NCBI GenBank assembly: GCA_024280835.1
Contig: JAJRPJ010000006.1
Location: 62,001 to 126,000, forward strand
Source: Candidatus Zixiibacteriota bacterium
GTDB lineage: Bacteria; Zixibacteria; MSB-5A5; GN15; JACZUZ01
Direction of reading: 5' to 3'
Length of the DNA: 64,000 bases
The stretch's first letter is position 1. Each line of letters begins with the position of its first letter. A program made the position numbers and the translations under genes. The notes under the pieces are model-generated. The model was not told the DNA's origin. It did no database searches and worked only from the letters and a program-made list of their open reading frames with translations. This document shows positions 1 to 64,000 of the stretch, one piece after another.

Positions 1-612
1 AACATAGAAACTATTGAAATCAAGAACAGTATTTCCAGTGACGTTTATCGATACCAGCCGCCTAGCCTAATTTTTAGTAAAGCTGGTAAAGAGTATGGAA
101 AATTAGTACCACATATCAAGAAATACCTTGAAACTGCATCAGCAAGCGAAATACATAAAATTCAAGCTCAAGAACCCATAGAGATCAAAATCGATGGAGA
201 GAGTATTACGCTTCAGCCTGAATTTGTTACCCCCCCAGAAAAGCGCTCGGTAAAGGGATGGGCTATTGATTTCCACTCAGATTCAGAGATAAAAATTGCT
301 CTCAATACTGTTATAAGCGATGACCTAAAACACAAGGGCTGGGTACGCGAAACAGTAAATAGGATTCAAAATCTACGTAAGCAAGCAAACTTCAAAGTCA
401 CCGACAAAATAGAAATATCTATTGTAACAACTAAGACACTCAAGGAGGCTCTCAATATCCATGAAGATCTCTTGCGCCGTGAGACTCTAGCTGAGAAATT
501 GCAGATTGATGATTTGGAAAACTCCAATGGAGCGGAGAATAGCTCTCAGGATATTTCTCAAGAGTTTGATATCAACGGCGAGAAGGCCACTATTTCACTT
601 GTTCGTGTGTAA
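1..612 (+). CDS. ileS: Isoleucyl-tRNA synthetase, C-terminal fragment
   Basis: Frame 1 is open from the first base to the TAA at 610-612, giving 203 residues with no start in the window, so this is the 3' end of a gene. The segment ELRxEG-like 'DDLKHKGWVRETVNRIQNLR' followed by 'KVTDKIEIS' is the characteristic C-terminal region of bacterial/archaeal-type IleRS (the part after the anticodon-binding domain). The enzyme charges tRNA-Ile in the cytoplasm. The order ileS, TraR/DksA-like protein, lspA is common in bacteria and supports the call. The catalytic HIGH and KMSKS motifs lie outside the window. The isoleucine identity is an inference from the C-terminal region and the neighbours. Confidence 0.85.
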   Translation, partial: NIETIEIKNSISSDVYRYQPPSLIFSKAGKEYGKLVPHIKKYLETASASEIHKIQAQEPIEIKIDGESITLQPEFVTPPEKRSVKGWAIDFHSDSEIKIALNTVISDDLKHKGWVRETVNRIQNLRKQANFKVTDKIEISIVTTKTLKEALNIHEDLLRRETLAEKLQIDDLENSNGAENSSQDISQEFDINGEKATISLVRV

Positions 613-731
613 GATAGACAGCGAAATCGTTGGTAAAGATTTCAATTGTTGTTGTAGAATTTTAGGTGGCGCTACAGGTAGGAAAACTCGCAGATTTGAC
701 TCGAAGGTGTTTTGAAAAGCATGAGAGCAAA

Positions 732-1112
732 ATGAGAAAACGCGAACTTGAAAGATTAGAGAAAGCCCTGTTGAAGAGGCGCGAGGAGATTGTTAAGCAA
801 GTCGAGTTGCTGCGCAAAGGGAATCTTGATACGTCATATAAGGATGCGACGGGGGCGGTTTCCAGCCATACAGATCATATGGCCGATCTCGGCACGGATA
901 TGCAGGAGCGAGAAAAGGCATTCTTGTTTGCCAGTAAGCAAAGCAGATTCATTTACAATATCGATGAAGCGCTGCGGAGATTGAAAGAAGATCGCTACGG
1001 AGTCTGTCACACTTGTAATAAGAAAATCAGTTTCGAGCGACTTATGGCTGTGCCCCATGCGCGGTATTGTATAGAGTGCAAATCCGCTGAAGAGAAAGCC
1101 AAGAATAACTAA
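732..1112 (+). CDS. TraR/DksA-family zinc-finger protein
   Basis: A 126-residue protein that begins with a charged, probably coiled-coil N-terminus (MRKRELERLEKALLKRR) and carries the motif HMADLGTDMQERE typical of the YocK/YteA-like branch of the TraR/DksA family. The C-terminal zinc finger is intact, CHTC-x17-CIEC (C-x2-C-x17-C-x2-C). I chose ATG 732 because family members are about 120-150 residues and start with this helix; an in-frame GTG at 666 would add 22 residues with no similarity to the family. Family members bind RNA polymerase through the secondary channel or act as poorly known small regulators. It sits between ileS and lspA, a frequent genomic position for this family. Whether it works as a true DksA is unclear. 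Confidence 0.88.
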   Translation: MRKRELERLEKALLKRREEIVKQVELLRKGNLDTSYKDATGAVSSHTDHMADLGTDMQEREKAFLFASKQSRFIYNIDEALRRLKEDRYGVCHTCNKKISFERLMAVPHARYCIECKSAEEKAKNN

Positions 1113-1230
1113 TAGGTCGCATGCTTTCGCCCAGTGGCCAGTTTGCGAAATTTGGTTTCTAGATAGCTGTAGCGCTAGTAGACATCGTCTTTCCAGTCTT
1201 AATGCAAAAACGTCAATACAAGAATCCTCC

Positions 1231-1923
1231 ATGAATAGTGATAATCCTACATCAGATTTTGATTCGACCGTTAATGCTGATTCAGCTTCAGATCCATTGA
1301 AGATAGAAGAGCCGACTGAATCTCGTCAACCATTGACCAAATGGTTGGTGGGTATCATCGCTTTTGTCATATTCTTCGATCAACTCACAAAACATTTGGC
1401 GCTTGAAGCCCTTGGCGATATCCCAGGTGGATCAATTTCTGTTATCGGTGATTTCCTACGCTGGACATTGGTTTACAATGAAGGCGGCGCAATGGGAACC
1501 AATCTTGGCGGTTCAGCGCTTTATGGAGTTATCGGAATCGGTATTTTATTGGCTCTCGGCTATTATCTCTGGCATAACCGTCATGAAAGTAAGATCGCGC
1601 TACCACTAGCCTTGATTGCTGGCGGTGCAATTGGAAATCTGATTGATCGTTTTCAAATGGGTAAGGTTGTCGACTTCATCGATGTTGATTTCTTCAATAT
1701 CGCGATTATGGGGTTCCGTCTTGAGCGTTGGTGGACATTCAATATTGCAGATTCGGCTATTAGTGTGGCCCTGGTGTATATGCTCTGGTACTCGCTGCGC
1801 CCCCAGCCAAAACCAACTGATAAATCAGAGGGGTTATCTGAAACCAGTGAGAATATTGGTGAAGATGTTGCAGCGGAAGTTGACAATAGTGGAGTTGATG
1901 AAAGTCTCAGAGAGAGTCAATAA
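1231..1923 (+). CDS. lspA: Lipoprotein signal peptidase II
   Basis: This inner-membrane aspartyl protease cleaves the signal peptide of prolipoproteins. The 230 residues hold four membrane segments. The family motifs are present: VYNEGGAMG (a variant of the usual NxGAAF/WG), GGAIGNLIDRFQMGKVVDF with the first catalytic Asp, and WWTFNIADSAI with the second catalytic Asp. The protein is longer than the usual 160-170 residues. It has an acidic, Ser-rich cytoplasmic N-terminal extension of about 35 residues and an acidic C-terminal tail of about 35 residues. Numerous lipoproteins in this window (at 37641, 54919, 55384, 58790, 59489) are its likely substrates. Downstream, 1924-2103 holds no gene. 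Confidence 0.95.
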   Translation: MNSDNPTSDFDSTVNADSASDPLKIEEPTESRQPLTKWLVGIIAFVIFFDQLTKHLALEALGDIPGGSISVIGDFLRWTLVYNEGGAMGTNLGGSALYGVIGIGILLALGYYLWHNRHESKIALPLALIAGGAIGNLIDRFQMGKVVDFIDVDFFNIAIMGFRLERWWTFNIADSAISVALVYMLWYSLRPQPKPTDKSEGLSETSENIGEDVAAEVDNSGVDESLRESQ

Positions 1924-2103
1924 TGAAAGACAGCGCCAAGAATCTTGTTCCACTAGCTTGACAATCAGCAAATATGGATTAAATCTATCTATGAAGGGCG
2001 ACAGCTTGGATGCCGCTCTGTTGTATTAGTGACTGGATTCTTGGTCACTGGAGAATAATAATCGTATTCATACCAATTAAAAATTGTAGGAAATGAAGTA
2101 CAG

Positions 2104-3576
2104 ATGATTTCAGCCAAAGATATAGAGAGCGCCTTACGGCCAGTAAAAGACCCTGAATTGCAACATTCGATTGTGGCTTTAGGTATGGTGGGAGAAATTA
2201 CCGTTTCTAGTGAAACCGTTTCCCTAACACTCAAAATGCCTCTGCCTGGCTCACCAACCGAGGGGGTTTTGTGTGATTCAATTAAGGAAACTTTGGTGGC
2301 CATGGAGGGAATCTCGGAAGTTACGATTGCCATCGCAACAATGTCAGATACAGAGCGCATGGACTTGGCCAATAAACTCCATGGTCGTCCATCCGAAGGC
2401 GAAACTCAAAGCGGCGGGGCTTCCGATAATCCAGCGATGAAAAACGCCACTCCATTGGCCTTGAATGCTGATAATTCAATTGCCGAAACAGACCCTAAGC
2501 GACTGGAAATTGCCGAGGCCTTGGCGAAGGTAGAAGACCCAGAGATTAATCTTCCTTTGACTCAGTTGGGGATGGTCAAAAGCATTGGCATAGCTGGTGG
2601 CGATATTGTTGTCGAGATTTTGCTGACGATTCCAGGATGTCCTTTGAAGGACAAAATCACTGGTGATATCGGTAAAGAAATCGAGAAGCTGAAATGGGTT
2701 GACTCGGTGGGTGTCTCATTTGGAGTGATGACTGAGGAGCAGCGTCAAAACGTCGGTAAGATTATCGAACAGTCACGCGGCACACAGCCCCCAGCCTGGA
2801 AGCATGATATCAAACTTGAGGACATCGCCAAACGGATTATTACAGTATGCTCAGGCAAAGGTGGTGTTGGTAAGTCTACGACAACTACTAACGTGGCGTT
2901 TGCGTTGGCCTCAATGGGCCATCAGGTTGGAATTTTGGATGCGGATGTCTATGGTTTTTCGATTCCACGTATGACAGGTATTCATGGACAACCAGTGGTC
3001 GAGAATGATAGAATCGAGCCATTGAAAAAAGGTAATGTGCAAGTGATGTCGATGGGTTATTTTATCGACGAGGACGCGCCAGTGATTTGGCGTGGACCAC
3101 TGCTTCACAAAGCCATAAATCAATTTCTAGCCGACGTTAACTGGTCAACACTTGATTATTTGCTAATTGATCTCCCTCCAGGGACTGGTGATGTGACATT
3201 AACTATCGCCCAAGCCTTGCCAACGGCGGAGATGCTGATTGTCACTACTCCACAACCTGTCGCCACTCATGTGGCTGGACGAGTTGCCAAACTAGCGGAG
3301 CGCACTAAGCTGAAGCTCCTTGGTGTTGTTGAGAATATGTCCTATCTGGAAGTCGATGGCCAAAAGCTTAGAATCTTTGGTGAGGGCGGCGGAAGGGAAT
3401 TGGCAGAGCGTTTGAATGTTCCACTTCTAGGCGAAGCGCCACTACATCAGGAAATTCGTGAGCGTTCTGATGATGGTAATCCAGTCGCTTCAGATGGTAA
3501 AACAGAATTATCAAAAGTCTATTTTGAAATCGCTGAAAAGATAGCTCAAACGGAAGTAGCTGTTATCTCTGCTTAA
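2104..3576 (+). CDS. mrp: Mrp/ApbC-family ATPase with two N-terminal MIP18 domains
   Basis: A 490-residue P-loop ATPase of the Mrp/NBP35/ApbC family, which carries or inserts iron-sulfur clusters in the cytosol. Residues 3-80 and 131-210 are two MIP18 (DUF59) domains. Only the second keeps the conserved cysteine (IPGCPLKD, about C179); the first has LPGSPTEG at that place. The deviant Walker A GKGGVGKS is at about 251-258, followed by ILDADVYGFSIPRM and DLPPGTGDVTLT. The CxxC pair that normally follows VVENMSY in Mrp is missing: here it reads VVENMSYLEVDGQKLRIFG. Actinobacterial Mrp proteins also lack that pair, so loss is known. It lies just upstream of the origin region and looks monocistronic. 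The IscU-like scaffold at 11800 may supply clusters. Confidence 0.93.
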   Translation: MISAKDIESALRPVKDPELQHSIVALGMVGEITVSSETVSLTLKMPLPGSPTEGVLCDSIKETLVAMEGISEVTIAIATMSDTERMDLANKLHGRPSEGETQSGGASDNPAMKNATPLALNADNSIAETDPKRLEIAEALAKVEDPEINLPLTQLGMVKSIGIAGGDIVVEILLTIPGCPLKDKITGDIGKEIEKLKWVDSVGVSFGVMTEEQRQNVGKIIEQSRGTQPPAWKHDIKLEDIAKRIITVCSGKGGVGKSTTTTNVAFALASMGHQVGILDADVYGFSIPRMTGIHGQPVVENDRIEPLKKGNVQVMSMGYFIDEDAPVIWRGPLLHKAINQFLADVNWSTLDYLLIDLPPGTGDVTLTIAQALPTAEMLIVTTPQPVATHVAGRVAKLAERTKLKLLGVVENMSYLEVDGQKLRIFGEGGGRELAERLNVPLLGEAPLHQEIRERSDDGNPVASDGKTELSKVYFEIAEKIAQTEVAVISA

Positions 3577-4659
3577 GTGTATCAGTTACGCGTTTGACGC
3601 TTACAATATGCTCCTTTAAGAGCGGTGGTTGTTTCAGCAAGCGAAACGTCTTGTGCATATAATTGCATGTACGCTATATGGTTTCGTTTTTTTGAAAATT
3701 ATCTGACCAACCACGTTGACCATGGGGACCCCATGTGTTACATCGTTATTAACAATGTTGATAGTGTGTTTACGTCGGTGAGCGTGGCGCTTTGTATTGA
3801 TATTGATTTTAGTTAATGTTTATGAAATTGCAGCCAGTATTAGGACAGCAGAAAACTTGTAGTAACAAAACGCTGTTGACTCTACACAGTATCACAAATT
3901 AATGCACAAGTAGTGGATAACCTGTGGACAATTCATCAACTCTGAGTTTTTTCGCTAAGTCCCTGAGATTAGCCCCTGTTTTGTGGATCAATTGATATTA
4001 AACCTAGTTTTGTGATAGGACTGGTTGAATAGAGTTTCGCGTTGCTGTTGCTAATGAAGGTTGAAAATCAGTGAGAACATCAACTAGGAATTGGTTTATT
4101 GGATTATAGTTAAAGTGTTTCATCGCCACGGACTTATTACCAATTGATGCCTGACGCTCTGCGAAGCGTTGGTCATCTACTTCTTGGAAGAAAATGGGAT
4201 AATTATCGCCTTTTCTTTCTATGGTCATGGATGTTGACAAGCGGTTGATAAATCGTGGTGGGTAAATTCTTTTTTTAGCTTTTTGCAACATTCTTGGTAG
4301 TGTCTTAGCTATCCAAGAACAGAGGGAACACGCAGAATTGAGTTATTAAGCTAGGTCATCTAGAACTGGTGATGAACTCCTCTATTGCAACCATATGATT
4401 TTCATAGCTAATAATTATAGTTTTTCTGATCCAACTTTCTAGTAGTACTTCTCTGAAATCTGTTAGTGAGTGCAAATATTTTGAGTTTGCGGTCGCCAAC
4501 AATGATACAGGTCGATGGTGGTAAACATCATAGTTGTCTGAAGTAGCGTTTTTTAATTGGGCGCTTGCTTTGGGCTCTCCGATATGTGATGCCATTTTCA
4601 TCAATTCGGACTCTATTGACTTGTGTGCAGAAATGTAACGAACCGTTATAGGAGAAAGT
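3577..4659. other. Long intergenic region upstream of dnaA
   Basis: About 1.08 kb between mrp and dnaA with no convincing gene. It holds a perfect 7-bp inverted repeat with a one-base centre at 3721-3735 (CATGGGGACCCCATG) and a cluster of DnaA-box-like sites at 3912-3990. Two minus-strand reading frames (4004-4291 and the 4356-4610 part of a longer frame) give protein-like translations but have no ribosome-binding site and no recognisable family, so I treat them as non-coding or decayed. The dnaA promoter must lie in the last part; TTGACT at about 4615 could be a -35 element but I see no well-spaced -10. Confidence 0.6.
3912..3990. promoter_or_regulatory. DnaA-box cluster upstream of dnaA
   Basis: Three 9-mers on the plus strand resemble the reverse complement of the DnaA box TTATNCACA: AGTGGATAA (3912-3920), TGTGGACAA (3923-3931, only two bases after the first) and TGTGGATCA (3982-3990). 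Each has one or two mismatches. Clusters on both sides of dnaA are the rule in bipartite origins such as that of Bacillus subtilis, so this could be an origin half, an autoregulatory site for dnaA, or both. Confidence 0.6.
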
Positions 4660-6240
4660 ATGTCCGAAATGAGACCCTCACTGTTTCCGGAAGATGCTCC
4701 GGATGTTCTACCGGGCTCTATCCCCGCTCCAACAGCCGAGCGTTTAGACCCACAACCGCCTGCTAACTCAAGTGAGCCACTGTTAAAAGAATCAGTTCCA
4801 AAAACAGGTTCAAACACACGGCAGTCTTCGAAGCCCAATAACCGCATCTCTGATGCAACTTGGCGTGGGGCTTTGAATTATATGTCTCGGCGCTTGAAGA
4901 AACAGTCTTTTGCAACATGGCTACGCCCAACTATTGGAGTGGTCGGCACAGCTCTTGATGGATCGAAACTCCTAAAGATAACTGTTCCCAACCAATTTGT
5001 AGCTGACTGGTTGGCTGAAAACTATTCGCCTTTGATTGAAGAAGCTCTAACGGAGACAACTGGCGCTAAGCTTCTATTTAGCTTTCAGATTCGTAAGCAA
5101 GCAGCTCCATCGGAGCAAACCGAGATCGGCTTTGGTGAGTTGAGCAATGGTTTCGCAGACAGCGATTTTCCTACTGAGCGACCTGCCCATGCGCCACGTA
5201 GGAACGTTTCAAACATTAACCACGGACTTCATGATCGTTACCGATTTGATAATTTGGTCGTCGGTAAATTTAATGAATTCGCTCATGCAGCTTGTGCGGC
5301 GGTGGCTGAGAATCCAGGCGGAACTAAGTATAACCCGCTGGTGATTTATGGTGGTGTCGGTCTGGGTAAGACTCATCTGGCGCAGGCTATTGGTTTGACA
5401 GCGATGAAGAACTCTCCTCGGGTGCGAGTGATGTATGCCACCAGTGAGAAGTTTACAACTGACTTTATCAACTCTCTGGGTAAGTCAACAACTGGGGACT
5501 TCTCAGCTTTGTATCGTTCTGTTGATATTTTGATTGTCGATGATATTCAGTTTTTCAGTGGTAAAGAATCTACTCAGGAACAGTTTTTCCATACTTTCAA
5601 CGCATTGTATAATGCGGGAAAACAGATCATCCTCACCGCTGATAGACGTCCACAGGACATCAAAGGACTCGAGGCGCGCTTACTGTCGCGTTTTAGCTCA
5701 GGGTTGGTAACTGACATCCAGAAACCAGATTTTGAGTCACGTGTGGCGATTCTCAGTAAGAAGCTTGAGGAGTATGATTTTCAGGTGGATGAGAATATTC
5801 TCCATTTTATTGCTGAGCGTATTAGTAGTAATGTGCGCGAGCTTGAGGGGGCGTTGACTCATTTGTATGCCAAGGCCTCGGTTGAAAAGATAACTCGGGT
5901 GGATGAAGAGTTTGTAACCAGAAGTCTTTCAGATACGCTCACCAACTCTCGTCTGAGGGTTTCTGTGCGTTTGATTCAGGATGTAGTGGCTGAGTCGTTT
6001 GAGGTGCCTGTGGCTATGCTAAAGGCCAAGAAACGCTCTGCAAATATAGCTTTGGCGCGTCAGGTGGCGATGTATGTTACTCGTGATTTAACCGGCAGAA
6101 GCTTACAACAAATTGGTCATGATTTTGGTGGTCGAGATCATAGTACAGTCATTCACGCTTGTTCTTTGGTCGCCTCAAGAATGCAAGAAGACTCGATTTT
6201 CAAAGATCAAGTTGATGAGATTTTTGCGATGCTGAGATAG
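4660..6240 (+). CDS. dnaA: Chromosomal replication initiator protein DnaA
   Basis: This AAA+ initiator binds DnaA boxes and melts oriC. The 526 residues contain domain I at about 64-135 (TWRGALNYMSRRLKKQSFATW), a linker, the ATPase domain with Walker A GGVGLGKTH (231-239) and Walker B ILIVDDIQFF (290-299), and domain IV with the DNA-binding signature GGRDHSTVIHAC near residue 500. ATG 4660 is supported by the ribosome-binding site AGGAGA at 4650-4655. That start gives an unusual Pro- and Ser-rich extension of about 60 residues before domain I, absent from most DnaA proteins. Sites flank the gene on both sides, which suggests autoregulation. Confidence 0.98.
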   Translation: MSEMRPSLFPEDAPDVLPGSIPAPTAERLDPQPPANSSEPLLKESVPKTGSNTRQSSKPNNRISDATWRGALNYMSRRLKKQSFATWLRPTIGVVGTALDGSKLLKITVPNQFVADWLAENYSPLIEEALTETTGAKLLFSFQIRKQAAPSEQTEIGFGELSNGFADSDFPTERPAHAPRRNVSNINHGLHDRYRFDNLVVGKFNEFAHAACAAVAENPGGTKYNPLVIYGGVGLGKTHLAQAIGLTAMKNSPRVRVMYATSEKFTTDFINSLGKSTTGDFSALYRSVDILIVDDIQFFSGKESTQEQFFHTFNALYNAGKQIILTADRRPQDIKGLEARLLSRFSSGLVTDIQKPDFESRVAILSKKLEEYDFQVDENILHFIAERISSNVRELEGALTHLYAKASVEKITRVDEEFVTRSLSDTLTNSRLRVSVRLIQDVVAESFEVPVAMLKAKKRSANIALARQVAMYVTRDLTGRSLQQIGHDFGGRDHSTVIHACSLVASRMQEDSIFKDQVDEIFAMLR

Positions 6241-6725
6241 GCATAGCAGCCCAACTAGAGTAGAAATAGTCCTGAAAATGGTTGTTGATAGCTCTGTTGG
6301 TAAGTCTGTGGATGAAATGTGAGGCAATTTTATAGTTTGGGAATTGTGGAGAAGAGGCTAGTTATTCTCTCTTTACCCACCAGAGTGAATAGTGATTGTG
6401 GACAATAGAGACATTAGATCAATGATACAGAACAACAACTTAGGACAAAAAGAACCGAGATATGCACATATCCACAGCCCTTATTATTATTATATTTTAT
6501 ATATAAACAGTCTTTTATAATATAATATGTGGCGGATAAGATATCCGAGACATCAATCGGGTCAGTTGCAGCATCGAAAAGAAAAATAGTACGCACGTGT
6601 TAGATTCATTGATTCTAAGAACAGGATTCAAGAAACATTATTTTGAAAGAATTGTCGATTCACAGTTCTTGGAAACTACGAAACAGCTTTAAGAAACTTT
6701 AGAGAAACCAGCAGGATAAATAATT
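6241..6725. other. oriC: Chromosomal replication origin oriC (dnaA-dnaN intergenic)
   Basis: The 485 bases between dnaA and dnaN hold no gene but contain DnaA-box-like sites: TGTGGATGA (6307-6315), TGTGGAGAA (6345-6353), TGTGGACAA (6397-6405) and, in the opposite orientation, ATATCCACA (6468-6476). A 50-base, almost pure A+T tract follows at 6481-6530. The dnaA-oriC-dnaN-recF order, the boxes and the AT tract together make this the likely origin. The boxes deviate from the E. coli consensus by one or more bases, so the species consensus may differ. Confidence 0.85.
6468..6530 (+). promoter_or_regulatory. Basal origin unwinding element: DnaA box, GC clamp, DnaA-trios, AT-rich DUE
   Basis: The DnaA box ATATCCACA (6468-6476) is followed directly by GCCC (6477-6480) and then by four TTA triplets (6481-6492) and further A/T sequence to 6530. 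On the complementary strand TTA reads 3'-AAT-5', matching the DnaA-trio motif 3'-[G/A]A[T/A]-5' described for Bacillus subtilis and conserved in many bacteria. Box, short GC cluster and trios are in the published order. The assignment rests on motif order and spacing only. Confidence 0.7.
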
Positions 6726-7838
6726 ATGAAGTTCAGTATTTCTAGATCCACCCTCGCCGGATATTTGCAGGCGGTTTTACAGGTTGCGCCATCCAAGCCA
6801 GCTTTACCGATTCTTTCCAATATCATGATTGAGGCGCTTGAGCAGAAGCTCAAGATTTCCGCCACCGATTTGGATATTTCAATTACGGCTTCCTTTGATT
6901 GTGATGTTACCCGAAAGGGAGTTGTTGCCGCTCCTGCTCGAATTCTTTATGACATCGTCAAAGAGCTACCCGAGTCTGAAATTAAATTTGACTTGACTGG
7001 CAACAAGCTGGAGATGAAAGCTCCGAACGGTTCCTACAAAATTGCGACAGTTGAGGTTGATGACTATCCAACATTGCCCGCGATTAATCTAAAAAAACAA
7101 ATCAAGTTGGCTGGTTCTGATTTGGTAAGTATGATTTCGCATGTGACATTTGCTTGTTCTAGCGATGAAACACGTCCCGCTCTCAATGGTGTGCTGTGGC
7201 AGACCAAGGGTGACAGGATGGTGATGGTGGCGACTGACGGTCATCGTCTTTCACGTTTTACGGTTTCCAATAAGAAGCTCAAGGGACTCAACGAGGATGT
7301 GATTGTGCCACCTCAGGCGTTGAATATGCTGACCAAATTGATGACCGACACGTCAAAGGAAATTGGAATTATATTTGGTGATAATGATTTGGCTTTCAAT
7401 TTGGGTGATATAGTTTTGACCACTCGGTTGATTGAAGGTCCATACCCGAATTATGATCAGGTGATTCCAAAGCAATGCACCAAAACGATGCGTGTCAACA
7501 AGGAAGAGCTAGCTAGCGCTGTCAGGCGTGTTTCGATACTCTCTAGCGCTTTGACACATCAGGTTCGATTTTCTATCTCTGGAGCGAAGCTAAAGCTCTC
7601 TAGCGCTAATGCTGATATTGGCGGCGAAGCTACGGAGACACTGGCTTGTGACTATCAGGGTGATCCTATCGAATTGGGTTACAAGGCTAGTTATATCAAT
7701 GATATTCTCGGTAAGGTTGATTCTGAAGAGACATTTTTTGAACTCGATAGCCCTATTTCCGCGGCGGTTATTTATGGAACAGACAAGAGCAAGGAAGATT
7801 ATATTTGCTTGATTATGCCGCTGAGATTAGCTGAATAG
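6726..7838 (+). CDS. dnaN: DNA polymerase III beta subunit (sliding clamp)
   Basis: A 370-residue protein of the usual length for the bacterial clamp, which forms a dimeric ring that tethers polymerase III to DNA. The N-terminus MKFSISRSTLAGYLQAVLQV, the middle-domain motif VATDGHRLS, and the C-terminal YICLIMPLRL (family consensus is close to yv.MPmRl) identify it. It follows oriC and precedes recF, the standard order. The spacing to recF is 72 bases, so co-transcription is likely. Confidence 0.98.
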   Translation: MKFSISRSTLAGYLQAVLQVAPSKPALPILSNIMIEALEQKLKISATDLDISITASFDCDVTRKGVVAAPARILYDIVKELPESEIKFDLTGNKLEMKAPNGSYKIATVEVDDYPTLPAINLKKQIKLAGSDLVSMISHVTFACSSDETRPALNGVLWQTKGDRMVMVATDGHRLSRFTVSNKKLKGLNEDVIVPPQALNMLTKLMTDTSKEIGIIFGDNDLAFNLGDIVLTTRLIEGPYPNYDQVIPKQCTKTMRVNKEELASAVRRVSILSSALTHQVRFSISGAKLKLSSANADIGGEATETLACDYQGDPIELGYKASYINDILGKVDSEETFFELDSPISAAVIYGTDKSKEDYICLIMPLRLAE

Positions 7839-7910
7839 TTTTCTAACTGGCGCTAATTTGGAATCTTCTTAGCCGCTAGTTATGTAAGCTCCTATTTTCG
7901 TTAGCAAGTT

Positions 7911-9074
7911 ATGTTTGTAAAAGAGATATCTCTGGATAATTTCCGCAATCTTCATGGACAAAGCCTGTCACTAAGCCCACGAATCAATATTTTTACTGGA
8001 GCCAATGGTTCTGGTAAGACAAATCTTCTAGAATCTATCGCTACACTTTGCTTGGGGCGTTCACAGAGGATGAATTCTTCTGATAGCGCCTTGATTCAGT
8101 CTGGGCAATCATACTTCCGTCTGAATGGTATAATCGAGCGTCAGGAGCGCTCCTATGAGTTGAGCGTGGCATGTGAGAGCAGTTCGACCACGCGCGGTAA
8201 GAAAATCACAATCGATGGTCAGCCAGCCAGAGCTTCTGAGTTATTCAGAACATTCGCTCTTGTGAATCTTTCGCCTGAGGATTCTGAAATTGTTTCGGGT
8301 TCGCCATCTGTTAAGCGTAAGTTTTTGGATTTCCATTTAGCGCAGGCTAGTGTCACTTATCTAGCCAACCTTAGCCGCTATCAACGGATTATTGCTCAGC
8401 GCAATAGTCATTTACGTCAGTATCAGATTGGACCCGATGGGACACCTTTTGATGATGAACTGGTGTCTATTGGCGCAAAGATTACAAGCTTTCGGTATGA
8501 GTTCTTGAAATTTGCTCAATCGCGGGCTGTGGAGTATTACGCCAAGATTTCTTCTGGCGCGGCTTTTAACTGTCACTATTTGCCTTCAATTATTCTTTCT
8601 TCCAGTGACAAAAAACTATCTGCTCTTGAGCGTGATAGAGCGATTGAATTAAATTTTGAATCTGGATTGCTTGAAGAGAAGTTTAGAGAGCGTCTTGAGT
8701 CTCGTCGTGAATTAGAGCGTCGGCGCGAGACGACACTGGTTGGCCCTCATCGTGATGATATTGAGATTACAATTAGGAATCTCCCTGCGCGGTCACATGG
8801 CTCGCAGGGTGAATGGCGTAGCGCAGCGGTGGCATTGAAATTGGCGGTCTATGATTTCCTTAGAGAGCGAAAAGAAGAAACGCCAATACTTTTACTGGAC
8901 GAAATCTTCGCCGAGCTTGATATTGGTCGTCAGGATGCGTTGATAGAGTCGTTTGCAGAACTTGGTCAATTGATTGTGACTACGGCTTTGAAGGCTCCTG
9001 AGTCAATCGCCGATAGCGCAAGGATATTTTCTGTTGCTAATGGACAATCAGAAGTAATTCAATCGGGCGTCTAA
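7911..9074 (+). CDS. recF: DNA replication and repair protein RecF
   Basis: This SMC-like ATPase loads RecA at gapped DNA with RecOR. The 387 residues show the family N-terminus FVKEISLDNFRNL, Walker A GANGSGKT (about 30-37), the SGSPSVKRKFLDF motif, the signature-region motif GEWRSAAVALKLA and Walker B ILLLDEIFAELD. Length is normal. It follows dnaN as in many bacteria. No gyrB follows; an ABC ATPase gene starts 32 bases downstream instead. Confidence 0.97.
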   Translation: MFVKEISLDNFRNLHGQSLSLSPRINIFTGANGSGKTNLLESIATLCLGRSQRMNSSDSALIQSGQSYFRLNGIIERQERSYELSVACESSSTTRGKKITIDGQPARASELFRTFALVNLSPEDSEIVSGSPSVKRKFLDFHLAQASVTYLANLSRYQRIIAQRNSHLRQYQIGPDGTPFDDELVSIGAKITSFRYEFLKFAQSRAVEYYAKISSGAAFNCHYLPSIILSSSDKKLSALERDRAIELNFESGLLEEKFRERLESRRELERRRETTLVGPHRDDIEITIRNLPARSHGSQGEWRSAAVALKLAVYDFLRERKEETPILLLDEIFAELDIGRQDALIESFAELGQLIVTTALKAPESIADSARIFSVANGQSEVIQSGV

Positions 9075-9106
9075 GTTTCTAAAGAGAAAAACTAAAGAGT
9101 AAAATT

Positions 9107-10243
9107 GTGACAGATACATTAGCTGAAAAAACCGAAAACCAGAGTGGTTCGCCTGCATCGAGCGAGACTCTTTCTGTTCGTGATATTTGTAAGTCATTTG
9201 ATGAGCACCAGGCTTTGGTTAATGTTTCTTTTGAGTTGCAACCAGGTGAGATGTTGGTGGCTCTTGGTCCGTCTGGTTGTGGTAAGACTACTTTATTGCG
9301 GATTGTTGCCGGACTTGAGAGCGCTGATCATGGGGAGTTATGGTTAGGGTCACGTAGGATTGATACACTAGCTCCTAAAGATAGAGACTTGTCTTTGGTC
9401 TTTCAGAACTACGCTCTTTATCCGCATATGACAGTTGCGCAGAATCTTGCGTTTCCGCTTAAGGTCAAGAAAGTTTCCAAAGACGAGCAGTTGATTAAAG
9501 TCAATAAGATTGCCGAGATGTTGCGGCTTGAAGATCAATTGCAAAAACGCCCAGCACAATTATCAGGTGGACAAAGACAGCGTGTGGTTCTTGGTCGGGC
9601 GATTATTCGTCAGCCTAAATTGTTTTTGCTGGATGAGCCCCTTTCTAATTTGGATACAGAATTACGGGCGCATATGCGTCGCGAGATAGTGAGTTTGCAG
9701 AAGTCGTTGCATACACCAGCGATTTATGTGACACACGATCAAACCGAAGCGCTGACTATGGCTGATAAAATTCTTGTACTCAAGAACGGTCATATGCGAC
9801 AACTTGGAACGCCAGATGAAATCTATAACAAACCTGCAGATACATTTGTGGCGGGTTTTGTTGGCGCTCCGAAAATGAATTTCATTACCTGTACATATGA
9901 AACTGGTACTATTGGACGGAACTCTGTTGCGCCGCTGGGTGTGACATTTGAATCGCTTTATCCAAAGGGCCGAGGCGCTGTATTACGCTCAGGTGAGTCA
10001 TTTGTGATGGGTATTCGCCCAGAGGGAATTATTGTCGGGCCGCTGGGTGAGTTTAAAGGGCGTATTCAGGAAGTTGAGTTTTTGGGTGATAGGCGTGTGG
10101 CAACGATGAGTTTTGCTGGGAGCGAGATTACTTTCTATACAGAGTCTAAGTCATTTAGGGCGGGCGATGACATCAAGTTTAATCTCAAGAAGGACAGTTT
10201 GCATTTCTTTGATTTACAGAGTGGGAAACGACTTGGAGTGTGA
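9107..10243 (+). CDS. ABC transporter ATP-binding protein, MalK/UgpC/MsmK type
   Basis: A 378-residue ATPase with Walker A GPSGCGKTT (54-62), Q-loop VFQNYALYPHMTV, signature LSGGQRQRV (152-160), Walker B LFLLDEPLSNLD and switch His in THDQTEA (about H210). Residues from about 240 to the end fit the OB/TOBE regulatory domain of carbohydrate importers of the CUT1 class. The start is GTG 9107. No permease or binding-protein gene is near, so it may serve permeases encoded elsewhere, as MsmK does in streptococci; substrate cannot be told. It is followed with a near-overlap by a secreted-protein gene, which suggests co-transcription. Confidence 0.9.
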   Translation: MTDTLAEKTENQSGSPASSETLSVRDICKSFDEHQALVNVSFELQPGEMLVALGPSGCGKTTLLRIVAGLESADHGELWLGSRRIDTLAPKDRDLSLVFQNYALYPHMTVAQNLAFPLKVKKVSKDEQLIKVNKIAEMLRLEDQLQKRPAQLSGGQRQRVVLGRAIIRQPKLFLLDEPLSNLDTELRAHMRREIVSLQKSLHTPAIYVTHDQTEALTMADKILVLKNGHMRQLGTPDEIYNKPADTFVAGFVGAPKMNFITCTYETGTIGRNSVAPLGVTFESLYPKGRGAVLRSGESFVMGIRPEGIIVGPLGEFKGRIQEVEFLGDRRVATMSFAGSEITFYTESKSFRAGDDIKFNLKKDSLHFFDLQSGKRLGV

Positions 10244-10245
10244 AA

Positions 10246-10911
10246 ATGTTTAGAACACTATTAATACTAATTGTAACTCATATGTTTCTCGCTCCGAACG
10301 TAATCGCCCAAGAACAAGAAACTCTTGACGGATATACTTTACCAGGTGTCTCAAGTAATTTTTACTATGATTACTCAAAGAACACAAAATTATTTGGAAT
10401 GGATGGTGGTATGATTGCCGATTATAACGATGGATATATTGAGTTCAGCGCATCGATAAGTTTCTTGAGATTTGTCCGAATAGACGGTCATACAATTTAC
10501 TCGTTGGGTCTTCCAGTAACTCTTGGATTATGGGAGATAGGCAAGCTAGCAGACAATATATTTCTTGGCAAAGACAGTACCCTGTCTTCTCTTAGTCAAC
10601 AAGAAAGAGTTGGACCTTTCCTAATGCTATTTTTGTTACCTAACAGTGTCTTTCGGTTTCGGGTAACCAATAGTATCAGACCAACCTTATCATTTAGTAC
10701 AGAATACTTGTTGTATTCAAATGGAGGTAGCTCTAAAGGAGTTTTGTTTACACCTCGATTAGGACTAACAATATACAAACGTGAAGGCAACGCCGGGAGA
10801 TATGGTTGGGAAATACATGTGGGTAGGAGTATGTTCTGGAGTTTCGATAACAAAAACAGAGCGACTGAATTTATTGTTGGTATTACAATGTTTGGTTATC
10901 CGATTGACTAA
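10246..10911 (+). CDS. Secreted protein of unknown function
   Basis: About 221 residues with a signal peptide (MFRTLLILIVTHMFLAPNVIAQ, cleavage near AQ-E). I recognise no family. The mature part is rich in aromatic residues and alternating polar/hydrophobic stretches (GRYGWEIHVGRSMFW, TEFIVGITMFGYPI), which would suit a small outer-membrane barrel or a periplasmic beta protein. ATG 10246 is chosen because GGAG at 10235-10238 lies seven bases upstream; the GTG at 10240 would be too close to it. The gene begins two bases after the ABC ATPase stop, so translation is likely coupled. Its base composition looks more A+T-rich than its neighbours. Confidence 0.75.
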   Translation: MFRTLLILIVTHMFLAPNVIAQEQETLDGYTLPGVSSNFYYDYSKNTKLFGMDGGMIADYNDGYIEFSASISFLRFVRIDGHTIYSLGLPVTLGLWEIGKLADNIFLGKDSTLSSLSQQERVGPFLMLFLLPNSVFRFRVTNSIRPTLSFSTEYLLYSNGGSSKGVLFTPRLGLTIYKREGNAGRYGWEIHVGRSMFWSFDNKNRATEFIVGITMFGYPID

Positions 10912-10935
10912 AATGTGTGGGTTGCGAGAGTTGCA

Positions 10936-11766
10936 CTATGTTTGGCACGATTCACAATAATGCGCGGAGCGTTGGGCGATTGTGGCTCTGGTGATTGGGG
11001 TTCCGCAGTTATGGCAGGGTTGGCCTTCACGCCCGTAGACTTTTAAGTAAGATTGAAAACTTCCTGGTTTTCCATTGACTCCCGAATAGCTATCGAAAGT
11101 TGTACCTGCTCGTGAGATGGCTTGTTTTAGTATTTTGCGAATCACCTTATGCAAAGTTAGCAGTGACTTTTCGCTGACATCTACGCACCGTACATAGGGA
11201 TGTATACCTGCGGCGAAGAGCGCTTCGTCGGCGTAGATATTTCCAAGTCCTGCGAGTATGTGTTGATCTAGTAGCGCAGGTTTGATGATGCGCTTGCGGT
11301 CGGTGAAAAGTGCGACAAAGTCGCGGGCCTTAATAGTTAGTGGCTCGGGACCTAGCGCTGTGATTTCTGGTAGAGACGATAACTCGTCAGTATGAACCAG
11401 TCGCAGGTAGCCGAACTTACGCACATCACGAAAGACTATAGTACACTTCTTATCATTCTTTCTACCAGTGAAAACAAAACGTGCGTGGTCGTGTTTGTCG
11501 AGTGTGTCACTTTCTGAGTGCTCGATAAACTGGCCTGTCATGCGCAGGTGACACCAGAGAGTTAGGTTTTCTGAGAGGTGGATAAAGAGATGTTTGCCGC
11601 GTCTGTCTATTGCAGTGACAGTTTTGCCTTTGACTCTACTGGAGAAGTTTCGAGGATTTTCGGCTTTGTGTTTGGCGCCAAGTAATTTAGCGCTGAGAAT
11701 TTGTTGGCCGAGGATTAGTTCGCGCAACCCACGCGCTACAGTTTCTACTTCTGGAAGTTCAGGCAA
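10936..11766 (-). CDS. mutM: Formamidopyrimidine-DNA glycosylase (Fpg/MutM)
   Basis: This base-excision repair enzyme removes 8-oxoguanine and formamidopyrimidines and nicks the backbone. The 276 residues start with PELPEVETVARGL after the initiator Met, which gives the catalytic Pro and Glu; RRGKHLF supplies the beta-hairpin Lys; the C-terminal zinc finger CHNC-x16-CESC is intact. The start codon is TTG at 11766-11764, supported by a perfect AGGAGGT ribosome-binding site seven bases upstream and by the need for Pro as residue 2. It is the last gene of a minus-strand group, 33 bases after the IscU-like gene. Confidence 0.97.
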   Translation of the reverse strand: MPELPEVETVARGLRELILGQQILSAKLLGAKHKAENPRNFSSRVKGKTVTAIDRRGKHLFIHLSENLTLWCHLRMTGQFIEHSESDTLDKHDHARFVFTGRKNDKKCTIVFRDVRKFGYLRLVHTDELSSLPEITALGPEPLTIKARDFVALFTDRKRIIKPALLDQHILAGLGNIYADEALFAAGIHPYVRCVDVSEKSLLTLHKVIRKILKQAISRAGTTFDSYSGVNGKPGSFQSYLKVYGREGQPCHNCGTPITRATIAQRSAHYCESCQT

Positions 11767-11799
11767 AGCGGCTACCTCCTTTCAGCTCAAGACTATTAC

Positions 11800-12180
11800 T
11801 CATTTGGCATGATACTTATCGAGAGCGATTTGTAGCGCTTCGGGGGCAAGTTTTGCGCAAGGATGTTTGTGTTCAGGTAAGCCGCCGAGTGTTTTGATTA
11901 TATCTTCGGGTGTGATGCTGGATGCTTCGCTGATAGTTTTGCCCATGAACATTTCTGTGGCGATTGATGAAGTCGCTATAGCGGCGCCACATCCGAAAGT
12001 TAGAAATTTGACATCAGTGATGGTGTCACCTTCAATTTTCAATCCCAGCAGGATAGCGTCACCACAGTGCGGGTTGCGAGTTTCGGCGGTGACATCTGCG
12101 TTTTCGACTTCACCTGCGTTACGTGGATTTTGAAAATGATCCATGACTGTGCTGTTATATGAAAAATCTTCAATGGGCAT
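11800..12180 (-). CDS. IscU/NifU-type iron-sulfur cluster scaffold protein
   Basis: A 126-residue scaffold on which Fe-S clusters are built before transfer. All three ligand cysteines are present: NPHCGD, FGCGAAIATSS and HKHPCAKLA. Length matches IscU or the N-terminal domain of NifU. The ribosome-binding site AGGAGA precedes ATG 12180 by nine bases, and the gene overlaps the end of birA by 11 bases, so the two are translationally coupled. No cysteine desulfurase gene is in the window, so whether it belongs to an ISC-, NIF- or SUF-like system cannot be told; the HKHPC form and the short length leave NifU-like as an equal possibility. Confidence 0.92.
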   Translation of the reverse strand: MPIEDFSYNSTVMDHFQNPRNAGEVENADVTAETRNPHCGDAILLGLKIEGDTITDVKFLTFGCGAAIATSSIATEMFMGKTISEASSITPEDIIKTLGGLPEHKHPCAKLAPEALQIALDKYHAK

Positions 12181-13174
12181 TTTTGTATGTCTCCTGTAAG
12201 GTTACTTCGCCGGACAGGAGAGCTTGTGTTCCACTGTCCGTTTTGACAACCAACCGTCCGCTGTCATCAATGTCAAGCGCTCGTCCATAGATTGGTTTGT
12301 ATCCGCGAGCGCCGAGTATCATAACGTCATGGCCGATGAGTGATGAGTGTTTGAGAACACGTTTGCGAAGAGCTGGAAATCCGTCATTCAAGTATTGCAA
12401 GTAACGGCGTTCAAAAGCTTCAAGGAAGCGTTGGACCATCGCGATGCGGTCAACTTTTTTTCCGCGGGCGATGCGCAAGGAGGAGGCTTTCTTGCGGAGT
12501 GCTTGTGGAAAGTGTTCACGGGTATGGTTGAGGTTCATGCCGACACTGACAAGAATATGGGCGATGCGATCACGGTCGGTGGTCAACTCTGTGAGGATTC
12601 CTGCGACTTTGCGTCCACGGATAGTGACATCATTGGGCCATTTAACTTGCGCGGAAATTCCAGTTACTCTTTTGATGGCTTCGACATAGGCCAAGGCGGT
12701 GACAATTGAAAGTATTGGCGCATCCGCGGGGTTCAGTTTAGGGCGAGCGATTAAAGTCAGGTAAGCGCCGACTCCTTCGGGGCTATGCCATTGGCGACCG
12801 AGACGACCACGGCCTTGCGATTGTTTTTCAGCGATAACAACTGTTCCTTCGGGGGCGCCATCGTTGGCGAGTTTGTTAGCTATAGAGATTGTGGATTTTA
12901 CTGAACGGTAAGCATGAATCTCGGAGCCAAATGATTTGGCTCTCAAGCCGTAGGAAATCTCGGTGTCCAGCAAAGAATCTGGCGCAGAACGAAACTGACA
13001 CCAGCCTACGCCAGTGCGAAACTGATAGCCCCAATCCAGAGCGACTTCAAGCGCTCCAGCGATGTTTGATTCGTCGGTGTTAAGTTTTTCAGCTAGGCGT
13101 AAGAAAGTAAAGCGCCGCGAAGGAGTTCGGCGGATGAGAGTGACTATTTGCTCTGCGAGAGTGGACGGGTCCAT
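12170..13174 (-). CDS. birA: Biotin--[acetyl-CoA-carboxylase] ligase (BirA)
   Basis: The enzyme makes biotinyl-AMP and attaches biotin to carrier proteins such as AccB. The 334 residues have an N-terminal winged-helix region (about 1-70, IVTLIRRTPSRRFTFLRLAE) which in bifunctional BirA binds the biotin operator. The catalytic domain carries EKQSQGRGRLGRQWHSPEGV and QVKWPNDVTIRGRKVAGIL. The C-terminal SH3-like domain (GRALDIDDSGRLVVKTDSG) is present. Since the helix-turn-helix is retained it may also be a repressor. The gene is upstream of the IscU-like gene and overlaps it, and about 45 bases downstream of nadC. Confidence 0.95.
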   Translation of the reverse strand: MDPSTLAEQIVTLIRRTPSRRFTFLRLAEKLNTDESNIAGALEVALDWGYQFRTGVGWCQFRSAPDSLLDTEISYGLRAKSFGSEIHAYRSVKSTISIANKLANDGAPEGTVVIAEKQSQGRGRLGRQWHSPEGVGAYLTLIARPKLNPADAPILSIVTALAYVEAIKRVTGISAQVKWPNDVTIRGRKVAGILTELTTDRDRIAHILVSVGMNLNHTREHFPQALRKKASSLRIARGKKVDRIAMVQRFLEAFERRYLQYLNDGFPALRKRVLKHSSLIGHDVMILGARGYKPIYGRALDIDDSGRLVVKTDSGTQALLSGEVTLQETYKNAH

Positions 13175-13218
13175 TGTGATGTTCGCTTCGAATAGTGAAA
13201 TACTTGTTGCAACAAAAT

Positions 13219-14127
13219 TTAGGTAATAAGTAATGAGAGGTCGGCGCTTTTTGCTGAATGTGTCAGAGCTCCGATTGAAATATAGTCAACACCAGTTTCG
13301 GCATAATTTGCGACAGTCTCCAGAGTTATGTTGCCGCTGGCTTCTAGTTTAGTTTCAGGAGACAGAGAACGCGCGATTGTCACTAGGTTGAGTAATTCTT
13401 CTGGGGATTGATTGTCCAAGAGTACGCGGTCAATATTTTCTCCTAGCGCCGATTCTAGTTCGGTTGAATTTTGGATTTCAACTTCAATGGCAATATTTGA
13501 TTTGTTTGAATCTTTCAGATACTTACGGACATTTTCGATAGCCTGCGTTATTGAGCCAGCGGCGCGGATGTGGTTTTCTTTGATGAGAACCATGTCATAC
13601 AACCCAATGCGGTGATTTGCGCCACCGCCACAATTGACGGCGTATTTTTCGAGGGCGCGCCAGCCAGGTGTTGTCTTGCGTGTATCCAGTATTCGGCATT
13701 TTGTGTGTGCAACTTTGGCAACATAGTGCGCGGTTAACGAAGCTATGCCGCTAAGCCGGCCGATGTAGTTCAGAGCTGTACGCTCTGCTTGAAGGATACT
13801 TCCTGCAGGTCCAGAGATTTCAGCGAGGACATCGCCTGATTTGTAGCTTGTTCCGTCTGCGGTTGCAAAATTACAGGTAATTTCTGTGGATTCTCTTATG
13901 GCAACTGTTTCAAAGACGAGTTTGAAAATTTCACATCCAGATAGAGTTCCTAAGGATTTGGCCACTAACTTGGCCTTAACAGCGTTTCGACGTTGCACAT
14001 CGCTGAGGGCGCCGTTGGTTGTTAGATCGCATTCGCCAATGTTCTTGTCGCCGATATCCTCACCTAGCGCCTGATCAATGAGCGACTGCAATTGGTTCTC
14101 TGGGATATATGAATGTAGTTTTCGCAT
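13219..14127 (-). CDS. nadC: Nicotinate-nucleotide diphosphorylase (quinolinate phosphoribosyltransferase)
   Basis: It converts quinolinate and PRPP to nicotinate mononucleotide in de novo NAD synthesis. The 302 residues contain the family hallmarks RTALNYIGRLSGIA, DTRKTTPGWRALEKYAV, CGGGANHRIGLYDMVLIKEN, and the C-terminal barrel motif LEASGNITLETVANYAETGVDYISIGALTHS. Length is slightly above the usual 280-290. First gene of the minus-strand group nadC-birA-iscU-like-mutM. No nadA or nadB is in the window. Confidence 0.97.
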   Translation of the reverse strand: MRKLHSYIPENQLQSLIDQALGEDIGDKNIGECDLTTNGALSDVQRRNAVKAKLVAKSLGTLSGCEIFKLVFETVAIRESTEITCNFATADGTSYKSGDVLAEISGPAGSILQAERTALNYIGRLSGIASLTAHYVAKVAHTKCRILDTRKTTPGWRALEKYAVNCGGGANHRIGLYDMVLIKENHIRAAGSITQAIENVRKYLKDSNKSNIAIEVEIQNSTELESALGENIDRVLLDNQSPEELLNLVTIARSLSPETKLEASGNITLETVANYAETGVDYISIGALTHSAKSADLSLLIT

Positions 14128-14287
14128 CGTTTGACTTGAGTGTGTAATGACCTGGTTTTAACGCCGCGCTCAGGGCAGCTTGATTTTCTCCACACGGGAG
14201 TCACTGGCTTTGAGTATAGAGCATATTTTTCTCCAGTCAATGCTCTTGGCTGTTGATATTGGTCTGCATTGGCCGATATAGAGTTAT

Positions 14288-14809
14288 ATGATATTCGATT
14301 CGAGAAAAAATGAGACGAAGACTGTTGGTTCGGTTGGCAATGAAGATGGGTTTGACGGACCGATTCAGCGGCAAAGGGCTATTTGGAGTAAGCGGATTCT
14401 AAAGCTCTGGCTGAGTTTGTATCTTACATTTTGGGGGTTCCTAACGATTGCCTTGACCGCCGAGAATGATCCTTTGGGTACTGCCATGCTGGCTCTGGTT
14501 TTGGCTTTTGTGGGATCATTTGCTGTAACTTTGTTGTTCATAATTCCGCATATGACTCTTTCGAGATTCCACAAAAAACAGGTTACGCCCGATGAAATTC
14601 TCTTGGCGGCGGCGTTTGGTATGGGAACACTATTCGTTATTCCCGCTTGTTTGTATTTTGAGTTGGGTTCGAGCGTGATGCTAGCTTCTACTTTGGCGCT
14701 TTTTCAGGGATTGATTTTGATGTCACGCTATAGCTCTTTTAAGGAGCAACTAACAGGTGGCGTTACTCCACAGATATTTCCAAATGTCGACCCAAGTCCT
14801 TCTACTTAG
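14288..14809 (+). CDS. Membrane protein of unknown function, four predicted segments
   Basis: A 173-residue protein with a polar N-terminal tail of about 30 residues and roughly four hydrophobic segments (LWLSLYLTFWGFLTIAL, AMLALVLAFVGSFAVTLLF, EILLAAAFGMGTLFVIPA, SSVMLASTLALFQGLILM). No family is recognised. It is divergent from nadC, with a 160-base intergenic region, and faces the structured region that begins near 14832. The ribosome-binding site is weak. Confidence 0.72.
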   Translation: MIFDSRKNETKTVGSVGNEDGFDGPIQRQRAIWSKRILKLWLSLYLTFWGFLTIALTAENDPLGTAMLALVLAFVGSFAVTLLFIIPHMTLSRFHKKQVTPDEILLAAAFGMGTLFVIPACLYFELGSSVMLASTLALFQGLILMSRYSSFKEQLTGGVTPQIFPNVDPSPST

Positions 14810-14831
14810 GCGCTAGAGTTCCACTGACTTG

Positions 14832-15006
14832 ATTTCACAAAAAAAGCGGACCCGAGGGCTTGTTGATAAAGTCCCTGTTGTGTGAGGTCTTGATTTTCGC
14901 CTGTTTTGATATTGAAACAGTGAAAATTGTGACCTTACACTTTTCATAGAGACAGCGTCGGGTCACACAACAGCAAGAAGCGCTGTTGCAAGACCCAACG
15001 CAACAG
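14832..15006. other. Structured intergenic element with nested and alternative stems (possible ncRNA)
   Basis: The 370-base gap 14810-15179 is dense in inverted repeats. Stem A is an 11-bp perfect pair, CTGTTGTGTGA (14875-14885) with TCACACAACAG (14963-14973). Inside it 14886-14934 folds as GGTC/GACC, GATTTTC/GAAAATT and CTGTTT/AAACAG stacked into a 17-bp hairpin with an 8-base loop. Stem B pairs 14968-14974 with 14982-14988; stem C pairs 14983-14989 with 15000-15006. B excludes both A and C. A second copy of the sequence around the terminator at 15036-15050 lies at 14838-14853 but lacks the 5' arm of the hairpin. No open reading frame with a ribosome-binding site crosses it. Confidence 0.55.
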
Positions 15007-15035
15007 GATATAGGTTTCTGTATATTTGATTCCAC

Positions 15036-15064
15036 AAAAAAAGCGGACTCGGGTTTGGTCCGCT
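15036..15064 (-). terminator. Rho-independent terminator, minus strand
   Basis: AGCGGAC (15042-15048) pairs perfectly with GTCCGCT (15058-15064) around a 9-base loop; on the minus strand the hairpin is followed by seven U (15042-15036). It fits the 3' end of the minus-strand gene at 15180-15515. A degenerate direct repeat of the same block lies about 195 bases further on. Confidence 0.8.
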
Positions 15065-15179
15065 GTGATGATTATATCAAAAGCTAATAAAATCAAACTT
15101 GTTACTACTGTTCTGTTATTGCTGCCGTTCAGCAAGACTTGCTGAGTTCACGCTGAGAGTCAGCGAGCATATCTAGTCG

Positions 15180-15515
15180 TCACTCACGGCGGCGCATGAA
15201 CCACCAAAACACAATTGCAAATACCCAAACTGGGACCACTATGGTGGCCACTGAAATTGCATTTTTATCGAGCAGTCCATTTGGTGTTGGAATTAGCCCA
15301 AGGCGAAATTCATCGCGCTTGATGGTTTCGGTGACTTTATCGTCTTCGTAGAAACCTGTTCCCGCTAAAGGATCATCAGGGTCTAGCTTGCGCTCGACTT
15401 GTTCGACGACTTGAAACTTTGTGTATGAATCGCCACCAGTTGCTTGCCAAGTGATTAGCGTCGCGATTGTGAGTATAGTAGCGATTGCGAATACTATTTT
15501 GGGCAGTTTTGTCAT
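15180..15515 (-). CDS. Small two-TM protein of unknown function
   Basis: A 111-residue protein with an N-terminal hydrophobic segment (about 7-25, VFAIATILTIATLITWQA), a polar, acidic middle of about 60 residues (KLDPDDPLAGTGFYEDDKV) and a C-terminal membrane segment (about 88-107, ATIVVPVWVFAIVFWWFM) ending in RRRE. The topology suggests the middle faces the periplasm. No family recognised. It reads toward the terminator at 15036-15064. ATG 15515 is the only sensible start. Confidence 0.7.
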   Translation of the reverse strand: MTKLPKIVFAIATILTIATLITWQATGGDSYTKFQVVEQVERKLDPDDPLAGTGFYEDDKVTETIKRDEFRLGLIPTPNGLLDKNAISVATIVVPVWVFAIVFWWFMRRRE

Positions 15516-15714
15516 GTCGTTAGTTCCAGTTGATACTATCTTTTTGCTGACATTTTGTTCTTACAATTAATCTTACTAATAAAGTTCTACTAATAAACTA
15601 TGTGACTTTGAGCGCCGAGGCAAGGCTACTTCCCATCCTTAATGTTTGGATTGGATGGGGAGTAGTCCTGCTTTGAGCTATTATATTACTCGGCGTATTG
15701 CTATTTCTCTTCTA

Positions 15715-16515
15715 TCAACCGCCACATGGATTGCAAGGGTTGCAAGGGTTACATGGGTTCATGGCTTTCTTACCACCACAAGGGTTACAGGGGTTGCATG
15801 GATTACATGGATTGCCTCCGCCACCAGATTTATCTGAGCCGAAGAAACTAACCGCGATTGTCACTGATTCGCCAACTTTGGCGCCAATGATTTTGCCGAA
15901 CTTCTCTGATGGGACACTGAAGTCTTTCAGGGCTACATCAAAATTGACACGACCAACAAGCAAATTACCAGGGGCTTGCATTTTTGTCATTCCAGATTCC
16001 TTGAGGAAAGTGAAACGCCCTGGGATTTCCATCGACTTTGTTTTTCCGTGCAATGAAAATGAGCCAACAACAGTTGCTTCAAAGGTCATTGAGCCTTTTT
16101 TCTTGCTGACTTCTTTCATATTCTTAAGCTTTTTGATTTCGAAGACGATGTTTGGATGGTTCTTTGCATCGAGCCATTCTGCGCTCTTTAGATGTTTGTC
16201 GCGCATCGGGATACCAGTCTTCAAGCTGGCGACTGGAATCATCAATTTGCCTGAGCCGCCAGCTTTGGGGTTGCAGGGGTTAAACATGATGTAACCAGAA
16301 AGTTCTGTTGAAACTCCGACAATTCTTTCCAGTGGAGCGTCACTGGTGAATGAGGCGGAGTTCTTGGCGCCAGAAATTACAAATTTGTGGCCTTTCATCA
16401 TGCAGGGATTGCAAGGGTTGCATGGATTACCCTTCGCAGATGCGAGGGAGCTTAGCGCCATCGTTGACACTAAGGCCAGCGCCAATGCGGTTGCTAGGGT
16501 GCGTAAATGTCTCAT
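15715..16515 (-). CDS. YceI-like protein with Asn-Pro-Cys repeat tracts
   Basis: A 266-residue exported protein. Residues 1-27 are a signal peptide ([15 protein letters not shown]-type, cleavage near ASA-K). Residues about 43-225 match the YceI lipocalin-like fold: [26 protein letters not shown]-like [12 protein letters not shown], and the C-terminal VTIAVSFFG. Added to this are NPC triplets: three at 30-38, one at 79-81 followed by NPK, four at 235-246 and four at 253-264, ending CGG. All 12 cysteines of the protein are in these triplets. YceI proteins bind isoprenoid lipids in the periplasm; the NPC tracts look like a metal- or thiol-handling addition, but that is inference. At DNA level the tracts are imperfect 9-base repeats. 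A purine-rich AGGAAA lies upstream of ATG 16515. Confidence 0.85.
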
Positions 16516-16796
16516 TGTCTCAATTTCCTTTCAAGAAATCGTTGAGGGTGTATTGTGTTTTACGTTTCTAAATTATTTCCGTTACTATTGATATTATGAT
16601 ATTGCAAAAACTCAGATAACCATATAGCCCTTATTCTGCAGACCTTGTATGAGAAACACGAATGGGGTTTTAATGTTCCTGATATATTTTTGGATATGAA
16701 ATGCTCAATCTCTTTCACTTCTAATCTACTTCGTGGTGTCCACGCGGTAGCCTCTTGAGAATACTCGACATATCCAAAGAGTTTTCTGGAGGTAAT

Positions 16797-17000
16797 ATGT
16801 ATCAGGCCATTGGACAAATACAAGCATTAAGAGAGCAAATCAGCCTAGCGGAGTCCATGTTAAGAAGTTGTCGTACATCGGATTACGGTTGTACGATTGT
16901 AGGTCTCAAGGGAGAGGGTTTTGTGTTTGCTCAGAGTATTGTTTGTAATCTACAGAATGGGCGCTGGGCTATTTATTGTCGTATAATGTGCTTTGGTTGA
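16797..17000 (+). CDS. Putative small protein, 67 residues, unknown
   Basis: ATG 16797 follows GGAGGT at 16789-16793 closely, one of the strongest ribosome-binding sites in the window. The product starts with an amphipathic helix (MYQAIGQIQALREQISLAES) and has a glycine-containing middle (GCTIVGLKGEGFVF) and five cysteines, the last in IMCFG at the end. I know no family. The reading frame also extends upstream to 16755 but without a ribosome-binding site. It lies alone between the YceI-like gene (divergent) and yajQ. Coding potential is plausible rather than proven. Confidence 0.45.
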   Translation: MYQAIGQIQALREQISLAESMLRSCRTSDYGCTIVGLKGEGFVFAQSIVCNLQNGRWAIYCRIMCFG

Positions 17001-17116
17001 GGGGCTTTGATCAATTGAGATCGGAGTACAATCAAATTGGATACTATTTCTAGGCAAGCACGATTCGGCCTAGATTACTATACTTGAAAGTTAGCGCGAC
17101 TAAATAGGGAGGGTTT

Positions 17117-17614
17117 ATGGCTGCAAAATATTCGTTTGATGTACTTTCTAAAGTGGACATGCAGGAAGTGCTTAATGCTGTCGATCAAGCCAATCGCGAG
17201 GTCTCCCAGCGTTATGATCTAAAAAATAGCAAGACCACCATTGAGCTAAATCAGGGTGAGAATAATATTGCTATAGCCAGCGACAGCGAATTTAGTCTCA
17301 AGAGCGTGGTGGATATTATTGAAACTCGATTGGTGAAACGCAATGTACCTTTGAAAGCGCTGACATTTGGGACAGTTGAGGACGCATCTTCTGGCACAGT
17401 TCGTCAGAAAATTGATATTCAATCTGGGATATCGACTGAGAAATGCAAAGAGATTGTCAAAGTCATCAAGGCGGCCAAATTGAAAGTTCAGGCGAGCATT
17501 CAAGATGAGCAAGTGCGTATCACTAGCGCTAAGAAAGATGTTTTGCAAGAAGTTCAGCAGCTTCTCAAGGATAGTACGATTGATGTGCATATGGAGTTTG
17601 GGAATTATCGTTGA
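17117..17614 (+). CDS. yajQ: YajQ-family nucleotide-binding protein
   Basis: The 165 residues match the YajQ/DUF520 family from end to end: YSFDVLSKVDMQEVLNAVDQA at the start, RYDLKNSKTTIEL, the conserved QKIDIQSGISTEKCKEIVK, and DSTIDVHMEFGNYR at the C-terminus. Family members are two ferredoxin-like domains that bind nucleotides; some bind cyclic di-GMP and act as effectors. A near-perfect AGGGAGGG ribosome-binding site precedes ATG 17117. An inverted repeat CTAGGC (17050-17055)/GCCTAG (17068-17073) lies in the leader. A strong terminator follows at 17652. Confidence 0.95.
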   Translation: MAAKYSFDVLSKVDMQEVLNAVDQANREVSQRYDLKNSKTTIELNQGENNIAIASDSEFSLKSVVDIIETRLVKRNVPLKALTFGTVEDASSGTVRQKIDIQSGISTEKCKEIVKVIKAAKLKVQASIQDEQVRITSAKKDVLQEVQQLLKDSTIDVHMEFGNYR

Positions 17615-17651
17615 TAGCTGACTTCTTTGTTACTGATATAGATACCTATAT

Positions 17652-17690
17652 AAAGCCCCGCAACCATGTTTGGTTGTGGGGCTTTCTTGT
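17652..17690 (+). terminator. Strong rho-independent terminator after yajQ
   Basis: A 15-bp stem, 17652-17666 with 17671-17685, closed by the 4-base loop TGTT and containing a single G-U pair, is followed by TTTCTTGT. It ends the yajQ transcript and, since the stem begins with AAA and is preceded by A/T-rich sequence, may also serve the convergent gene at 17714. Confidence 0.9.
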
Positions 17691-17713
17691 ATTAGGGAAT
17701 GGTTTTTTGTTAA

Positions 17714-18205
17714 TCATGTGATTTGGATTGCTTTGTTTTTCAGCAACAATCGGAACGTCATCATGTGTGAAACCAGAAGCGCTGGAACTACAACGGCTGG
17801 TATGTAGTAGGCGGCGCCCATGTATGCGGTGGCATTGTTAAGGACACCGATAGTGACGGCATAAAACATGTCCGCAGTTCCGACTATATTGAAAAGCCAG
17901 ATTAAGGCGATTGCGCTTTGGGATTTGTATCTCAGAGCAAACAAAGCTATAGCGGCCAAAATTGCAGTCAGTAAATCACCATAGGCCGCTGGCAGCGAAA
18001 AGACTTCTGGCATTCCTACTTTGACTACATCACTTGAGAGAAACATCAGCCCTAAGAAGCGAGCTGAATGTAGCAACAAGATTGGTGTGAACTTGTTGAG
18101 AAGTGTTGCGTCTTGAAGTTGTGGCATGACATACCACTTTGCTATCAATGCAAAGAGAATGATATTGCCAATCATTATCGGGGTTATCAATGGGATTTCG
18201 TTCAT
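17714..18205 (-). CDS. Membrane protein of unknown function
   Basis: A 163-residue protein with about five hydrophobic segments (PIMIGNIILFALIAKWYVM, LLHSARFLGLMFLSS, YGDLLTAILAAIALFAL, SAIALIWLFNIVGTADMFYAVTIG, YYIPAVVVPALLVSHMMTF). No family that I can name with confidence. It is the last gene of a minus-strand cluster TetR-SDR-membrane protein and may be controlled by that TetR. ATG 18205 follows a weak CGGAATAA. Confidence 0.75.
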   Translation of the reverse strand: MNEIPLITPIMIGNIILFALIAKWYVMPQLQDATLLNKFTPILLLHSARFLGLMFLSSDVVKVGMPEVFSLPAAYGDLLTAILAAIALFALRYKSQSAIALIWLFNIVGTADMFYAVTIGVLNNATAYMGAAYYIPAVVVPALLVSHMMTFRLLLKNKAIQIT

Positions 18206-18301
18206 ATTTATTCCGCTTCGTATTTGTGAGAGTTAGTGTGGCATACACTACGCTCTCATTACGCCCTCTCGGCAACCGTATTGCCGAGAGAGCATGAGAT
18301 G

Positions 18302-19096
18302 TTATAGCTGTGTCATACCGCCGTCGGCTATCAATTCTATGCCAGTGATGTATGATGAGTCATTAGAGGCGAGAAACAGCGCCGCCTTGGCCATCTCCTC
18401 TGAAGAGCCGAAGCGCTTCATGGGGTGTTGACCTATCATCCATTCTCCGAATTTTTCAACTTCTTCCTTTGGCATGTCGAATTTTTCAAATAGTGGAGTG
18501 TCAATTGGTCCTGGACTGAGAGCATTGACACGGATTCCGCGAGGCAGAAGTTCGGTTGACAATGTGCGCGCCAGTGAACGGAGAGCGGCTTTAGTTGCGC
18601 TGTAGATACTTGAACCAGGTAAACCGATTTGTGTTACAGCTGAGGCCATCAGTACAATTGTGGCTCCCTCCGATAAGTGTGGCATGGCTTTTTGTATGGT
18701 GAAGTAAGCCCCCTTGACGTTGATGTCGAAAATATTATCGAAATGCTTTTCGTCGACAGATTCAATAGGCACGAATTGAGCTACACCAGCGTTGACTATC
18801 AATGTGTCGATTTTGCCAAAAGCGCTCGATGTTTCTGTGAACAAGTTTTCCAAGTCTGTGATATTGGTCACATCGCCTTGAACTGCTAGCGCTTTTTCGC
18901 TGAGATTATCTTTGACTAATTGCTTGGTTTTTTCATTGCGGCCAAAGACGACGATTTTTGCGCCTTGGGCCGCAAACTCTTGGGCAATTGCCAGTCCTAT
19001 TCCGCTAGTTCCGCCGGTGATGACTGCGACTTTGTCTTGTAGGCGGCCTTGTACAGAGGTTTCATTCCGACTGGTTGGTATGGTAGTGGTGATCAT
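18302..19096 (-). CDS. SDR-family oxidoreductase
   Basis: A 264-residue classical short-chain dehydrogenase. Cofactor motif TGGTSGIG follows a 25-residue N-terminal extension; NAGVAQF, the catalytic Ser in MASAVTQIG, YSATK (Tyr-x3-Lys) and PGPIDTPLF are all present. The C-terminal YITGIELIADGGM is normal. The Arg in VVFGRNE after beta-2 suggests NADP(H) preference. AAGGAG lies eight bases before ATG 19096. It is 68 bases downstream of a TetR gene on the same strand, so it is a probable regulatory target. Substrate unknown. Confidence 0.92.
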   Translation of the reverse strand: MITTTIPTSRNETSVQGRLQDKVAVITGGTSGIGLAIAQEFAAQGAKIVVFGRNEKTKQLVKDNLSEKALAVQGDVTNITDLENLFTETSSAFGKIDTLIVNAGVAQFVPIESVDEKHFDNIFDINVKGAYFTIQKAMPHLSEGATIVLMASAVTQIGLPGSSIYSATKAALRSLARTLSTELLPRGIRVNALSPGPIDTPLFEKFDMPKEEVEKFGEWMIGQHPMKRFGSSEEMAKAALFLASNDSSYITGIELIADGGMTQL

Positions 19097-19164
19097 GATG
19101 ATGCTCCTTGTGAAGTTGATAAGTTAGTGATTCAATAGGTTAAAATATCTAATATTTTGAGTGG

Positions 19165-19809
19165 TTATTGTTTGGTATGGTTTTGTGCACGTAATGAGTT
19201 TAGGTAGTAGAAAAGCTCTGGAGCGGCAAGTTTGGTAACTTCGTGACTCTGGCTATTCTTAACGAGTCCGGCAAAACCCTCTAGAGCTGCGATAACGAAA
19301 GCGGCGACACTCACTGGGTTGACGAATTCCGCTACAAGTCCTTGGTCCTTGCCGCGTTTAAGAGCTTCGGTCAGAGCCTTTTGCCATGCCGCAATTGGTA
19401 AAGACAAACGGTGGCGAAACTCTTCATCGAGGGGGGACATCTCCTGGCAGAGATTATTCCAAGGACAGCCATTTTGGGTGAAGTCCTCAGAAGTTTCGCT
19501 AGGGATGGAGGTGATGATAGATTGGATAGTATCAATAGGATTGTTAGCTATGCTGAGTGGTTCTACCCAGACTCTGGTAAAAAATGGGGTAATGAGATCA
19601 TCGACGACTGCATAGCCTAGTTCCAGTTTATTGGCGAAGTGATGATAAAGAGCGCCTTTGGTTACTCCAGCACGAGTGAGGATATTTTCCAAACTGGCGG
19701 CTTGGAATCCATTGAGGTAGATTTCCTCAGATGCGGCTTGAAGAATAGCTTCACGCGTTTTGTCGGGGTCTCTTTTTGTGACTTTCGTCTTTGCTTTGAC
19801 TGTTTTCAT
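19165..19809 (-). CDS. TetR-family transcriptional regulator
   Basis: About 214 residues. The N-terminal helix-turn-helix is typical: REAILQAASEEIYLNGF, LENILTRAGVTKGALYHHFANKLELGYAVVDD. The C-terminal domain has NGCPWNNLCQEMSPLDEEFRHRL, which closely resembles the same region of the TetR protein at 39117 in this window. ATG 19809 is preferred over an upstream in-frame GTG at 19839 because helix 1 begins soon after it. A TACCA-N2-TGGTA palindrome lies about 50 bases upstream. It probably represses itself and the SDR and membrane-protein genes downstream. Confidence 0.92.
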   Translation of the reverse strand: MKTVKAKTKVTKRDPDKTREAILQAASEEIYLNGFQAASLENILTRAGVTKGALYHHFANKLELGYAVVDDLITPFFTRVWVEPLSIANNPIDTIQSIITSIPSETSEDFTQNGCPWNNLCQEMSPLDEEFRHRLSLPIAAWQKALTEALKRGKDQGLVAEFVNPVSVAAFVIAALEGFAGLVKNSQSHEVTKLAAPELFYYLNSLRAQNHTKQ

Positions 19810-19855
19810 GATCAATTTCGCTTTTCTTAGGCTGTACACGCCGAATGAACATGCG

Positions 19856-19867
19856 TACCAGTTGGTA
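19856..19867. promoter_or_regulatory. Candidate TetR operator
   Basis: TACCAGTTGGTA is a 5-bp inverted repeat with a 2-base centre, 47 bases upstream of the TetR ATG at 19809, where an autorepressor site would be expected. The assignment is by position and symmetry only. Confidence 0.5.
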
Positions 19868-19989
19868 TGATATACATCAAATTATACACAAAAGTTTCAG
19901 TTTATGCAAAAAAAATCCAATTATCCCGTAAGTGCAGCTATAGCAATGTGTTTGGTCTGACCGACCTCAGGCAGTCGATGCGCCCTACA

Positions 19990-21123
19990 CTATCCTTCAG
20001 TGATAACTAGGCCCGTTGGTGGCAAAAATAAGGTGGAGTCCAATTGAAGATTGACGGTATATTTGTCGTAAATAATAGAGCTGGTTGCGCCGTCTTGGCC
20101 CCGTCTGGAGATTTTGTAGGGCCGGCCTGTTTCACTATTGATGTAGAGATGGAGCACCCAATACAAACGTGGTAATTCAAAGACAGTATAATCGACGCCG
20201 TCAGTTGTAATCGCACCGATGTTTCTAGCGCCATAATAGTTGAAGAACTTTTCCTCTTTTCCGAATTCGAGATCGCTGAGACCGTCAGCTCGAGGTGGGC
20301 CGAACACTGGACAGATAGTATTGAAAGTTGGTCCAGGGTCGAGGTAGTGTTTAGCAGAATTGCTTGTGAGGTCTACCATCCAAACGTCTGGTTCGCTAGA
20401 GATTATTACCTGCAACAGATTTCCGTCCGTGTCGCGTGGTTCCTCGGATCGAAAGAAGGAATTTCCAGAGCGCCAAAACTCTCGTGTCGCCTCTAGTTTT
20501 GAATTATCAGGAGAAGCTGAATATTGATAGCGATACTGCGTTTGGATCATCTTGCTATGGTCGACCAAATAGTCCTGTAGCTGAGCGCTGGAATCCGGCA
20601 CAAAGACTTCAACGTTACTCAGTAATTCATGCCATTGTTGACGGCGCTCTTCGAATGTGGCGCTATCGTGAGTAGCGTAACTCACAGAATGCACACCTGC
20701 CTGACCATTCATGAAAGATGTCATTGTGTATTCGAATTTTCCAGTATCTATACAAGAATTGTTGTTCCAAATAACCATACTTAAATCTTGTGAGCTAAAA
20801 CTTTCTTCCCAAACTAAGGTCTCACAATCTTCAAGTATGTACTTTCGATATTGATCACGAGTAAAGGCAACCGTTTCGTCTGAGGGTGTAAAAGGATAAA
20901 AGGTTGCTGTCACTAGCTCTGACCAATCATCGACTGTTTCACCTTCGAGGACATACTCTGTTAGTAGGAGAGCTTGAGAAGCAGAGGCATGCGCAGCGAC
21001 CCACTTTCGGCCATCAAACTTAACAATTGCTCGTTCGTCAAATATTTCACCAGCAGTGAGTTTCGCATTGGCAAAACAGAGTACGACGCCTAAGATGGCA
21101 ATAACACAAGAGCGACTCTTCAC
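19990..21123 (-). CDS. Secreted protein of unknown function
   Basis: A 377-residue protein with a signal peptide (VIAILGVVLCFANAKLTAG, cleavage near TAG-E). The mature part has WSELVTATFYPFTPSDETV and the later portion IISSEPDVWMVDLTSNSAKHYLDPG and FNTICPVFGPP, which recall lipoprotein-sorting (LolA-like) beta structure, but I cannot assign a family. The start is GTG 21123 with GAGGAAA just upstream. It stands alone between the TetR gene and the transketolase gene; the TetR gene reads away from it. Confidence 0.75.
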   Translation of the reverse strand: MKSRSCVIAILGVVLCFANAKLTAGEIFDERAIVKFDGRKWVAAHASASQALLLTEYVLEGETVDDWSELVTATFYPFTPSDETVAFTRDQYRKYILEDCETLVWEESFSSQDLSMVIWNNNSCIDTGKFEYTMTSFMNGQAGVHSVSYATHDSATFEERRQQWHELLSNVEVFVPDSSAQLQDYLVDHSKMIQTQYRYQYSASPDNSKLEATREFWRSGNSFFRSEEPRDTDGNLLQVIISSEPDVWMVDLTSNSAKHYLDPGPTFNTICPVFGPPRADGLSDLEFGKEEKFFNYYGARNIGAITTDGVDYTVFELPRLYWVLHLYINSETGRPYKISRRGQDGATSSIIYDKYTVNLQLDSTLFLPPTGLVITEG

Positions 21124-21177
21124 AAGTTTCCTCGATCTATTTTCTGCGGTTGTTCTAGAGAGTATTTTTTCTAAAGC

Positions 21178-23598
21178 TTAACCACTAATGAACTTTTCTA
21201 TTGCGGCTAATTGCGAGTTGGCGTCTAGACCAGCTTCTTCGATGCACATTTCTCCTGTGCCACTGCCGAGGTATTCTCCGTGTTTATGCGGATAGAGAGT
21301 TGCGTTACGACCTGCTTCCGACGTAACCCAACGGTAAGTGGTCGGCTTGGTGAAACCTGAGATCATCATGGCGCGTTGGGCTGTTGAATCTGAAAAAATG
21401 TCACTACGCTCCGCTGAGTCAAGTAAGTCGAAGAGTTCGACACTGGCAATGTAGAAGACTTCGATGTTTAGTCCGCGCTCTTTTAGTTTTGGTAGAACAC
21501 CACCGACAAAGACATTGGCGACATCCGAGCCTTGAAGAACTACTGTGGCGTCGGGTTTGCCATTTGACTCTAGTAATTTATAGACGCCTTTGATTGAAGC
21601 TTCGGAAGGCGCTAGACCGAGCGCGGCTCTATCGAAGATTGTTTCGTTGGGCCTAGTGACGAAAGGAGCCATGACAGCTGGACGTGACTTTAGCGCCGCG
21701 ACTGTTAGTGGCCAGAGTTCACTTGGGTCCCAAGGGGTAAGAGTTATCATTGTGCCTTTGGGATAATTCTCTTGAAACATCTGCAAAGTATTTGGTTCGG
21801 CATGTGTGGGGCCGTCCTCACCTGTCTTGATGCCTGTGTGGCCACAGAGGACGATGAAGGTTTTGAATTTTTCATCGGGGTTGCGATGGCGGATTGTTTG
21901 TTGTGCGATACTATGTGTGCGGGCGCTGATGACAGTCAGTGGAACCATGAAAGCGCCGTAAGATGAGCCGATGCCGATATGCTCGCCGATTGTGGAAATG
22001 CCTGAGCAAATACCACCAATGGCGTCTTCACAAATTCCTCCAGCGGAAATGATGCGTGAGGACGGATTTTTTTGCGCATGCCAGAAGCCAGAGTCGAAAC
22101 CAGCGCCGATGTCGGTTGTGTTGGTTGAGCCATAGACGTCGGCCGAGGCGGCTAAAAGCGCTCCGCCTGTTTCGCGGTTGATGGTGTTCAACGCATGCGC
22201 CAATGCTCCACGTAGTGTTTGTTGTGAGCCTATCTCATATGTGCAAACTTCGGGGCGGTTCTCTACAGTGATTTTGTTGCTATATAAACAACTGAGATCA
22301 GGACTGTTTTTTGAAGCTGTGGATTTCTTTGGCGCTGATGATTTGTGTGCTTCATTGCGCTCTAGTAGAAGTTTTCCGAGAAGCGCTGTTTGTTCGGTAT
22401 TGTTTTTGAAGGCCTGACGAATGACGAGCAATGAATCATAGAAAGCCTGTTCGGTTGTCTCGGGTGTTTTCTCACCGTTGAATTTTGGAAACTGTAAACC
22501 AAACTCTTTTTCGAATGGCGCTAGTGCCTCAAAATATGCGTCACTGTAAAACTTGTGACCGCCGCCATGTGATTTTTTGCCTTCGACACCATAGCGCCAA
22601 CCCTTGGTGGTGCGGTATACAATAGCAGTTGGAGATTGTGAGCTGAGCGATTGTGCGAGAGCTTGTTTTTGAGCTGTGTTGACTTGCTGGAAATCGAATC
22701 CGTCGGCGACGTTGATGACATTAAAGCCTTGAGTTAGCAGTAACTCGCGCGGGTCCCATTGCACATAGTCACCAGCGTCTGAACCGTCACGTGTTACAGA
22801 GTTGGAATCGATAGCCGCTTGGTTCCAGTCGACGTGCATGATGAAATTATTGAGTCCAGAGGAAGCGGCGGCGGAGAGCGCTTCGCTGACACGACCAGGT
22901 GTCATGCCGCCTTCGCCTTCGACTATATGCACATAGGGCGCGGTTTCACTATAGAGGTCTTTTAGCGCCATAGACATTCCCACTGCGGCTGTAACACCGA
23001 CACCACTAGGGCCAGTTGAAAGCCAGACGAACGGAGTTTGTGGCGTTGGGTGTCCGTCGAGCGCTTTGCAGCTAAACTTCGTAAATAGTGGGGTTTTGAT
23101 GACTGGGTTTTTGCGGAAGCCAAGTAGATCTTCAAGGCGCATTTGCTGAAGGATATCAGGCAGTGAATCTGGATTTGCAATGCGCATGATTTCATTGCGA
23201 CATGACCACATAGCGTACATGCCGAGCGCTTTATGACCTGCGGTGAAAATCAAGTAATCCGAAGTTTTGTCATTGGGGTCACTGAAGTTGTAGCGCATGT
23301 TTTGATACAGGAGAGATTCGACAATGCGTCCGCTGGAGACACTACCACCTGGGTGGCCTGATGATGAATGGTTGAACATCACTGCGCAGAGTGTGCGGTA
23401 AATCAAGTCTAGTGACGTTAGCGCTGATTCAGCCTTTTCGCTAAGGTTAGCTTTGCATTCGGAGTTAACTTGCTGAAAGTAGGTGTTGCGCTCTGCGAGA
23501 TTTAGTTCAAAGGATGTTTCTTGTTTCATGCTGTTGGCAGCGTCTTTAGAAGAGGCGTCGTCCTGCTTTGATAAAGTCATTGAATCCGTCATTGTCAT
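21178..23598 (-). CDS. Transketolase-family protein, long form
   Basis: An 806-residue thiamine-diphosphate enzyme with the three transketolase domains. Domain 1: SSSGHPGGS, ThDP/Mg motif EGEGGMTPGRVSEALSAA ... MHVDWN (GEG in place of the usual GDG). Domain 2: TLRGALAHALNTINRETGG and GGICEDAIGGICSGISTIG, which carries the catalytic Glu. C-terminal domain: DATVVLQGSDVANVFVGG. Transketolases are usually about 630-680 residues; the excess comes from an N-terminal extension of about 50 residues and a Ser/Lys-rich insertion near residue 400 (HKSSAPKKSTASKNSPD). It transfers two-carbon units in the pentose phosphate pathway, or a related substrate. Its ATG 23598 lies 53 bases inside the upstream aminotransferase gene, implying coupled translation; an internal Met at 23529 is an alternative start. 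Confidence 0.88.
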   Translation of the reverse strand: MTMTDSMTLSKQDDASSKDAANSMKQETSFELNLAERNTYFQQVNSECKANLSEKAESALTSLDLIYRTLCAVMFNHSSSGHPGGSVSSGRIVESLLYQNMRYNFSDPNDKTSDYLIFTAGHKALGMYAMWSCRNEIMRIANPDSLPDILQQMRLEDLLGFRKNPVIKTPLFTKFSCKALDGHPTPQTPFVWLSTGPSGVGVTAAVGMSMALKDLYSETAPYVHIVEGEGGMTPGRVSEALSAAASSGLNNFIMHVDWNQAAIDSNSVTRDGSDAGDYVQWDPRELLLTQGFNVINVADGFDFQQVNTAQKQALAQSLSSQSPTAIVYRTTKGWRYGVEGKKSHGGGHKFYSDAYFEALAPFEKEFGLQFPKFNGEKTPETTEQAFYDSLLVIRQAFKNNTEQTALLGKLLLERNEAHKSSAPKKSTASKNSPDLSCLYSNKITVENRPEVCTYEIGSQQTLRGALAHALNTINRETGGALLAASADVYGSTNTTDIGAGFDSGFWHAQKNPSSRIISAGGICEDAIGGICSGISTIGEHIGIGSSYGAFMVPLTVISARTHSIAQQTIRHRNPDEKFKTFIVLCGHTGIKTGEDGPTHAEPNTLQMFQENYPKGTMITLTPWDPSELWPLTVAALKSRPAVMAPFVTRPNETIFDRAALGLAPSEASIKGVYKLLESNGKPDATVVLQGSDVANVFVGGVLPKLKERGLNIEVFYIASVELFDLLDSAERSDIFSDSTAQRAMMISGFTKPTTYRWVTSEAGRNATLYPHKHGEYLGSGTGEMCIEEAGLDANSQLAAIEKFISG

Positions 23599-24844
23599 CT
23601 ACCGCCGTTTCTATTCGGTCTAATGCAAGTTGTAATTGATCTAGCGCCGTGGCAATTGAGAGGCGCAAGTAATGTTGTCCCTCGGAGCCAATTTGTCCGA
23701 ATGATTTTCTATCCATAGTTGCTACTCCGTGACGGAATAGCAGGAACATTTGAAATAGTGTTGAGGGGCTGGTTTTGTCTCTTATGTCTTTTGGTAGGCT
23801 TGCAAAAGCTTTTTCTATCTCGAGTGATTCGACTATTCCAGAGATATTAGGAAAGACATAGAAGGCGCCTTTGGGGTTTTGACAGGTGACGCCCGATATG
23901 CTGTTCAATCTAGTGACTACCATATCACGGCGCTCTTGGAAGGCGGTTACCATTTCATTGATTGATTTGGCGCTTAGTTCCGAAGTTATGGCTATTCGTG
24001 CGCCTTCTTGGTTGTAAGGCGGAATGCAGGAGAAATAATTGATGTTCATGTTCACGAAGATTTTTGCTTCTTCAATGGTTGGGAAAACTGCCCAGCCGAT
24101 TCTGCCACCTGTCCACGAATATGTTTTTGAAGCCCCAGTGGCAATGATAGTTCTTTCCTGCATGCCCTCAATTGAGGCAATACTCACGTGCTCTTCGCCA
24201 TCGAAGACAATTTTTTCGTAAATCTCATCGGAGTAGACGCGGACGTTTTTGTCGCATTTGGTTTTGATGACTTCGGCTATTTCAGTGAGTTGTTCGGGCG
24301 AGGCGACACCGCCAGTGGGGTTGGAGGGAAAGTTAAGATAGATAAGTTTAGTTTTCTCTGTAATCAGATCTGCTAGGTCCGAAGCGCGGACACCAAATCC
24401 TAACTCTTCACGCAAATGCAAGGGTTTTGGGATTGCCCCGACATAGCGGATGAATGACTCATAAATTGGAAAGCCTGGGCTGGGATAAATGATTTCATCG
24501 CCTGGGTTACAGTATATTTGCTGAGCAAGACCAATTGGTGGTTTGCCACCTGGGAATAGGACGACTTGTTCGGCGTTCAGTTCAATTTTGCGAGTGGCGC
24601 CGATATATTCGGCAATAGCTTCACGGAGAGGGAGAATTCCCTGCGGATCGGTGTAATGGACATTGTCGAGGTCGAGTTGCCTTTTGACTTCATCGCGAAT
24701 ATGTGCGGGGAGTGGAAAGTCTGGCTCGCCGATATTGCAGCGGACAACGGTTTTTCCTGATTCTTCAACTTCACGGATATAGGGGCCGATTTTGAAGGCG
24801 TTTTCGGTGTGGATTAAAGCTGTTCTATCTGATATGAGATTCAT
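23546..24844 (-). CDS. PLP-dependent aminotransferase, class I/II
   Basis: A 432-residue fold-type I aminotransferase. It shows CNIGEPDFPLPAHI, HYTDPQGILPLREAIAEY, FPSNPTGG (substrate carboxylate and PLP contacts), VYSDEIYE, and the PLP Lys in GASKTYSWTGGRIGWA. The Arg that binds the substrate carboxylate is probably in HYLRLSIA near the C-terminus. Substrate could be aspartate, alanine or an aromatic amino acid; I cannot choose. Its start has a GAGG site seven bases upstream of ATG 24844. The mRNA leader carries two mutually exclusive hairpins (24877-24909). The gene overlaps the transketolase gene downstream. Confidence 0.92.
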   Translation of the reverse strand: MNLISDRTALIHTENAFKIGPYIREVEESGKTVVRCNIGEPDFPLPAHIRDEVKRQLDLDNVHYTDPQGILPLREAIAEYIGATRKIELNAEQVVLFPGGKPPIGLAQQIYCNPGDEIIYPSPGFPIYESFIRYVGAIPKPLHLREELGFGVRASDLADLITEKTKLIYLNFPSNPTGGVASPEQLTEIAEVIKTKCDKNVRVYSDEIYEKIVFDGEEHVSIASIEGMQERTIIATGASKTYSWTGGRIGWAVFPTIEEAKIFVNMNINYFSCIPPYNQEGARIAITSELSAKSINEMVTAFQERRDMVVTRLNSISGVTCQNPKGAFYVFPNISGIVESLEIEKAFASLPKDIRDKTSPSTLFQMFLLFRHGVATMDRKSFGQIGSEGQHYLRLSIATALDQLQLALDRIETAVDDNDGFNDFIKAGRRLF

Positions 24845-24876
24845 GGCGCTTCCTCGGGGGTACTCATCTCGGTCTT

Positions 24877-24909
24877 CCCCTTAACTCATTTAAGGGGCAA
24901 AACTTGCCC
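24877..24909 (-). promoter_or_regulatory. Leader with two mutually exclusive hairpins
   Basis: CCCCTTAA (24877-24884) pairs with TTAAGGGG (24890-24897) around a 5-base loop; GGGCAA (24895-24900) pairs with TTGCCC (24904-24909) around 3 bases. They share bases 24895-24897, so only one can form fully. They lie 33-65 bases upstream of the aminotransferase ATG, in its transcribed leader if the promoter is further upstream. No known riboswitch class is recognised. Confidence 0.4.
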
Positions 24910-25146
24910 GAAAATTACGAAAGGGCGCTGGGGAAGTCAAACCTTATGATTACTAAACTGTGTTGAACAAAGGTTGCCTCTATCCAATTCGCTATGGGTA
25001 AAGCTATCAGTGAGGCGATTTACTGGAAGGGGGTTGATTGATGACAATTCGCGGCTATATTTCGGTGCGGGTTTTGACTCCAAGCGAGCTAGGACTGGTT
25101 CCGTTTCAAAGATAGTTAGCGCCGCACCCAAAAGAAGAATACTTAG

Positions 25147-26052
25147 ATGGCTGAACAAGGAACATCCCAAGAAAACTCACTTCCAGACTTATACGAAATC
25201 TGGAATTATTCTGAGCCTGCAAATACCCGCAGTCGCTTTGAGGAAATCCAGTCAAAGTTGAGTGAATCAAGTGATGTGTCATATTCGCTAGAACTACAGA
25301 CACAAATTGCCCGAACCTACTCACTTGAAAGAACATTTGACAAGGCGCATGCGATTCTTGATGCGGTTGAATCACAACTAACTGAGAGTTTGGTTCTAGT
25401 TAGGATTCGATATTTACTGGAACGTGGCCGGACATTCAATTCCGCTGGTGATAAATCAAAAGCCTTGGTTCTATTTGAAGAGGCCTACGCACTTGGTGTG
25501 AAAGCTAGTGAGGATTTCTATGCGGTTGATGCGGCGCATATGGTGGCGATTGCAATTTCTGACGCTGATGACAAAGAGAGATGGAATTTGATTGGTGTGG
25601 CTCTAGCTGAGAGTTCCAAGAATGCGCGAGCGCGTAATTGGCTTGGGTCACTATACAACAATCTTGGCTGGGATTATTTTGGGCAAGAAAGGTATGCCGA
25701 AGCGCTGACGAAATTTGAAGAGGCTCTTGCTTATCGGCTAGAAGGTAGTGACGTTGAGCGGACCAATATTGCTTATTGGTGCGTTGCTAAGGGCTATCGC
25801 TTTGTAGATCGAGTTGACGAAGCGCTGGTTATCCAAGAGCGACTTTTGCGAGAGAACAAGGCAAGCGGAAATAGTGATGGTTATGTTTTTGAGGAACTTG
25901 GTGAGTTGCACTTATTGAAGAACGATATGGAGCAAAGCCGAATCTATTTTGCTGAGGCCTACTACGAGCTTGTTAAAGATTCATGGCTCGTTGAAAATGA
26001 GAGCGCTCAGCTTGAGCGTTTGAAGACCTTGGGTGGAGTTGAAGAGTCCTAA
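25147..26052 (+). CDS. Tetratricopeptide-repeat protein
   Basis: A 301-residue cytoplasmic protein without signal peptide or membrane segment. Helical repeats fit the TPR pattern: QIARTYSLERTFDKAHAILDAV, LLERGRTFNSAGDKSKALVLFEEA, NNLGWDYFGQERYAEALTKFEEAL, CVAKGYRFVDRVDEALVIQERL and LGELHLLKNDMEQSRIYFAEAY. TPR arrays bind other proteins; partner unknown. The stop codon TAA overlaps the ATG of the next gene (TAATG), so it is translated together with the alpha/beta hydrolase. Confidence 0.88.
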   Translation: MAEQGTSQENSLPDLYEIWNYSEPANTRSRFEEIQSKLSESSDVSYSLELQTQIARTYSLERTFDKAHAILDAVESQLTESLVLVRIRYLLERGRTFNSAGDKSKALVLFEEAYALGVKASEDFYAVDAAHMVAIAISDADDKERWNLIGVALAESSKNARARNWLGSLYNNLGWDYFGQERYAEALTKFEEALAYRLEGSDVERTNIAYWCVAKGYRFVDRVDEALVIQERLLRENKASGNSDGYVFEELGELHLLKNDMEQSRIYFAEAYYELVKDSWLVENESAQLERLKTLGGVEES

Positions 26053-26816
26053 TGAAGACACGTACTGTTAAGTTGAGTTTCATAGGCTCTCAAGGTGTGG
26101 AACTTGCCGCAGCGCTTGAAATTCCGAGTGGGCGGGTTAAGCTGTATGCGATTTTTGCGCATTGTTTCACTTGTAGCAAGGACTATTTTGCTGTTAATCG
26201 TTTGAGTAAGGCTCTGGCAGAAAACGGTATTGCAACTTTGCGTTTTGATTTTACTGGGCTGGGTGAGAGCGGAGGAGAGTTTCCTGAAACGAACCTTTCG
26301 ACTAATGTCGCCGATATTGTCTCGGCGGCGGATTTTCTTCGACGTGAGTATCAAGCTCCAAGAGTTTTGATTGGTCATTCATTGGGTGGAGCCGCGGCTT
26401 TGTTGACTGCCAAGCTAATTCCTGAAATTGAATCAGTGGCGACAATAGCAGCGCCAAGTGGAGCCAAGCATTTGGAGCATGTTTTTGATCCAGCGCGGTC
26501 GAAGATTGAATCTGAGGGCGAAGCTACTGTTAGTATTGCTGGTCGACCATTTACAATTAAGAAGCAATTTCTTGATGACATAAGTTCGATTAATCTTGAA
26601 GAGGCGCTACGTCAATTTGACAAGCGTTTGTTGATAGTTCACTCTCAGGCTGATAGGACGGTTGGTATTGCCAATGCTTATCGCATTTTCGATACCGTTG
26701 CTGAGAATAAGAGTGTCATCACATTAAAGAGCGCTGATCATTTGCTGACTAATCGTGACGACACTGATTATGTGGGCGCTATGCTTGCTAATTGGATTTT
26801 GCGCAGGACTAAGTAA
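26052..26816 (+). CDS. Alpha/beta-fold hydrolase
   Basis: A 254-residue serine hydrolase. The nucleophile elbow is GHSLGGAAAL; FAHCFTCSKDYFAVNRLSKAL gives the oxyanion-hole region; the acid and base are probably in SQADRTVG and SADHLLTN. The sequence FAHCFTCSKD and FDFTGLGESGGEF match hydrolases that are often fused to, or encoded beside, OsmC; no OsmC domain is present here. The ATG overlaps the stop of the TPR gene. It may act on small esters or acyl groups; substrate not predictable. Confidence 0.9.
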   Translation: MKTRTVKLSFIGSQGVELAAALEIPSGRVKLYAIFAHCFTCSKDYFAVNRLSKALAENGIATLRFDFTGLGESGGEFPETNLSTNVADIVSAADFLRREYQAPRVLIGHSLGGAAALLTAKLIPEIESVATIAAPSGAKHLEHVFDPARSKIESEGEATVSIAGRPFTIKKQFLDDISSINLEEALRQFDKRLLIVHSQADRTVGIANAYRIFDTVAENKSVITLKSADHLLTNRDDTDYVGAMLANWILRRTK

Positions 26817-26833
26817 TTACTGTTGGAGTATTG

Positions 26834-27313
26834 ATGAAACTACAAATCAGAAAAGCCGAAGAATCGGATGTGTCGCTATTATTGTCTCTAATTAGAGACC
26901 TAGCGACATATGAAAAGATGCTCTCTGAAGTTGTCACTAATGAGGAAGTTCTGAGGGAGTCACTGTTCTCTGATAAACCAGCTGCCGAGGCGCTGATTGG
27001 CGAGTGCGATGGAGAGACTGTTGGTTTTGCGATTTTCTTCCATAATTTTTCTACATTTGTGGGTAAGCGAGGTTTGTATCTTGAGGATTTGTTTGTTAAG
27101 GAAGAGTTTCGTGGTCGCGGATTTGGAAAAGAGTTTTTGGTCCAACTTTCGCAAATAGCTGTAGAACGAAATTGTGGACGGTTCGAGTGGGCGGTCCTTG
27201 ACTGGAATGTCGATGCGATTGGTTTCTACAAGAAACTTGGCGCTGTGGCGATGGAAGACTGGAGAGTCTTTCGTTTGGCTGGAGAGGCGCTGCAGGATTT
27301 GGCTAAGCAGTAG
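26834..27313 (+). CDS. GNAT-family N-acetyltransferase
   Basis: A 159-residue acetyltransferase with the full GNAT core: IRKAEESDVSLLLSLIRDLATYE, FLYLEDLFV-like GLYLEDLFVKEEFRGRGFGKEF (the acetyl-CoA loop RGRGFG), and RFEWAVLDWNVDAIGFYKKLGA. This arrangement resembles the diamine/thialysine acetyltransferase (SSAT-like) group, so a polyamine or amino-acid substrate is possible. ATG 26834 is chosen over TTG 26831 because TTGGAG at 26823-26828 is then five bases away. It lies 17 bases downstream of the hydrolase gene, in the same operon. Confidence 0.92.
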   Translation: MKLQIRKAEESDVSLLLSLIRDLATYEKMLSEVVTNEEVLRESLFSDKPAAEALIGECDGETVGFAIFFHNFSTFVGKRGLYLEDLFVKEEFRGRGFGKEFLVQLSQIAVERNCGRFEWAVLDWNVDAIGFYKKLGAVAMEDWRVFRLAGEALQDLAKQ

Positions 27314-27365
27314 ATTACATAGAGAGCAACATTAATCTTGAAGAAAGATTTGTAGAGTAACACAA

Positions 27366-28496
27366 ATGACTGATTACAAGACATTACACTCGAAAGCGTT
27401 TGTCGCGGACTTGCATTGCGATACAACGTTATTGATGAAACGTGGCTATGATATCTCTGAACGTCACGAGACGGGTCATGTTGATATTCCGCGTTTACGT
27501 GAAGGTGGCGTTAACTTGCAGGTCTTCGCTTGTTTTCTTGATTCAGATATTCCAGAGAATGAGCATGTCAGCGCCACAGATGAGTTGATAGATATAACGC
27601 TGGCGGGTATTGAAACTAATAGCGCAGATTTGGCTTTGTGTAGAACAGCTGGTGAGGCGCGCACTATAGTTGACTCTGGCAAAATTGCGATTTTTGTGGC
27701 GATTGAAAACGGTATGGCTCTGGGCAACGAACTTGAGAATGTCGCGCGGTACCATGAGCGTGGTGTGCGGTATATGACACTGATACATAATGTTAGTAGT
27801 CAGTGGTGCGTCTCGGCAAATGACACTATACCGTCGTTTGATGGACTGACTGACTTTGGCTGTGACGTTGTTCGGGAAATGAATCGGGTAGGGATGATTG
27901 TTGATGTGTCGCATGTTCATCCGCTGGGTGTCACTAAGGTTCTGGAAGTGACTACCAAACCGATTATCGCTTCTCATTCATGCGCCTTTGAACTTTGTGG
28001 ACATCCTCGCAATCTTACTGATGAGCAGATTCGTGCTATTGCCGACAATGGCGGGATGATTGGAATTAATTTTCATGGTGATTTTATTTCCAAGCGTCGT
28101 TGGGCGATTAGTAAGTCACTGGCAGAGGAGAATCCGGCTGTTGTTGAAGAGCTAAAGGGTTTGCTGTTTGGCAAGTATAGCGGTGAAGACTATGAGGAAC
28201 GTTACAAGCGATTAGCGCCGACTATTAAAAAATGGACAGAGAATATCGCTTTGGTGAATGCGACAATTGAGGATGTGGTGGATCACATTGATTATTTTGT
28301 TGATTTGGTTGGCGCAGAGTTTGTTGGTTTGGGTTCGGACTTTGATGGAATTTGGTTGCCGCCTGCCAGACTTGAGGATTGCTCACTAATGCCAGATTTA
28401 AGTGAGGCCTTGGTGAAAAGAAAATATAGCGATTATGATATTGAAAAAATTCTTGGCGGAAACTTCTTGCGAGTGTTTGAAGATGTTTGCGGATAG
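27366..28496 (+). CDS. Membrane dipeptidase (peptidase family M19)
   Basis: A 376-residue zinc dipeptidase. The metal ligands are recognisable: DLHCDTTLL (His-x-Asp), the bridging Glu in AIENGMALG, MIVDVSHVHP, IASHSCAFELCGHPRNLTD, and the final Asp in GLGSDFDGI. The family hydrolyses dipeptides, including some with D-residues. There is no signal peptide, so it probably acts in the cytoplasm, as many bacterial members do. It ends the plus-strand operon TPR-hydrolase-GNAT-M19 and is followed by a strong terminator. Confidence 0.95.
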   Translation: MTDYKTLHSKAFVADLHCDTTLLMKRGYDISERHETGHVDIPRLREGGVNLQVFACFLDSDIPENEHVSATDELIDITLAGIETNSADLALCRTAGEARTIVDSGKIAIFVAIENGMALGNELENVARYHERGVRYMTLIHNVSSQWCVSANDTIPSFDGLTDFGCDVVREMNRVGMIVDVSHVHPLGVTKVLEVTTKPIIASHSCAFELCGHPRNLTDEQIRAIADNGGMIGINFHGDFISKRRWAISKSLAEENPAVVEELKGLLFGKYSGEDYEERYKRLAPTIKKWTENIALVNATIEDVVDHIDYFVDLVGAEFVGLGSDFDGIWLPPARLEDCSLMPDLSEALVKRKYSDYDIEKILGGNFLRVFEDVCG

Positions 28497-28538
28497 TTCT
28501 TTCACTTGCAAATAGAAATTGGCAGGTAGAATATATGA

Positions 28539-28572
28539 ACGGGAGGGATGTGAGAGTCCCTCCCGTTTTTTT
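28539..28572 (+). terminator. Rho-independent terminator
   Basis: ACGGGAGGGA (28539-28548) pairs with TCCCTCCCGT (28557-28566) around an 8-base loop and is followed by a run of T to 28572. It closes the operon ending with the M19 dipeptidase. Confidence 0.93.
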
Positions 28573-28686
28573 ACTTTCATTTATAGTTGTTCAACAGAAA
28601 ATGAAAGTTGTGATTCAATAGTTCGCTGACATGTTTACTACTTACAAATGCAGGGCTTGCCTTGAAGTAGTATCAGTCTTGGGTCG

Positions 28687-28737
28687 TCAGGCGCCGCCGC
28701 AACAATGGGCGCATCTTGGAATCATGTTCTTTTTCAT
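28687..28737 (-). CDS. Cys-rich micropeptide ORF, 16 residues, downstream of arsR-type gene
   Basis: A very short reading frame on the minus strand encodes MKKNMIPRCAHCCGGA. It has a good ribosome-binding site: AGGAG at 28750-28746, eight bases before ATG 28737. It lies about 80 bases downstream of the stop of an ArsR-type regulator with a Cys-rich tail, on the same strand. The CAHCC core could bind a soft metal or metalloid. It may be a real metal-binding micropeptide, a leader peptide, or chance. Nothing of this size is normally annotated. Confidence 0.4.
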   Translation of the reverse strand: MKKNMIPRCAHCCGGA

Positions 28738-28820
28738 AGTTTCAGCTCCTTTCATATCTTGTGAAGACTAGGGGTTCTTAGCATGAGGCATGAACTTGCG
28801 CAGGCAAAAACGTTCACGCA

Positions 28821-29198
28821 TTATTTGTTGCTTGTTTTCTTCTTTCTCTTACTTGTGGTACTGGAGCTTGTACAACAGGCTTCATTTGGTGAAACAGTGA
28901 CTTTTACGCATGCGCAGGGAAAGCAAACTGAAAGTTGCATACATAGCTCACTAACGCATGCAGGGTTGACTTCATAAAACACTTTCTGTCCTTCTTTCCT
29001 GCGTGTGACAAGTTTTCCAGCGGTTAATGTTTGCAGGTGACGAGTGATTGTAGGTTGGGTCAAGTCGAAGAAATCTACTATCTCACCAACGGTTCGTGCT
29101 TTACCCTCGAGCATCAATAGTATCTTGAGTCGAGTTGGATCTGAAAGAGCTTTGAAAGCCGCTGGCATCTCTTGGGTTGATTGTTTTTTTGTAGTCAT
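28821..29198 (-). CDS. ArsR/SmtB-family regulator with Cys-rich C-terminus
   Basis: A 125-residue winged-helix repressor: FKALSDPTRLKILLMLEG, VGEIVDFFDLTQPTITRHLQTLTAGKLVTRRKEGQKVFYEV are the ArsR hallmark. The C-terminal 45 residues hold seven cysteines (about 81, 86, 92, 95, 97, 108, 109: SELC, CFPCACV, ACC) and end in a Ser/Thr/Lys-rich tail. Such cysteines often form a thiolate site for As(III), Cd(II), Pb(II) or similar ions, but the arrangement is not one of the classical alpha-3 or alpha-5 sites. ATG 29198 is preferred with AGGAAG upstream; an upstream in-frame start at 29270 adds an unlikely segment across the operator. An inverted repeat lies upstream at 29239-29270. No ars or cation pump gene is adjacent. 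Confidence 0.88.
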   Translation of the reverse strand: MTTKKQSTQEMPAAFKALSDPTRLKILLMLEGKARTVGEIVDFFDLTQPTITRHLQTLTAGKLVTRRKEGQKVFYEVNPACVSELCMQLSVCFPCACVKVTVSPNEACCTSSSTTSKRKKKTSNK

Positions 29199-29238
29199 AG
29201 TCCGTGTCTTCCTTTTATCGCCTACTTGGTCGTAATAC

Positions 29239-29270
29239 ATGCAGACATAGGTATATACGCATACCTGCAT
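29239..29270. promoter_or_regulatory. Candidate ArsR-type operator
   Basis: GGTAT (29250-29254) and ATACC (29261-29265) form an inverted repeat with a 6-base centre; ATGCA (29239-29243) and TGCAT (29266-29270) form a second, less symmetric pair around it. The element lies 41-72 bases upstream of the ArsR ATG at 29198, in the divergent region shared with the M14 peptidase gene. Confidence 0.45.
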
Positions 29271-29471
29271 ATAATGGTTCCATGAAAATAGTGATTATTT
29301 CAAACGTACCTCTAAGTGGCTGTATAGTAGATAGTTAGGCCTGTTGTGGACGTGGGCTCTTGCCCTTGTTTAGCGAATTATCTACCTTGCAATTTCTGAA
29401 GTCGGTGGCCTCACAGCGCCGAAGCGTAAAAAAGTAAAAATTACATTCTATTTATTAAGCAGCGAGGTACT

Positions 29472-32333
29472 ATGAGTAATCGTAATTGGACATCCATCCT
29501 GAACACGAGCGCCGTCTGTGCAATTTGCATTGCTACTATTGCGGCGTTTTCGAAAAGCGTAATCGCCTTCCCGAGTCATGAATCTCCGCGTTATCAGAAT
29601 TCATCTGACGATAAGAAACCGTTCTACAATAATGGAATTTATGATCCAGCTATACCTGAGCCAAAGGGAACGGTTCCACGGTCGGCGGAAGCGCGTCCGA
29701 TTCGGATTCATGAAATTCATGCGTACTTCACAGAACTTGCCGCTTCATCACCTCGCGCGCAATTGTTTGAGTATGGCCGGACTTATGAAAACCGTCCGTT
29801 GATTTATTTGGTGATTAGTTCAGAGTCCAATATGGCTGGTGTTGAGGCGCTCAAGGCCAACTTAAAAAGTTTGGCAAATCCTGCGGGACTTTCCGCTGCT
29901 GATGCGCAAAGCATTATCAAAACAAATCCTGCTTTGACTTGGCTAGCTTACTCTATTCATGGTGACGAAATTTCGGGTTCTGATGCGGCGGTTGAGTTGG
30001 CTTATCAGCTTGTCGCTGGTATGGATGAGCAGACAAAGATGTTGCGTGATTCGTTAATCATTGTGATTGACCCATCGGAGAATCCTGATGGACGTGAGCG
30101 CTATTTGTCGATGTTGCAATCACACAACTCGGCTGTGCCGTCGACTGACGCGCAAGCTTTGCAGCATGGTGGTTTTTGGCCTTGGGGACGTGGTAATCAC
30201 TATTTGTATGATTTGAATCGTGATTGGATCTTGTTGGAAAATCCTGAGACGCGTGGGAAAGTTGCGGCGATTCTTGATTGGAGTCCGCAGATGTTGGTGG
30301 ATGCGCATGAGATGGGTGCAAATTCGACTTTCTTATTTAATCCTCCACGTGAGCCGATTAACAAAAATATTCCAGATACTATCAAAGGTTGGTGGCAAAC
30401 AATTAGCCGAGACCACGCTGAAGCGTTTGATAAGCATGGCTGGAGTTATTACACGCAGGAGTGGCATGAGGAGTGGTATCCTGGTTATGGTTCGGCTTGG
30501 GCGAATTATATTGGCGCCATCGGTTTGCTCTATGAGCAGTCAGGCGCTGATGGTCTGCCGACTAAGCAACGTGGTGGTTATATTCAAACATATCGTGAAG
30601 CGGTGATACATCAATTCACAGCATCAATTGCCAATATTACTACTGCCGCCAAACACCGTACCGAGATGTTGAGCAATTTTGTAGCCATGAAGCGTACGGC
30701 GATTGAGGCTGGCAAAAATGAAAGTCCGCATCGTTTTGTTATTCCCGCTGGTAAACATCCTGAACGGGCAGATCATCTTGTCAATGTTCTGCTAGGTTTT
30801 GATGTGCGGATTGAACGAACTACTGTGGCAGGTACAATCGGCGGGGCGCATGATGGTTATGGCAAGACACACAAGAAACTTGATCTTCCCGCAGGTAGCT
30901 ACATTGTCAATCTGAATCAACCACTGCGTTCTTTGATTAAGGCGATGCTTGAATTTGATCCACATATGACCAAAGAGTTTCTCGAGGAGGAGCGCCGCGA
31001 GCAAGAAAAATGGGGCGGGTCACGTTTGTATGAGTTTTCTTCGTGGTCTTTGTCTTTGGCGTATGACGCCGATGTTATTTGGACCGATAATCGGATTTCA
31101 ATTTCCACTGAAGTGATTACTTCGATTGATCCTCCATCTGGTGAGTTTGTTAATCCAGATGCGCGTTACGGTTGGGTGATTGATTTTACATCTGATATAG
31201 CGCCAATTGCAGCTTTGCGGATTATGAGCGCGGGCTATAAGGTTCAATCATCGTCACGTCCATTTACAACTGGTGGCCACAAATATCCTGCTGGTTCGCT
31301 TTTGATTCGTCGTCACTATAATGATCCAGTGGTACAGCAATTTCTAGCTGACCTAGCTAACGAGCTGGGGATTACAATCACAGGCGCCAATAGTGGTTTG
31401 GTTCGCAAGGGTTCGGATCTCGGCGCTGATAGTTTCCGTAATCTTGAATTACCGCGAATTGGTCTCTTTGGTGGTCCTGGTGTGAGTTTTACTAGCTATG
31501 CTTCGCTTTGGCATCAAATGGATCAAGAGCTGGGCGCACGTCACTCGTTACTCAATCTCTCACAAGTCGGTCGCTATGATTTAGATAGATACAATGTCTT
31601 GGTTCTACCAGATATTTGGGGTGGTGGTTCGGCGGCTTCTAGTGTCATCGGTCCTGGTGGCGCTAGCGCTTTGAAAAATTGGGTGAAAGCTGGTGGAACT
31701 TTGATTTGTGTTGGAGGCGCCGCTCAATGGGCGGCTGATAGCTCAAATGGTGTTAGCTCAGTGCGTTTGCTGCGTGATGTCTTGGAAAAGAAAGCAGAGT
31801 ATACAGCCGACAATCAATTGGAAGTGTTTCAGTCACATCCACGAGTTGATACAAATCAGGTTTGGCACTACAAGACTCCCGCAGTCACCAAAGCCGACAA
31901 GAAATCTGGCCCTAGTGGTGATAAAGAGTCGCGAGAGAGAGAGGATGGTCGGGCGCGTTCATTGTTCAGCCCGACTGGTGTGATTTTTGATGTGTTATTG
32001 GACAATGAGCGTTGGTTGGCTTTTGGTTGTGGTGAGCATGTTCCGACAGGGCTTTATACTAGCGCGGCATTCATGTCCAAATCGCCAGTGCAGACTATTG
32101 GAAGAATAGCTGATGCAGAGTCTTGTCGTTTATCGGGATTGCTTTGGCCTGAGGCGCGTGAGCGTTGGGCGAAGACAGCGTATTTGACACGTGAGTCTTC
32201 AGGCAAAGGTCAGGTGATCTTATTTGCTGGTGATCCTGATTTCCGTGGCTATTGGAAAGGTACAGCGCGGTTGTTTACTAACGCTCTGACCTTGGGGCCA
32301 GGCTTTGGCACTAGAGTGTCAGTGGGTTGGTAG
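29472..32333 (+). CDS. Secreted M14-family zinc carboxypeptidase-like protein
   Basis: A 953-residue exported protein with a signal peptide (residues about 1-33, ending KSVIAF). The M14 catalytic domain follows: YGRTYENRPLIYLVISS, zinc ligands in YSIHGDEISGSDAAVEL (His-x2-Glu), the substrate-binding Arg in NPDGRERY, DLNRDWILLENPE, DAHEMGANSTF (third ligand) and a likely catalytic Glu in LLYEQSGADG. From about residue 640 (RIGLFGGPGVSFTSYASLWHQ) a class-I glutamine-amidotransferase-like domain follows, also seen in other large M14 proteins of this type. It probably digests peptides in the periplasm or outside. A GAGGT ribosome-binding site is just before ATG 29472. Divergent from the arsR-type gene, separated by about 270 bases. 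Confidence 0.9.
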   Translation: MSNRNWTSILNTSAVCAICIATIAAFSKSVIAFPSHESPRYQNSSDDKKPFYNNGIYDPAIPEPKGTVPRSAEARPIRIHEIHAYFTELAASSPRAQLFEYGRTYENRPLIYLVISSESNMAGVEALKANLKSLANPAGLSAADAQSIIKTNPALTWLAYSIHGDEISGSDAAVELAYQLVAGMDEQTKMLRDSLIIVIDPSENPDGRERYLSMLQSHNSAVPSTDAQALQHGGFWPWGRGNHYLYDLNRDWILLENPETRGKVAAILDWSPQMLVDAHEMGANSTFLFNPPREPINKNIPDTIKGWWQTISRDHAEAFDKHGWSYYTQEWHEEWYPGYGSAWANYIGAIGLLYEQSGADGLPTKQRGGYIQTYREAVIHQFTASIANITTAAKHRTEMLSNFVAMKRTAIEAGKNESPHRFVIPAGKHPERADHLVNVLLGFDVRIERTTVAGTIGGAHDGYGKTHKKLDLPAGSYIVNLNQPLRSLIKAMLEFDPHMTKEFLEEERREQEKWGGSRLYEFSSWSLSLAYDADVIWTDNRISISTEVITSIDPPSGEFVNPDARYGWVIDFTSDIAPIAALRIMSAGYKVQSSSRPFTTGGHKYPAGSLLIRRHYNDPVVQQFLADLANELGITITGANSGLVRKGSDLGADSFRNLELPRIGLFGGPGVSFTSYASLWHQMDQELGARHSLLNLSQVGRYDLDRYNVLVLPDIWGGGSAASSVIGPGGASALKNWVKAGGTLICVGGAAQWAADSSNGVSSVRLLRDVLEKKAEYTADNQLEVFQSHPRVDTNQVWHYKTPAVTKADKKSGPSGDKESREREDGRARSLFSPTGVIFDVLLDNERWLAFGCGEHVPTGLYTSAAFMSKSPVQTIGRIADAESCRLSGLLWPEARERWAKTAYLTRESSGKGQVILFAGDPDFRGYWKGTARLFTNALTLGPGFGTRVSVGW

Positions 32334-32788
32334 AAGAAAATTACAACGACGCTGCCTTCGAGGCAGAGCGCGACTACCAGAGCTATTGCCAGTTGTTAAG
32401 ACTGTGGTCAAGTGAAAATATAATTAAGACGCAGAAGCTGCAGTATTTTCTGCTGACGAATGCGTTGCTATCAATTGGTTATGCCATAGCTCCGCAAGGG
32501 GCTGAAGGCGTCGCTTTACTTTGTATTGTTGGGGCGATGTTGTCGTTGATTTGGATGCTGTCAATTGGACGGACAGTATTTTTTCAGAAACGTTGGCAGG
32601 CGCTGTTATCTGAGTTGAGTGTTCGCTACCAATCAGATAGTCGTTTTCAAGTACTGTCTAGTAGGTCGTCTGCTGCGGATGTTCCGCTATTGATAAGGGT
32701 GACGGGCGCGGTGTCATCGAAGTATTATCTTATTGGCGGTCCGATAGTAGGGTTGTGCTTTTGGTTGTGGCTTTGGATTAAGCCATAA
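32327..32788 (+). CDS. Small membrane protein of unknown function
   Basis: A 153-residue protein starting with TTG and overlapping the end of the M14 gene by seven bases. An acidic amphipathic N-terminus (YNDAAFEAERDYQSYCQLLRLW) precedes two adjacent membrane segments (KLQYFLLTNALLSIGYAIA, GVALLCIVGAMLSLIWMLS), then a cytoplasmic stretch (RTVFFQKRWQALLSELSVRY) and a third hydrophobic segment at the C-terminus (LIGGPIVGLCFWLWLWI). The overall pattern recalls small membrane proteins of the RipA/SLATT kind, but the likeness is loose. Overlap implies translational coupling with the peptidase. Confidence 0.65.
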   Translation: MVEENYNDAAFEAERDYQSYCQLLRLWSSENIIKTQKLQYFLLTNALLSIGYAIAPQGAEGVALLCIVGAMLSLIWMLSIGRTVFFQKRWQALLSELSVRYQSDSRFQVLSSRSSAADVPLLIRVTGAVSSKYYLIGGPIVGLCFWLWLWIKP

Positions 32789-32856
32789 CCAAAGAACATG
32801 GCCCAAGCCTGTTAATTGGTTTGGAGAGTCTATCTCCGCTAACAGATGATAACTTG

Positions 32857-33867
32857 CTAGGCGACAGTTTCAAGCTCAACGCTTTCGACCGCGTTTTGCA
32901 TTTGTTGGTCACTATCATTGAGTGAAGGAATAGCATCACCTTTGAGAATTTTTCCGACCATCATGCGCAATTCATTGACGTTCAATTTTGTGATATGACC
33001 ATTGGCTTCAAGAAATTCCGCGCGACGTTTCATCCCCATATCCCCAATTGACGAATAAATTAGAACTGGGATCTTCTTGCCGAACTTTTCGCGGATAGCC
33101 ACTAAGAGCGCCAGTCCGTCCATGCGTGGCATTTCAACATCGGTTATCACCAACTGGAAGTCAGGGTTGGCCTCAATTTCCTCAAGCGCCGATTGTCCAT
33201 CAGAGACTGCTGTTACGTCGAAGCCACTTTCGGCTAGTTCAATCTCTAGCATAGTGCGCACCGCAGGGCTGTCTTCAGCAATCAAAGCACGCATCCCAGA
33301 GCCGTCTACTTGGGGTGTGTCCTCAAAGACGACGTCGCTTTTCTTTTCCAACTCTGGGCAGAGGTCCAAAATGATTGATTCATAATCGAGCATGAAGATT
33401 ATGCGTTTTTGATTGTCAGGGAGCAATTTGCCTGCGTGATCACGGTCTGAGCGAACAATGCCACTGACAAATGGACTTTCAACACCTTTGAGGGCGTCTG
33501 CGGCGTCAATTAAATCCGCCCAGAAGAAATGGTGAATCCAGTTGATGTCGTCGACGAGAAATCCGTTTGATCGTCCGAAGAACTCAGTGACCACTACTTT
33601 TGGATGTGTAGAGCTACTCGAGTCTTCGTGGTCGGTGAGGTCAAGGAAATATGTCAGGTCGATAACTGGCACTAGAGTGTCACGGTCGCGGAACATGCCT
33701 CGGACGGCTGGATGTGAGTCTGGAACTTGTGTATGGCAATCGAGTTGCTTGGCTATTTTCTTTACTTTGAGGATGTTAATACCAAATGAAATCCCACGCA
33801 CCTGGAATTCCAGTACTCGTAACTCATTGGAACCTGACTTTAGATATGATTCTGACTTAACTTGCAT
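32857..33867 (-). CDS. cheV: CheV-type chemotaxis adaptor (CheW domain plus receiver)
   Basis: A 336-residue protein. Residues about 15-170 are a CheW-like domain (LRVLEFQVRGISFGINILKVKKIA, PAVRGMFRDRDTLVPVIDL). Residues about 193-310 are a response-regulator receiver with the phosphoacceptor Asp in VITDVEMPRMDGL, acidic pair in IAEDSPAVRTML, Ser in LIYSSIGD and Lys in HITKLN. CheV couples chemoreceptors to CheA and tunes signalling. No other chemotaxis gene is in the window. The kinase gene directly upstream ends nine bases before ATG 33867, so the two form an operon and the kinase might phosphorylate this receiver. Confidence 0.93.
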   Translation of the reverse strand: MQVKSESYLKSGSNELRVLEFQVRGISFGINILKVKKIAKQLDCHTQVPDSHPAVRGMFRDRDTLVPVIDLTYFLDLTDHEDSSSSTHPKVVVTEFFGRSNGFLVDDINWIHHFFWADLIDAADALKGVESPFVSGIVRSDRDHAGKLLPDNQKRIIFMLDYESIILDLCPELEKKSDVVFEDTPQVDGSGMRALIAEDSPAVRTMLEIELAESGFDVTAVSDGQSALEEIEANPDFQLVITDVEMPRMDGLALLVAIREKFGKKIPVLIYSSIGDMGMKRRAEFLEANGHITKLNVNELRMMVGKILKGDAIPSLNDSDQQMQNAVESVELETVA

Positions 33868-33876
33868 GATCTTTTC

Positions 33877-34743
33877 CTAAGAGTTATCGGTGTTTGCGCT
33901 TGCAACAGAGAATGTGATTCCAAATTGCGCGCCACCTTCGGGTGCGTTTCGCGCAAATAATTCTGCATTCATTGCCTCGGCAGCAATTCTGCAGAAAAAT
34001 AATCCTAACCCAACACCGCGATGTTTCTTTTGTTTACGGTATTCGATTTGGCCAAATTTTTCAAATAGTTTTGATGGTTCAATGCCTTGGATGCCAACGC
34101 CAGTGTCGGTGACTGTCATCGAGACATGCTGATCGTCACAAGTAATCGAAACAGTTATTGTGCCTTTGGGAGGTGTGTGACGTATGGCATTGAATATTAA
34201 ATTGTCGACGATGCGAGTCAATAAATGCTCATCGGCTTGCAAGGTTGCGTGTTTGCAATCTGCTGATGATTGGTCAAGCTCGACTGCTATGCCATTTTGT
34301 CCAGCGGATGGTGAGGCCATTTGGACTGCATTCTCGGCAATTGAAAACAGATTTATTGTTTGCCAATTGACAGCTAAATCAGTTTCTTCGGACTTGGCCG
34401 TAGTGAGCATGTCGGCAACAATAGTTTCAGCGCGTTTGATAGCAACTTGCGCTCCTTCAAGCATGCGTTGATGTAGGGGATTTGAATTATCAAATCGACC
34501 CGACTCCATGAGTTCAAGTGTGTAATTCATTGAAGCCAAAGGTGACTCAAGGTCATGAACTAGCATTGAGACTAAATCAAAAACCGATTCGGAGTCTTGT
34601 GCTTTTTGTGTCACAATACTTTGCGAAGATTCAGTTTGAATGTCCTGTTCGACAATCGCCACAGGAGGACTCTCAAGTTCGGCTTTTTTGTTCGAAGTTT
34701 TTCGTTTTTTGGTGGCGCGTATTTTTATTGGCTTTTGCTTCAT
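33877..34743 (-). CDS. Sensor histidine kinase without a recognisable sensor domain
   Basis: A 288-residue soluble kinase. After a Lys/Arg-rich, probably disordered N-terminus of about 55 residues come the H box VSMLVHDLESPLASMNYTLE, N box LLTRIVDNLIFNAIRHTPPKG, G1 TDTGVGIQGI, F box KLFEKFGQIEYR and G2 GVGLGLFFCRIAAEAM. There are no membrane segments, PAS or GAF domain, so input must come through a partner. The gene sits immediately upstream of cheV. A 14-bp perfect palindrome lies upstream at 34759-34772. Confidence 0.93.
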   Translation of the reverse strand: MKQKPIKIRATKKRKTSNKKAELESPPVAIVEQDIQTESSQSIVTQKAQDSESVFDLVSMLVHDLESPLASMNYTLELMESGRFDNSNPLHQRMLEGAQVAIKRAETIVADMLTTAKSEETDLAVNWQTINLFSIAENAVQMASPSAGQNGIAVELDQSSADCKHATLQADEHLLTRIVDNLIFNAIRHTPPKGTITVSITCDDQHVSMTVTDTGVGIQGIEPSKLFEKFGQIEYRKQKKHRGVGLGLFFCRIAAEAMNAELFARNAPEGGAQFGITFSVASANTDNS

Positions 34744-35089
34744 AGTGATGCTCTTTTGTTTGCAATTGCAAATCGATTCAGATGTTTAGTATCCGTTGAA
34801 ATTGTTCTTGAATAATGATTCTAGTAGGAACTGATATTCAGTGGCCCCCTACTGTCTATAACTATCGACCGAATATGAGATTGGCTGTAGCGTACAGAGG
34901 GATGTGTTGCAAAGAATTGCTTTGTGGCTCTGTTTCGATTTGGAACAAACAGAGGAAGCGCTGTATTTGAAGAGAAACGGGAGGGGCAAGCAAGGCGCAG
35001 GTTTCAGAACTAATCAAATTCCTGCATGACAACTGAATGTACATTCGGCAAAGGTCAGTTGCCCAACATTCAGACTTACTTCTTGAGAT
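34744..35089. other. Intergenic region with two perfect palindromes
   Basis: 346 bases without a convincing gene. TTTGCAATTGCAAA (34759-34772) is a perfect 14-bp palindrome 16 bases upstream of the histidine kinase ATG and could be an operator. GAATGTACATTC (35035-35046) is a perfect 12-bp palindrome 44 bases past the end of the enoyl-CoA hydratase gene. The rest shows nothing recognisable. Confidence 0.5.
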
Positions 35090-35872
35090 TTATTTCTTGG
35101 TTAAGAACTTAGCTAGACCAGCTTTGAAGTCATCTGTGTTGCGAGTTAGCGCATTGAGATCACGGGCGTAATTCAAGGAGGCGCCAAGTGACATTGAGCC
35201 GAGATGCTCAAACATGCCTTTGGTGAGGGTTAATGAACTGGCGGAGTTTTTAGTTAATAGCGCTACGTATTCGTCAACTGTTTTGTCCAATTCATCAGCG
35301 CTGACAAATTTGTTAACTAACCCGATTGAATGTGCCTCTTTGGAATCGAGGAAACGTGCGGTGAGTAATAAATCCTTGGTGTGTGATTCGCCGACTTTGC
35401 GCAATAGGAATGTGGCAACCAGTGCAGGGATAAATCCGAAACGCGCTTCGGTGTAGCCAAAAGTTGCGCTGTCGTCGGCGATAATCAAATCACAGACACT
35501 GGCGATTCCGCAGCCGCCAGCTAGAGCATAGCCTTGCACTTTGGCTATCACTGGTTTTGAACAGCGGTAAATTGCCAGTAGGAGATCTAGGAACTGCTGT
35601 GAGTCTTTTAGATTTTCTAATGTTCCGAACTGGCTGATTTCTTCGAGATAGTTTAAGTAGAGCCCTGAGCAAAAATGGCCACCGACACCAGAGAGAACAA
35701 TCACGCGCACATTGTCATCGGCGCTGAGAGCCTCGAAGGTTTGAGTTAGCCCGAGAATCAATTCTTGATCCAGCGAATTGCGCTTGGCTGGGCGATTGAG
35801 CGTCACGAGCGCGGTTGAGCCATCGAATTTTACTAGCAATGTCTCTAGTTTTGGTAGGGGCATGGTCGACAT
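35090..35872 (-). CDS. Enoyl-CoA hydratase/isomerase family protein
   Basis: A 260-residue crotonase-fold enzyme: VTLNRPAKRNSLDQELILGL, SGVGGHFCSGLYL (first oxyanion-hole strand), VQGYALAGGCGIASVCDLIIA (second oxyanion Gly) and FGYTEARFGFIPALVATFLLRKVG, where the Glu is in the catalytic position. The last motif is closest to methylglutaconyl-CoA hydratase-like members involved in leucine or isoprenoid acyl-CoA breakdown, but the substrate cannot be fixed. It is divergent from the BoxB/PaaA-like diiron gene at 36208, with 335 bases between. Two possible starts (35872 and 35863) differ by three residues. Confidence 0.92.
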   Translation of the reverse strand: MSTMPLPKLETLLVKFDGSTALVTLNRPAKRNSLDQELILGLTQTFEALSADDNVRVIVLSGVGGHFCSGLYLNYLEEISQFGTLENLKDSQQFLDLLLAIYRCSKPVIAKVQGYALAGGCGIASVCDLIIADDSATFGYTEARFGFIPALVATFLLRKVGESHTKDLLLTARFLDSKEAHSIGLVNKFVSADELDKTVDEYVALLTKNSASSLTLTKGMFEHLGSMSLGASLNYARDLNALTRNTDDFKAGLAKFLTKK

Positions 35873-36207
35873 ATATTTCTATCCTTGGTCTTGAACAGTC
35901 TGCATTGATTTGATTCAGCTTTTGGGTTTCTCAGGATTTTGGGCAAATAAGCTGAATCGCTAAAGCCAATGTCGCTCTTTTGAGTGGCGCTGTCAAAAAA
36001 ATCACTTCAGAGAGGCTGAAATATCGTGTGATTTGACAGGACCCTCTTTGCAGAGTATTTATAGCAGGACAAAGAGGACCGCTGCCGTCGGTTATTAGCG
36101 CAAAATGAATCTTTGAGAACATTTGCGGTTATTGTGACAGGCGGAATAGTTTGAACGGAATAGTTTGAAGACACCGCTTGTTTTGGGCTAGATACGAGGA
36201 ATATTAG
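35873..36207. other. Divergent promoter region with a tandem repeat and an inverted repeat
   Basis: 335 bases between the enoyl-CoA hydratase and the diiron-protein genes. CGGAATAGTTTGAA occurs twice in tandem (36142-36155 and 36156-36169), 39 bases before the diiron-protein ATG. CCTCTTTG (36043-36050) and CAAAGAGG (36070-36077) form an inverted repeat with a 19-base loop. Either could be a regulator-binding site or a leader hairpin. Confidence 0.5.
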
Positions 36208-37539
36208 ATGTCGGTACCCTACACCAAAGTCGAATGCAACAAAGCGCTACATCAACGTTTGAGTCACTGGTTGGATAACTTTTTTCCAGAGCATATTACT
36301 CTCACTCAGAGCGACCAAAAGCATGATAACTGGAGCAAGTATTTCAAAGGTACACCACGTTTTGAAATGACTGGCAAGTTGGCCGTTGTCAACGAAGCAT
36401 CCAAAGCCGACCCAATGACTGGCCGGCAAAATGGAGGTGTCTATCCTCGAATCCAATTTGGAATGTATGAGGGTGATGAGAAATTCACCAATCCTCGTGA
36501 TGCGGGATATAATTTTGCTGATCGGTTAGTGCAGATATTGGATGTTCAGGGACAAACTGAAATTGGTTCGGTACAGCAGCATCGTGTGACTGTTAATTCT
36601 GATGAGTTGCTTTCGATGCCCCCCAAAGTTCAGGCCGACATTATTCGTGTCGCCGCTGAAGAGGGAAGGCATTTGTATCAGGTTATTTGGATGCTTGATT
36701 CCCAAAGAGAGAATTGGGTTTGGACTGGTCACTCCAGTAACCCGGGTGAAGAGACTGTCGAAAAACTTCTGAACATCCAAATGGGTGAGTATCGTCTTGA
36801 AGCATTCAATATTAAGTGGGGCAATATTCTCGATGCGGGCGTGTATATGTGTTTGATTGACTTGGTTGGTAAGTATCAACTGGAGATGCAAACATTTTCG
36901 AGCTATTTGCCTATGAGTCGCTCAATGGCTTGTATGCTTGACGAGGAATTTTTTCACACGGGAACTGGGCGCGGGATGTTCTTTAGCTATATCGAACATG
37001 GCGCCAAAGAGGATGGACGGTATTCGCTTAACCATGTTCAGCGTACTTTCAATCTTTGGTATGCTTATGCATTAGAGATGTTTGGTGATATCCGGGGTGG
37101 TCAAACCAATATTACACTGGGTTTGAAAGCTAAGACAAATGCGCAGGCACAAAACGAATATGTTCATGAAGTTCGCACACAAGTCGTGCGTAGCGCCAAT
37201 CGTCGTATTGCGAAAGTGCGCGAGCCAAAATCCGAATCTGCAAATGTGAATTTGGGAGAGGATGAATTTTACTTACCAGATACAAAGTTCTTCCGTCGTC
37301 AGAGTATCGAGGAGATTTTTGAGCCTTATGATGTGCACGGTAATCTGATGACCGCTAACCCCGAAGAGTATTTCAAGTATTTGGCTACAGTTTTGCCAGA
37401 GTACTACTGTATCTCTGAAGATTTCGAGCGTTACAAAGGCCATTATCGAGACGCTTGGAAAGACGGAACCAAACAGGTGCGCAGGCATCTTGAATTCCCC
37501 GAGGCCGAAGGCGCTGGCGGGGCTGTTCCGATGAAGTAG
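36208..37539 (+). CDS. BoxB/PaaA-like diiron oxygenase component
   Basis: A 443-residue protein with ferritin-like helices. Two Glu-x2-His motifs suit a diiron site: AAEEGRHLYQV (E152-x2-H155) and CMLDEEFFHTGTG (E247-x2-H250). The segment DLVGKYQLEMQ resembles the DRDGKYQL region of benzoyl-CoA 2,3-epoxidase subunit B, and the general layout fits the PaaA/BoxB family that epoxidises aromatic CoA thioesters. No BoxA-type reductase, PaaBCDE or CoA ligase gene is nearby, so it stands as an orphan, accompanied only by the divergent enoyl-CoA hydratase. Substrate unknown; other ferritin-like oxygenases remain possible. Confidence 0.75.
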   Translation: MSVPYTKVECNKALHQRLSHWLDNFFPEHITLTQSDQKHDNWSKYFKGTPRFEMTGKLAVVNEASKADPMTGRQNGGVYPRIQFGMYEGDEKFTNPRDAGYNFADRLVQILDVQGQTEIGSVQQHRVTVNSDELLSMPPKVQADIIRVAAEEGRHLYQVIWMLDSQRENWVWTGHSSNPGEETVEKLLNIQMGEYRLEAFNIKWGNILDAGVYMCLIDLVGKYQLEMQTFSSYLPMSRSMACMLDEEFFHTGTGRGMFFSYIEHGAKEDGRYSLNHVQRTFNLWYAYALEMFGDIRGGQTNITLGLKAKTNAQAQNEYVHEVRTQVVRSANRRIAKVREPKSESANVNLGEDEFYLPDTKFFRRQSIEEIFEPYDVHGNLMTANPEEYFKYLATVLPEYYCISEDFERYKGHYRDAWKDGTKQVRRHLEFPEAEGAGGAVPMK

Positions 37540-37640
37540 GTGGATAGGGCGTAGGTCAGAATCTGTTGAGAGTCTTAGCTAGCAATTGATCTATTGTGCA
37601 CCCGTGACCATCATACTCTTGAAATCTTTGACCTCCACGC

Positions 37641-38795
37641 TTACTGCACAGGTGTAGATGGGCCTTCTTGTAGCCATTGTTTGAAGAATGCGCCAGCAAC
37701 TGTAGGAGCGTAATTCTTGTCGTTCAAAAGTTTTGGCCAAGTGAATGGCGAAAAACACCATGCAGTCCAACTGATTCGTTTATCGGTCAAATAGGATTTG
37801 AGCGCGTCGCGGTACAATCCATTTCCAACAAATAGTCCTTCATAGTAAGGCGCATCTGCGGGATTGTCGAGCAGGAAACCAATTTCTGTAGCGAAGATTG
37901 GATAGGTAGCGCTGACTGTTCCAAAGACGACATCCCAATCTGTGACAGTTGAATCCATTAGAGCCATCGCCCCTGGATAGGGATGTACAGAGTAGATGAT
38001 ATTCTCTCGATTGACAGCGTTGGCCGAGCTTTGCGCCAAATATGACAGGTCATAGGCCCAGTCAAGTCCGCCGACAATGATAGTTGAGCTGGGATCATGC
38101 GCTCTAATTGTGTCGGTGACTCTTTCGGCAAAGGTTTTCCAAGTTGTCCAATTGGCTGTGGACTGCGTGTAGTTTGAAGTTGCAAAAGATGGGAATACTG
38201 GTTCATTAAAGATTTCATAGAATGCCACAGTCTTGTTGTTCTTGTAGCGCTCCGAAACTACACTCCAAAAGCCTAGTATTTCATCTTCAGTAGTTGTGTA
38301 TAGTTCTCCATAGGCGCCAGCGATATTGGATTCGTAGTCACCTGTGCTTGGAAAGCCAATAGAATGAAAATCGAGAATGACATACATATTGTGCTTTGCC
38401 GCCCAAGCGATGGCCTCATCAAGGATGAGCAGGCAATCGGTTTGTCCATGAATTCGCCAAGCAGATGGATAGACCGGGAGACGGACAATGGTGGCCCCCC
38501 ATCCTGATAGAGTTGCAAAGATGTTTTCATTCCATTCGAGGTATTGATCAAAATAATACTGGCCATTGGTGGCTTTGTCTTGCAAAGAGTGTGAGAGCAA
38601 GATTGGGCTTTCGATACTGGCGCCCCTAAAAATAGCTTCGCTATTGGAGGCGTTTACAATTTGTGTTCCGACTGTGTGAAACTCTTCTGGATAAGAACTT
38701 TGTAGACTATCGCTATTGGCCACATTGCCGCCACAGGAAACGCCTACGAGACTCAGGAGTGAGACTGCGATTAGAGATACTATTTTGGTTTTCAC
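37641..38795 (-). CDS. Glycoside hydrolase family 5-like lipoprotein
   Basis: A 384-residue exported lipoprotein: signal peptide with lipobox SLVGVSC (Cys 21). GH5 hallmarks are GWGATIVRLPVYPSAWR (conserved Arg), YVILDFHS, AFYEIFNEPV (acid/base Glu, about 198), YSVHPYPG and FATEIGF (nucleophile Glu, about 304). It probably cleaves beta-1,4-linked glucans or mannans on the cell surface. The start is GTG 38795; AAGGAG is present but about 12 bases upstream. It stands alone, divergent from a TetR gene 321 bases away. Confidence 0.93.
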   Translation of the reverse strand: MKTKIVSLIAVSLLSLVGVSCGGNVANSDSLQSSYPEEFHTVGTQIVNASNSEAIFRGASIESPILLSHSLQDKATNGQYYFDQYLEWNENIFATLSGWGATIVRLPVYPSAWRIHGQTDCLLILDEAIAWAAKHNMYVILDFHSIGFPSTGDYESNIAGAYGELYTTTEDEILGFWSVVSERYKNNKTVAFYEIFNEPVFPSFATSNYTQSTANWTTWKTFAERVTDTIRAHDPSSTIIVGGLDWAYDLSYLAQSSANAVNRENIIYSVHPYPGAMALMDSTVTDWDVVFGTVSATYPIFATEIGFLLDNPADAPYYEGLFVGNGLYRDALKSYLTDKRISWTAWCFSPFTWPKLLNDKNYAPTVAGAFFKQWLQEGPSTPVQ

Positions 38796-39116
38796 TATTC
38801 TATCACTCCTTATGTGATTGGAGGCATTGTTCTATGTTTACGATTATTGCCATTGAATGGACATTGGTCATGCTTAGCTCTTAGTATCGGGAGCTCTTTG
38901 TTTCACTGAATCAACATTGAGTAATCTTACAATTCTGAAATAAACTAACTAATCCGAGTACTAATGAAACCAATTACGAACTCTTGCGTAACTAATACCG
39001 ACTGGTTTGACTTTTTGGACTGGTAGATGTATTGTCGCTACGATGTTCGGTTGGATTGTATACCCCGAACCGCTGATTTGAGCATAGATATGGACAGAAT
39101 ATAGTACGGATATAGT
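38796..39116. other. Divergent promoter region of the GH5 and tetR-RND genes
   Basis: 321 bases without a gene. GTTCGG (39046-39051) and CCGAAC (39065-39070) make an inverted repeat with a 13-base spacer about 50 bases before the TetR ATG; CGGTT/AACCG overlaps it. This is a candidate operator for the TetR regulator of the efflux operon. Nothing else is recognised. Confidence 0.45.
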
Positions 39117-39797
39117 ATGGCAAAAGACCAAAACCCAACTGCGACTCGAAAGGCAATACTTGACTCTGCTTTTAACTTGTTCTACCACAATGGCTTTCAG
39201 GCTACTGGTTTGAATGAGATTGGGGAGAGCGCTGGAGTTTCCAAGGGCGCTATTTACAACCACTTTCCTAGCAAATTGGATTTGGGCTATGCGATTGTCG
39301 ATGAGGTTTTGCACGAGTATGTGTTGACTCACTGGATGGGGCCTTATCGTGAGTTTGAAAATCCGATTGAGGCGACGATGAAGGTAATGGAAAACGCCAA
39401 GTGTTTTATGGTCGAGAGTGAGTTCAATCTTGGCTGTCCGCTCAATAATCTCGTACAGGAAATGGCATCGATAGACGAAGGATTTCGTAGCCGTCTAAAT
39501 AGACTGACAATACACTGGGTGGAAACAGTCACAGCGTCTTTTGAGTGCGCCAAGAAATCTGGATATCTCAGGCCTGATATTGAGGCGGCCGAAGTTGCGG
39601 CATTTGTGGTTGCTGTTTTTGAGGGCACAATGGGATTGGTAAAGTGCGCACAGGGAATTGAATACTTAGAGCAAAATGCGAAGCAGTTACTGACATATTT
39701 GAATTTGTTGCGACAAAGTGATAATCAAATCAGTTATAGCTTAGAATGTGATAGTCAAAGCAACCTAGTAGAGACAAATTCAAGTATCGAGGATTAG
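39117..39797 (+). CDS. TetR-family regulator of an RND efflux operon
   Basis: A 226-residue repressor with the helix-turn-helix TRKAILDSAFNLFYHNGFQATGLNEIGESAGVSKGAIYNHFPSK split over helices 1-3, and the C-terminal ligand-domain motif LGCPLNNLVQEMASIDEGFRSRL. The same motif occurs in the TetR protein at 19165, so the two are paralogues. It is the first gene of a plus-strand group with the RND adaptor, pump and TolC-like channel, and is the probable repressor of that operon. Confidence 0.93.
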   Translation: MAKDQNPTATRKAILDSAFNLFYHNGFQATGLNEIGESAGVSKGAIYNHFPSKLDLGYAIVDEVLHEYVLTHWMGPYREFENPIEATMKVMENAKCFMVESEFNLGCPLNNLVQEMASIDEGFRSRLNRLTIHWVETVTASFECAKKSGYLRPDIEAAEVAAFVVAVFEGTMGLVKCAQGIEYLEQNAKQLLTYLNLLRQSDNQISYSLECDSQSNLVETNSSIED

Positions 39798-39843
39798 TAT
39801 CCATGCCGTACATTAAGAAACAAAGGACATTAGGGTAAATACG

Positions 39844-41037
39844 ATGAAACTCTCACCAAAAATACTAGCTGCGCTTTTGGGCGCTACTTGCGCTTGGGTT
39901 TTTGCTCTTAGCGCTACTCAGTTGGCGCAGGCGCAAGGTCCCCCCCCAACGTTGGTGAAGACAGCTCCGATTGTCAGTATGTCATTTCATGATCAGGTGA
40001 CACTGATTGGACGGACTGAAGCCAAGTCTCAAAGCAGTATTGTCTCGGAGGTATCTGGGGGAGTCGAGCTGATTAACGCTAGTGAAGGCGCGTTTGTTGA
40101 AAAGGGTCAGACTCTTGTGTCGATTGATGCACGTCGTATCCGTTTGTCCTATTTGGCGAAAAGAGCTGAGGCGCTTGAAGCCAAAGCACAAGCTGAACTC
40201 GCCGAAAAGAATTTGAAACGCGCTCAGGAATTGTTTGATAAAGAGACAATTGCCGAAAGTCGGCTCGACAGTGAGGCTGCCGCTGCTGTGGTGGCCCAAC
40301 AGCGCTATGTGAGATTGAACTCTGAAGCCAAGCGACTAAAGATTGACTTAGATAATTGCACAATTGATGCCCCATATGCTGGGTACACTGTCAGACGATT
40401 AGTTGATATTGGTGAATGGGTGAGTCCTGGCACACCAGTTTTTGAAATGGTTGATTTATCTACAGTCAAAGTCACTGTTGATTTACCTGAGCGCTACTTT
40501 GGACAGGTTTCAGTTGGTAGTGATGTGACAATTAGTATTTCAGGTAATAGTGGAAGTTCACCGCCTGATGCGCCTCTTGTTGGAACCGTGACTGGTGTGG
40601 CGCCGTCGGCTCTTGAGGAGACGCATACATTTCCAGTGTATGTGACAATCACAAATGATGATGGTCGTCTGGGTTCAGGGATGTTAGTACGGGCCACTTT
40701 GAGTTTGAAAAAAGAGTTCACTTCACTAGCAATTTCAAAAGACGCTATTGTTCGTCAGGGTTCCAGTACAATGGTTTACACTATCAACGACGGCAAGGCC
40801 GCTCCGATTCCAGTGACAATCGGTTCTATAGTTGGAAGTATGATTTCAATCTCTGGACCTGGTTTGAAAGAGGGCGTTCCTCTAGTTGTTCTTGGCAATG
40901 AGCGTATTTACCCTGGTGCAGGAGTTCGCACAGATGATCAGCAATCAAGCGCAGGTGAAACACATGCTACGCCCACAGATAGTTCAAGCGCTGAGCAAAC
41001 TGAACATTCGACAGATAATGCTAAGAGTGATGGGTAG
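39844..41037 (+). CDS. RND efflux periplasmic adaptor (membrane fusion protein)
   Basis: A 397-residue exported adaptor that bridges an RND pump and an outer-membrane channel. It has a signal peptide (LGATCAWVFALSATQLAQAQ), the lipoyl/barrel-sandwich halves VTLIGRTEAKSQSSIVSEVSGGVE and DNCTIDAPYAGYTVRRLVDIGEWVSPG, an alpha-hairpin (AQAELAEKNLKRAQELFDKE) and a C-terminal membrane-proximal domain followed by a Ser/Thr-rich tail. The pump gene follows after six bases. Confidence 0.95.
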   Translation: MKLSPKILAALLGATCAWVFALSATQLAQAQGPPPTLVKTAPIVSMSFHDQVTLIGRTEAKSQSSIVSEVSGGVELINASEGAFVEKGQTLVSIDARRIRLSYLAKRAEALEAKAQAELAEKNLKRAQELFDKETIAESRLDSEAAAAVVAQQRYVRLNSEAKRLKIDLDNCTIDAPYAGYTVRRLVDIGEWVSPGTPVFEMVDLSTVKVTVDLPERYFGQVSVGSDVTISISGNSGSSPPDAPLVGTVTGVAPSALEETHTFPVYVTITNDDGRLGSGMLVRATLSLKKEFTSLAISKDAIVRQGSSTMVYTINDGKAAPIPVTIGSIVGSMISISGPGLKEGVPLVVLGNERIYPGAGVRTDDQQSSAGETHATPTDSSSAEQTEHSTDNAKSDG

Positions 41038-41043
41038 GGCGCT

Positions 41044-44000
41044 ATGAGTTTGATAACATCATCCATAAAATATCCTGTTACAGTTATTGTTGGGGTCCTG
41101 ATTGCTGTTTTGGGTGGTATGATAGCGCTGTTTCAGGTGCCTATTCAGTTAACACCAGATGTCGAGAAGCCATTTATCACTGTCACGACCACTTGGTTTG
41201 GAGCCTCCCCAGAGGAAGTCGAAAAAGAGATAGTTGATGAACAGGAGAAGTATCTCAAGTCTGTCGAAGGACTTCTGAAGATGAATTCAGAATCCAATGA
41301 TGGTATCGGGACTATTTCTTTGGAGTTTCCTATCGGCACAGATTTGACATCGGCGTTAGTGAAAGTTAGCAACAAGCTCAAACAAGTTCCGTCGTATCCT
41401 GAGAATGTCGATCAACCTGTAGTGACCACCACTGGGCCGTTTGAAGGGGCTATTGCTTGGTTTGTTATTAAAGCCATAGACACTACGATCTATGTGCCAG
41501 AGTTAAAGACCTTGGTTGAGGATTTGGTACAGCCGCGGATGGAGCGCGTGCCAGGAGTTGCGCAAATAAATATTTTCGGTGGCTTGAAACAAGAATTACA
41601 TGTCGATTTCGATGCGCAACAATTAGCCTCAATGGGTATCACTATTGCTCAACTGACAAATGCGCTGCGCTCGGAGAATCGTGATATTTCAGCTGGTGAT
41701 TTTGGCGAGGGTAAGCGTCGCTATGTTGTACGGACACTTTCGCGTTACGAGACTATTGAAAGTGTTGAACAAACGATTGTAGCAATGAAATATGGCGCTC
41801 CAATCCGTATTGGTGATATTGCGACTGTTTCGCTTGATTTCCAAAAGCCAAGAGCTTTGGTGCGTCATTTCGGTAGTCCCTCGATTGCTTTCAACGCACA
41901 GCGTCAAGTTGGCGCTAATGTTCTCGAAGTTATGGATGGTCTGTTAGCGACCGTCAAGGAAGTCAATGAAGAAATTCTCAACCCTCGTGGTTTGCATCTT
42001 GAGAATGTCTATCGTGAAACTGTCTATATCGATTCGGCCATTAATTTAGTGTTCAGTAATATGTTCCTCGGTTCTTTGCTGGCGATTTTGGTATTGATGT
42101 TTTTCTTGCGTTCGGCGTCTTCAATCATTGTCATTGGTATTTCAATTCCGATTTCGATTATCACTGTCTTTTTGACTATGTACCTATTTGGCAGGACGAT
42201 CAATGTCATTTCTCTGGCGGGAATGGCTTTTGCGGCGGGAATGGTTGTTGACAACGCCATTGTTGTGCTTGAAAATATTTACCGTCATTTGCAAATGGGT
42301 AAGAGTCGCGCCAAGGCTGCCGCGGATGCGGCGACTGAAGTTTGGGGAGCTGTTTTAGCTTCGACAATCACAACGATTGCTGTTTTCTTGCCGATCTTGT
42401 TCCTACGTGAGCGCGCCGCACAACTTTTTAGTGATATCGCGATTGCAATCTCAACTGCGATTGCGATTTCGCTGATTGTTTCGATAACAGTTATTCCATC
42501 GCTAGCGGCGAAGATTCTAAAAGTTTCTGGTCAATTCAAGAGTAAGGATTTCTCACAAACCAAGTTGGGTCTTTTTGCTGATTCGATTTCGCGGTTGGTT
42601 GATTTTCTCAATGCCCGTCCATTGCGCAGAATCACAACCATTTGCGCAACTATCATCGTAACAATTGGCGCTTCATGGATGTTGTTACCACCAGCGGAAT
42701 ATTTGCCGACAGGCAATCAGAATCTGATTTTTGCGATTTTGATTCCACCACCGGGATACAATCTCGATGAGATGGTTGGTGTCGGCGAGTCTATCGAAAG
42801 TCAACTCTCATATCTTTGGGAAACCGAAGGCGAGGAGGCGGAGAAGCTTCCTGGTGGCGGTGTGGCAAATTTTTTCTATGTCGCTTTTCCTGGGCAAGCA
42901 TTTATGGGGTTTGTGGCAAAAGACCCGAGTCGGGTTTCAGAGATTCTTGGCCCTGCTAATGCTGCGCTACAAACAGTGCCTGGGGCCTTTGGCTTTGCTT
43001 CGCAGTCGTCACTATTCTCAAGAGACTTTGCTGGTAGTCGCTCGGTGAAAATCGATATTAGTGGTCCTGAGCTGGCAAAAATATTGCCGATGGCTTTGCA
43101 AGTCTTTGGGCAAATGTCCAGTGTTCTGCCTGGTTCGAACTCACGGCCAATTCCTGGGCTTGATTTGGGTAACCCTGAGGTGCGAATTCGTCCTGACAGA
43201 GCGCGTGCGGCGGATATGGGTTTGACTTCCGCTGATATTGGCAACGCTATCAACGCGCTTGTCGATGGTATGGTTGTTTCAAATTACCGCCATGAAGGTC
43301 GTGACTTGGACTTGGTCATCAAGGGGCATGCAGACTTGGCGCAACACACGCAGGATATTGCTCAACTACCAATGGCGACTCCTTCGGGTAGGGTTATCAC
43401 TGTGGCTGATGTGGCTGATGTTAGTATTAGTCAGGGTCCGATACAAATCAACCATGTCGAACGACAGCGGACTGTTTCGATTCAATCGACACTACCGATG
43501 GATATTCCACTTGAAGTTGCGATGCAAAGTATTCAAGACAAAGTTTTTGAGCCGATGCGCAAGAGTGGTCAGATTGGTGGTTTATATAGTATGCGTTTGT
43601 CTGGCGCTGCGGATGATTTGAGTAAGTTGAAAGACGCGCTTGGAATTAACTTTGTCATAGCGTTAACGTTGACGTTTTTGCTGCTAGCGGCGTTGTTTCA
43701 ATCTTTTGTCTATCCCTTGGTGATTATGATAACTGTGCCTTTGGCGACATTTGGCGGGGCCTTGGGATTGCGGTTGGTGCATATGATAAACCCGTCACAG
43801 CAATTAGATGTTTTGACCATGCTTGGTTTTGTGATTCTCATCGGTACTGTAATTAATAACTCAATCTTGATTGTTCATCAGGCTCTACATTTTATGAATG
43901 ATGGACAGGATGCTCGCGCCGCGGTTAAAGAATCTGTTCGTATTCGGGTTAGACCGATTTTAATGTCGACGGCCACATCGGTTCTCGGTATGCTTCCGTT

Positions 44001-44205
44001 GGTGGTGATGCCTGGCGCAGGTTCCGAATTGTATCGCGGGCTGGGTTCTGTAGTTGTCGGTGGATTGGCTTTGTCATCATTGATTACTTTGGGGTTGACT
44101 CCTTTAGTGTTTTCATTTGCCGTAGAAACAGTTGAAAAATCAAAGGCTATGTTTCAACGTGTGGTAGCTAAGAAACAAATTGAAGCGGCAGTTGAGTCAC
44201 ACTAG
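41044..44205 (+). CDS. RND-superfamily efflux pump, AcrB/HAE-1 type
   Basis: A 1053-residue inner-membrane proton-driven exporter, full length for the AcrB family. TM1 is VTVIVGVLIAVLGGMIALFQV; TM2-TM6 follow near 335-490 with the proton-relay region GMAFAAGMVVDNAIVVLENIYRHL (only one Asp of the usual pair); the second half repeats the layout (VIALTLTFLLLAALFQSF and GFVILIGTVINNSILIVHQA). Porter-domain motifs such as VPGVAQINIFGG and GNPEVRIRPDRARAADMGLT are present. Substrates cannot be predicted; drugs, bile-like compounds or solvents are typical of the family. Confidence 0.96.
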   Translation: MSLITSSIKYPVTVIVGVLIAVLGGMIALFQVPIQLTPDVEKPFITVTTTWFGASPEEVEKEIVDEQEKYLKSVEGLLKMNSESNDGIGTISLEFPIGTDLTSALVKVSNKLKQVPSYPENVDQPVVTTTGPFEGAIAWFVIKAIDTTIYVPELKTLVEDLVQPRMERVPGVAQINIFGGLKQELHVDFDAQQLASMGITIAQLTNALRSENRDISAGDFGEGKRRYVVRTLSRYETIESVEQTIVAMKYGAPIRIGDIATVSLDFQKPRALVRHFGSPSIAFNAQRQVGANVLEVMDGLLATVKEVNEEILNPRGLHLENVYRETVYIDSAINLVFSNMFLGSLLAILVLMFFLRSASSIIVIGISIPISIITVFLTMYLFGRTINVISLAGMAFAAGMVVDNAIVVLENIYRHLQMGKSRAKAAADAATEVWGAVLASTITTIAVFLPILFLRERAAQLFSDIAIAISTAIAISLIVSITVIPSLAAKILKVSGQFKSKDFSQTKLGLFADSISRLVDFLNARPLRRITTICATIIVTIGASWMLLPPAEYLPTGNQNLIFAILIPPPGYNLDEMVGVGESIESQLSYLWETEGEEAEKLPGGGVANFFYVAFPGQAFMGFVAKDPSRVSEILGPANAALQTVPGAFGFASQSSLFSRDFAGSRSVKIDISGPELAKILPMALQVFGQMSSVLPGSNSRPIPGLDLGNPEVRIRPDRARAADMGLTSADIGNAINALVDGMVVSNYRHEGRDLDLVIKGHADLAQHTQDIAQLPMATPSGRVITVADVADVSISQGPIQINHVERQRTVSIQSTLPMDIPLEVAMQSIQDKVFEPMRKSGQIGGLYSMRLSGAADDLSKLKDALGINFVIALTLTFLLLAALFQSFVYPLVIMITVPLATFGGALGLRLVHMINPSQQLDVLTMLGFVILIGTVINNSILIVHQALHFMNDGQDARAAVKESVRIRVRPILMSTATSVLGMLPLVVMPGAGSELYRGLGSVVVGGLALSSLITLGLTPLVFSFAVETVEKSKAMFQRVVAKKQIEAAVESH

Positions 44206-44271
44206 AATTTGATGCTTGAAAGTTCATATTCACATAAAGAAGATATCCAATTAGTAGGCAGGAAAAAGACG

Positions 44272-45738
44272 ATGGTACTTGACATTAGAAATAAGAGCGC
44301 GTTAGAATTACGGGTCTCAGGCGCTCATTTGCGGCGCGTGGTTATTGGTTTGGCAGTGGTAACTTTGTCAGTCACAACATCGTTTACTACGAAAGCGCAG
44401 GCTCAGGTCGATGGAACATTAACTTTGAATATCGAACAGGCCGTAGCGCGCGCTTTGAGCGACAATCTTACATTGCGTATTTCGGAAGAAGCGCTTAAAG
44501 AAACAAAGGCAACATCTTGGCAGGCGACCACTACTATGCTTCCACGTTTGGACATTTCTGGCTCGGTTGCTCGTTTTGATCCGAGTCTTTTTGGCACAGA
44601 GTCTTTTGTGACGATTGACGAACGGAGGAGCGCGCAATTACGCGCCTCTTACACTGTGCTCTCTGGTGGAGAACAGTATGGGAGAACCAAGGCGGCCCGA
44701 GCTTTAGCAAAAGCGGCTTTGCACAACTATGCCGCTACTCGTTTGGCGACAATACAGTTGGTGCGGACAGCGTTTTATGATGTCTTGCTGGCTGATCAGC
44801 TTGTTGATGTTGCTCAAGAGGCAGTGGATATCAATAAAGAGGAGGTGCGTCGCGCCAAAGTGCAGTTTGAAATCGGTGAGGCCGCCAAGATTAATGTTTT
44901 GCGCGCCGAAGTGCAATTGGCTAATTCTATTCCTGATTTATTGCAGGCCAAACATAGCCGCCGTTTAACCAAGGCGCGTTTGGCGAACCTTATAACTTAT
45001 GATTTGGATCCGACAGACATTGAAGCTAGCTCATTGGTTATCGAAGGGTCATTGGTGACTGACAGACGATTGGTTCTGCCGCCACTTGGACGAATGATAA
45101 CTACAGGGAAATCCAATCGTCCGGAATTGCGTAGAGCCCACAGCCAAAGAAACGCGGCCAAGGGAGAGGCGCTGACAACTTGGTCGGGTTTGGCGCCGCG
45201 AGTTGATATTTATGGAGCTTGGGATTGGCGTGGCTTTGATGCAAGTGGACTTATCAATGATACGATAACTAATACTCTGCAAAATATTTCTTTTGTAAGT
45301 AATAATCAGGGCTGGGAAATTGGCGCTACTGCCAGTATGCCGCTCTTCGATTTCTTCGGTAATGTTAAGGGTATTCAGGCTGGAAAAGCCCGCGTAAGAC
45401 AGGCGGAAATTGCTGAGGAGGATTTACGTCGTCAGGTGGACTTTGAAATACGTACTTCGTATAGCGGCTATCTTGAAGCAGTTGAATCATTACGCTCTCA
45501 AGAGAAGAACGTTGAGCGCGCCAGAGAGTCACATCGTCTCTCTCGCGAATCGCAGTCAGCTGGCGAGGCGACACAGCTGGATGTTCAACAAGCGCGATTG
45601 GATTTGACGCGAGCGCGGTTACTGTATGCTACAGCAAGCCGTAATTTGCTTATCGCTGAGTCAGCGCTTTTGGCGTCAATTGGTTTGAGCGATTTGCAAG
45701 AAGCTGAACGATTTGGAATTAAGACTGAAAATCAGTAA
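44272..45738 (+). CDS. TolC-family outer-membrane efflux channel
   Basis: An outer-membrane factor that completes the tripartite RND system. ATG 44272 gives 488 residues with a signal peptide (VVIGLAVVTLSVTTSFTTKAQA) and an AGGA site eight bases upstream; an in-frame TTG/ATG at 44209-44212 would add a polar leader that would spoil the signal. The two-fold helical repeats with NIEQAVARALSDNLTLRISEEALKE-like starts and VQQARLDLTRARLLYATASRNLLIAESALLASIG at the end are typical. It lies directly after the pump and ends three bases before the convergent subtilase gene. Confidence 0.93.
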   Translation: MVLDIRNKSALELRVSGAHLRRVVIGLAVVTLSVTTSFTTKAQAQVDGTLTLNIEQAVARALSDNLTLRISEEALKETKATSWQATTTMLPRLDISGSVARFDPSLFGTESFVTIDERRSAQLRASYTVLSGGEQYGRTKAARALAKAALHNYAATRLATIQLVRTAFYDVLLADQLVDVAQEAVDINKEEVRRAKVQFEIGEAAKINVLRAEVQLANSIPDLLQAKHSRRLTKARLANLITYDLDPTDIEASSLVIEGSLVTDRRLVLPPLGRMITTGKSNRPELRRAHSQRNAAKGEALTTWSGLAPRVDIYGAWDWRGFDASGLINDTITNTLQNISFVSNNQGWEIGATASMPLFDFFGNVKGIQAGKARVRQAEIAEEDLRRQVDFEIRTSYSGYLEAVESLRSQEKNVERARESHRLSRESQSAGEATQLDVQQARLDLTRARLLYATASRNLLIAESALLASIGLSDLQEAERFGIKTENQ

Positions 45739-45741
45739 GAG

Positions 45742-48700
45742 TTATTTGAGTAAAATCATCTTGCGGGTCAATGTTTGTTCACCGCGCTTGAGGCGATAGA
45801 AGTACATGCCTGAAGCGACACTAGCGCCGTCTTCATCAATGCCGTTCCACTTTGCAGTATAAACATCTCTCTCCTGCCATTGATTGACCAACTCAATCAC
45901 CTTTTGACCAAGCACATTGTAAATAGACAAGTTTACCCTGCCCGGCGCCTCTAAAGCGTACTGGATTTCTGTAGTGGGGTTGAACGGGTTTGGAAAGTTT
46001 TGTTCCAAGCGGAATTCGGTAGGTAGCGTTGAGCCTGGAACTTCGCCAGCGGTGAGGACACTATCGAGGCGACTGCGCACAGTTGTGACAGCGGTTTGTA
46101 ATTCTGTGAGACTGTAGCCTGCGACAATAGCGAAACTCACATGCGTCGAATCTCCAGATCCAATAGAATAAGGGCCTGTAGTGACGAAGTGTGCCAAGTC
46201 GCCTTGTTCGAAGACAGTGGCTTTGGCGAAGCCGGATGTCATGGCGTTGTATTTGAGTGACTCAGTAAATGGGTTACGCAAATTGCCGAAGACAGACATG
46301 TCTTGAACATAGTGGCCTGTGAGTCCTTTGGCGCTGAGAACCGCGATGCCGCGATACATTTCTATGTCTTCTTCTGTATCAATAAAAGCCATGTACCCTA
46401 AATCATTTTGCAAATCAAAAGAACCTATGTTGAGATTGAATGATCCGATATCCCAATCGGCGAACATGCTGGCATAAATTCCGCCGAGACTCGCTCCTGA
46501 ATTATTGACGATGGTGTAATCAATCACTACAACATTATCGAGTGGTGCGTGACGCCAGCCGAAAGTGCGTTGACGGATAGTTAATCCGAGTGGGGCTTCG
46601 GCTAGTGTATCTGCGAAAGAGCTGAAGGTGACAATGTCAGCTATGGTGTCAAGGGAAGTGATATTGAATGCTCCACCGGGTGATGGAGAAAAGTCTCTAT
46701 CTGGTTGAAGACCGATATTGCGGATGCCATCAGAAACATGGCTCGCATCGAGACCGAGCATAAAAGCCATTTCAAACAAACTCGAACGAGTATCATCATC
46801 AGTGTCATCATCAAAACGTAAGCCAGCGAATCCAAGCGGTGTATATGAATCATCAGCAAAACCGTATTCGCCAAAATTGGAAACAGTAAAACTCATTCTA
46901 TCTGATCTGTGAGTATAGAACTCTCTGTCGATTCGATCTCCAATGAGGATATAGATTCGTTCCAACTGCCGCACTCCATCGTCGGCGACTATTAGAAAAT
47001 CAAGAGGGATAACACTACCAGTTGAAAGTGTGTCGTCGATTTGAATAATAATATTTTCGATACTTGTCGCTGAGGAGTCGGGTCCGATTGAGCCGAATGT
47101 TACTGAGCCTGAAATGATCGTCACACTGGAGGGAGTTGAAATGATTGTGCCGCGAACGGTAGTAGCCATCAAAGTATTCTCGCCGACATTTTGGATTCTT
47201 ACTTTGGCTCGAAGAAGTCCTGTATTGTCGGGGAGGTTGGGTGTCAGAGCTGTGACACGCAAGACGGGGTTTGTTGATTCTGGTAGAGCTTTGAGAGCTG
47301 CCAAGGCGTTGATATATCCCCAGCCATGCTCGTTGTCGGGGCCTTGTGGGCCGAGGTCGGAACTGGTTGTTAGTAGGGCAGTCTTGATTTGTTCGGGTGA
47401 GGCATTTGGGTTTTTCTCTCTCAAGAGCGCAACGATTCCCGCGACATGCGGTGCGGCCATGGAAGAACCAGAGAGAAATCCATACGAACCACCCAGAACC
47501 GAGCTTCGAATACTGACACCTGGCGCCACAACATTTGGTTTAACACTCACTCCGTCACAATCAGATGGTCCGCGGGATGAAGAGCCCGAGATTGTCGGTT
47601 GACCTGATGTGCGGTGATCTACAAAGCCGACTGCAAAACAATCGATTGAGTCCAATGCGCGATTAGCTGGGTTGCGAATTGTCTGCTCGCCTTGTCGGCC
47701 CTCATTGCCAGTGGCAAAAATATTGACGATTCCTAGAGCCTCAGTATTGTCTATCAGTCGATGGAATAAAGCATCACAGCCGAGAATTGAGTTTTGCGCT
47801 CCCCAGCTATGGTTGATGACATCGGGTACATCTGAGATTGTATTTGGGTCTTTATCAGGATCGGCCGCCCATTCGAAGGCGTCAACAATAGATGCGCCTG
47901 GAACATCAATCACTGCCGCGGATATCCAGCGGGCTCCTGGGGCCACTCCGATTGTATCACCGGTGAGTGTGTCACGTCCAAGCATGATACCCATCGTGTG
48001 ACTACCATGTTGAGGTAGCGAGACACTATTAAATGCGTGTGGGAATGAAGTCATTCCAACAGGGTCAAACCAAGCCGCAGAAGAATCACCGTCGAGTCCT
48101 TTCCAGCTCTTTCGCAGGGCGGGATGGAAGCCGTCAACGCCAGTGTCGAATGAGCAAACAATCCTTCCTTTACCTGTAAAGCCTCGTGACCATACTGCGC
48201 GGGCTCTGACTGATTCGATGTTTGAACTAACAGAGCTGGTTCCAGTTGTGTTGGAATCTCCACTTGTTGATCTATAAGATTTTGTCTTTGTCTCAGGAGT
48301 TGTCGAAATAAGAGCTGGTTTTGGTGGCAGTATTACTTTTGAGACTGATTGAATTGAAGTCAGAGATTGAAGCCCTGCAATTGGAAGTCGCACTGTGTAG
48401 GAGTTGATTATCCAATGACTGCGATACGAAATGATTTCATTGAGTGCAACTAGCGAATCAAGTTTTGGTTGTAGAGTAAGCTTCGTTTCTGCGGCTCTGG
48501 CTTCTAAGTGTGCTCTGACAAAATCGTATCGGTGTTGGCGGGTCATGCCAATTAATGAATTACGAAACTCAATGGAATTAATATCACTGGCGCCTGCTGT
48601 TGCTTGCGCTGTGACAATCACTGTTACCACTTCAGTGGATTTTGCGTCCAGAAGTTTCCGGCGAAGAGTTAAATCCAGCTTTGTATTATTGACAATTGAG

Positions 48701-48810
48701 ATATCATCTTTGATTGCATATGCTGGCGAGCGTACTATAGCGCATAATAGTATTGCTCCACATAGTGTGGTAATGGCGCTTCTTTTTGGGTAGGTAAATA
48801 GAGGTTTCAT
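45742..48810 (-). CDS. Secreted subtilisin-like serine protease with C-terminal sorting domain
   Basis: A 1022-residue S8 protease. Signal peptide about 1-32; propeptide to about 200; catalytic Asp in SFDTGVDG (D222), His in PQHGSHTMG (H268), oxyanion Asn in FATGNEG (N369) and Ser in LSGSSMAAPHVAG (S450). This set resembles bacillopeptidase F-like subtilases. A middle region with Ig-like strands follows, and the last 80 residues form the FlgD-like domain: FRLEQNFPNPFNPTTEIQY, LSIYNVLGQKVIELV, GMYFYRLKRGEQ and KMILLK. That domain marks exported proteins in FCB-group phyla and is often linked with type IX or related export, though no T9SS gene is visible here. Convergent with the TolC-like gene, three bases apart, with no terminator between. 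Confidence 0.95.
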   Translation of the reverse strand: MKPLFTYPKRSAITTLCGAILLCAIVRSPAYAIKDDISIVNNTKLDLTLRRKLLDAKSTEVVTVIVTAQATAGASDINSIEFRNSLIGMTRQHRYDFVRAHLEARAAETKLTLQPKLDSLVALNEIISYRSHWIINSYTVRLPIAGLQSLTSIQSVSKVILPPKPALISTTPETKTKSYRSTSGDSNTTGTSSVSSNIESVRARAVWSRGFTGKGRIVCSFDTGVDGFHPALRKSWKGLDGDSSAAWFDPVGMTSFPHAFNSVSLPQHGSHTMGIMLGRDTLTGDTIGVAPGARWISAAVIDVPGASIVDAFEWAADPDKDPNTISDVPDVINHSWGAQNSILGCDALFHRLIDNTEALGIVNIFATGNEGRQGEQTIRNPANRALDSIDCFAVGFVDHRTSGQPTISGSSSRGPSDCDGVSVKPNVVAPGVSIRSSVLGGSYGFLSGSSMAAPHVAGIVALLREKNPNASPEQIKTALLTTSSDLGPQGPDNEHGWGYINALAALKALPESTNPVLRVTALTPNLPDNTGLLRAKVRIQNVGENTLMATTVRGTIISTPSSVTIISGSVTFGSIGPDSSATSIENIIIQIDDTLSTGSVIPLDFLIVADDGVRQLERIYILIGDRIDREFYTHRSDRMSFTVSNFGEYGFADDSYTPLGFAGLRFDDDTDDDTRSSLFEMAFMLGLDASHVSDGIRNIGLQPDRDFSPSPGGAFNITSLDTIADIVTFSSFADTLAEAPLGLTIRQRTFGWRHAPLDNVVVIDYTIVNNSGASLGGIYASMFADWDIGSFNLNIGSFDLQNDLGYMAFIDTEEDIEMYRGIAVLSAKGLTGHYVQDMSVFGNLRNPFTESLKYNAMTSGFAKATVFEQGDLAHFVTTGPYSIGSGDSTHVSFAIVAGYSLTELQTAVTTVRSRLDSVLTAGEVPGSTLPTEFRLEQNFPNPFNPTTEIQYALEAPGRVNLSIYNVLGQKVIELVNQWQERDVYTAKWNGIDEDGASVASGMYFYRLKRGEQTLTRKMILLK

Positions 48811-49004
48811 TGTCTGACTCCGGCGTCAGTGATGTCATCTATGGTAGCGAGCCAGATTCAATAGTCTTCTTAGGCAAATATCCGCATGAGTAGCGGGTTT
48901 CTCAGTATAACAAAAAATGGACAAAACACTACGATTTATTCAATTTTGAGTGTAGGCATAAAGCGTTATGGGAGTTCGTAAATAGAGCGATTTGGGGGCA
49001 AAAG

Positions 49005-49030
49005 AAAACCGTCGCGATTGCGACGGTTTT
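49005..49030 (-). terminator. Rho-independent terminator after the epimerase gene
   Basis: AAAACCGTCGC (49005-49015) pairs perfectly with GCGACGGTTTT (49020-49030) around GATT. On the minus strand the hairpin is followed by TTTTCTTTTG, fitting the end of the epimerase gene at 49066. Confidence 0.9.
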
Positions 49031-49065
49031 GTAAAGTTACTCTTGAATAGAGCTATAGAGTCCGA

Positions 49066-50034
49066 CTATTTGACAGGAATACCGCCGACTGGTGTGCGAT
49101 TCAATTGCTGGGCAGTGAACCAACTAACCGTAGCCTTTAATCCCTCTTCGAAGCTAACCTCTGGCGCAAAACCGAACTCCTTTACAAGCAAGTCTCCTGA
49201 GCCATAGGAATGGCGAATGTCACCCTGACGAGCTTCTTCGTAGGTTGCTTCTTGTTTGGAGTTCATAATTGCACGTAATTTGTCGAGGAGGCAATTCAAA
49301 GTGTATTGGCCTCCGCAGGCGACATTGTAGGCTTTGCCAACAATGTCTGGTTTTGTAGCAGCGGCAATGTTGGCGGCGACGGCGTGAGAGACATGGGTGA
49401 AGTCTCGTGACTGTTCTCCGTCACCATAGATAATTGGGTTACGGCCCTCAGCTAGAGCAGTGATGAATCTCGGAATGACGGCGGAATAATCAGATTTTGG
49501 ATCTTGACGTGGTCCAAAAATATTGAAATAACGTAAAGCGACAGTTGGCAGGCGATACAATTCCCAAAAGACTTTCAGGTAGTATTCACCAGTGAGTTTG
49601 GTGATTGCATAAGGACTGAGTGGATTTGGAGTCATAGACTCTTCCTTTGGCAAGATTGCCGAATCACCGTAGATCGATGAAGATGAGGCCAGAACTACTT
49701 TTTTGATATTGGCTTTGCGGGCACATTCAAGGACATTCAAAGTACCGTTGATGTTGACGTCATTACTAGTCAGCGGGTTATTGACCGAGCGGGGAACCGA
49801 TGGCAGAGCGGCTTGATGAAGGATATAGTCACAACCTGCGACTGCTTCATGCACAGTCCAGTAATCACGAACATCGCCATCGATTATTTCTATGTCCGAT
49901 TGGACACTTTCGAGGTTTGATAGATAACCCGAGGAAAAATTATCAAGAACGCGGACTTGTTCTCCTCTTTGGAGTAGCTCCGTAACTATATTACTGCCGA
50001 TAAAACCGGCTCCGCCTGTGACTAAATAACGCAT
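49066..50034 (-). CDS. NAD-dependent sugar epimerase, UDP-glucose/UDP-GlcNAc 4-epimerase type
   Basis: A 322-residue extended SDR. TGGAGFIGSNIV binds NAD; SSSSIYGDS and SPYAITKLTGEYY provide Ser and Tyr-x3-Lys; YFNIFGPRQDPKSDYSAVIPRF and YGDGEQSRDFTHV are typical of WbpP/GalE-like epimerases that interconvert UDP-GlcNAc and UDP-GalNAc or UDP-Glc and UDP-Gal. The substrate range cannot be set from sequence alone. It points to polysaccharide or lipopolysaccharide synthesis together with the genes upstream at 50594-53123, but is separated from them by 559 bases. Confidence 0.93.
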   Translation of the reverse strand: MRYLVTGGAGFIGSNIVTELLQRGEQVRVLDNFSSGYLSNLESVQSDIEIIDGDVRDYWTVHEAVAGCDYILHQAALPSVPRSVNNPLTSNDVNINGTLNVLECARKANIKKVVLASSSSIYGDSAILPKEESMTPNPLSPYAITKLTGEYYLKVFWELYRLPTVALRYFNIFGPRQDPKSDYSAVIPRFITALAEGRNPIIYGDGEQSRDFTHVSHAVAANIAAATKPDIVGKAYNVACGGQYTLNCLLDKLRAIMNSKQEATYEEARQGDIRHSYGSGDLLVKEFGFAPEVSFEEGLKATVSWFTAQQLNRTPVGGIPVK

Positions 50035-50593
50035 AATTCTCCGCTTCTATACCAAGATGTTCTGTTATTAGCTCCGTTGTAAATCATAAATAGTCGCGCG
50101 CAAATCTACTGATGGAGTTACAACTGTAACACCATAACATGCGTGAACTTATCCTATGCTCTATATCGGCAAGGAATTGAATCCAATTAAGAGTTATTGA
50201 GAGCTTCATCAAATTCCTGAAGATTCTCTAACTTCAGCGAAGAACAACGGAGAGTATTCTTCTAGGTGAAACTACTTACTGCATATGTGAGGTAGCGCCT
50301 CAAATTGTTTCGTATCGGCGCTATTTTGTCTTTTTTAGTGTCTCATCTTTCAGAGAAAAACGACTGTTCGAGAAAATCCCCAAACTATCATACTATGACG
50401 AATTTGTGAAGATTCTCCTAAGCGCTCAGCAATGTAGAAACCGAGCCGAAAATGTCAATTGATTTCTTGAATTATATCAAAATGAGATCAAATGACAGTT
50501 TTGGTGTAACCCGTTAGTTGTTGTATGGCAATGTATTGACTGATTGTCAGAGCTCTGGTGGCGGCGCTTGGAGACTGAGCTGAGAAATTGGTG
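50035..50593. other. Intergenic region, no gene seen
   Basis: 559 bases. I see no reading frame with a ribosome-binding site. TAGCGCC (50293-50299) and GGCGCTA (50317-50323) form a 7-bp inverted repeat with a 17-base spacer; GTTAC-AACT-GTAAC occurs near 50117. It should contain the promoter of the epimerase gene. Confidence 0.5.
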
Positions 50594-51613
50594 TCAAATC
50601 CTATATTCGGCAGGATTATCAATTGCCTGATCTTGCCAATATTCGATTGTTTTTCTTAGTCCATCGGTGATTGAGATATCGGCTTCAAAACCGCAGAGTT
50701 TTTTCGCCTTTTCGCCGTCTCCGAGAAGACGTGTGACTTCGGATTTTTTGGGACGGACGCGCTTTTTGTCGGTGACGACAGTGATTTTGGAGTTTAGTAT
50801 TGTGCCGACTTTGATAACTACATCGCCAATTGAGGTTTCATTTCCAGAACATAGATTAACAGTCTCGCCTTTTGTCTTGGCGCTCGCTGCGCAAAGCGCC
50901 ATTCCGCGAACAGTGTCTGAGACAAACAAGAAGTCCCGTCTGGTGGTTGTTTGTCCGAGTTGGATAGAGGGAGATTTTAGAGATTGGGTGATAATTGTTG
51001 GAATCACCGCTCGCGGTGATTGACGGGGACCGAAGGTGTTGAAGGGCCGGACAATTGTCACTGGCAGATTGAAGCTCTTGGCATAGGCCTCGGCCATTTT
51101 ATCAGAAGCGACTTTTGAGGCCGCATAAGGCGATTGCGGTGTCAACGGATGGCCTTCATCTATTGGCGCATACTGCGCGCTACCATAGACTTCGGAGGTT
51201 GAAGTGGCGATAAAACGCTTTAGCGAGCCAATTTCACGGGCGGCTTGCAATAGATTGGTGGTTCCTATGGCATTGACTTGCAAGAAGTCTCTTGGCGAAA
51301 GGTATGAATATGGAATTGCAATTTGCGCGGCCAGATGAAAAATATATTCGGCTCCCTCGACCGCGCGTTGGCAGCTTTCAGGGTCTCGAATATCGCCAAA
51401 GATGGCGCGAAACTCTGGCGCTGGTTTATCTGAGTTTGTAGCGGTCTCCAGCGCTCCTTGTGAATTATGCGAGGTATAGCGAAATAGAGCTGTTACTTCA
51501 CAGCCGAGTTCGCAGAGGAACTCAACAAGGTGCGAGCCGATAAAGCCGCCCGCTCCAGTTACTAAGACACGGGCTTCTCGTAGTTTTTTTAATGTTGGGT
51601 TATTCACACTCAC
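50594..51613 (-). CDS. LegB-like NAD-dependent sugar 4,6-dehydratase
   Basis: An extended SDR of about 339 residues: VTGAGGFIGSHLVEFL, FGDIRDPESCQRAVEGAEYIFHLAAQIAIPYSYLSPRDF (read in parts), STSEVYGSAQYAPIDEGHPL, SPYAASKVASDKMA (Tyr-x3-Lys) and RPFNTFGPRQSPRAVIPTIITQ. These match the LegB/GDP-mannose-dehydratase-like group that starts synthesis of legionaminic-type or other deoxy sugars. I use GTG 51613; the longest frame (to 51712) would overlap the upstream gene by 95 bases and begins with a stretch unlike the family. It directly follows the glycosyltransferase gene. Confidence 0.88.
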   Translation of the reverse strand: MSVNNPTLKKLREARVLVTGAGGFIGSHLVEFLCELGCEVTALFRYTSHNSQGALETATNSDKPAPEFRAIFGDIRDPESCQRAVEGAEYIFHLAAQIAIPYSYLSPRDFLQVNAIGTTNLLQAAREIGSLKRFIATSTSEVYGSAQYAPIDEGHPLTPQSPYAASKVASDKMAEAYAKSFNLPVTIVRPFNTFGPRQSPRAVIPTIITQSLKSPSIQLGQTTTRRDFLFVSDTVRGMALCAASAKTKGETVNLCSGNETSIGDVVIKVGTILNSKITVVTDKKRVRPKKSEVTRLLGDGEKAKKLCGFEADISITDGLRKTIEYWQDQAIDNPAEYRI

Positions 51614-51617
51614 GGCT

Positions 51618-53123
51618 CTAGTTTTTTTCTTTTGGTATTTCTCTTCGTTCTTCTGTCTCGGCGTTTGGTAATGCGCGATAGATAAGATAATCCTGTGAGC
51701 CGTCGGAAGCAAAGCCGCTTTGGAGTTTATATTTCCGGTCTAATATGCCTGAATTGATGATTTGCTGAGCTGTTGGAGAGAGTTTGTTGAAAGTCAGCCA
51801 ATGGTCGGGATATTTCTTGAGGCAATCTTCCAGAAATTCGGCATACTCCCCGAAACGATTTCTCTGGATTGCCTCTGGAGAAACCAAACCATCACGGTCA
51901 ATCAATTGCCCACGGTAGTAATAACCAGGATAGCCGATATCTTCGGCCACAACGACTGTATTGTTTGATAATTGAGTGGCTCGACTAAGGAACTCTCCTG
52001 CGCGTCGTCGCTCTGTTTTGTAGACTTCGGCCTGTCTCTTGTTGTGAGCCAAGGTAACCGAAAAACTATTTCCAACTACTGGCAAAGCGGTGATTAGAAT
52101 TACTGCGCTGATGAGTTGTAGTGCGAGTTTGTTTTTCAGGAAATTACCCGCTAGCGAATAAGCGCCCGCGATTCCAATTCCTGAAAAGAGAACCAACAAC
52201 AAAGTTAGTGGGGCTTTGTACCAGAAGAAAATATGTGTACCACTTAATGCCAAGCCGCACAGGAGAATGGCGCCGAACAATGCTTCCAGCCAGCCCCAAT
52301 AGATACGCATCATTGAATAGGCCAAACCCCACAGCGCTCCGATTAGTGTTAGCCAACCGAGTAGTGTTGAGAGATTCAACAATTCAGAGATACGACTTAG
52401 TGTTCCGCCTTGTTCCAGTGCGTTATAGAGCGTCAGTTTGGCTGTTGTAGAGTTCGGAATTGGTGAACCAAAATATGAAGTGGCAAAAACTATCCAAGGC
52501 AAGACAAAGACGAGGACTATCACTATATCTGGCAGGTAGTCTTTTTTGAAGCCGCTCGAGTTGATAGTGTATTTGAAGAGAAAAAAGAGAGCGATAATGA
52601 GTAATCCTTCAGGGCGCAACAGGGCCAAGAGTGAGGCGCTCACTATTGCTATCCTATAGCGGGCAGTAAGAAGACAAAAGACAAAAGATAGAACTCCAAG
52701 AGTGAAGAGTGACATCTCCATGCCTGAGACATCGGTATTGATTGCATTTGGCCAGAAGGCATAGAGCAAAGGTGGAATAATGGCGGCGCTGGGGATTATT
52801 CTGCGGCTGTACAGGTACAGAAGAGCTCCTGTAGCGCCTGCGCAAGTGATTCCGAGAGCTTGTGAGATTGCGGGAACAGGTAAGTGTAACAAGGCAAACA
52901 GCGCCATCAATATCGCATAGAGTGGTGTGGTGACACCTAGGACTTTTTCATCTAGATTGTAAACGAAACCTGAACCCGCGGCGATGTTCTCGGCGTAGCG
53001 GTAGGTGATGTAGGCGTCGTCGGCGCCGCTCATGCCAGATTCATAAACCACATAGCAGCGCACGGCGACAATGAGCAAGAAGACACCTATCAAAGTTGAA
53101 AGGTGTGATTTTGCTTTGCCCAT
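51618..53123 (-). CDS. GT-C-type membrane glycosyltransferase (ArnT/GT39-like)
   Basis: A 501-residue polytopic protein with about ten membrane segments. The first periplasmic loop carries the acidic motif SGADDAYITYRYAENIAAGSGF, usual for GT-C enzymes that use polyprenyl-phosphate sugars, followed by LGVTTPLYAILMALF. The C-terminal quarter (about 360-501) is soluble and periplasmic. It likely transfers a sugar onto lipid A, protein or polysaccharide. It lies just upstream of the LegB-like gene (stop four bases before the chosen start), so the two share an operon. Confidence 0.85.
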   Translation of the reverse strand: MGKAKSHLSTLIGVFLLIVAVRCYVVYESGMSGADDAYITYRYAENIAAGSGFVYNLDEKVLGVTTPLYAILMALFALLHLPVPAISQALGITCAGATGALLYLYSRRIIPSAAIIPPLLYAFWPNAINTDVSGMEMSLFTLGVLSFVFCLLTARYRIAIVSASLLALLRPEGLLIIALFFLFKYTINSSGFKKDYLPDIVIVLVFVLPWIVFATSYFGSPIPNSTTAKLTLYNALEQGGTLSRISELLNLSTLLGWLTLIGALWGLAYSMMRIYWGWLEALFGAILLCGLALSGTHIFFWYKAPLTLLLVLFSGIGIAGAYSLAGNFLKNKLALQLISAVILITALPVVGNSFSVTLAHNKRQAEVYKTERRRAGEFLSRATQLSNNTVVVAEDIGYPGYYYRGQLIDRDGLVSPEAIQRNRFGEYAEFLEDCLKKYPDHWLTFNKLSPTAQQIINSGILDRKYKLQSGFASDGSQDYLIYRALPNAETEERREIPKEKN

Positions 53124-53150
53124 GTGATTACCTATGGAATAGTTGAATAA

Positions 53151-53217
53151 ATAGGTCGGGTTCCTTCGCTCTTCAAAAACTAATTTTCTGAGAGCTGAAC
53201 TTAGGAACCCGACCTAT
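53151..53217. repeat. Long perfect inverted repeat between the symporter and glycosyltransferase genes
   Basis: ATAGGTCGGGTTCCT (53151-53165) is matched perfectly by AGGAACCCGACCTAT (53203-53217). The 37-base interior continues the hairpin with GCTCT (53168-53172)/AGAGC (53191-53195) and an AAAA/TTTT tip. No U-run follows on either strand. It lies just after the AGCS symporter stop (53233, minus) and before the glycosyltransferase ATG (53123, minus). Confidence 0.7.
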
Positions 53218-53232
53218 AGTTTAATGAACAAA

Positions 53233-54690
53233 TCAACGCACTGGCTTGTGCTTGCCTTCGCGTAGCTCTTTGAAGTATTTGCGTGCCATGGCCGCGACTG
53301 AGCCAGAGAGGAATAACAATCCGATAATATTCGGTAGCGCCATTAGCGCGTTAGCTACATCAGCGAATGACCAAACCAGTGAAAGGTTTACAGTCGCTCC
53401 AGCGAGTGTGGCCATCAAGAAGACTACTTTGTATGGAGTTTTCATTTTGTGTCCGCCGATATACTCGATACCTTTTTCGCCATAGTATGACCATGTCAAA
53501 ATAGTTGAGAAACCAAAAAGCAAGACACCGAGTGTGACCATGATTCGGCCAAAACCAGGCAAGACACTCTCAAACGCCGCTGAGGTTAATTGACTGCCAT
53601 TGAGTGAGGCTACATTGACTGATGGGTCCCAGAGTCCTGAGCTGATAATCACTAGCGCGGTCATGGTGCAAATAATCAAAGTGTCAATCAGTGGCTCAAG
53701 CATCGCCACGAGTCCTTCTTTGACTGGTTCATCGACTTTGACCGCGGCATGCGCCATTGGCGATGAACCGAGTCCGGCTTCATTAGAGAAAACACCGCGT
53801 TTCATGCCCCAAGTTAGCGCCATCCAAACTGTGAACCCAGCGGCGCCGCCAGTGGCCGCGACTGGGTTGAAAGCATATTTGAAAATTAGGGCGAAACTTG
53901 GAAGGATATGCTCGGCGCTGAGAGCTAATACCAACAAAGCTGAACCGACATAGACGATTGACATAAACGGCACAAGTTTTTCGGCGACACGCCCGATGCG
54001 TTTGATACCACCGAGAATAACGATACCTGCGAGACCAGTGACAATGATACCGACAGCCAAGCGGAGAGTTGATTCACTAAATGATTTCAACCAGATCATG
54101 ACACTTGAGGCTTGTGTTGAATCGGCGCTATTGATGATGTCGACAACCGATGCAGCGATTGTATTTGACTGGACACCATTACCTGCGCCCAGCGCTGCCA
54201 GAGCTGTGCAGATTGAAAAGAATATCGCCATCGGTTTCCACTTTTTGCCGAGGCCTTTTTCAATGAAATACATCGGGCCGCCACGAACTGAACCGTCATC
54301 GTCGACTTCACGATATTTGACAGCTAACGTGCAGGAAGCAAATTTAATAGCCATGCCTAGAACAGCGCTAATCCACATCCAAAAAATTGCGCCAGGCCCA
54401 CCGAAGTAAATAGCGGTAGCGACACCTGCGATATTTCCAATACCGACAGTGGCGGCCAGAGCTGAAGTTAGCGCTTGAAAATGAGTTAATTCACCTTCGT
54501 CTTCTTTGTTATCGTATTTTCCAGAGATTAAATCTGCAGAGTGTTTCAGCCCACGAAACTGGATGAACTTGTTGCGGATGCTGAGAACCAATCCCGCAGT
54601 CATGATCAGCGCGACCATGGGAACTCCCCAGACGACTCCAGAGATTGCATTGACTATCGCGCTTAATTGTTCAAGGAAACTGGGTTCCAT
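53233..54690 (-). CDS. Alanine/glycine:cation symporter (AGCS family)
   Basis: A 485-residue inner-membrane Na+ or H+ coupled amino-acid importer. Family motifs: ALTSALAATVGIGNIAGVATAI with GGPGAIFWMW, RGGPMYFIEKGLG, GNGVQSNTIA, and VFSNEAGLGSSPMAHAA. About ten to eleven membrane segments. AAGGAG lies nine bases before ATG 54690. No catabolic gene beside it. It may share a transcript with the glycosyltransferase downstream unless the long hairpin at 53151-53217 interrupts it. Confidence 0.96.
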   Translation of the reverse strand: MEPSFLEQLSAIVNAISGVVWGVPMVALIMTAGLVLSIRNKFIQFRGLKHSADLISGKYDNKEDEGELTHFQALTSALAATVGIGNIAGVATAIYFGGPGAIFWMWISAVLGMAIKFASCTLAVKYREVDDDGSVRGGPMYFIEKGLGKKWKPMAIFFSICTALAALGAGNGVQSNTIAASVVDIINSADSTQASSVMIWLKSFSESTLRLAVGIIVTGLAGIVILGGIKRIGRVAEKLVPFMSIVYVGSALLVLALSAEHILPSFALIFKYAFNPVAATGGAAGFTVWMALTWGMKRGVFSNEAGLGSSPMAHAAVKVDEPVKEGLVAMLEPLIDTLIICTMTALVIISSGLWDPSVNVASLNGSQLTSAAFESVLPGFGRIMVTLGVLLFGFSTILTWSYYGEKGIEYIGGHKMKTPYKVVFLMATLAGATVNLSLVWSFADVANALMALPNIIGLLFLSGSVAAMARKYFKELREGKHKPVR

Positions 54691-54918
54691 GCTGAGAGAC
54701 TCCTTCTTATGGGCCTAAAGGGCTGAGCGTCTATTGTGTTTTCAATTTGTTCTTCTGAGTTAGGTAAGAACTCAGATAAGATAAGACCTGAGCAGCCGCC
54801 CAATATCCAGCGAGACGGAATTAGATTCTCTGGTCGGAGATTAGATACCAGAAACAGGTCAATCATGCAAGTTCAAGTCATTGTCGGACAAGCGGCCAAG
54901 GCCTTTTGTGGCCATAGC

Positions 54919-55341
54919 TTAGGGTGTGTTTGGCGCCCCAGCTAGAATCCACATCGCGATTGAGTCGATTGTCGAGGCAGGCAAGAATCCGCCTGTCAGC
55001 GGCATCCGCGAACCGAATGGAGGAGTATCGCCGATTTTTTGAAAGACAACACTAGCGGTTGTATCTCCTGCGACGATTCCTTTGCCTCCAGAATTATTCC
55101 CACCAGCCGTGACGGAGTTGAAGCTGAGAATACTGAACCCACTTTGTCCAGACGTTGAGCCGTGACAAGCTCCATTGGTGCATTTTGAGGAAAGCAATGG
55201 GCCTACGAAATCTTGGAAAGTGAGTGAGGCAGGGGGGGTGATAGTTCCGCCATTTCCACCAGTTGGAGTTGAATCACTTGAGCAGGCTGTTAGACCAGCT
55301 ATAGCCATAACTGCTACCATTACATTGAAAGTCCTTTTCAT
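54919..55341 (-). CDS. CX4CH monoheme cytochrome-like lipoprotein
   Basis: A 140-residue lipoprotein (lipobox GLTAC, Cys 20) with a Gly/Thr-rich linker and then a cytochrome-like domain. The heme motif is expanded: KCTNGACH, that is C54-x4-C59-H60. SRMPLTGGFLPASTIDSIAMWILAGAPNTP (read in two parts) matches the C-terminal end of planctomycete-type cytochrome c domains, with Met 113 as a likely axial ligand. CX4CH heme attachment is known in a few bacteria but rare. The ribosome-binding site GGAGG is strong. It is a paralogue of the gene at 55384 and probably the last gene of a three-gene electron-transfer set. Confidence 0.82.
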   Translation of the reverse strand: MKRTFNVMVAVMAIAGLTACSSDSTPTGGNGGTITPPASLTFQDFVGPLLSSKCTNGACHGSTSGQSGFSILSFNSVTAGGNNSGGKGIVAGDTTASVVFQKIGDTPPFGSRMPLTGGFLPASTIDSIAMWILAGAPNTP

Positions 55342-55383
55342 TTCAATCCTCCGTTAATTCATTACTTATGTTATTCAAGCGTT

Positions 55384-56076
55384 TCAGGATTCTGGAGCTC
55401 CCGCGAGAATCCAAACTGCAATTGAGTCAAGAGTTGATTGCACAAATGGAGGACCGCCGAGAGGCATTTGTGAACCAGCTGTTGTTCCTTGTAGACGCTG
55501 AAAGACGATACTACTAGCTGTATCACGCGGAGCGACTCCACTCCCGAGTGATCCTCCGGCAAGGAAGGATTGATAAGTTTCAGCCGAAAAACCACTGCTT
55601 GTGAACCCATTGCCGTGACAGCCTGCAATAGCGCAAGATCCAGTTATTTCAGGTCCAATGAAATTGTTATATGTGTAATCGATGGTACTCAGATCAACAT
55701 TTTCCATTGCGGAGGCGAGTGAATCATCAGTGGCGATGAATGTCACAGTGTTGGTTGTGTTGGCGTGAATCGGCATTGCTGTCCAACTGAATAGGCCATG
55801 TCCGTTACCACTATCGATAAAGGTTGCTGATGCTGGTAGGTTTAGCGCTGTTAGTGTCGGAGTGGATTCGGAATCAGAGGCGATGACTATCACTTGAAAG
55901 AGGTTATTGACCGAGGTATAACGCATACCAATCGGTTGTAGCGCTGGAGGAGTGTTATCTTCAGAAGGAATCGGTTGAAGTGGATCACCCAAGTCAGCGC
56001 AACCACTGATGAGAATTGTGGCAATTAGCGCAGCTAGACTAATGTTTCTCTTGAAATGCTTTGGAGATTCGGTCAT
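55384..56076 (-). CDS. CX4CH cytochrome-like lipoprotein with N-terminal Ig-like domain
   Basis: A 230-residue lipoprotein (LISGC, Cys 26). Residues about 42-118 look like an Ig-like (He_PIG type) domain: PPALQPIGMRYTSVNNLFQV ... LPASATFIDSGNGHGLFSW ... TVTFIATDDS. The C-terminal domain has the same expanded heme motif as its neighbour, SCAIAGCH (C148-x4-C153-H154), and the same end, QMPLGGPPFV and TLDSIAVWILAGAPES, with Met 204 as the possible sixth ligand. It probably faces the periplasm or cell surface. It starts 30 bases after the barrel-protein gene, so the two form an operon. Confidence 0.82.
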   Translation of the reverse strand: MTESPKHFKRNISLAALIATILISGCADLGDPLQPIPSEDNTPPALQPIGMRYTSVNNLFQVIVIASDSESTPTLTALNLPASATFIDSGNGHGLFSWTAMPIHANTTNTVTFIATDDSLASAMENVDLSTIDYTYNNFIGPEITGSCAIAGCHGNGFTSSGFSAETYQSFLAGGSLGSGVAPRDTASSIVFQRLQGTTAGSQMPLGGPPFVQSTLDSIAVWILAGAPES

Positions 56077-56106
56077 AGTTTTTTCGCAGATTTAATTTTG
56101 GAATAA

Positions 56107-57174
56107 CTAATAAGCCAAATGCAACCTTAGTTCGAATTCACTTTGGCCGTCGAGAGGGCCGCGAGTGTAGAAGGCGACTCCAGGATTGACTTCAACAAAA
56201 GGCATGGGCCAGATCTCAGCGGAGACTCTTGTGAACTCTTCCACTCCGCTTTCTATATTTCTGTTGGGGTCATAGAAATTGTAGTCAAGTTTGGCATAAA
56301 TACCTGGGATTATCCGAACTGATGCACCAAGATAGGTTGCGTAGCTGTCATTGGATTCCCCAATTAAATCTCCTTCATAGACAATCGAAAATGTCCGATA
56401 GCCAAGTCCACCGAATGCGCTTTTGACAGCGAACTGTCCGCCGTGTGTGCCATTGGCCAATTCCTCAGAGAATCTAAGAGAGGCGCCGTAGAAATAACTA
56501 AGTGGCCCGAGCGAGCTGTAGCGACTGAGATTGGCCATGTAAATGCCTTGGTCGTTGACTGAATAATAGGCCACCGAAAAATTATGGCCGACTGTAGTAA
56601 TGCCGAGATTAGCGCCCTCTAGCGCTGCGCGATGGAAGATTCCAGTTTTGGTTTTGACGAAGGTTGTAAAGTCTTCAAGCCGCAAACCGAATTGAGGGTA
56701 GAAACGACCGACTTGCACAAACGCGGATTGTCTCTCATTGCTGACTATTAAATAGCTTTCGTCAATTGCGCCTGAGGAGAATGTGAAATTGAATTGCGTT
56801 GAAGAAAATGGTTCGAATGACGCATAATAGTCTGTCTGGTGACGGTTAACTGTTCCGTCTTCGAGAAGCCGCATGCGAACATCCGCTCCCACGAGGACAG
56901 ACTCGGATAGCCGTGGGCCTTTGTAGGATTTCATTAGCTTTTTCTTTACCGATTGCAAGGTCAATTCATTGACTGACATTGTATAATGGCCAAACTCATT
57001 GCGCATGGCCCCACCACTAGGGGAGAAATGGCATTGAGTGCAAGCGGCGCCTTGTTCGGCGGAGAAACGAGGAATCGCGCTGGCGATATTGAAGACCAAT
57101 GCGAGAACGAAGACTCCCACTGAGCAGAAAGTACAGAGAAAAAGTAGTGGTCGATTAGGATTTTGTGATCTCAT
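56107..57174 (-). CDS. Outer-membrane beta-barrel protein with an N-terminal CxxCH heme motif
   Basis: About 355 residues. After the signal peptide (ending NIASA) comes IPRFSAEQGAACTQCHFSP with C45-x2-C48-H49 as a heme-attachment motif, then SGGAMRNEFGHY. The remainder alternates polar and hydrophobic residues as in porins (FVQVGRFYPQFGLRLEDF, TFSIVYEGDLIGESNDSYAT) and ends with an aromatic-rich strand, FELRLHLAY, as outer-membrane proteins do. ATG 57174 with AAGG upstream is preferred to TTG 57180. It resembles barrel proteins with a single heme motif found in metal-reducing and related bacteria. With the two cytochrome lipoproteins downstream it may form an electron conduit, which is inference. 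Confidence 0.8.
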   Translation of the reverse strand: MRSQNPNRPLLFLCTFCSVGVFVLALVFNIASAIPRFSAEQGAACTQCHFSPSGGAMRNEFGHYTMSVNELTLQSVKKKLMKSYKGPRLSESVLVGADVRMRLLEDGTVNRHQTDYYASFEPFSSTQFNFTFSSGAIDESYLIVSNERQSAFVQVGRFYPQFGLRLEDFTTFVKTKTGIFHRAALEGANLGITTVGHNFSVAYYSVNDQGIYMANLSRYSSLGPLSYFYGASLRFSEELANGTHGGQFAVKSAFGGLGYRTFSIVYEGDLIGESNDSYATYLGASVRIIPGIYAKLDYNFYDPNRNIESGVEEFTRVSAEIWPMPFVEVNPGVAFYTRGPLDGQSEFELRLHLAY

Positions 57175-57341
57175 TACCAAACCTTGGGTTGTGAAAATTT
57201 CTGTGAGGGATATTGAGTGTTGGTCAAAAAGCCATGCTGGTCAAGAAGCTAGAAATACCTTAGATATTCCTAGACTTTATACGTCTCTGATTGGAATATA
57301 AGCCTCTGGAGGGCAATCTAGCAAGTCATTGATTTAAGGGC

Positions 57342-57370
57342 TTGCCCGTGGGGGAAAATCTATGTAGAAT
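57342..57370 (+). promoter_or_regulatory. Candidate promoter for eno
   Basis: TTGCCC (57342-57347) and TAGAAT (57365-57370) are separated by exactly 17 bases and lie 67 bases upstream of the eno ATG. They fit sigma-70-type -35 and -10 elements with three mismatches overall. Confidence 0.5.
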
Positions 57371-57430
57371 CCGAAAGCGCAAAAGTCGTAGGCGCTGGTG
57401 AATTAATGATTCTCGAGATCAAGGAAATAG

Positions 57431-58735
<1,305 letters not shown>

Positions 58736-58789
58736 GAATCGCTTTGTAGTGACTCTTGTACTAGAAACAAAAAACTCTTGAGGTGAGTG

Positions 58790-59365
58790 ATGCGAACGAT
58801 AAGTATAAACTATAGGATGTATGCTGTAATTGTGTTGTTGATTGGTGTGGTTTCTCTGTCTGCCTGTTCAGGCAAGAGCGATAGTGATCAAGGCGCTAAG
58901 ACTTCTGCTGATACTAATTCGGAATCACAACCAGCCAACGAGACGTCAACCAAGAGAGATGTTTCGGGAGTTGTCCCAGAAATGGGATTGGTAGTTCAGA
59001 ATTATGGAATGGCCAAATTCTCAGAGCTCAAACGTCTGAATGATGTTGGCTATGCGCTTTTCTCGATTTTCCCAGATGGTACTATCTCTTCAGGAACTTC
59101 GGCTAACCTGTCGAACTACGAAATTGATTGGAGCTCCGCTAAGATGAGCTCTTACAGTCAGGAAGCTATTTCATTTTTGACTCCGAGTATCAAAGACCTC
59201 AATTCCAGTGAACTTGTTTCACAGCAACAAGTTATAGTGGCATTGGCAGCTGAGAGCAAAGTCGATCTCAAGGCCCCAGAGTCGCTGGCGATAAATGTTA
59301 GCATAGAGACTCTTGTTAGCGATAGCTTGCGGACAATTTGTGCAATGGGATTTTCTAGCCGCTGA
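58790..59365 (+). CDS. Lipoprotein of unknown function
   Basis: About 191 residues. The signal peptide has lipobox SLSAC, followed by a Ser/Asp/Lys linker (SGKSDSDQGAKTSADTNSES). The rest (MGLVVQNYGMAKFSELKRLNDVGYALFSIFPDG ... SSAKMSSYSQEAISFLTPSIK, read in parts) gives no family. ATG 58790 is chosen over GTG 58787 because AGGTG at 58781 is then better spaced. Likely co-transcribed with eno and with the lipoprotein gene downstream. Confidence 0.75.
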   Translation: MRTISINYRMYAVIVLLIGVVSLSACSGKSDSDQGAKTSADTNSESQPANETSTKRDVSGVVPEMGLVVQNYGMAKFSELKRLNDVGYALFSIFPDGTISSGTSANLSNYEIDWSSAKMSSYSQEAISFLTPSIKDLNSSELVSQQQVIVALAAESKVDLKAPESLAINVSIETLVSDSLRTICAMGFSSR

Positions 59366-59488
59366 TTTCCATTTCATATAAGTATTGTCTCGCTAGGTTC
59401 TATTGGCAGGCTTTTTCAATAGCTTCGTTTGAAATACATCCGTATGTTTGCGCCGATGAATAGCTCAAGAAATCATTCGCTGAGCTCC

Positions 59489-61609
59489 ATGAAGCTCTCA
59501 ATGAAAAAAATCAATAACCCAATTTTAGCGCTGGCGATATTGGTGACTTCCACAATTGGATGTTCCGCAAGCGATAATGTGGCTGTCTCCAAGTCCGAAG
59601 CAAAAGTTGCTGTTATCATCCTCGCTGAAGATTCTCGGAAAATCACCAATGAATTGCAGGAGTTATTGCATGACCCCGAGCCGCGAATTCGTGGACTGGC
59701 TTCGCGTGCGGTTGGGAGAATTGGTATAGATTCTGCCCCGCTATCGAGAATTGATTCTCTGCTTATGCCGAATTTGCACGATTCGGTGATAGAAGTGTCT
59801 GCGATGACAGCTTTTGCTTATGGACTCTTGCCCAATGATTCGGCTTTGGCCAACAAACTAATTGAATATGCTTTCACTGCGCCAGCGGGAGCGGCGCTTA
59901 ATGCGATAGCCTCTGGTGGTCGTCTCGCCGATAGCGCCAATACGCAAGTAATTCAAAAACTGATGATTTTGTTGAATCATCCCCAGCCCTCCTATCGTTC
60001 ACGAGCGGCTTTGGCTTTACTATACTGCAATGCAAAATCCACTTCTCTCGAGCTAACCCGAGTCGCTCTCTCTGATAAAACTTCCAGTGTGCGTGACACT
60101 GCTTTGTATGTCCTAGCGCGTCTGGGCGCTGCGCAAGCCAAGGATGTCTATTTAGCTTACATAAGTGACACCAAGGACGATTGGCACAATAGCTATCATA
60201 AGTCACTCGCCTTGCGTGGTTTGGTTGCAGTTGCCGATACGGCACTGGCGCCGAGAGTCATATCATTTCTAAAAGCCGAGAATGTCAATTTGCGCTCACA
60301 AGCAATTGTCACGCTGGGCGCTCTCAAGTGTCAGCTGACCAAAGAGGCCTTGACGAAAGTAGTGACGGACGAAAGTGATAGTCGATTAGCCGCACAGGCC
60401 TTGAACGCATTAGCTGGATTCTCTGGAGAGCGTGACGATAAGCTTGCAGAAAAAGTCCTGTTCTCCAAGAAAGATTTAGGGATGCAATTGGCCGTGGTTA
60501 CATATCTCGCTGGTAGTTTCAAAGGTGTACTATCGTCACTATTGGATTCAACGTTGCGCCATGGCAGCCCACAGTTGTTGAGCGCTTTTTTTGATGGTGT
60601 CAATCAGGATGTATCCAAGAAGGGCCTTTATGAACTTTGCGAAGAGATGCTGCATTCTCCCCAGTTTCATGCTTCGGGACCTGCATACTATTCGGCATAT
60701 GAGTTATATGAAAAGTTAGAGTTGAAACCTAATGACTGGATGAACGCCAAAGTCCTATGGGAAATCATTGTTAGTGACACTGATTTTGTTATTAAGACGG
60801 CTATGCTTGAATACGCTGGAACTCGCAAGTCGCCTTGGTTTTTCGATGTGGCATTGCCCTTGGCGCGTTTGATTGAAAGTGATGAACATCAAATTGGTAA
60901 GTATGAATATCAAGGCGTATATCGGGCGCTGCTGACTGCTACTGAAAGTTACTTGGGGGAGGCAGACAAGTATTTTGATAATACGCCCAAGCAAACCAAG
61001 CTTAATGTCCGCGAGATATTTGAACTGTGTTTGCAGGCGCCTGATTTTATTGTAAGCAAGAACGCTGCGAAGATGATGAAGAAGTATTTCAAAATGGATG
61101 TCGACGCAAAGATAAACAAACCACAACCTGAGTATGACGCAGAGGAGCTTTCAAAGCGTCTAGCGATAGCCAGAGTTGAGCACAAGAGTATTGTTATTGT
61201 ACACGGCGCTGAGGAAATCAAAATAGAATTAGACTATGACGCAGCGCCAATGAACTGTTTGAATATTTTGGCTCTAATAGAAAATTGCACATATACTGAT
61301 TTGGTTTTCCATCGGGTGATTCCTAATTTTGTTGCGCAGGGTGGTGATCCGCTTGGCGATGGTTGGGGAGGACCGGGGTATTCAATTCGTTGTGAGTATT
61401 CCCAACTTTCATATGTTCGTGGCGCAGTTGGTATTGCCACATCTGGCAAAGACACTGGTGGCAGTCAGTTCTTCATAACACTCTCGGCGCAGCCGCATTT
61501 GGAAGCGCGCTATACAGTTTTTGGAAAAGTTATTGATGGACTCCAGAATATTGATGCGATTAAGCAGGGTGACCTAGGGACTGTCTCGCAAGAAGGTTCA
61601 GCAAATTAG
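59489..61609 (+). CDS. HEAT-repeat lipoprotein with C-terminal cyclophilin domain
   Basis: About 706 residues from the chosen ATG 59489. A lipoprotein signal ends in STIGC. The next roughly 500 residues are helical HEAT/armadillo-type repeats (PRIRGLASRAVGRIG, RSRAALALLYCNAKS, SSVRDTALYVLARLGAAQ, LRSQAIVTLGALKC). The last 130 residues are a cyclophilin-type peptidyl-prolyl isomerase: VFHRVIPNFVAQGGDPLGDG, RGAVGIATSGKDTGGSQFFI, RYTVFGKVIDGL. The catalytic Arg in FHRVIP is present. It probably helps outer-membrane or periplasmic protein folding. The frame extends 20 codons upstream to TTG 59429, but the signal peptide fits the internal Met. Confidence 0.85.
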   Translation: MKLSMKKINNPILALAILVTSTIGCSASDNVAVSKSEAKVAVIILAEDSRKITNELQELLHDPEPRIRGLASRAVGRIGIDSAPLSRIDSLLMPNLHDSVIEVSAMTAFAYGLLPNDSALANKLIEYAFTAPAGAALNAIASGGRLADSANTQVIQKLMILLNHPQPSYRSRAALALLYCNAKSTSLELTRVALSDKTSSVRDTALYVLARLGAAQAKDVYLAYISDTKDDWHNSYHKSLALRGLVAVADTALAPRVISFLKAENVNLRSQAIVTLGALKCQLTKEALTKVVTDESDSRLAAQALNALAGFSGERDDKLAEKVLFSKKDLGMQLAVVTYLAGSFKGVLSSLLDSTLRHGSPQLLSAFFDGVNQDVSKKGLYELCEEMLHSPQFHASGPAYYSAYELYEKLELKPNDWMNAKVLWEIIVSDTDFVIKTAMLEYAGTRKSPWFFDVALPLARLIESDEHQIGKYEYQGVYRALLTATESYLGEADKYFDNTPKQTKLNVREIFELCLQAPDFIVSKNAAKMMKKYFKMDVDAKINKPQPEYDAEELSKRLAIARVEHKSIVIVHGAEEIKIELDYDAAPMNCLNILALIENCTYTDLVFHRVIPNFVAQGGDPLGDGWGGPGYSIRCEYSQLSYVRGAVGIATSGKDTGGSQFFITLSAQPHLEARYTVFGKVIDGLQNIDAIKQGDLGTVSQEGSAN

Positions 61610-61678
61610 GCATTAGAACAGCAAGAAACTTGTCAGCAGGAAGCAGGCAGTTTGTAGAGTGAAAAAGGCAGAATAAAT

Positions 61679-62524
61679 ATGAAAAGAAAAATCAAAGTAT
61701 CAATCGGAATGTTTCTGGCGATAGTGACATTTGCGTTCTATTCTGTCGATACAAATAGCGCTTACGCAGAAGACAATATTTTATCGGAAATCATAGATCG
61801 TTTGCTGGCCTCAGAGGCTAGACAAGCTGAACAACTATCGGATGTCCTGCTAGACAGTGAGCTTTTTGAACGTCGCCTTAAAGGTAATGGCGATATCAAA
61901 GAGGAGAAACATTTCCTTAAGGATATCTATTTCCACAAAATCCCTGATTCGGCGCGTAAGATGGAAGTTTATGAGCGGTACTTGGAGTATAGCAAAGACG
62001 GCGAAATGCAAAGCGCTGATGAACTTCGTAAAGTGGTAGAGGACAAGATCGAGAAGCTCAAGAAAGGGCGTGGAGATGATAAGTCACGTTTGTTGACCGA
62101 TGTGTTCTTGCCTGAGAACGCTGAGTTTTATTCACTTACCTATGAGGGAATCGTCGATAGCGCTGTGGACGATTATACTTGCTATTTTATCAAAGTGCGA
62201 GCCAAGGAAAACGAAAAAGATACTGTTGAGCGAATCAATGCCGAATTCTATCTTGATACTGTTACTGCCCGACCTGTCTTTGTTTCATTCAGACCCGCTA
62301 AGCTAAAAAGCAATATGATGTTTAAGCTCAAGCAATTAGATATGAGTCTTGAATTCAAAGAGTACAAGGAAGATATCTGGTTGCCGTTGAAATTCCATTT
62401 GCGCGGGAAAGCCAAAGCGGCGCTGTTCTTTGGTGTTGACTTTGAAGTTGACGAAACCTTTTCTAATCCGCGATACAATACAGGTGTTGATGGAATTGAA
62501 TTTTCTGAGTTGATGGGTACTTAA
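61679..62524 (+). CDS. Exported protein of unknown function
   Basis: A 281-residue protein with a signal peptide (VSIGMFLAIVTFAFYSVDTNSAYA, cleavage near AYA-E). The mature protein begins with a helix (IIDRLLASEARQAEQL), has a Lys/Asp-rich middle (DKIEKLKKGRGDDKSR) and a beta-rich C-terminal half (FYSLTYEGIVDSAVDDYTCYFIKV, INAEFYLDTVTARPVFVSF, LPLKFHLRGKAKAALFFGVDF). The second half recalls outer-membrane lipoprotein-sorting (LolA/LolB-like) folds but I would not assign it. It lies 69 bases downstream of the HEAT-cyclophilin gene. Confidence 0.75.
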   Translation: MKRKIKVSIGMFLAIVTFAFYSVDTNSAYAEDNILSEIIDRLLASEARQAEQLSDVLLDSELFERRLKGNGDIKEEKHFLKDIYFHKIPDSARKMEVYERYLEYSKDGEMQSADELRKVVEDKIEKLKKGRGDDKSRLLTDVFLPENAEFYSLTYEGIVDSAVDDYTCYFIKVRAKENEKDTVERINAEFYLDTVTARPVFVSFRPAKLKSNMMFKLKQLDMSLEFKEYKEDIWLPLKFHLRGKAKAALFFGVDFEVDETFSNPRYNTGVDGIEFSELMGT

Positions 62525-62557
62525 GGACTAGTTGGTTACTACTAGAAATAATTTCAG

Positions 62558-63397
62558 ATGAGCGCTTTTGTAATTTCAGAAACGCGTGACAAGGCGCTAC
62601 TAGCCGAGTTTTTTCGAACAGAGCGTTCGCTATATGCTTACCTACTGGGTGATCTTGATCCATTTTTCTTTGATAAGTCACGTTGGTGGGTGGCCTGTGA
62701 AAACTCTCAAGTCCAAGCTGCCATATTGAGTTATGAGGCTTTTGCAACTCCTGTGCTTATTGGTCTTGCAGAAAATCCTGCTCAATCAGCGCTTTGGCGC
62801 TATATTTTGAAAAAGCCTATCATGAAAAAGCCTATCATGGAAAACCCTCCACACCGCGCGCATATTCATTACCGTAAAGAACATGAGAGCTTACTAGTTG
62901 AGGCTGGCGCTGTTGAACCACTTGGAACTTACCTCAAAATGGTTTGGTCGGCGAGTCACGCGAGTAGCAAGATATTGAATATTGACTTGAGCGAGGTGGT
63001 TGAACTTGGCCCGAGTGATATAGAGAGCATTAGAGAGCTTCATGCCAGCGCATCACCTGGGGCATATTTTGATGAGCGATTGTTGGCTACAGGTTTGTGT
63101 TTTGGAATTTGGCGCGAGAGCGTGTTGGTTGCCTTTTCTGGGTGTCATGTTTATTCAAAAGAGTACAGTGTCGCTGCTATGGGGGCGATAGCTACACATC
63201 CCGAATTCCGTCGAAAGGGGCTGGGCGCGAAAGTTTCTTTGTGTTTGCTGAATGCGCTGAAGACACACATAGACTGCATTGGTCTGAATGTGCATAGTGA
63301 AAATGTGAGCGCTATCAAAATCTATGAACGTCTCGGTTTTCAAAGACATTGTGAGTATGAGGAAGCGATTTTCAGCAGTGGCGCCGCTGATAAGTAA
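62558..63397 (+). CDS. GNAT-family acetyltransferase, two-domain
   Basis: A 279-residue protein. Residues 150-279 form a clear GNAT domain: ESIRELHASASPGAYFDE, VAAMGAIATHPEFRRKGLGAKVS with the acetyl-CoA loop RRKGLG, and IGLNVHSENVSAIKIYERLGF. The first half is a poorly conserved GNAT-like domain (AFVISETRDKALLAEFF, YAYLLGDLDPFFF), as in FR47-like proteins. Residues about 85-95 read KKPIMKKPIMENP, caused by a 15-base tandem duplication (62809-62823 and 62824-62838). Substrate unknown. Convergent with the antiporter gene. Confidence 0.88.
   Translation: MSAFVISETRDKALLAEFFRTERSLYAYLLGDLDPFFFDKSRWWVACENSQVQAAILSYEAFATPVLIGLAENPAQSALWRYILKKPIMKKPIMENPPHRAHIHYRKEHESLLVEAGAVEPLGTYLKMVWSASHASSKILNIDLSEVVELGPSDIESIRELHASASPGAYFDERLLATGLCFGIWRESVLVAFSGCHVYSKEYSVAAMGAIATHPEFRRKGLGAKVSLCLLNALKTHIDCIGLNVHSENVSAIKIYERLGFQRHCEYEEAIFSSGAADK
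62809..62838 (+). repeat. 15-base tandem duplication inside the GNAT gene
   Basis: GAAAAAGCCTATCAT occurs twice head to tail at 62809-62823 and 62824-62838, encoding KKPIM twice in frame. Part of a third unit (GAAAA) follows. Confidence 0.9.
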
Positions 63398-63415
63398 TTG
63401 CTCAAGTTACGAATT

Positions 63416-64000
63416 TTACCTGCGCAATAAGTAAATCGTGTAGACCACATAACCGATGAGCAATAGCGCGCCATGCCAGCGCTGAATTGTATGTGAGCGC
63501 ATTCTAATTAGTATTACCAAGGCCAATGCCGCAGCGCTCATCGTTGCCAAATCAATCCAAAATCCATTATCAAGAGCTCCGAGAGAGATTGGTGAAACTG
63601 TGGCAGTGATACCTAAAACAATCAGGATGTTAAAAATATTTGAGCCCATGACATTGCTGATAGCAATGTCATCTTCTTTTTTGACGACAGCGATGACGGT
63701 TGTCACTAATTCAGGGAGTGAGGTTCCGATGGCGACAATAACGATACCAACCACCATCGGAGACATTCCGAGTATTTCACTCAACTGAATTGCGCCTTTG
63801 ACGAACAAATCAGCGCCATAGACCATCACCCCTAGTGAGACAATTCCAATAATTGAATGTAGAACCCAGCTTCGGTCGCTTGAGCTGACTACGCTTTTTG
63901 GATGGGTCGCGCTGTTTTTGCGCTCTTTCATGGCTGTGAATATCAAATAGGCTGTGTAGATAATTCCTAGAGCCAAACCGATAATGCCCTCGATTCTTGA
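63416..64000 (-). CDS. Calcium/sodium antiporter, CaCA family, C-terminal part
   Basis: The minus-strand frame is open from the stop at 63416 to the window end, so the 5' part is missing. The 194 visible residues hold the second alpha-repeat of a YrbG-type exchanger: GADLFVKGAIQLSEILGMS, VVGIVIVAIGTSLPELVTTV (GTSLPE core) and DDIAISNVMGSNIFNILIVLG, then further membrane segments. It exchanges Na+ or H+ for Ca2+ across the inner membrane. Convergent with the GNAT gene. Confidence 0.93.
   Translation of the reverse strand, partial: SRIEGIIGLALGIIYTAYLIFTAMKERKNSATHPKSVVSSSDRSWVLHSIIGIVSLGVMVYGADLFVKGAIQLSEILGMSPMVVGIVIVAIGTSLPELVTTVIAVVKKEDDIAISNVMGSNIFNILIVLGITATVSPISLGALDNGFWIDLATMSAAALALVILIRMRSHTIQRWHGALLLIGYVVYTIYLLRR

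Follow-up and report, generated by a model that had tools for sequence, protein, structure and literature searches.

YceI proteins are widespread, and their chemistry is unsettled. Isoprenoids, ubiquinone-8 for example, are ligands of known YceI lipocalins. BcnA acts with a cytochrome b561 partner to limit the peroxidation of lipids; mutants of BcnA and LcoA, whose genes are paired or fused, accumulate lipid peroxidation (PMC9113575). A thiol mechanism resembling that of alpha-1-microglobulin was excluded for BcnA by the authors of that work, because BcnA homologues contain no cysteine (PMC9113575). Repeated Asn-Pro-Cys (NPC) units are found in the Clostridioides difficile exosporium protein CdeC, a cysteine-rich surface-layer protein with a 6-unit NPC repeat, of which fragment 1-100, containing NPC, gives apparent dimers and trimers and whose assembly is affected by the redox state (PMC7677010).

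The gene described here lies in a window of 64,000 nucleotides (the whole stretch of DNA analysed) from a Candidatus Zixiibacteriota bacterium and encodes a YceI-type protein with NPC tails, hereafter NPC-YceI. As in BcnA/LcoA and the yceJ-yceI pair of E. coli, a secreted YceI barrel is paired genetically with a small membrane protein; the membrane partner of BcnA/LcoA is a cytochrome b561, whereas that of NPC-YceI is an unrelated two-helix protein. BcnA homologues are described as Cys-free (PMC9113575), whereas NPC-YceI has 12 cysteines in its tails and one loop, and only some of its orthologues are Cys-free. The mammalian lipocalin alpha-1-microglobulin likewise combines a lipocalin-like barrel with a reactive cysteine outside the core, an analogy of mechanism only (PMC9113575), as its sequence is unrelated to NPC-YceI and a single loop cysteine stands against repeated tails. 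CdeC shares the NPC repeat with the tails of NPC-YceI (3 + 4 + 4 units) but belongs to the spore exosporium, lacks a YceI domain and has other Cys-rich motifs; its motifs CCRQGKGK, CNECC and KKNKRR do not occur in the 266 residues of NPC-YceI. SoxA/TsdA-type cytochromes c of other bacteria also carry NPC/NPCGGK tails on either side of a small exported domain, which is a haem domain in place of the lipocalin; a two-helix partner was not seen with them. Bacterial metallothioneins and copper bufferins are Cys-rich metal-binding candidates; to our knowledge, neither has domain similarity to NPC-YceI, whose tails, in contrast, consist of NPC only and are fused to a lipocalin.

The NPC-YceI gene and its product

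The gene, its parts and its membrane partner are located in the window as follows.

15715-16515, minus strand: NPC-YceI gene, secreted YceI-type lipocalin of 266 aa (ORF list, Pfam PF04264, AlphaFold model, PDB fold matches)
16435-16515, minus strand: signal peptide, residues 1-27 (ending in LSSLASA, followed by KG), SPase I type AxA site, no lipobox (read from the sequence)
16402-16428, minus strand: N-terminal tail NPCNPCNPC, residues 30-38, 3 units (sequence, sister-species alignment)
15847-16371, minus strand: YceI barrel domain, residues 49-223, its sole Cys being that of the loop NPC (Pfam, model)
16273-16281, minus strand: loop NPC, residues 79-81, reading NPCNPK (alignment; codons identical in the sister species)
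15778-15813, minus strand: C-terminal tail block 1, four NPC units followed by GGK, residues 235-246 (sequence; disordered in the model)
15724-15759, minus strand: C-terminal tail block 2, four NPC units followed by GG, residues 253-264 (sequence; disordered in the model)
15180-15515, minus strand: two-helix membrane partner, 111 aa, with invariant WxxTGGDxYTK, DPL, RxGLxPTPxG and DK (alignment)

The initial annotation had read a periplasmic YceI-like protein with NPC tracts from the sequence, and its description is confirmed, with one refinement that concerns the loop unit. The ORF coordinates are right, on the minus strand; the YceI assignment is supported by a Pfam match to PF04264 (E 2.8e-22, residues 49-223, 80.1 bits against a curated cut-off of 23.7); and all 12 cysteines are preceded by Asn-Pro, three in the N-terminal tail, one in the loop (followed by NPK) and four in each C-terminal block. 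Judging from the signal peptide with its AxA site, NPC-YceI is exported to the periplasm or outside. The NPCNPC pattern occurs eight times in the 3.3 Mb genome, every time inside this gene, and the reversed control pattern does not occur, indicating that the NPC tracts exceed chance; the other YceI gene of the genome (contig C13) lacks NPC and has a different context. In the alignment, the loop NPC falls on the YceI core motif [DN]PxNP, of which it is a form specific to the genus; other members have the motif without the cysteine, and this unit accordingly belongs, by its sequence, to the core motif and not to a tail. His and Met are almost absent from the tails.

An AlphaFold model built with 38 homologues gave pLDDT values of 91-98 across most of the barrel and of about 38-57 in the tails, with the signal-peptide region modelled as a helix (residues 3-21). 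Its best PDB matches were BcnA (5ixh), E. coli YceI (1y0g), PA0423 (7bwl) and TT1927b (1wub), with a TM-score of up to 0.86 against 5ixh (target length), and the significant fold matches were YceI structures, including BcnB and HP1286. The barrel should hold an isoprenoid, a quinone or another lipid, and the low tail pLDDT beside the confident barrel suggests that the tails are probably flexible extensions lying outside the lipid pocket.

NPC tails in orthologues and on other carriers

A search for NPCNPC in 99 relatives matched six other genomes, five of them in a YceI orthologue and one apparently by chance. The profile built from the matched orthologues revealed one YceI clade (profile score above 200 bits) in 13 of 133 Zixiibacteriota genomes. 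The members with NPC tails come from the window's genome (G000), its sister species (G001), G007, G008, G031, G053 and G086, with a partial sequence (L075) and one from a Planctomycetota genome (G163), which was found through a search for the membrane partner. The eight full-length NPC-bearing members, seven from Zixiibacteriota and one from Planctomycetota (L075 being outside the count), all carry units at both ends, 5 to 13 in number, and 73 of their 73 cysteines sit in NPC, which supports the earlier suggestion that the protein may define a family. The tails of G007 have neither CxxC nor CxP. Cys-free orthologues were found in G073, G081, G094, G103, G104, G105 and Bin_270, and the C-terminus of that in G105 reads LNPAGK, resembling a decayed NPCGGK. 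Because several close orthologues lack any cysteine, the tails count as an addition that varies between lineages. The tail state requires about four changes on the YceI tree (3-5 in bootstraps), and a single ancient origin with later losses is possible. The members from G008 (family f3; L031) and G053 (family f4; L032) are 84% identical, a degree of sequence identity that suggests horizontal transfer between the two families.

Comparison of the codons of the two sister species revealed 18 synonymous and no non-synonymous differences over 36 aligned tail codons, against 105 synonymous and 40 non-synonymous in the remaining 229 codons (Fisher p 0.002), with one NPC unit gained or lost; these tail changes would, as a caution, largely conserve an antisense GL[QH] frame as well. 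The saturated synonymous sites without any amino-acid change indicate that it is the protein sequence of the tails that is conserved. The initial annotation had named missing tracts in homologues and free variation between close relatives as evidence against it, and the outcome is divided: homologues carry the tracts, and no aligned tail residue has changed between the sister species, but several close orthologues are Cys-free and the unit number ranges from 5 to 13 elsewhere. This variation, with unit numbers differing between families and tails missing in some orthologues, would also be expected of functionless low-complexity sequence spread by repeat slippage. The conservation just described, the constant presence of both ends together and the codons, which differ from unit to unit and thus do not reflect recent slippage, make such an origin highly improbable. 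The chance that NPC is an artefact of a collagen-like GLQ/GLH repeat truly encoded on the opposite strand is close to nil. An antisense collagen-like ORF does lie at 15698-16294 of the window, and most NPCNPCNPC matches in viral contigs (L181-L241) fall in very short open frames, as antisense Gly-X-Y would give; however, the sense ORF has a signal peptide and a YceI domain and is free of stops in eight homologues, the antisense frame is broken in most relatives and is not an intact gene there, and other bacteria have such tails fused in frame to cytochrome c. The viral matches, probably antisense collagen-like Gly-X-Y, are a trap for pattern searches.

Similar tails are found on unrelated domains. 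In five genomes of the phylum of G139 (a record titled Deltaproteobacteria), a small cytochrome c of the SoxA/TsdA type has NPC and NPCAAK/NPCGGK tails on both ends. These genes (L158-L162) lie beside multihaem cytochromes or DUF3179 genes: three of the five adjoin a multihaem cytochrome homologous, at 38-40% identity, to the one beside NPC-YceI in G001 (40% over 376 aa, E 6e-92, for a pair compared by BLAST), and a fourth adjoins a thioredoxin-cytochrome fusion. The link to G001 is suggestive only, since the corresponding cytochrome lies 73 kb from the NPC-YceI gene in the window's genome. In that phylum, G566 encodes an exported protein consisting almost wholly of NPC units (22) beside a cupredoxin gene (L165:7435-7851 and 7000-7416), and one further NPC-tailed protein, whose gene neighbours that of a thioredoxin-like protein, has an OmpA-like domain by our reading of its sequence. 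That such tails recur on cytochromes c suggests a general module, of which no description was found in the literature searched: a search for Asn-Pro-Cys tails in exported bacterial proteins gave no paper, and Asn-Pro-Cys alone gave CdeC. It is conceivable, if rather unlikely, that the tails are a portable extracytoplasmic thiol module placed at both ends of unrelated carriers, the YceI lipocalin with its two-helix partner in Zixiibacteriota and Planctomycetota and the SoxA-type cytochrome c beside multihaem cytochromes in another phylum, and forming an unrecognised thiol redox or metal relay in the envelope, with an enzyme of the formylglycine-generating (FGE) type acting on the tail cysteines in some lineages.

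The two-helix partner and the gene neighbourhood

The gene immediately downstream of NPC-YceI in the window encodes a protein with two predicted membrane helices (residues 3-26 and 85-110, in a model of low confidence) and had no Pfam or NCBIfam match in profile searches. A cytochrome b561 was considered as the partner and rejected, as none lies beside the NPC-YceI gene and the two-helix protein has neither a Pfam hit nor an invariant His in its alignment. The partner profile matched 12 of the 133 Zixiibacteriota genomes, all within the 13 that bear this YceI clade (Fisher p 3e-16, uncorrected for kinship); in the remaining one, the YceI gene is cut off by the end of its contig. The partner adjoins the YceI gene in 12 of 12 genomes, with an FGE gene between them in four, and is frame-shifted in the assembly of G031. 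Members of the partner family are located at 15180-15515 (minus strand) of the window and at L061, L062, L063, L064, L100-L104 and L157, and more distant relatives of the partner lie beside YceI genes without NPC in Phycisphaerae. This constant pairing with varying cysteines indicates that the YceI gene and its partner form a stable unit of which the NPC tails are the variable part; as Cys-free close orthologues keep the same partner, the thiols are dispensable for the core function.

The intervening genes of G007, G008, G031 and G053, all NPC-bearing, encode secreted FGE homologues and lie directly downstream of NPC-YceI (L062:6871-8022, L063:2099-3247, L065:6806-7864 and L100:9591-10793). 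They match solved formylglycine-generating enzymes of the S. coelicolor type (E 3e-67); the two active-site cysteines align, and a His-rich insertion is present. Classical sulfatases were rejected as their substrates: none of the sulfatase-family (PF00884) hits in the four genomes has the substrate motif CxPxR, one having CSVTR and four being of apparent LTA-synthase type, which leaves no obvious classical substrate. For the window's lineage, a role of the FGE as general maturase was likewise rejected, because the only PF03781 hit of the window's genome is EgtB, and no FGE of that kind was found there. This EgtB-like gene (contig C1:26395-27135, L112) adjoins an EgtD-like methyltransferase gene, which suggests ergothioneine synthesis and an aerobic life of the organism.

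An ECF sigma factor gene and one for a zinc-finger anti-sigma factor lie upstream of NPC-YceI in G007, G008 and G031, and KatG and a Fur-type regulator are encoded near the G008 locus; the window's own genus has neither the sigma/anti-sigma pair nor the KatG neighbourhood. A multihaem cytochrome adjoins the YceI/partner pair in G001, which may be an accident of rearrangement. As an obligate partner in Zixiibacteriota this cytochrome was rejected, its close orthologues being confined to the window's family and its gene lying far from NPC-YceI in G000. Genes for MerR-regulator, HMA-domain and thioredoxin-like proteins come directly after the module in G053, and a few kb upstream of that in G086 lie genes for an outer-membrane efflux protein and a CusB-type adaptor. 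Overall, the neighbourhood points to envelope redox (sigma/anti-sigma, cytochromes, thioredoxin-like) at least as much as to metals. In five genomes of three families (G001, G081, G094, G103 and G104; L101, L102, L105, L107 and L111), pst-phoU or phoBR genes adjoin the pair, other pairs being near cytochromes or metal genes. Elsewhere in the window, an ArsR-type regulator (28821-29270, minus strand) with a Cys-rich C-terminal tail (CFPCACVKV...EACCTSS) is possibly metal-sensing.

Candidate functions of the NPC tails

As the initial annotation did, we infer a metal or redox chemistry of the tails. NPC-YceI is tentatively read as an envelope antioxidant lipocalin of the BcnA type in a variant that carries thiols, with a probability of roughly 0.38; we rank this reading first, soft-metal binding second and thiol-mediated assembly third, the latter two being serious rivals. 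Two genes would make up an envelope module, with NPC-YceI as its secreted component and the small inner-membrane protein, its loop outside the membrane, as the other. The module would protect the envelope from oxidative damage by lipid peroxides or quinone radicals, as BcnA-LcoA does in Proteobacteria, and the membrane partner may recruit the lipocalin or re-reduce it. This reading draws on the layout shared with the BcnA module, on the redox-type context of some loci (ECF sigma/anti-sigma, KatG with a Fur-type regulator, the multihaem cytochrome beside the G001 pair) and on the recurrence of NPC tails on cytochromes c of the SoxA/TsdA type, most of which have a multihaem cytochrome as neighbour. 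Against it, simple oxidation to disulfides may be the fate of exported thiols, some close Cys-free orthologues have the same partner, that partner is not a cytochrome b561, the sigma/anti-sigma pair and the KatG neighbourhood are missing from the window's genus, and in the window's genome the cytochrome is distant.

The tails might instead be ligands of soft metals: several units together would take up extracytoplasmic Cu(I), Zn, Cd or Hg, and the YceI barrel would act as the carrier. In favour of this, a cysteine stands at every third residue, CNPCG is repeated, and CNPCGGK is reminiscent of the metal knuckle Cys-x-x-Cys-Gly; metal genes follow or precede the module in G053 and G086; the NPC-only protein of G566 lies beside a cupredoxin; and the FGE homologues beside four members retain both active-site cysteines, a pair that binds Cu(I) in known FGEs. 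We hold this function to be somewhat less likely than the antioxidant one; against it, the tails are nearly devoid of His and Met, unit number and spacing vary widely, G007 has no CxxC, and of the eight NPC-YceI loci just two, that of the window not among them, have adjoining metal genes. Tails at both ends, and the same tails on domains as different as cytochrome c and OmpA-like, would suit thiol/disulfide cross-linking for oligomerisation or attachment to surface partners, as proposed for Cys-rich exosporium proteins. CdeC is a precedent for such redox-affected assembly through an NPC-containing fragment, but its multimers form across the whole protein and not via NPC alone (PMC7677010). With CdeC unrelated in domain and compartment, and with odd cysteine numbers (13, 13 and 5) in three of the eight members ill-suited to full pairing, cross-linking appears less likely than the other two functions. 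In members with a neighbouring FGE, the tail cysteines could be its substrates, turned into aldehydes, for which the gene order, the retained active site, the lack of CxPxR in the sulfatase-family proteins and the fit of CNPC to CxPx in G008, G053 and G031 would speak. This is very unlikely: CxPxR is absent from NPC-YceI, the tails reading CNPCN or CNPCG with no Arg after CNPC, G007 lacks even CxP, the window's genome has only EgtB, and FGE adjacency (four of eight NPC-bearing against none of six NPC-free loci, p 0.085) was scored in incomplete genomes.

The NPC-YceI feature is real and conserved, and it belongs to a gene pair for which no description was found in the literature searched. The best-supported proposal for YceI proteins, envelope peroxide detoxification by BcnA, had set a thiol mechanism aside because homologues lack cysteine, whereas the clade described here has up to 13 cysteines in conserved flexible tails, with natural Cys-free orthologues as built-in controls. 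Many thiols, Cys-free orthologues and a new, strictly linked partner together make thiol and metal hypotheses for YceI proteins directly testable.
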